From Thermoplasmata archaeon (GTDB lineage: Archaea; Thermoplasmatota; Thermoplasmata; Lutacidiplasmatales; UBA184): a stretch of DNA of 13,838 nucleotides. The notes beneath the pieces were generated by a model. That model did no database searches. It was not told the DNA's origin and saw nothing but the letters and a program-made list of their open reading frames with translations. Below, one piece after another: positions 1 to 13,838 of this stretch. The stretch spans positions 1 through 13,838 of the forward strand of contig JASHXS010000147.1 of NCBI GenBank assembly GCA_030043405.1. Reading direction: 5' to 3'. Position 1 is the stretch's first letter; every line of letters starts with the position of its first letter. The translations under genes were made by a program, and so were the position numbers.

Positions 1-112
1 ACCGCGTCGCTGCCGGGCCGTCCCGTCGATTGGGTGGCCAGAATGGGTTGCCGGCGTCGCATCCCCCCCGACTTCACGGGGCGAGAGGGTCAGGGTGGGG
101 CGGTCCAGCGCA

Positions 113-185
113 AGCCAAGGGAGGGAATCGAACCCCCAGGAAGCGGATCTGCAGTCCGCCGCATTAACCATTCTGCCACCTTGGC
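113..185 (-). tRNA. tRNA-Cys (anticodon GCA)
   Basis: Read on the minus strand, this 73-nt segment folds as a complete cloverleaf. The acceptor stem is GCCAAGG paired with CCTTGGC. The anticodon stem GCGGA/TCCGC encloses the loop CTGCAGA, giving anticodon GCA (Cys). The T arm is GGGGG/CCCTC with loop TTCGATT, and the variable loop is five nucleotides. The D stem has three good pairs and one mismatch. The discriminator base is U73, an identity element of tRNA-Cys, which supports the anticodon reading. CCA is not encoded and no intron is present. A TATA-like element lies about 28 nt upstream, so the tRNA probably has its own promoter although it follows the PHP gene on the same strand. Confidence 0.95.
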
Positions 186-207
186 GCGGCGAGGGCGAGG
201 AGGGCGC

Positions 208-218
208 GGCTTAAAGCC
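208..218 (-). promoter_or_regulatory. TATA-like box for tRNA-Cys
   Basis: The minus strand reads GGCTTTAAGCC, an A/T island in very G+C-rich surroundings, centred about 28 nt before the first tRNA base. That is the usual archaeal TATA-box distance. The 11-mer is also an inverted repeat with 5-bp arms. It lies between the PHP stop and the tRNA, so it can serve only the tRNA. The assignment rests on position and composition. Confidence 0.55.
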
Positions 219-241
219 CTCGGGGCCCGCGCGACGCGCTC

Positions 242-922
242 TTAGATCGAGCGGAAGCCGCGCCGCAGGAACTGAGCGCCGGTGGAGAGCGCCAATCGAG
301 TCCGACCCGGCCAGGCCAGCGACCGTCCCCCGGGGGAGGTGGACCGTTTCCGAAGCGCCTCCAGCGCGTCGTCCACGGAACGCACTTCGTCGGGGAAGTA
401 GGTGTACGCCCGGCCGAGGTCGGGGAGCGCGTGCACGTCGCCCCCGCCGGTCGACGTGAGCGACCGCTGGGCGGCGAGATACTCGGCCCGCAAGTTGCTG
501 ACCTCCGAGTTGCGGCCGTTCCGCGCCTCCACTCCGGTGGCGGACAGCGACTCCGCGAGGTGGCGCCCCACCCCGTGTCGACGACGGAAGGGATGGGCCA
601 GGACCGATTCCCCTCCGTGGTCGCGGATCCATTCGACCGTCTCGGCCGCCGGACGGTGGGCGGGGGGGGCCTCATCGACCCCGTAGGCGAGGACGTGTCC
701 CTGCGAAGTGGAGACCTCGACGCCCGGAAGGAAGAGATAGCCTGGAAAGTCGTGTCGAAGCGCCGCCAGCTCCGCGTGGCCGGCGATGGAGTTGTGGTCC
801 GTGAGCGCAAAGCCCCGGAGACCCGCGTACGCCAACCGCTGCGCGATCGAGTCCAGGGTCAGGGACGAGTCCGGTGAGTGGCGGGAGTGGACGTGCAGAT
901 CGAGCCGAACGTCCGTCGTCAC
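242..922 (-). CDS. PHP-domain metal-dependent phosphoesterase
   Basis: This 226-residue protein carries the metal ligands of the PHP fold in order: the HxH of LDLHVHS (His10, His12), TDHNS (Asp42-His43), GVEVS (Glu69), GHVLAYG (His76), LAHPF (His110) and GGGDVHAL (Asp162, His164). PHP enzymes hydrolyse phosphoesters with a two- or three-metal centre. Relatives include TrpH/RNase AM-type nucleases, histidinol phosphatase and polymerase-linked PHP domains. The short stand-alone form with VEARNGRN resembles the TrpH-like branch, but the substrate cannot be read from sequence. The start is GTG at 922, overlapping the methionyl-tRNA synthetase stop as GTGA; no clear Shine-Dalgarno sequence precedes it, so translation is probably coupled. 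The last 35 or so residues are Arg/Ser-rich and outside the recognised fold. Confidence 0.85.
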   Translation of the reverse strand: MTTDVRLDLHVHSRHSPDSSLTLDSIAQRLAYAGLRGFALTDHNSIAGHAELAALRHDFPGYLFLPGVEVSTSQGHVLAYGVDEAPPAHRPAAETVEWIRDHGGESVLAHPFRRRHGVGRHLAESLSATGVEARNGRNSEVSNLRAEYLAAQRSLTSTGGGDVHALPDLGRAYTYFPDEVRSVDDALEALRKRSTSPGGRSLAWPGRTRLALSTGAQFLRRGFRSI

Positions 923-3174
923 CGGACCGCCGCCCCCGGAGGCACCGGTTCCGCCGGCTGTACGAGAGACCCGGGACCGAAGGTGATCACCGAACCGTGC
1001 GCGGCCTCCGCCGGGCGGGTGACCACCACGCCCCAGGCGTCCGCCGGCCAGGTCCCATCGACCTCGACGGTCGAGCCACCGACGTCGACGCGGCTCCGGC
1101 CATTGGGGTCCGAGCCGGTGACCCGGCCGACGCGCAGTCGGTAGCTGCTAAACTCCTCGTAGGAGATGGTCCGGTCCTCCCGCGAAGCGCTCGGCGCCAG
1201 GGCCCCGGCCGCCGTGCCCGCGGGCGGCGCGAGGAGGACGGGTCGGCCGTCCCGTTCGGCCGCCAGCACCATCCCCTGCGAGGTGATGCCCCGGATCGTA
1301 CGGGGCGCGAGGTTGGCGAGCACGACAATCCCGCGGTCGGGCAGCTGGTCGATCGGGTAGGCGCCCCGGATCCCGGCGACGATCGTCCGGGGTCGCTCCT
1401 CCCCCAGATCGACCTCCAAGACCAGGAGCCGATCCGCGGAGGGATGTTCGCGGGCCGATCGGATCACGCCCGCCCGGATCGAAAGTGGGGGGACCGAAGC
1501 GGTGGGAGGGGCCGGCGCCGGGGAACCGGGTTCGTCGGCAGCCTCCGCCCGCGGGAAGAGCGGTCGGACCTCGCCCAAGGCCTGGCCCGGCACGGGGGGT
1601 TCCAGGACGCGTTCCCAGTCCCCCGGTCCCGGAGGGTCGGAGTACCCGAGCATCCGGAACACCTCGGCGGCGGCGAACGGGAGTACCGGGGCGAGCCAGG
1701 TTGCGAGCGCCTTGAGCCGCCAGACCGATTCATAGAGGATCCGGGACCGCTCGGGTTCGTCCACCTGCCAGGGACGGGCCTCGTGGAACAGACGGTTCGA
1801 TTCCCGTACCGCCTCCAGCGTCCGGTCCAGGGCGGCCTTGAGGCGGACCCGCTCGTATTCCGCGGTGATCTCCCGATGGGTGTGGAGCAGCTTCTCGCCG
1901 GTCCCGCCGGCGAGGTCGGGGCGGTACAGCTCGGGCGGGGCGGGGATGCGGCCCCCGTAGCGGTCCCGGACCAGGACCAGGGTACGCTGCACGAGGTTCC
2001 CGAACTGGTTGGCGAGGATCTCGTCCCGGACCTTCTCGAGTTCGTCCCAGTCGAGCTCCGTGTCGTGGTTCTCGGGCGCGAGCAGCGCCGCGTAGAACCG
2101 GATCACGTCCGGGGGGTAATGGGCCAGGAGCGACGGGTGAAAGGCGTCTCGGCCGGCGGCCTTGGACTTGGAGAGCTTGCCCCCCTGGATCAGGAGCCAC
2201 TCATTCGCCGGTACGTCGTCCGGCAGATGCAGGCCGCCGACCCCCAGCAGCATGCCCGGCCACAGGATCGTGTGATGGAACTTGTTGTCCTTCCCGAGGA
2301 AGTAGTAGTGCCGGGCGGGCTCGCGTTCGTCCCAGTACCGACGCCAGGCCTCCGGCCGTCCGCTGCGGACCGCCCACTCCTTCGAGGCCGATAAGTATCC
2401 GATGAGCGCCTCGAACCAGACGTAGAATCGCTTGGTATCGTACCCGTCCAGCGGGAGGGGGACACCCCAGTCGATGTCCCGCGTGATGGGCGTGGGGTGG
2501 AGGCCCTCGGCCAGGAAGTTCTCGGCCACCTTCCGCGTCCCGGGTCGCCAGTCGGGATGGGCCCCGACGTAGGCGGCGATCTGCGGTTGGAGCTTGTCGA
2601 GCTCGATGTAGAACTGCTCCGTCGGCCGGAACTCGGCGGGCGTGCCGCAGAGCGCGCATCGCGGGGACCCGAGTTCCTTCGGTTCCAGGGGACGGCCGCA
2701 ATTGTCGCACTCGTCCCCGCGCGCGGTCGGCGACCCGCAGTGCGGGCACGTCCCGACGAGGTAGCGATCCGGGAGAAACCGGGCGTGGTTCGGGCAGTAG
2801 GCGCCCTCGGTGGTGCGTCGCTGGATGAAACCGTGTTCCAAGAGCGCGAGGAAGATCTCCTGCGTGGTCCGCTGGTGCAGCACCGTGTGGGTCGTCGTGA
2901 AGAGGTCGAAGGAGATCCCCAATCGGTCGAAGGCCTCCTTGTTGATCCGGTGAAACCGCTCGGAGAGCTCGGCCGGCGTCACCCCCTCCCGCTCGGCCGC
3001 GACGAGGGCCGGCGTCCCGTGGGCATCCGACCCCGAGACCATGAGTACCTCGTCGCCCCGGAGGCGGTGGAACCGGGCGAACACGTCGGCGGCGACGTAC
3101 GTGCTGGCCAGTTGCCCCAGGTGGAAGGGCCCGTTCGCGTACGGCCACGCGACGCCGATGAAGATGCGGCCCAC
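919..3174 (-). CDS. metG: Methionyl-tRNA synthetase with C-terminal tRNA-binding domain
   Basis: This 751-residue cytosolic class I synthetase attaches methionine to initiator and elongator tRNA-Met. The HIGH-type motif is HLGQ at residues 18-21. Two zinc knuckles follow: Cys127/His130 with Cys143/Cys146, then Cys156/Cys159 with Cys173/Cys176. The KMSKS-type motif is KLSKS at 333-337, and an all-helical anticodon-binding domain runs to about 530. After a Pro/Ala linker (about 550-563) comes an EMAPII/Trbp111-like OB-fold tRNA-binding domain (564-660). A final stretch (about 670-735) begins like the same fold again. The open frame reaches back to 3273, but GTG at 3174 is preferred: it directly precedes the conserved GRIFIGVAWPYANG start and has GGAGGG six nt upstream. 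It is the first gene of a unit with the PHP gene, which overlaps it by four bases. Confidence 0.96.
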   Translation of the reverse strand: MGRIFIGVAWPYANGPFHLGQLASTYVAADVFARFHRLRGDEVLMVSGSDAHGTPALVAAEREGVTPAELSERFHRINKEAFDRLGISFDLFTTTHTVLHQRTTQEIFLALLEHGFIQRRTTEGAYCPNHARFLPDRYLVGTCPHCGSPTARGDECDNCGRPLEPKELGSPRCALCGTPAEFRPTEQFYIELDKLQPQIAAYVGAHPDWRPGTRKVAENFLAEGLHPTPITRDIDWGVPLPLDGYDTKRFYVWFEALIGYLSASKEWAVRSGRPEAWRRYWDEREPARHYYFLGKDNKFHHTILWPGMLLGVGGLHLPDDVPANEWLLIQGGKLSKSKAAGRDAFHPSLLAHYPPDVIRFYAALLAPENHDTELDWDELEKVRDEILANQFGNLVQRTLVLVRDRYGGRIPAPPELYRPDLAGGTGEKLLHTHREITAEYERVRLKAALDRTLEAVRESNRLFHEARPWQVDEPERSRILYESVWRLKALATWLAPVLPFAAAEVFRMLGYSDPPGPGDWERVLEPPVPGQALGEVRPLFPRAEAADEPGSPAPAPPTASVPPLSIRAGVIRSAREHPSADRLLVLEVDLGEERPRTIVAGIRGAYPIDQLPDRGIVVLANLAPRTIRGITSQGMVLAAERDGRPVLLAPPAGTAAGALAPSASREDRTISYEEFSSYRLRVGRVTGSDPNGRSRVDVGGSTVEVDGTWPADAWGVVVTRPAEAAHGSVITFGPGSLVQPAEPVPPGAAVR

Positions 3175-3180
3175 GAGGGT

Positions 3181-3186
3181 CCCTCC
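3181..3186 (-). promoter_or_regulatory. Ribosome binding site deciding the metG start
   Basis: GGAGGG on the minus strand stands six nt before GTG at 3174. It selects this start over the upstream in-frame ATG at 3273, whose 33-residue extension has no family counterpart. Confidence 0.75.
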
Positions 3187-3208
3187 GGGGCAAATGGCCC
3201 CTGAGCGC

Positions 3209-3220
3209 CCTAAACCTTTG
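3209..3220 (-). promoter_or_regulatory. Possible TATA box for metG
   Basis: The minus strand reads CAAAGGTTTAGG here, an A/T-richer patch in the divergent gap. With standard archaeal spacing the transcript would start near 3187, just ahead of the GGAGGG ribosome binding site, giving a leader of about 12 nt. The match to a TATA box is modest. Confidence 0.4.
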
Positions 3221-3273
3221 CGAGCGACCGGGCTTCCTGCGGCCGCGCTCGGCGACACCGCCGCACGGCGCAC

Positions 3274-3286
3274 GATAAGGGTAAAG
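3274..3286 (+). promoter_or_regulatory. TATA-like promoter element for the aminotransferase
   Basis: GATAAGGGTAAAG contains two overlapping candidate boxes. The second, centred near 3284, lies about 28 nt before the ATG at 3312, so the mRNA would begin at or next to the start codon. No Shine-Dalgarno sequence precedes that ATG, which agrees with leaderless translation. Confidence 0.55.
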
Positions 3287-3311
3287 AGGGGTCCGTCCCG
3301 TTCCGCGCGGA

Positions 3312-4445
3312 ATGGTGGCCGAGCGGACGCGACGCGTCGAGATCTCGGGCATCCGGCGGATGTTCGAGGCCGCGCCGCCCAACTCGATCAACCTCGGATT
3401 GGGGGAGCCGGACTTCGAACCCCCCCGGGAAGTGGTCGAGGCGCTGTGCCGGTCGGTCGAGAACGGCGGCAACCACTACGGACCGACGGCCGGCATCCTG
3501 CCGCTGCGGGACCACGTCGCCGCCCGGTACGTCGACCGGGACCCCAAGACCAGCCGCCAGAACGTGATCATCACGGCGAGCGGCTCGGAGGGCCTCATGT
3601 CGACCGCCCTGGCCCTCTACGACCCCGGCGACGAGGTCCTCGTGCCGAACCCGGGCTTCGTCCTCTACGGACCGCACGCGCGGCTCGCGGGCGCGGTCCC
3701 CATCCCGTACTCCCTCACGGAGGAGCGGAAATTCCAGCCCGACTTCGAGGAACTGGAGCGGCTGGTCACTCGTCGGACGCGGGCCCTCGTCGTGAACAGC
3801 CCATCGAACCCCACCGGTGGCATGTTCCCCGAACGGACGATCGACCGGCTGGTCGAGTTCGCCGAGCGCAAGAACCTCACGATCGTCTCGGACGAGGTGT
3901 ACGACGAGATCGTCTACGAGGGGAAGTTCGCCTCCTTCTGGGGGAAGACCGACCGGGTCGTGGTCGTCAACTCCTTCTCCAAGACCTACGCGGTCACGGG
4001 TTGGCGCCTGGGATTCCTGCTCGCCCCCGCACCGTTGGCCGTCGAACTGAACAAGATCCATTACCACATCATGGCGTGTCCGCCGACCCCGGCCCAGGTT
4101 GCGATCGTCGCGGGATTCGACGCCGGGCACGAGGCGACCCGCAAGATGGTGCGCGAGTTCAAGGTCCGACGGGACCTCGTGACCCGATTGCTCCGGAGCA
4201 TCCCGGGCGTGTCGGTGGTGCGCCCGCAGGGGGCGTTCTACGCGTTCCCCAAGGTCGACCTGGGCCTGTCGACCACCCAGGTCGCCACCGGTCTGCTGCA
4301 GCGGGGCGTCATCACCACGCCGGGCGACGCGTTTGGCAGCCTGGGGGAGGGCCATCTGCGCATCTCCTTCGCCAACTCCCGGGAGAAATTGCGCGCGGGC
4401 CTGGGACTGTTCCGCGACTTCGCGGAGGACGCGGTCGCCGGATGA
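3312..4445 (+). CDS. Class I/II PLP-dependent aminotransferase
   Basis: This 377-residue fold-type I PLP enzyme belongs to the AspC/aromatic aminotransferase superfamily. Visible motifs are NLGLGEPDF near the N terminus, NSPSNPTGG with Asn166, SDEVYDEI with Asp194 and Tyr197, SFSKTYAVTGWRLG with the PLP lysine at 224, and HLRISF with the substrate-carboxylate arginine at 350. Length is normal for the family. Such enzymes exchange amino groups between amino acids and 2-oxo acids in the cytosol; aspartate, alanine, aromatic or other donors are all possible. It is transcribed away from metG, apparently from a leaderless promoter. GTG immediately after the ATG is an alternative start that changes little. 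Its stop overlaps a possible small ORF as ATGA, and the next long gene is convergent. Confidence 0.92.
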   Translation: MVAERTRRVEISGIRRMFEAAPPNSINLGLGEPDFEPPREVVEALCRSVENGGNHYGPTAGILPLRDHVAARYVDRDPKTSRQNVIITASGSEGLMSTALALYDPGDEVLVPNPGFVLYGPHARLAGAVPIPYSLTEERKFQPDFEELERLVTRRTRALVVNSPSNPTGGMFPERTIDRLVEFAERKNLTIVSDEVYDEIVYEGKFASFWGKTDRVVVVNSFSKTYAVTGWRLGFLLAPAPLAVELNKIHYHIMACPPTPAQVAIVAGFDAGHEATRKMVREFKVRRDLVTRLLRSIPGVSVVRPQGAFYAFPKVDLGLSTTQVATGLLQRGVITTPGDAFGSLGEGHLRISFANSREKLRAGLGLFRDFAEDAVAG

Positions 4446-4585
4446 TCCTGAGCTGGTTGGGTTGGCTGTTCGAGGGCGTCGGTCGGGCCCGCGGCGGCGA
4501 GTCCGGTTCGGACCTCGCGCATCTGGGCGGCGAGCTCCGACGGTTGGACCGGCCCCCCGCTCAGGCGCTGGCCAGTTCCCGATAG
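4442..4585 (+). CDS. Possible small protein overlapping the aminotransferase stop
   Basis: A 47-codon ORF starts with ATG inside the aminotransferase stop (ATGA) and ends with TAG at 4583-4585, 25 nt into the 3' end of the convergent glycosyltransferase. The product would start MILSWLGWLFEGVG, a short hydrophobic or amphipathic stretch, followed by a polar Gly/Arg-rich tail ending in ALASSR. I recognise no family. The overlap is the kind used for translational coupling, and the ORF fills the otherwise empty convergent gap. Long spurious frames are frequent in DNA this rich in G+C, so it may be chance. Confidence 0.3.
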   Translation: MILSWLGWLFEGVGRARGGESGSDLAHLGGELRRLDRPPAQALASSR

Positions 4586-5712
4586 AGCGCGAGGTGGCGC
4601 TGGGCCGCCACGGACCAGTCGTAACCCTGCACCCGCTCGGCCGCGACCCGAGCGAGGGCCCGCGTCGTGGACGGGTCCGAGAGCACGGCGGTCAGGGCGT
4701 CCGCGAGGGCCGGGGCATCGCCGTACGGGACCTGACGCCCCGCTCGTCCCTGGTCGAGCACCTCAGGCACTCCCCCGACCGACGTCGCGACCAGGGGAGT
4801 CCCGGCCACCATGCCCATCAGGAGCACCAGGCCGAAGGCCTCCCACTCAGACGGGAGCACGAGGGCCGAGGCGCCCCGGATGATGGCCCGGGTGGCGCCC
4901 GCCCCCTGCCACCCGAGGAAGATGAGGAGGTCGCCGACTCCCCGGGCCTTCGCCTGGGCTTCGAGCTCGGACTGGACGCCCCAGTCGGGTCCGGCGAATA
5001 CGACGGGCCGCCGGAACCGGGGTTCCATCCGCGCGAGGGCGTCGACCAGGTACGGAAGTCCCTTGTTGGACGCCATTCGTCCGTGGAAGACGAAGTACTC
5101 CGGCGGTAGACCGGGAGGCGGATGGTCCGCCGCTGGCGTCGACCACTCTGCGAGGTTGATCCCGGGCGGGATGATGCGGATGCCCTCGGCCGGCGCGAAC
5201 TCGCGAACGAGCCCGGCCTCGCGCTCGGTCTCGACCACCAACGCCTTCGCCACCCGGTAGGCCGTGGCGCCGAACCCGACGTCCTGGAGCCGGAGCATCG
5301 CCCGCTTCCACCCGGGTTCTCGGCGGTCGGCCGGGTGGTAATGAGTCGACACGACCAGCGGGATCCCGCGTCGATCCGCGACGGCCGCGGACTGGAGGAC
5401 GTGCCCGTACCGGTGCGAGTGGGCGTGAATCACGTCGATCCCGTCGCCCGCCAGCGCGTCCATCAGCCCGACCATCATCGGGAGCGTGAGGCCGGGGATC
5501 ATGCGCTTGCGAACCGCGAACCGTCGGACCGGGATCCCGTCGACGACCGGTCGATAGTTCGAGCGCCGGTCCCATTCCGACTCGTCGTAGAGGTCGCTCG
5601 CGTACACCGAAATGTCCGTCCCGGCGGCGGCCAGGCGGCGGGTCACTTCGTAGACGTTGGTCTCGACGCCCCCGGGGGCGTCGAACCGGAGCGCGACCTG
5701 GGCGACTTTCAC
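4561..5712 (-). CDS. GT4-family glycosyltransferase with an altered EX7E motif
   Basis: This 383-residue GT-B fold enzyme belongs to the GT4 family, retaining transferases that move a sugar from a nucleotide-sugar to a lipid or glycan. The N-terminal half has PGGVETNVYEV (acceptor side), HAHSHRYGH and THYHP; the C-terminal half has GRMASNKGL, with Arg212 and Lys217 placed to bind the donor diphosphate, and PSEWEAFGLVLL. The family EX7E motif has its first glutamate (Glu291), but the second position is Met299. No membrane segment is evident. The start is GTG at 5712, overlapping the upstream glycosyltransferase stop as GTGA, with GAGGTG eight nt ahead of it. It is probably the last gene of the unit and a diverged paralogue of its neighbour. 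Given the cluster, a sulfoquinovosyl or accompanying sugar donor is possible but not shown. Confidence 0.88.
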   Translation of the reverse strand: MKVAQVALRFDAPGGVETNVYEVTRRLAAAGTDISVYASDLYDESEWDRRSNYRPVVDGIPVRRFAVRKRMIPGLTLPMMVGLMDALAGDGIDVIHAHSHRYGHVLQSAAVADRRGIPLVVSTHYHPADRREPGWKRAMLRLQDVGFGATAYRVAKALVVETEREAGLVREFAPAEGIRIIPPGINLAEWSTPAADHPPPGLPPEYFVFHGRMASNKGLPYLVDALARMEPRFRRPVVFAGPDWGVQSELEAQAKARGVGDLLIFLGWQGAGATRAIIRGASALVLPSEWEAFGLVLLMGMVAGTPLVATSVGGVPEVLDQGRAGRQVPYGDAPALADALTAVLSDPSTTRALARVAAERVQGYDWSVAAQRHLALYRELASA

Positions 5713-6887
5713 GAACCGCGCACCTCACGATACACCCGCTCGAGGCCATCGACCAGCCGGTCCCAGGTGTACCGAGGGACCACCTGGTCGCGGCCGTACG
5801 CCCCCAGCTGCTGGGCCAACGACGGATCCGACCAGAGCCGGGCCATCGCATTCGCGAGCGCGGGGACGTCGCCGGGCGGAACCAGAAGGCCCGCCTTTCC
5901 ATCCTCCACGAACTCCGGGATACCGCCCACGCGGGAGGCGACCACCGGAGTCCCCTGGGCCAACGCCTCCAGCAGGACGAGCCCGAAGGCCTCGTACTCG
6001 CTCGGCAGGGCCACCAGCCGGGCCTGTTGATAGGCGTCGGCCAAGAGTCCCTCGTCGTCGACGTGGCCCAGCACCCGCACGCGACGCTCCAACCCCCGTT
6101 GTCGGGCCCGGCCCTCGACGGCGGGCCGCATGCCCCCGTCGGCCCCCACCAACACGAGCGAGAGCTCCGGAAACTGCGGGGCGAGGGTCGCGACGGCCTC
6201 CACGAGCGGAAGCAGGCCCTTGTTGGACGCCAGGCGGCCGACGAAGAGCACGAAGGGGCCGTCGATCCCGTATCGCGTTCGGAAGGCGCCCGGGGCGGGT
6301 GGCGGGGGCAACGGTGAGTAACCGGGCGGGATGATGGACACGGGCGGCAGCGGGAATCCGGGAGCCCGGAGGAGCCGCTCCTCTTCTCGAGTTTGGACGA
6401 TCACCCGCGCGGCCGAATGGACGATCGGAGCGGCGAGCGAGCGGTCGTAGAACCCCCGAATGCGATGGCGCAGCCAACCGCCTTCGATCGACCAGATCGG
6501 GTGGAAGTGGGCGGTCAGTACGAAAGGCGTGCCGGACCGGCGGCCAAAGCGTCGGGCGACGGCCACCTGGTGCGTCCCGTAGGTGTGGACGTGGACGAGG
6601 TCCGGCGTCGCCTGAGCTAAGGAGGACCCGAGTCCGCGGAAGAACGGGTAATGGAGGGCCCCCGGGAGCGAGAACGCGGGGAGCCGATGTACCTCCCCGA
6701 ACGGCGCCCTCTCCTCACGGGGCACCGACGGGGAGAGGCGCTCCCACGGGAATTCCCGGTAGAGGTCGCTGGTGAACACGTCGACTCGGTGGCCGCGCTC
6801 GCCCAGCCGCGTGGCGATCGCGGCCACGTGCCGTTCCACCCCGCCGGGCCCGGGGGGGTACCGGGTCGAGACCTGGGCGACCTTCAC
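5709..6887 (-). CDS. GT4-family glycosyltransferase
   Basis: This 392-residue GT-B retaining glycosyltransferase has all the expected family marks: PGPGGVERHV near the N terminus, HVHTYGTH, LTAHFHP, GRLASNKGL with Arg218 and Lys223, and EAFGLVLLEAL, in which Glu299 and Glu307 form an intact EX7E motif. A proline-rich linker (SPLPPPPAPG, about 201-210) joins the two Rossmann halves. It shares its opening MKVAQV, the SDLY segment and overall layout with the next gene, so the two look like a tandem duplication. Relatives include SqdX/SQD2 (sulfoquinovosyl to diacylglycerol), PimB and MshA; sequence alone does not separate these. The start is GTG at 6887. It has no Shine-Dalgarno sequence but a TATA-like box 29 nt upstream, so the message is probably leaderless. 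Confidence 0.92.
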   Translation of the reverse strand: MKVAQVSTRYPPGPGGVERHVAAIATRLGERGHRVDVFTSDLYREFPWERLSPSVPREERAPFGEVHRLPAFSLPGALHYPFFRGLGSSLAQATPDLVHVHTYGTHQVAVARRFGRRSGTPFVLTAHFHPIWSIEGGWLRHRIRGFYDRSLAAPIVHSAARVIVQTREEERLLRAPGFPLPPVSIIPPGYSPLPPPPAPGAFRTRYGIDGPFVLFVGRLASNKGLLPLVEAVATLAPQFPELSLVLVGADGGMRPAVEGRARQRGLERRVRVLGHVDDEGLLADAYQQARLVALPSEYEAFGLVLLEALAQGTPVVASRVGGIPEFVEDGKAGLLVPPGDVPALANAMARLWSDPSLAQQLGAYGRDQVVPRYTWDRLVDGLERVYREVRGS

Positions 6888-6910
6888 GGGAGGAGGTTAC
6901 CGCCTCGGCC

Positions 6911-6920
6911 GCTTGATAAG
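6911..6920 (-). promoter_or_regulatory. TATA-like box for the glycosyltransferase pair
   Basis: The minus strand reads CTTATCAAGC, centred about 29 nt before GTG at 6887, within the 47-nt gap after the M20 gene. Transcription would start at or within a few bases of the start codon. The glycosyltransferases may therefore form their own unit, in addition to any read-through from upstream. Confidence 0.6.
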
Positions 6921-6934
6921 GCCGCGGGCGGACC

Positions 6935-8020
6935 CTACGCGGCCGCCGGGGTCCGGACCGAGGCGAGCCGCTGGGCGTACTTCTTGTACACCTCGGTGGC
7001 GCGCGCCACCGCCTCGACCTTCACGTATTCGTTGGCCTGGTGGGAGAGCTCCTCCTCGCCGGCGCCGAAGATCACGACGCGGGGATTCACCTGGCTGTAG
7101 TACACGGCCTCGGAGGCATGCACGAGCACCGTGGTCTCGGCCTGCGCGACCTCGCGCAGAATGCGCACGTGTTCGGACGCGGGGTCGATCTGGACCGCCG
7201 GCATCGTCAGGATCCGGCGGAGGGTGAACGGCGTCTTGATCCGTCGGAGATGTTCCTCCACTTCGTGGTAGAGTTGGTCGGGGGTGTAGGGGGGCGGGAA
7301 CCGGATGTCGACCTCCGCGGTGCACTTGTTGGGCACCACGTTGAGACGGGTCCCACCGTTGAACGTGCCGATGTTGAGCGTGACCGAGCCGAGTTCCGGA
7401 TGCGCGATCCGTCCCTTGAACGACTCGAGGCCGCGGAGGATCCGCATCATCTTGCCGATCGCGTTCTCCCCCAGATGGGGCATCGCCCCGTGGGCGGCCT
7501 TGCCCCGGGTCTCGATGGCCAGGTCGAGGACCCCCTTCTCGGACGCGGCGACCCGGAGCCCGGTGGGCTCCCCGACGACCACCGCCTTGGCCCGCCGGAG
7601 GGGGAGGGTCTTCGCGAGGGCGGAGGCGCCCTGCATGGTCGTCTCTTCGTCCGTCGTGAAGGCCAGTACGACCGGGATCTTCCGGGCGACCAGGTCCTGG
7701 GCCGCTTCGAGCATCGCGACGGCGGTCCCCTTCATGTCGGCGGCGCCGCGACCGTACATCCGGCCCGAGGCGAGCTGGCTCTGGGAGAAACTCCAGTAGT
7801 CGCCGACGGGCGGGGTATCGAGGTGGCCGGAGAGGACCACGCCCCCCTGGCCGTACTCGGCGAGCAGGCTCGGGGTGGCGGTGTCCCCGAAGAGGGTGTT
7901 CCGCATGTGGATCTGGTCGGTGAACGACTGCACGTAGTCGAGAACTTCCTGCTTGTCGGAGAACGGGTCGCTCGGGATCTTGATCAGCTCCGCGAGCATG
8001 TCAACCATTTGCCGCTTCAT
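6935..8020 (-). CDS. M20-family zinc metallopeptidase/deacylase (ArgE/DapE-like)
   Basis: This 361-residue protein has the complete M20 two-zinc site: SGHLDTP (His66, Asp68), GAADMKG (bridging Asp95), TTDEETT (catalytic Glu125, zinc ligand Glu126), VGEPTGL (Glu151) and SHQANEY (His327). The lid/dimerisation domain shows GKAAHGAMPHLGENAI with His177. Family members cleave amide bonds in acyl-amino acids, N-succinyl-diaminopimelate, LysW-linked lysine or dipeptides in the cytosol; which one applies here is unknown. ATG at 8020 is preceded by GGAGAGGT at about 10 nt spacing; ATG at 8008 is an alternative. The 72-nt gap upstream offers only a weak A/T patch (TTAAGA, overlapping the end of the nucleotidyltransferase) as promoter. 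Its place between sugar-nucleotide genes and glycosyltransferases is unexpected; it may deacylate a precursor or simply be a neighbour. Confidence 0.9.
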   Translation of the reverse strand: MKRQMVDMLAELIKIPSDPFSDKQEVLDYVQSFTDQIHMRNTLFGDTATPSLLAEYGQGGVVLSGHLDTPPVGDYWSFSQSQLASGRMYGRGAADMKGTAVAMLEAAQDLVARKIPVVLAFTTDEETTMQGASALAKTLPLRRAKAVVVGEPTGLRVAASEKGVLDLAIETRGKAAHGAMPHLGENAIGKMMRILRGLESFKGRIAHPELGSVTLNIGTFNGGTRLNVVPNKCTAEVDIRFPPPYTPDQLYHEVEEHLRRIKTPFTLRRILTMPAVQIDPASEHVRILREVAQAETTVLVHASEAVYYSQVNPRVVIFGAGEEELSHQANEYVKVEAVARATEVYKKYAQRLASVRTPAAA

Positions 8021-8092
8021 CGAGTGACGTACCTCTCCGACCGGCGGACAACTCGCCTGGGTGGATACGCCGCCGGGAAGGGGCAGCGCATC

Positions 8093-8986
8093 TTAATCGT
8101 TCGCCCGTCGGCGGTGCGCCCGGAGCGCGAGGTTCCGCGTCTGCACGAGCGCTCGGGCGTAGCCGTCCGGGGAACCGACCGAGCGCCAGATCCCCGTACG
8201 GGGGGTCAGGGCCAGCGCGGCGACGCGACCTCCGTGGGCCAGGATGTAGCGGATCCCGTCCGTCAGCTCCAGTTCCCGGGGCCGTTCCTCTCGGCGTACC
8301 GCCTCCAGCGCCGGGTACAGCTTCGGGCCGAACGCGTAGACCGCCGTCGCCGCCCAGTGGGTCTTCGGGTGGGATGGCTTCTCGACCATCGCCGTGACCC
8401 GCAGTCGTCGGTACGGACCCACGGCCCGTTCGGGGAGCCCTTCGATCACCCCGTACTTGCGGGGGTCCTCGACGTGACGGACGAGGAGAACCGCGTCGAG
8501 GTCCTCGCCCTCCCGGATCCGCCCCATCGCGCGCAACGCGGCGCCTCGATGAGGCTCGAGGACCACGCCGTCCCCGGCGTGGAGGAAGAAAGGGTTCGCG
8601 CCCACCGCTCCCTGGGAGCGGAGGACCGCGTCGCCGAATCCCGCGGCGCTCGGCTGCGACGCGAACGAGAACTGGACCCGGTCGAGCGTCCGATAGAACT
8701 CCCGCGTCTCGACCAGACGGTCGGGCGTCCGCCGATGCCGGTGCAGGAATCCGTGATCGACGCTGAAGTAGTTCTGGACGAAGCCGGCGTCCTTCGGCTG
8801 GACGACGATCGTCACCCGGTCGGCGCCGGCGGACGCCAGGGCCTCGACCACGAGGTGGGCCACGGGCTTCAGGACCGGTTCGCTGTTGCTGCCCTGGTCG
8901 TACAGCGGGAGGAACTCCTTCCGGAGTCCCCGGCTCCAGGGGAGCATCCGCGTCCCCTCGCCGGCGAGGGTGACGACCGCCTGCAT
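8093..8986 (-). CDS. GalU-like sugar-1-phosphate nucleotidyltransferase
   Basis: This 297-residue enzyme of the NTP-transferase family makes a nucleotide-sugar and diphosphate from NTP and a sugar 1-phosphate. The signature loop is LAGEGTRMLP (residues 7-16), followed by Lys23-Glu24 of RKEFLP. PSAAGFGDA (113-119 core) matches the nucleotide-binding region of GalU, HAGDG supplies the metal-binding Asp139, and VEKP gives Glu202-Lys203. The region that normally reads WxDxGTP is WRSVGSP here, with Ser269 where a second metal-binding Asp is expected. UTP:glucose-1-phosphate uridylyltransferase is the most sensible role, because the adjoining UDP-sulfoquinovose synthase needs UDP-glucose. The gene starts 13 nt after the synthase stop with no strong Shine-Dalgarno sequence, so the two are almost certainly cotranscribed. 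Confidence 0.88.
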   Translation of the reverse strand: MQAVVTLAGEGTRMLPWSRGLRKEFLPLYDQGSNSEPVLKPVAHLVVEALASAGADRVTIVVQPKDAGFVQNYFSVDHGFLHRHRRTPDRLVETREFYRTLDRVQFSFASQPSAAGFGDAVLRSQGAVGANPFFLHAGDGVVLEPHRGAALRAMGRIREGEDLDAVLLVRHVEDPRKYGVIEGLPERAVGPYRRLRVTAMVEKPSHPKTHWAATAVYAFGPKLYPALEAVRREERPRELELTDGIRYILAHGGRVAALALTPRTGIWRSVGSPDGYARALVQTRNLALRAHRRRAND

Positions 8987-8999
8987 CGGGGCGGGTCCC

Positions 9000-10259
9000 T
9001 TACGCGGTGGTGTTGGCCGAGGAGGGCCCCGTCGTTCCCGCGGGCGGTGCCGGTGTCGGGGCCGTCGCGGGCGCGTTCCGCGTGTCGAGCAGGGGTCGGC
9101 TGTCGGGCACCCGCCAGTTGACGGTCGGGATGACCACGTGCTGGCGCGCCACTAGCCGCCGACGATACCGGATCAGGTCGTGGAAGATCTCCCGCATCAC
9201 GTCGTCCAGCTCGCGGGTGCGGCGGTAGCCGAGCCGGGGCAGGTGCTCGTGGATCGGGTTGTAGTAGTGCTGCTCCGCCTCGACCCGCGGGTCGGCGGGG
9301 TGCTCGATCGTCGGGTTCAGGCCGAGCTCGGTCGCGATCTTCGCGACCCGCTCGGCGAGCTCTTTCACCGAGTAGGCGGCGTCGAACTGGTTGAAGACCC
9401 GGTACTCGCCCGCCGCCGCCGGATTCTCCACCGCGAGGCGGAGGGACTGCATGGAGTCCTCGAGGGCGAGGAAGCCGCGCTTCTGTTCCCCCTTCCCGTA
9501 CGGCGTGATCGGAAGGCCCAGCACCGCCTGGGCGATGAACCGGTTGAGCGCCGTCCCCCACGTCTCGTCGAAGTCGAAGCGAGTGAGGAGCCGGTCGTCC
9601 GTGATCTCGGGAGTTCGCACGCCGTAGATGACGCCCTGCATCACGTCCGTCGCGCGCAGGTGGAAGATCTTGGACGCGAGCATGACGTCCCCGGAGTCGA
9701 AGACCTTGCTCCAGTGGTACCACGAGTTCGCTTGCCGCGGGAAGGGAAGGTAATCCTTCCGGCCGTGGAACTCGACCTCGAAGAACCCCTCAGGGATGTC
9801 GGTGTTCGGCGTACCGTACTCCCCCATCGTGCCCATCTTGACGAGATGCGCGTCGGGGACGATCTCCTTGATCGCGTAGAGGAGGTGCAGCGTGCCGGTC
9901 AGGTTCTCCACCTGCGTCGTCACGGCGTGGTGGACGTCGATCATCGAGTACGGGGCGGAGCGCTGCTCGGCCAAGTGGACGATCGAGTCCGGGCGTTCGG
10001 TCTCGAGGACGTGGCGCACGAACTCCCAGTCGCAGAGGTCGCCCTTGTAGAATCGGAGGTCCTTGCCGAGCACCTCCTTCACGGCGGCGAGCCGTCGCTG
10101 GATGGGAGGGATCGGGGTCGCCGACCAGGAGCCGACCTCCTGCACGCGCTTCCGCGTGACGAGGTTGTCGATCCCGGCGACATCGTGCCCGCGCGACAGA
10201 AGGTGCAGCGCCAGCGGCCAGCCCGAGTAGCCATCAATCCCCGTGATCAGGACCTTCAT
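9000..10259 (-). CDS. UDP-sulfoquinovose synthase (SQD1/Agl3 family)
   Basis: This 419-residue SDR-fold enzyme converts UDP-glucose and sulfite, with bound NAD, to UDP-sulfoquinovose. The glycine-rich NAD loop is GIDGYSG (7-13). The family-specific segment TMGEYGTPN provides Thr144, Met145 and Glu147, and WYHWSK provides Tyr181, His182 and Lys185, matching the active-site set known for plant SQD1. HLAEQRSAPYSM and GVIYGVRTPE are also typical. The last 28 or so residues form a Thr/Ala/Pro/Ser tail beyond the fold. The open frame extends to 10391, but ATG at 10259 is chosen because MKVLITG is the fold's first strand and the extra 44 residues have no family match. It is the first gene of the cluster; its product needs a glycosyltransferase such as those downstream. 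Confidence 0.93.
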   Translation of the reverse strand: MKVLITGIDGYSGWPLALHLLSRGHDVAGIDNLVTRKRVQEVGSWSATPIPPIQRRLAAVKEVLGKDLRFYKGDLCDWEFVRHVLETERPDSIVHLAEQRSAPYSMIDVHHAVTTQVENLTGTLHLLYAIKEIVPDAHLVKMGTMGEYGTPNTDIPEGFFEVEFHGRKDYLPFPRQANSWYHWSKVFDSGDVMLASKIFHLRATDVMQGVIYGVRTPEITDDRLLTRFDFDETWGTALNRFIAQAVLGLPITPYGKGEQKRGFLALEDSMQSLRLAVENPAAAGEYRVFNQFDAAYSVKELAERVAKIATELGLNPTIEHPADPRVEAEQHYYNPIHEHLPRLGYRRTRELDDVMREIFHDLIRYRRRLVARQHVVIPTVNWRVPDSRPLLDTRNAPATAPTPAPPAGTTGPSSANTTA

Positions 10260-10275
10260 TTTCGTTCGAACCGCG

Positions 10276-10310
10276 GAGTTATTCGACAGTCCCCCCCAAA
10301 AAGGTATTGG
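10276..10310 (-). promoter_or_regulatory. Promoter region of the UDP-sulfoquinovose synthase gene
   Basis: Two A/T patches appear on the minus strand: CAATACCTTTTTG (about 10298-10309) and GTCGAATAACTC (about 10276-10287). With standard spacing the first would start a transcript near 10275, leaving a leader of about 16 nt. The second lies only about 21 nt from the ATG, too close for a standard box. No Shine-Dalgarno sequence precedes the ATG. Confidence 0.45.
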
Positions 10311-10348
10311 CGCCCCGGGACACGCCGTCGCACGCCATAGACCAAAGC

Positions 10349-10357
10349 AGGATAAGC
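10349..10357 (+). promoter_or_regulatory. TATA-like box for the PAC2 operon
   Basis: AGGATAAGC is centred about 27 nt before 10380. This would place the transcript start just ahead of the GGAGG ribosome binding site, giving a leader of roughly 17 nt. The GATAAG core resembles the element before the aminotransferase gene. Confidence 0.5.
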
Positions 10358-10380
10358 CCCGCACCCCTCGATGAAGACGA

Positions 10381-10385
10381 GGAGG
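10381..10385 (+). promoter_or_regulatory. Ribosome binding site for the PAC2 gene
   Basis: GGAGG stands 11 nt before ATG at 10397. The spacing is a little long, but it supports that start over the in-frame upstream ATG at 10307, which lies before the likely promoter. Confidence 0.5.
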
Positions 10386-10396
10386 TTTCACGCTCC

Positions 10397-11176
10397 ATGG
10401 ACGCTCCGCCCGTCACGGTCGTGGACACGCGCGACGAGCCGCTGAAGGGCGCCATGATGGTGGTGGGGTTTCCCACGCACGGGCTCGTGGGCTCGGTGGC
10501 GGCCTCGTACCTGGTCCACGCGCTGGACATGCAGCCGATCGCCTACATGATCAGCGAGTCGTTCCCACCGACCGTCGTGATGGAGGAAGGGATCGTCAGC
10601 GCCCCGGTCCGTCTCTACGCGAGCAAGCTGGTGTGTGGGGTCGACCGCTCCTGCGATCAGCTGGTGGTCGTGATCGCCGATATCCAGCCACCGGTGGAGA
10701 TGCTGAACTCGCTCGGTCGCGTCCTGCTCGACTGGGCCGAGGCGAAGGGGATCCATCTGGTGGTGGCCATCGAGGGGCAGCCGATCGAGACCGAGGTCGG
10801 GGCCGACGCCCGCATCGTGGCGATGGCCAACCGCGCGGCGGCCCCCCTGCTCGAAAAGTACCAGTTCGCCGCGGCGAACGGCGTGGTGACGGGGCTCGCC
10901 GGGGGGCTCCTGCTCGGCGCCATCAATCGAACGACCCCGGTCCTCTGCCTCGTCGCCCAGGCGCACAAGGACTACCCGGACGCGCGGGCCGCGGCGAAGG
11001 TGATCGAGACCGTGAACCCGCTCGTGCCGCTCATCGCGCTCGACACGAAGCCGCTCCGGGAGAAGGCCCGCCAGATCGAGTCGGAGGTGCGGCAGACCCT
11101 CCGACAGACGAAGGAATCGATGGCCACGATGCGGGAGGGCGCCACGCCGGAAGGGGCGGGTGAGATGTATCGCTGA
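10397..11176 (+). CDS. PAC2-family proteasome assembly chaperone (PbaB-like)
   Basis: This 259-residue protein belongs to the PAC2 family, whose archaeal members (PbaA, PbaB) assist assembly of the 20S proteasome in the cytosol. The core shows MMVVGFPTHGLVGSVAASYL near the start, then AYMISESFPP, VVVIADIQPP, a long hydrophobic region NGVVTGLAGGLLLGA, and LVAQAHKDYPDARAAAKVIE. Residues about 208-235 (KPLREKARQIESEVRQ and onwards) are probably a coiled coil. The protein ends Met-Tyr-Arg, which fits the HbYX pattern (hydrophobic, Tyr, any residue) by which regulators dock into pockets on the proteasome alpha ring. It appears to be the first gene of a plus-strand unit; the next gene starts inside its last 17 bases. 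Another PAC2-family role is possible, but the tail favours proteasome binding. Confidence 0.88.
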   Translation: MDAPPVTVVDTRDEPLKGAMMVVGFPTHGLVGSVAASYLVHALDMQPIAYMISESFPPTVVMEEGIVSAPVRLYASKLVCGVDRSCDQLVVVIADIQPPVEMLNSLGRVLLDWAEAKGIHLVVAIEGQPIETEVGADARIVAMANRAAAPLLEKYQFAAANGVVTGLAGGLLLGAINRTTPVLCLVAQAHKDYPDARAAAKVIETVNPLVPLIALDTKPLREKARQIESEVRQTLRQTKESMATMREGATPEGAGEMYR

Positions 11177-11666
11177 GACGTCCCCCCGGCCGAGCGAGGC
11201 GCGCCCCCCGGACGAAAGGCCCGCGGTCACGCTCCGCGGGTTCCGTCCCTCCGACATCCCGTTCGTGACGTCGATCGTCGCCGAGGCGCTCCACGAACAC
11301 TACGACCCGACCCTCTACCTCTCGCTCAGCGCCGACTGGCCGGAAGGTTTCCTGATCGCCGCCGACTCGCACGACGTGCCCGTCGCGTTCCTGTTGGGCG
11401 TCTCCCAAGTCTCCCACGAGGCCCGCATCCTGATGTTCGCCGTCGACCGACACTGGCGAACGCTCGGCATCGGACGCCTCCTGATGTCGACCTTCTTCGA
11501 ACGGTGTCGAGACCGGGGGTACCGGCGCGCGACGCTGGAGGTGCGCGTCTCCAACGCCACCGCCATCCGCTTCTACACCCGGTTCGACTACTCCGTCGTC
11601 GACCTGCTCCGGGGGTACTACTCGGACGGGGAGAACGGCTACCAGATGGCACGCGCACTGAACTGA
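11160..11666 (+). CDS. GNAT N-alpha-acetyltransferase (Ard1/RimI type)
   Basis: This 168-residue GNAT-fold acetyltransferase has the acetyl-CoA pyrophosphate loop RTLGIG (100-105). LEVRVSN (126-132), AIRFYTRFDY with Tyr139, and YYSDGENGYQMA (from Tyr153) match the archaeal Ard1/RimI group, where the equivalent block is strongly conserved. Those enzymes acetylate protein N termini, usually co-translationally or on ribosomal proteins. The fold proper begins near VTLRGFRPSD (about 23), after a charged, Pro-rich leader. The start is GTG at 11160, 17 nt inside the PAC2 gene and preceded by GGAAGGGG; no other start codon lies before the conserved region. The overlap suggests coupled translation with PAC2. 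Confidence 0.88.
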   Translation: MRCIAETSPRPSEARPPDERPAVTLRGFRPSDIPFVTSIVAEALHEHYDPTLYLSLSADWPEGFLIAADSHDVPVAFLLGVSQVSHEARILMFAVDRHWRTLGIGRLLMSTFFERCRDRGYRRATLEVRVSNATAIRFYTRFDYSVVDLLRGYYSDGENGYQMARALN

Positions 11667-11690
11667 GCCACCGCCGGTGGACCCGGAGGC

Positions 11691-11699
11691 GCTAAGACC
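11691..11699 (+). promoter_or_regulatory. Possible TATA box for the CBS-HPF gene
   Basis: GCTAAGACC lies in the 54-nt gap, centred about 27 nt before ATG at 11721, which lacks a Shine-Dalgarno sequence. This may be an internal leaderless promoter, allowing the hibernation-like gene and NAC to be transcribed apart from PAC2. The box is short and G+C-diluted. Confidence 0.4.
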
Positions 11700-11720
11700 T
11701 CCGCGTCGGATGCTCGCCGC

Positions 11721-12950
11721 ATGCCCACCTCCTGGCCCACCGCCGGGGATCTGATGTCCTCGCGGCCCGTCACGCTCCCGTTCGACGCACCGATCTCCCA
11801 GGCGCTCGGGATCATGCGCGCGAAGGGGTTCCACGAGATCCCGGTCCTGCGGCGGTCCCGGCTCGCGGGGATGATCACGTTCGAATCGCTCGCGCGGAGG
11901 GTCAGCCGAGCCGCGACGACCAAGGTGAGCGGGCTCCTGACGATGGCGCCGCTGATCACGCCGAACCTTCTCCTGCCCGAGGTCGCCGAAGCGCTGCTCG
12001 GGAGCGGGTTGCGGGGCGCCCCGGTCGTGGGACCCCGAGGCCAGCTGCTCGGGGTCATCAGCCGCACCGACCTCGTGGCCGCCTTGCCCGACCTCCCGGC
12101 GTTCCCGAACGAACGGGTCACCCGGATCGGGAGCCCCGCGAGCGTCCTCGTCCACGACGATGACACGGTGCGCGACCTCCAGAGCCGGTTCCGGGTGCTG
12201 GAAGAGCATCCGCTGCCGGTCGTGGACCGCAAGGGGCATCTCGTCGGCGCGGTCGGGGTCGCAGACCTCGCCTCCGTCCTCTGGCGGCCGGACTCGGGCG
12301 GGAAGCGGGACCTGCCGCAGCGGACGCGAGCGCTGGACGTCCTCGTGCGGTCGTTCATGCATACCCCGGCGGTCACCGTGGAGGCCGACCGGACGGCGGT
12401 GGAGGCGGCGCGTGAGATGACCGACCAGAAGGTGTCGAGCGTCTTCGTGGTCGAACAGGAGCACCCCACGCGGATCGTGGGGCAGTCCGACCTCCTCGGC
12501 CTCGTCGTCGGCGCCGGCCGCACGTCCCGCGGACCGGGTCGGATCGAGGACTGCTACGTGGAAGTCACGGGGCTTCGCGGTTCCAGCGACCCGGCGCTCC
12601 TGGCCGACATCGACCATCTGGTCGCGCAAGGGCTCAAGCGAGTCGCCCACCACGTGCACCCGTCCCTCTTCAGTCTCCACCTGAGTCCCCACTCGACGCA
12701 TCGGACAGCCGACATCACCGTCGAGGGCCGGCTCCACACGGACCGGGGGATCTTCTATTCCTCCCAGACCGGCTGGAACCTGATGGCGGGCGTCTCCGGG
12801 ATCATGGAGGAACTCACTGCCCAGGTCCAACGCGACGCCGAGAGCCGCCGGGACCGAGTGCGCAGCCGCCGACGTCCGGTCGTGGACGAGACGACCGAGG
12901 ACCCCGAGCTCGAACGTCGGATCCGCGCCGCGACCGAGGACGACGAGTAG
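11721..12950 (+). CDS. Four-CBS-domain protein with C-terminal HPF/RaiA-like domain
   Basis: This is a 409-residue protein. Four CBS repeats are visible at about 8-60, 70-122, 133-188 and 207-262; examples are MRAKGFHEIPVLRRSRLAGMI in repeat 1 and LLGVISRTDLVAAL in repeat 2. CBS pairs usually bind adenine nucleotides. Residues about 276-388 show strand-helix-strand-strand-strand-helix: CYVEVTGLRG, a helix with LVAQGLKRVAHHV, LFSLHLSP, TADITVEGRL, GIFYSS, then a helix starting GWNLMAGVSGIMEEL. This order, and the final Arg-rich helix, fit the HPF/RaiA (S30AE) fold, whose members lock ribosomes in an inactive state. A role as a nucleotide-sensing ribosome hibernation factor is inferred. The tail (391-409) is acidic. 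The NAC gene follows nine nt after the stop, and its ribosome binding site touches this stop codon. Confidence 0.8.
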   Translation: MPTSWPTAGDLMSSRPVTLPFDAPISQALGIMRAKGFHEIPVLRRSRLAGMITFESLARRVSRAATTKVSGLLTMAPLITPNLLLPEVAEALLGSGLRGAPVVGPRGQLLGVISRTDLVAALPDLPAFPNERVTRIGSPASVLVHDDDTVRDLQSRFRVLEEHPLPVVDRKGHLVGAVGVADLASVLWRPDSGGKRDLPQRTRALDVLVRSFMHTPAVTVEADRTAVEAAREMTDQKVSSVFVVEQEHPTRIVGQSDLLGLVVGAGRTSRGPGRIEDCYVEVTGLRGSSDPALLADIDHLVAQGLKRVAHHVHPSLFSLHLSPHSTHRTADITVEGRLHTDRGIFYSSQTGWNLMAGVSGIMEELTAQVQRDAESRRDRVRSRRRPVVDETTEDPELERRIRAATEDDE

Positions 12951-12954
12951 GAGG
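12950..12954 (+). promoter_or_regulatory. Ribosome binding site for NAC
   Basis: GGAGG starts on the last base of the preceding TAG stop and lies five nt before ATG at 12960. It supports both the start choice and translation from a polycistronic message. Confidence 0.65.
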
Positions 12955-12959
12955 AGACG

Positions 12960-13364
12960 ATGATCCCCGGCGGTCCGCGCAACCAGCGCCAGATGGAGCT
13001 GATGATGCGGCGGATGGGCATGAAGACCGAGCCCATTGACGACGTCCAGGAAGTGATCGTCCGCACCCGGACGAAGGAGCACGTGTTCTCCCAGCCGGAG
13101 GTGACGATCCTGACCGTCCAAGGGGTCCGGACCTACCAGGTGGTCGGTCAACCCGAGATCCGGGCCCGCGGATCGGGCCCTTCGCCCACGGGCTCGCCGG
13201 CGGCGTCCACGGCGCCGCCCGCCCCGACGGGGCCCCCCGAGGAGGACATCCAATTGGTGATGGACCAGGCCCAGGTCTCCCGAGAGGAAGCCATCGAGGC
13301 CCTGTTCCGGGCGCACGGGGCGCCGGCGGAAGCCATCATGCAGCTGCTCACCCGCACGCGCTGA
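12960..13364 (+). CDS. nac: Nascent polypeptide-associated complex (NAC) protein
   Basis: This 134-residue archaeal NAC binds ribosomes and emerging chains as a homodimer. The basic N terminus with RQMELMMRRMGMKTE is the ribosome-contact region. The NAC beta-barrel follows (about 25-69), including VQEVIVRT, FSQPEVTILTVQG and TYQVVGQPE. The C-terminal UBA domain (about 94-132) reads EEDIQLVMDQAQVSREEA at its start. Between them lies a Gly/Ser/Pro/Ala/Thr linker (about 71-93), longer than I would expect for a compact archaeal NAC. Context agrees with function: an N-alpha-acetyltransferase and a ribosome-hibernation-like protein lie just upstream on the same strand. Confidence 0.95.
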   Translation: MIPGGPRNQRQMELMMRRMGMKTEPIDDVQEVIVRTRTKEHVFSQPEVTILTVQGVRTYQVVGQPEIRARGSGPSPTGSPAASTAPPAPTGPPEEDIQLVMDQAQVSREEAIEALFRAHGAPAEAIMQLLTRTR

Positions 13365-13376
13365 CGGCTCCCCCGA

Positions 13377-13838
13377 ATGGCGTTCGCCCCCCCGCCGCCG
13401 GAGTATCCGCCGCCTCCTCCGGAGGAGCCGATCGTCCAGGAGTGCGTCGAAGGGTACCTGTTCGCCCGACGTCCCTTGGAGTTCTTGATCTTCCGTCGCA
13501 TCCCACCCCGTGGGTCCATCTGGGTTCCGATCCAGGGCAAGGTCGAGCCGACGGACCGAGACTGGGAGGCGGCGCTCCGTCGCGAACTCCTCGAGGAGAC
13601 GGGCCTCGCCACGCCGCGGCAGGTCGTCCCGCTCGATTGGGACCTGGCGTTCCGGGCCCCGAACGGGGAAGCCTGGCGACTCCATGCCTTCGCCGTCGAG
13701 GTCGGGCGCGACTTTCGCCCCCGCCTCAACGAGGAGCATGTCGCCTTCGAGTGGGTCTCCCCGGACGAAGCGGACCGCCGACTGTACTTCTCGGACAACC
13801 GGGCGGCCGCGCGGCGCGTGCGGGACCGCTTCGCGGAC
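13377..13838 (+). CDS. Nudix hydrolase, cut by the window end
   Basis: This reading frame of 154 codons is open to the last base. After a Pro-rich N terminus (APPPPEYPPPPPEEP) the Nudix fold begins near IVQECVEGYLF. The Nudix box runs from Gly54 to Leu77: GKVEPT, then RRELLEETGL with Arg69, Glu70, Glu73, Glu74 and Gly76, which bind the catalytic metal. Nudix enzymes hydrolyse nucleoside diphosphates linked to another group; no substrate is evident. The spacing between the box glycine and REL is one residue longer than the textbook motif. The gene starts 12 nt after the NAC stop without a Shine-Dalgarno sequence, so a slightly different start is possible. The 3' end is missing. Confidence 0.85.
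   Translation, partial: MAFAPPPPEYPPPPPEEPIVQECVEGYLFARRPLEFLIFRRIPPRGSIWVPIQGKVEPTDRDWEAALRRELLEETGLATPRQVVPLDWDLAFRAPNGEAWRLHAFAVEVGRDFRPRLNEEHVAFEWVSPDEADRRLYFSDNRAAARRVRDRFAD

Follow-up and report, generated by a model that had tools for sequence, protein, structure and literature searches.

The locus considered here raises the question of what is encoded by an open reading frame in which four CBS domains are followed by a domain resembling the ribosome hibernation factors HPF/RaiA, and whether such a protein would place ribosome silencing under the direct control of the ATP/AMP level, as proposed in the preliminary description of this DNA. The window, that is, the whole stretch of 13,838 nucleotides that was analysed, comes from a Thermoplasmata archaeon. 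The frame lies at 11721..12950 on the plus strand, is open exactly between these positions from ATG to TAG, and encodes 409 amino acids, in which PF00571 recognizes four CBS stretches (E 1.5e-34). When the protein was compared with all PDB sequences by phmmer, the best match was chain 9sr9_H, the HibA protein of Pyrococcus abyssi, over residues 10-381 (E 7.1e-15). With a profile built from 93 homologues, the same chain was matched at E 6.5e-55, and so was 9l96_a, a 406-aa 'CBS domain-containing protein', at E 9e-45. Entry 9SR9 carries the PDB label 'Dehydrogenase' and is listed as HibA-ATP in the data statement of PMC13324472. Membership in the HibA family is firm at the sequence level, and with high confidence the window frame can be taken as the gene of the HibA ribosome hibernation factor of this archaeon.

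The fusion of CBS and HPF parts is not a product of chance or of assembly, because in the relatives sample 60 of 61 genomes contain a relative of the protein (E<=0.001), 37 of them being of the same genus, the genome of the window included; the sole genome lacking a match is 57% complete. In a wider sample of the phylum, for which genomes were requested at >=80% completeness, 68 of 118 match the profile at E<=1e-40, the match covering the CBS part only in at least G116 and G140. Two genomes of the genus also carry a second HibA-like protein: that of locus L054 (G022:C6) is 39% identical, and that of G007:C95, which covers only the CBS part and is found at a contig end, is 37% identical.

The C-terminal part of the protein is named by no Pfam or NCBIfam model: PF02482, the family of bacterial HPF/RaiA, gives no match at its curated cut-off, and the NCBIfam matches all fall on the CBS part, far below their cut-offs. 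Among the relatives, PF02482 is passed at the hibA position in five genomes. Elsewhere, weak PF02482 matches in G000:C223 (13.8 bits) and G008:C33 (14.8 bits) were rejected as chance matches, the short frames appearing by eye to encode winged-helix proteins and not stand-alone HPFs.

An AlphaFold2 model of the full protein, computed from a 93-sequence alignment (mean pLDDT 84.5), places an HPF/RaiA-type domain at residues 276-385 (12546..12875, plus strand). Its elements follow the order strand (279-283), helix (291-308), three strands (314-325, 330-340 and 343-351) and helix (354-384), which is the order read earlier from the sequence, when a structure prediction had been proposed as the check. 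Fold searches with the full model matched four-CBS discs, and since the CBS part filled the list of matches, the C-terminal domain was folded alone from one sequence; this second model is of low confidence and its VIA-align result is therefore weak and supporting only. Entry 9SR9 was not among the best 50 listed matches of either full-model search, which is uninformative given that the structure library ends on 8 April 2026. In the profile comparison of the C-terminal part, 18 of 19 PDB matches are HPF/RaiA-type or HibA-like chains, each of them marginal alone. Pfam, phmmer, the profiles and the AlphaFold2 model, and weakly VIA-align, thus bear out the proposal that a CBS array is fused to an HPF/RaiA fold. 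Two archaeal-specific insertions characterize the HPF domain of the HibA family; in the window protein, by alignment and model, the loop 284-290 is present, and the candidate for the second insertion, loop 326-329, is shorter than in P. abyssi.

The end of the domain had been described as basic, and this holds for residues 366-386, with a net charge of +5; what follows is an acidic tail, residues 387-409, with a net charge of -7. Residues 386-409 (12876..12947, plus strand) form a tail characteristic of the genus and contain a predicted helix at 395-406, which is found in the full model and in the low-confidence model of the C-terminal part as an addition after the HPF-type fold. For the comparison of family members two sets were used: a close set, made of the best 120 listed homologues with the window protein included, and a distant set, made of the best 120 listed by similarity to one G052 protein, of which about 30 are near-copies of that protein. 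The median number of residues after position 377 is 36 in the close set versus 9 in the distant one. No earlier report of this conserved tail was found in the literature searched.

From the CBS array one could also think of an HhpR-like (CM-3) transcription regulator, or of a sensor similar to the gamma subunit of AMPK in which the C-terminal domain is an accessory. Either is highly improbable: the window protein scores 24.2 bits against the HhpR model NF053603, whose cut-off is 520, and HhpR is described in PMC13324472 as a stand-alone CBS module. Moreover, an alignment of 36 close homologues has its highest density of invariant columns in the C-terminal domain (34 in residues 276-371 versus 54 in residues 1-275). 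A promoter scan of the window relied on a bacterial consensus and is uninformative for an archaeon.

Read as HibA, the protein would act on ribosomes in the manner reported for its relatives. For the HibA family, PMC13324472 presents cryo-EM structures, inhibition of translation and the phenotype of a deletion: 70S ribosomes of P. abyssi were seen in three conformations with HibA, translation was inhibited in vitro, and in T. barophilus the deletion of HibA led to a smaller 70S pool and delayed regrowth, viability being affected only to a limited extent. By analogy, the window protein would bind ribosomes, its C-terminal domain blocking the mRNA/tRNA channel of the 30S subunit and its CBS disc occupying the vacant tRNA sites of the 50S subunit; 70S ribosomes would thereby be kept idle, assembled and protected. 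Archaea very probably use a protein of this family to clamp and protect idle ribosomes, and the role in ribosome silencing that had been guessed for the window protein gains its support from this membership.

A more specific proposal is that binding of AMP or ATP by the array acts as a direct on/off switch for ribosome binding. P. abyssi HibA binds AMP (Kd 12 uM), ADP and ATP through its CBS module, at CBS3/4, and one additional state, weakly populated, appeared with ATP, regulation being left open by the authors (PMC13324472). In the same paper neither AMP nor ATP clearly affected the binding of HibA to ribosomes, and adenylate binding at CBS3/4 is presented as a trait of P. abyssi HibA rather than as a feature defining the family.

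The nucleotide sites of the window protein can be compared with this picture domain by domain, all on the plus strand. CBS1, delimited by Pfam at residues 8-61 (11742..11903), has the motif GMITFES, in which the T is kept and the D lost. According to the model, CBS2 (about residues 69-122, 11925..12086) has the canonical motif GVISRTD, and CBS3 (about residues 132-185, 12114..12275) has GAVGVAD, in which T/S is replaced by G; in CBS4 (about residues 208-262, 12342..12506) RIVGQSD stands in place of GxxTxxD. Between the last two domains a loop of residues 188-206 (12282..12338), containing WRPDSGGKRD, is the probable counterpart of the PTC loop of HibA. It counts 19 residues versus 21 in the same columns of P. 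abyssi HibA; P190, G194 and D197 are invariant in 36 sequences, and residues 193-199 are modelled with pLDDT below 50.

Counted as sequences, which are redundant and not independent events, the motif GxxT/SxxD/N is found at CBS1 in 0 of 120 close and 3 of 120 distant proteins, at CBS2 in 119 and 89, at CBS3 in 2 and 0, and at CBS4 in 0 and 119, the remaining distant protein having a gap there. In CBS4 the D is usually retained. Since CBS3 is devoid of T/S in the distant set too, only the loss at CBS4 is special to the close set; in G022 the second HibA-like protein (L054) keeps a canonical CBS4 motif, unlike the main HibA. The natural reading of these motifs is that the adenylate site at CBS3/4 would be lost in the main HibA of the genus; a ligand could nevertheless be retained there through contacts with the backbone.

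For the array of the genus, the role of a structural plug is likelier than that of a sensor at CBS3/4, and a direct switch by ATP or AMP appears unlikely, although CBS2 retains its motif; if any nucleotide is sensed by the array, the motif points to CBS2 as the site. As the AMP-site motif is lost and the rest is kept, plugging can be separated from sensing by comparison with relatives that keep the motif, and the genus offers a natural test of the role of the CBS array.

The genes around hibA form a conserved block, all on the plus strand. Upstream are a PAC2-family protein (10307..11176; PF09754, E 2.1e-34) and, directly before hibA, a GNAT acetyltransferase (11160..11666; PF00583, E 2.3e-16) that is RimI-like, with 75.1 bits against TIGR01575, below its cut-off of 86.4. 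Directly downstream is the gene of the nascent polypeptide-associated complex, NAC (12960..13364; PF01849 and UBA_HYPK), which scores 111.6 bits against TIGR00264 (cut-off 80), followed by a NUDIX hydrolase (13377..13838; PF00293, E 1.7e-17), the last gene of the block, cut by the window end. Farther away, the window contains a tRNA-Cys (gca) at 113-185 on the minus strand, identified by ARAGORN, and on the same strand, at 919-3273, a frame judged by eye to be methionyl-tRNA synthetase-like with a C-terminal extension.

The order PAC2-GNAT-hibA-NAC-NUDIX recurs across 31 distinct loci of the genus (L001, L003-L031 and L034; L032 and L033 repeat L003 and L004). A near-full-length GNAT match precedes hibA in 29 of them, the misses being L030, at a contig end, and L031, which has a short partial match and is also devoid of a PAC2 match; the NUDIX match is absent in five loci, L005 and, at contig ends, L015, L019, L021 and L024. 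In each of the 35 genus genomes that have a NAC match, NAC comes next after hibA in the same orientation, with 26-74 bp between the matches. As a general trait this adjacency was rejected: outside the genus, 20 genomes of the relatives sample have both genes, and none shows it. At four other loci (L082, L084, L085 and L086) hibA is immediately preceded, on the same strand, by a gene that by eye resembles glycyl-tRNA synthetase.

Outside the genus, hibA has a different companion: a gene of the HDAC family (PF00850) lies downstream and convergent in 18 of the 58 same-phylum genomes with both genes. Nine of these pairs, picked by eye, are among 18 genomes of the relatives sample, at distances of 127-210 bp, and nine are among 40 additional phylum-sample genomes, at 124-423 bp. 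The genomes are G060 (L075), G041, G045, G046, G048, G050, G053, G054, where the HDAC match is in two pieces, G057, G064, G067, G073, G076, G077, G081, G082, G086 and G087. The pair was looked for by eye in the genus of the window and found in 0 of the 22 genomes with an HDAC match.

These neighbours invite the idea that HibA is linked to acetylation, either as a protein that the GNAT modifies and the HDAC-family enzyme deacetylates, or through a CBS module that controls these enzymes, as AcuB does with AcuC. GNAT, hibA and HDAC indeed stand in a row in G060. Moreover, a Y154A variant of the GNAT Pat2 of Haloferax co-purified with HVO_2384, a protein with CBS domains and a hibernation-factor domain (PMC12607858), and in Bacillus the acuABC operon encodes a GNAT, a CBS protein and a deacetylase, of which the CBS protein AcuB binds and inhibits the deacetylase AcuC (PMC13039410). 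Gene order, however, does not demonstrate interaction, and convergent genes do not share a transcript; the HDAC gene is absent from the side of hibA in the genus itself, the RimI-like character of the window GNAT suggests N-terminal acetylation, and AcuB contacts AcuC via an ACT domain (PMC13039410), whereas Pfam found only CBS domains in the window protein. We consider this connection improbable. Slightly more doubtful still is a broader version for the whole phylum, in which HibA would be wired to acetylation and nascent-chain handling and not to AMP, with GNAT, HDAC and NAC acting together with it and, the CBS3/4 site being lost in the genus, hibernation being set by the acetyl-CoA state or by a ligand of CBS2. 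The repeated pairs of hibA with HDAC and with NAC suggest, in any case, partners worth seeking. Neither pair was found reported in the literature searched, which included the main text of the HibA paper.

Returning to HibA as the preferred identity, the combination of CBS and HPF/RaiA parts is already known, the family having been published in April 2026 (PMC13324472), so novelty is unsupported, and the window protein adds one HibA to a family whose wide occurrence in archaea has been described. What had been seen and guessed from the sequence was correct, yet the protein is an ordinary member of a published family; new features could be the degenerate CBS4 site and the gene pairs. The precedent invoked for the fusion, tandem-CBS factors that dimerise ribosomes, is not supported, as the main text of the aRDF paper makes no mention of CBS and the CBS factors named in PMC13324472, Dri and HibA, are described there as blocking ribosomes rather than dimerising them.

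Among known systems, the bacterial HPF/RaiA proteins (YfiA, protein Y) are devoid of a CBS module, and their family model PF02482 misses the window protein. Dri of Pyrobaculum calidifontis (PDB 9E6Q, 9E7F) shares the fold of the CBS module and, like HibA, binds and blocks archaeal ribosomes by means of CBS modules, but it is a 655-aa chain, with two such modules and no HPF domain in the description of the HibA paper (PMC13324472), whereas the window protein has one module of four CBS domains and an HPF-like domain. HVO_2384 of Haloferax volcanii is alike by description, with tandem CBS domains and a C-terminal domain related to hibernation factors, and differs in being known as the co-purifying partner of a Pat2 variant (PMC12607858). 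The closest counterparts are the HibA proteins of P. abyssi and T. barophilus (Madru et al. 2026, PMC13324472; PDB 9SR9, 9SRA-9SRF, 9T7H), from which the window locus differs by the adjacency of hibA and NAC. With P. abyssi HibA the window protein shares the four CBS domains, the CBS3/4 loop and the C-terminal HPF/RaiA fold, in a nearly end-to-end alignment. The linker before the HPF domain has 18 residues in the window protein and in the close set, against 12 in the same columns of P. abyssi HibA and a median of 11 in the distant set, and 28 residues with a predicted helix follow the aligned end, against 13 in the 392-residue P. abyssi chain. Finally, the arrangement of the nucleotide motifs is reversed: in P. 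abyssi the motif GxxT/SxxD is preserved in CBS3 and CBS4, the ATP/AMP interface (PMC13324472), and broken in CBS1 and CBS2, whereas in the window protein CBS2 is canonical and CBS3 and CBS4 are degenerate.
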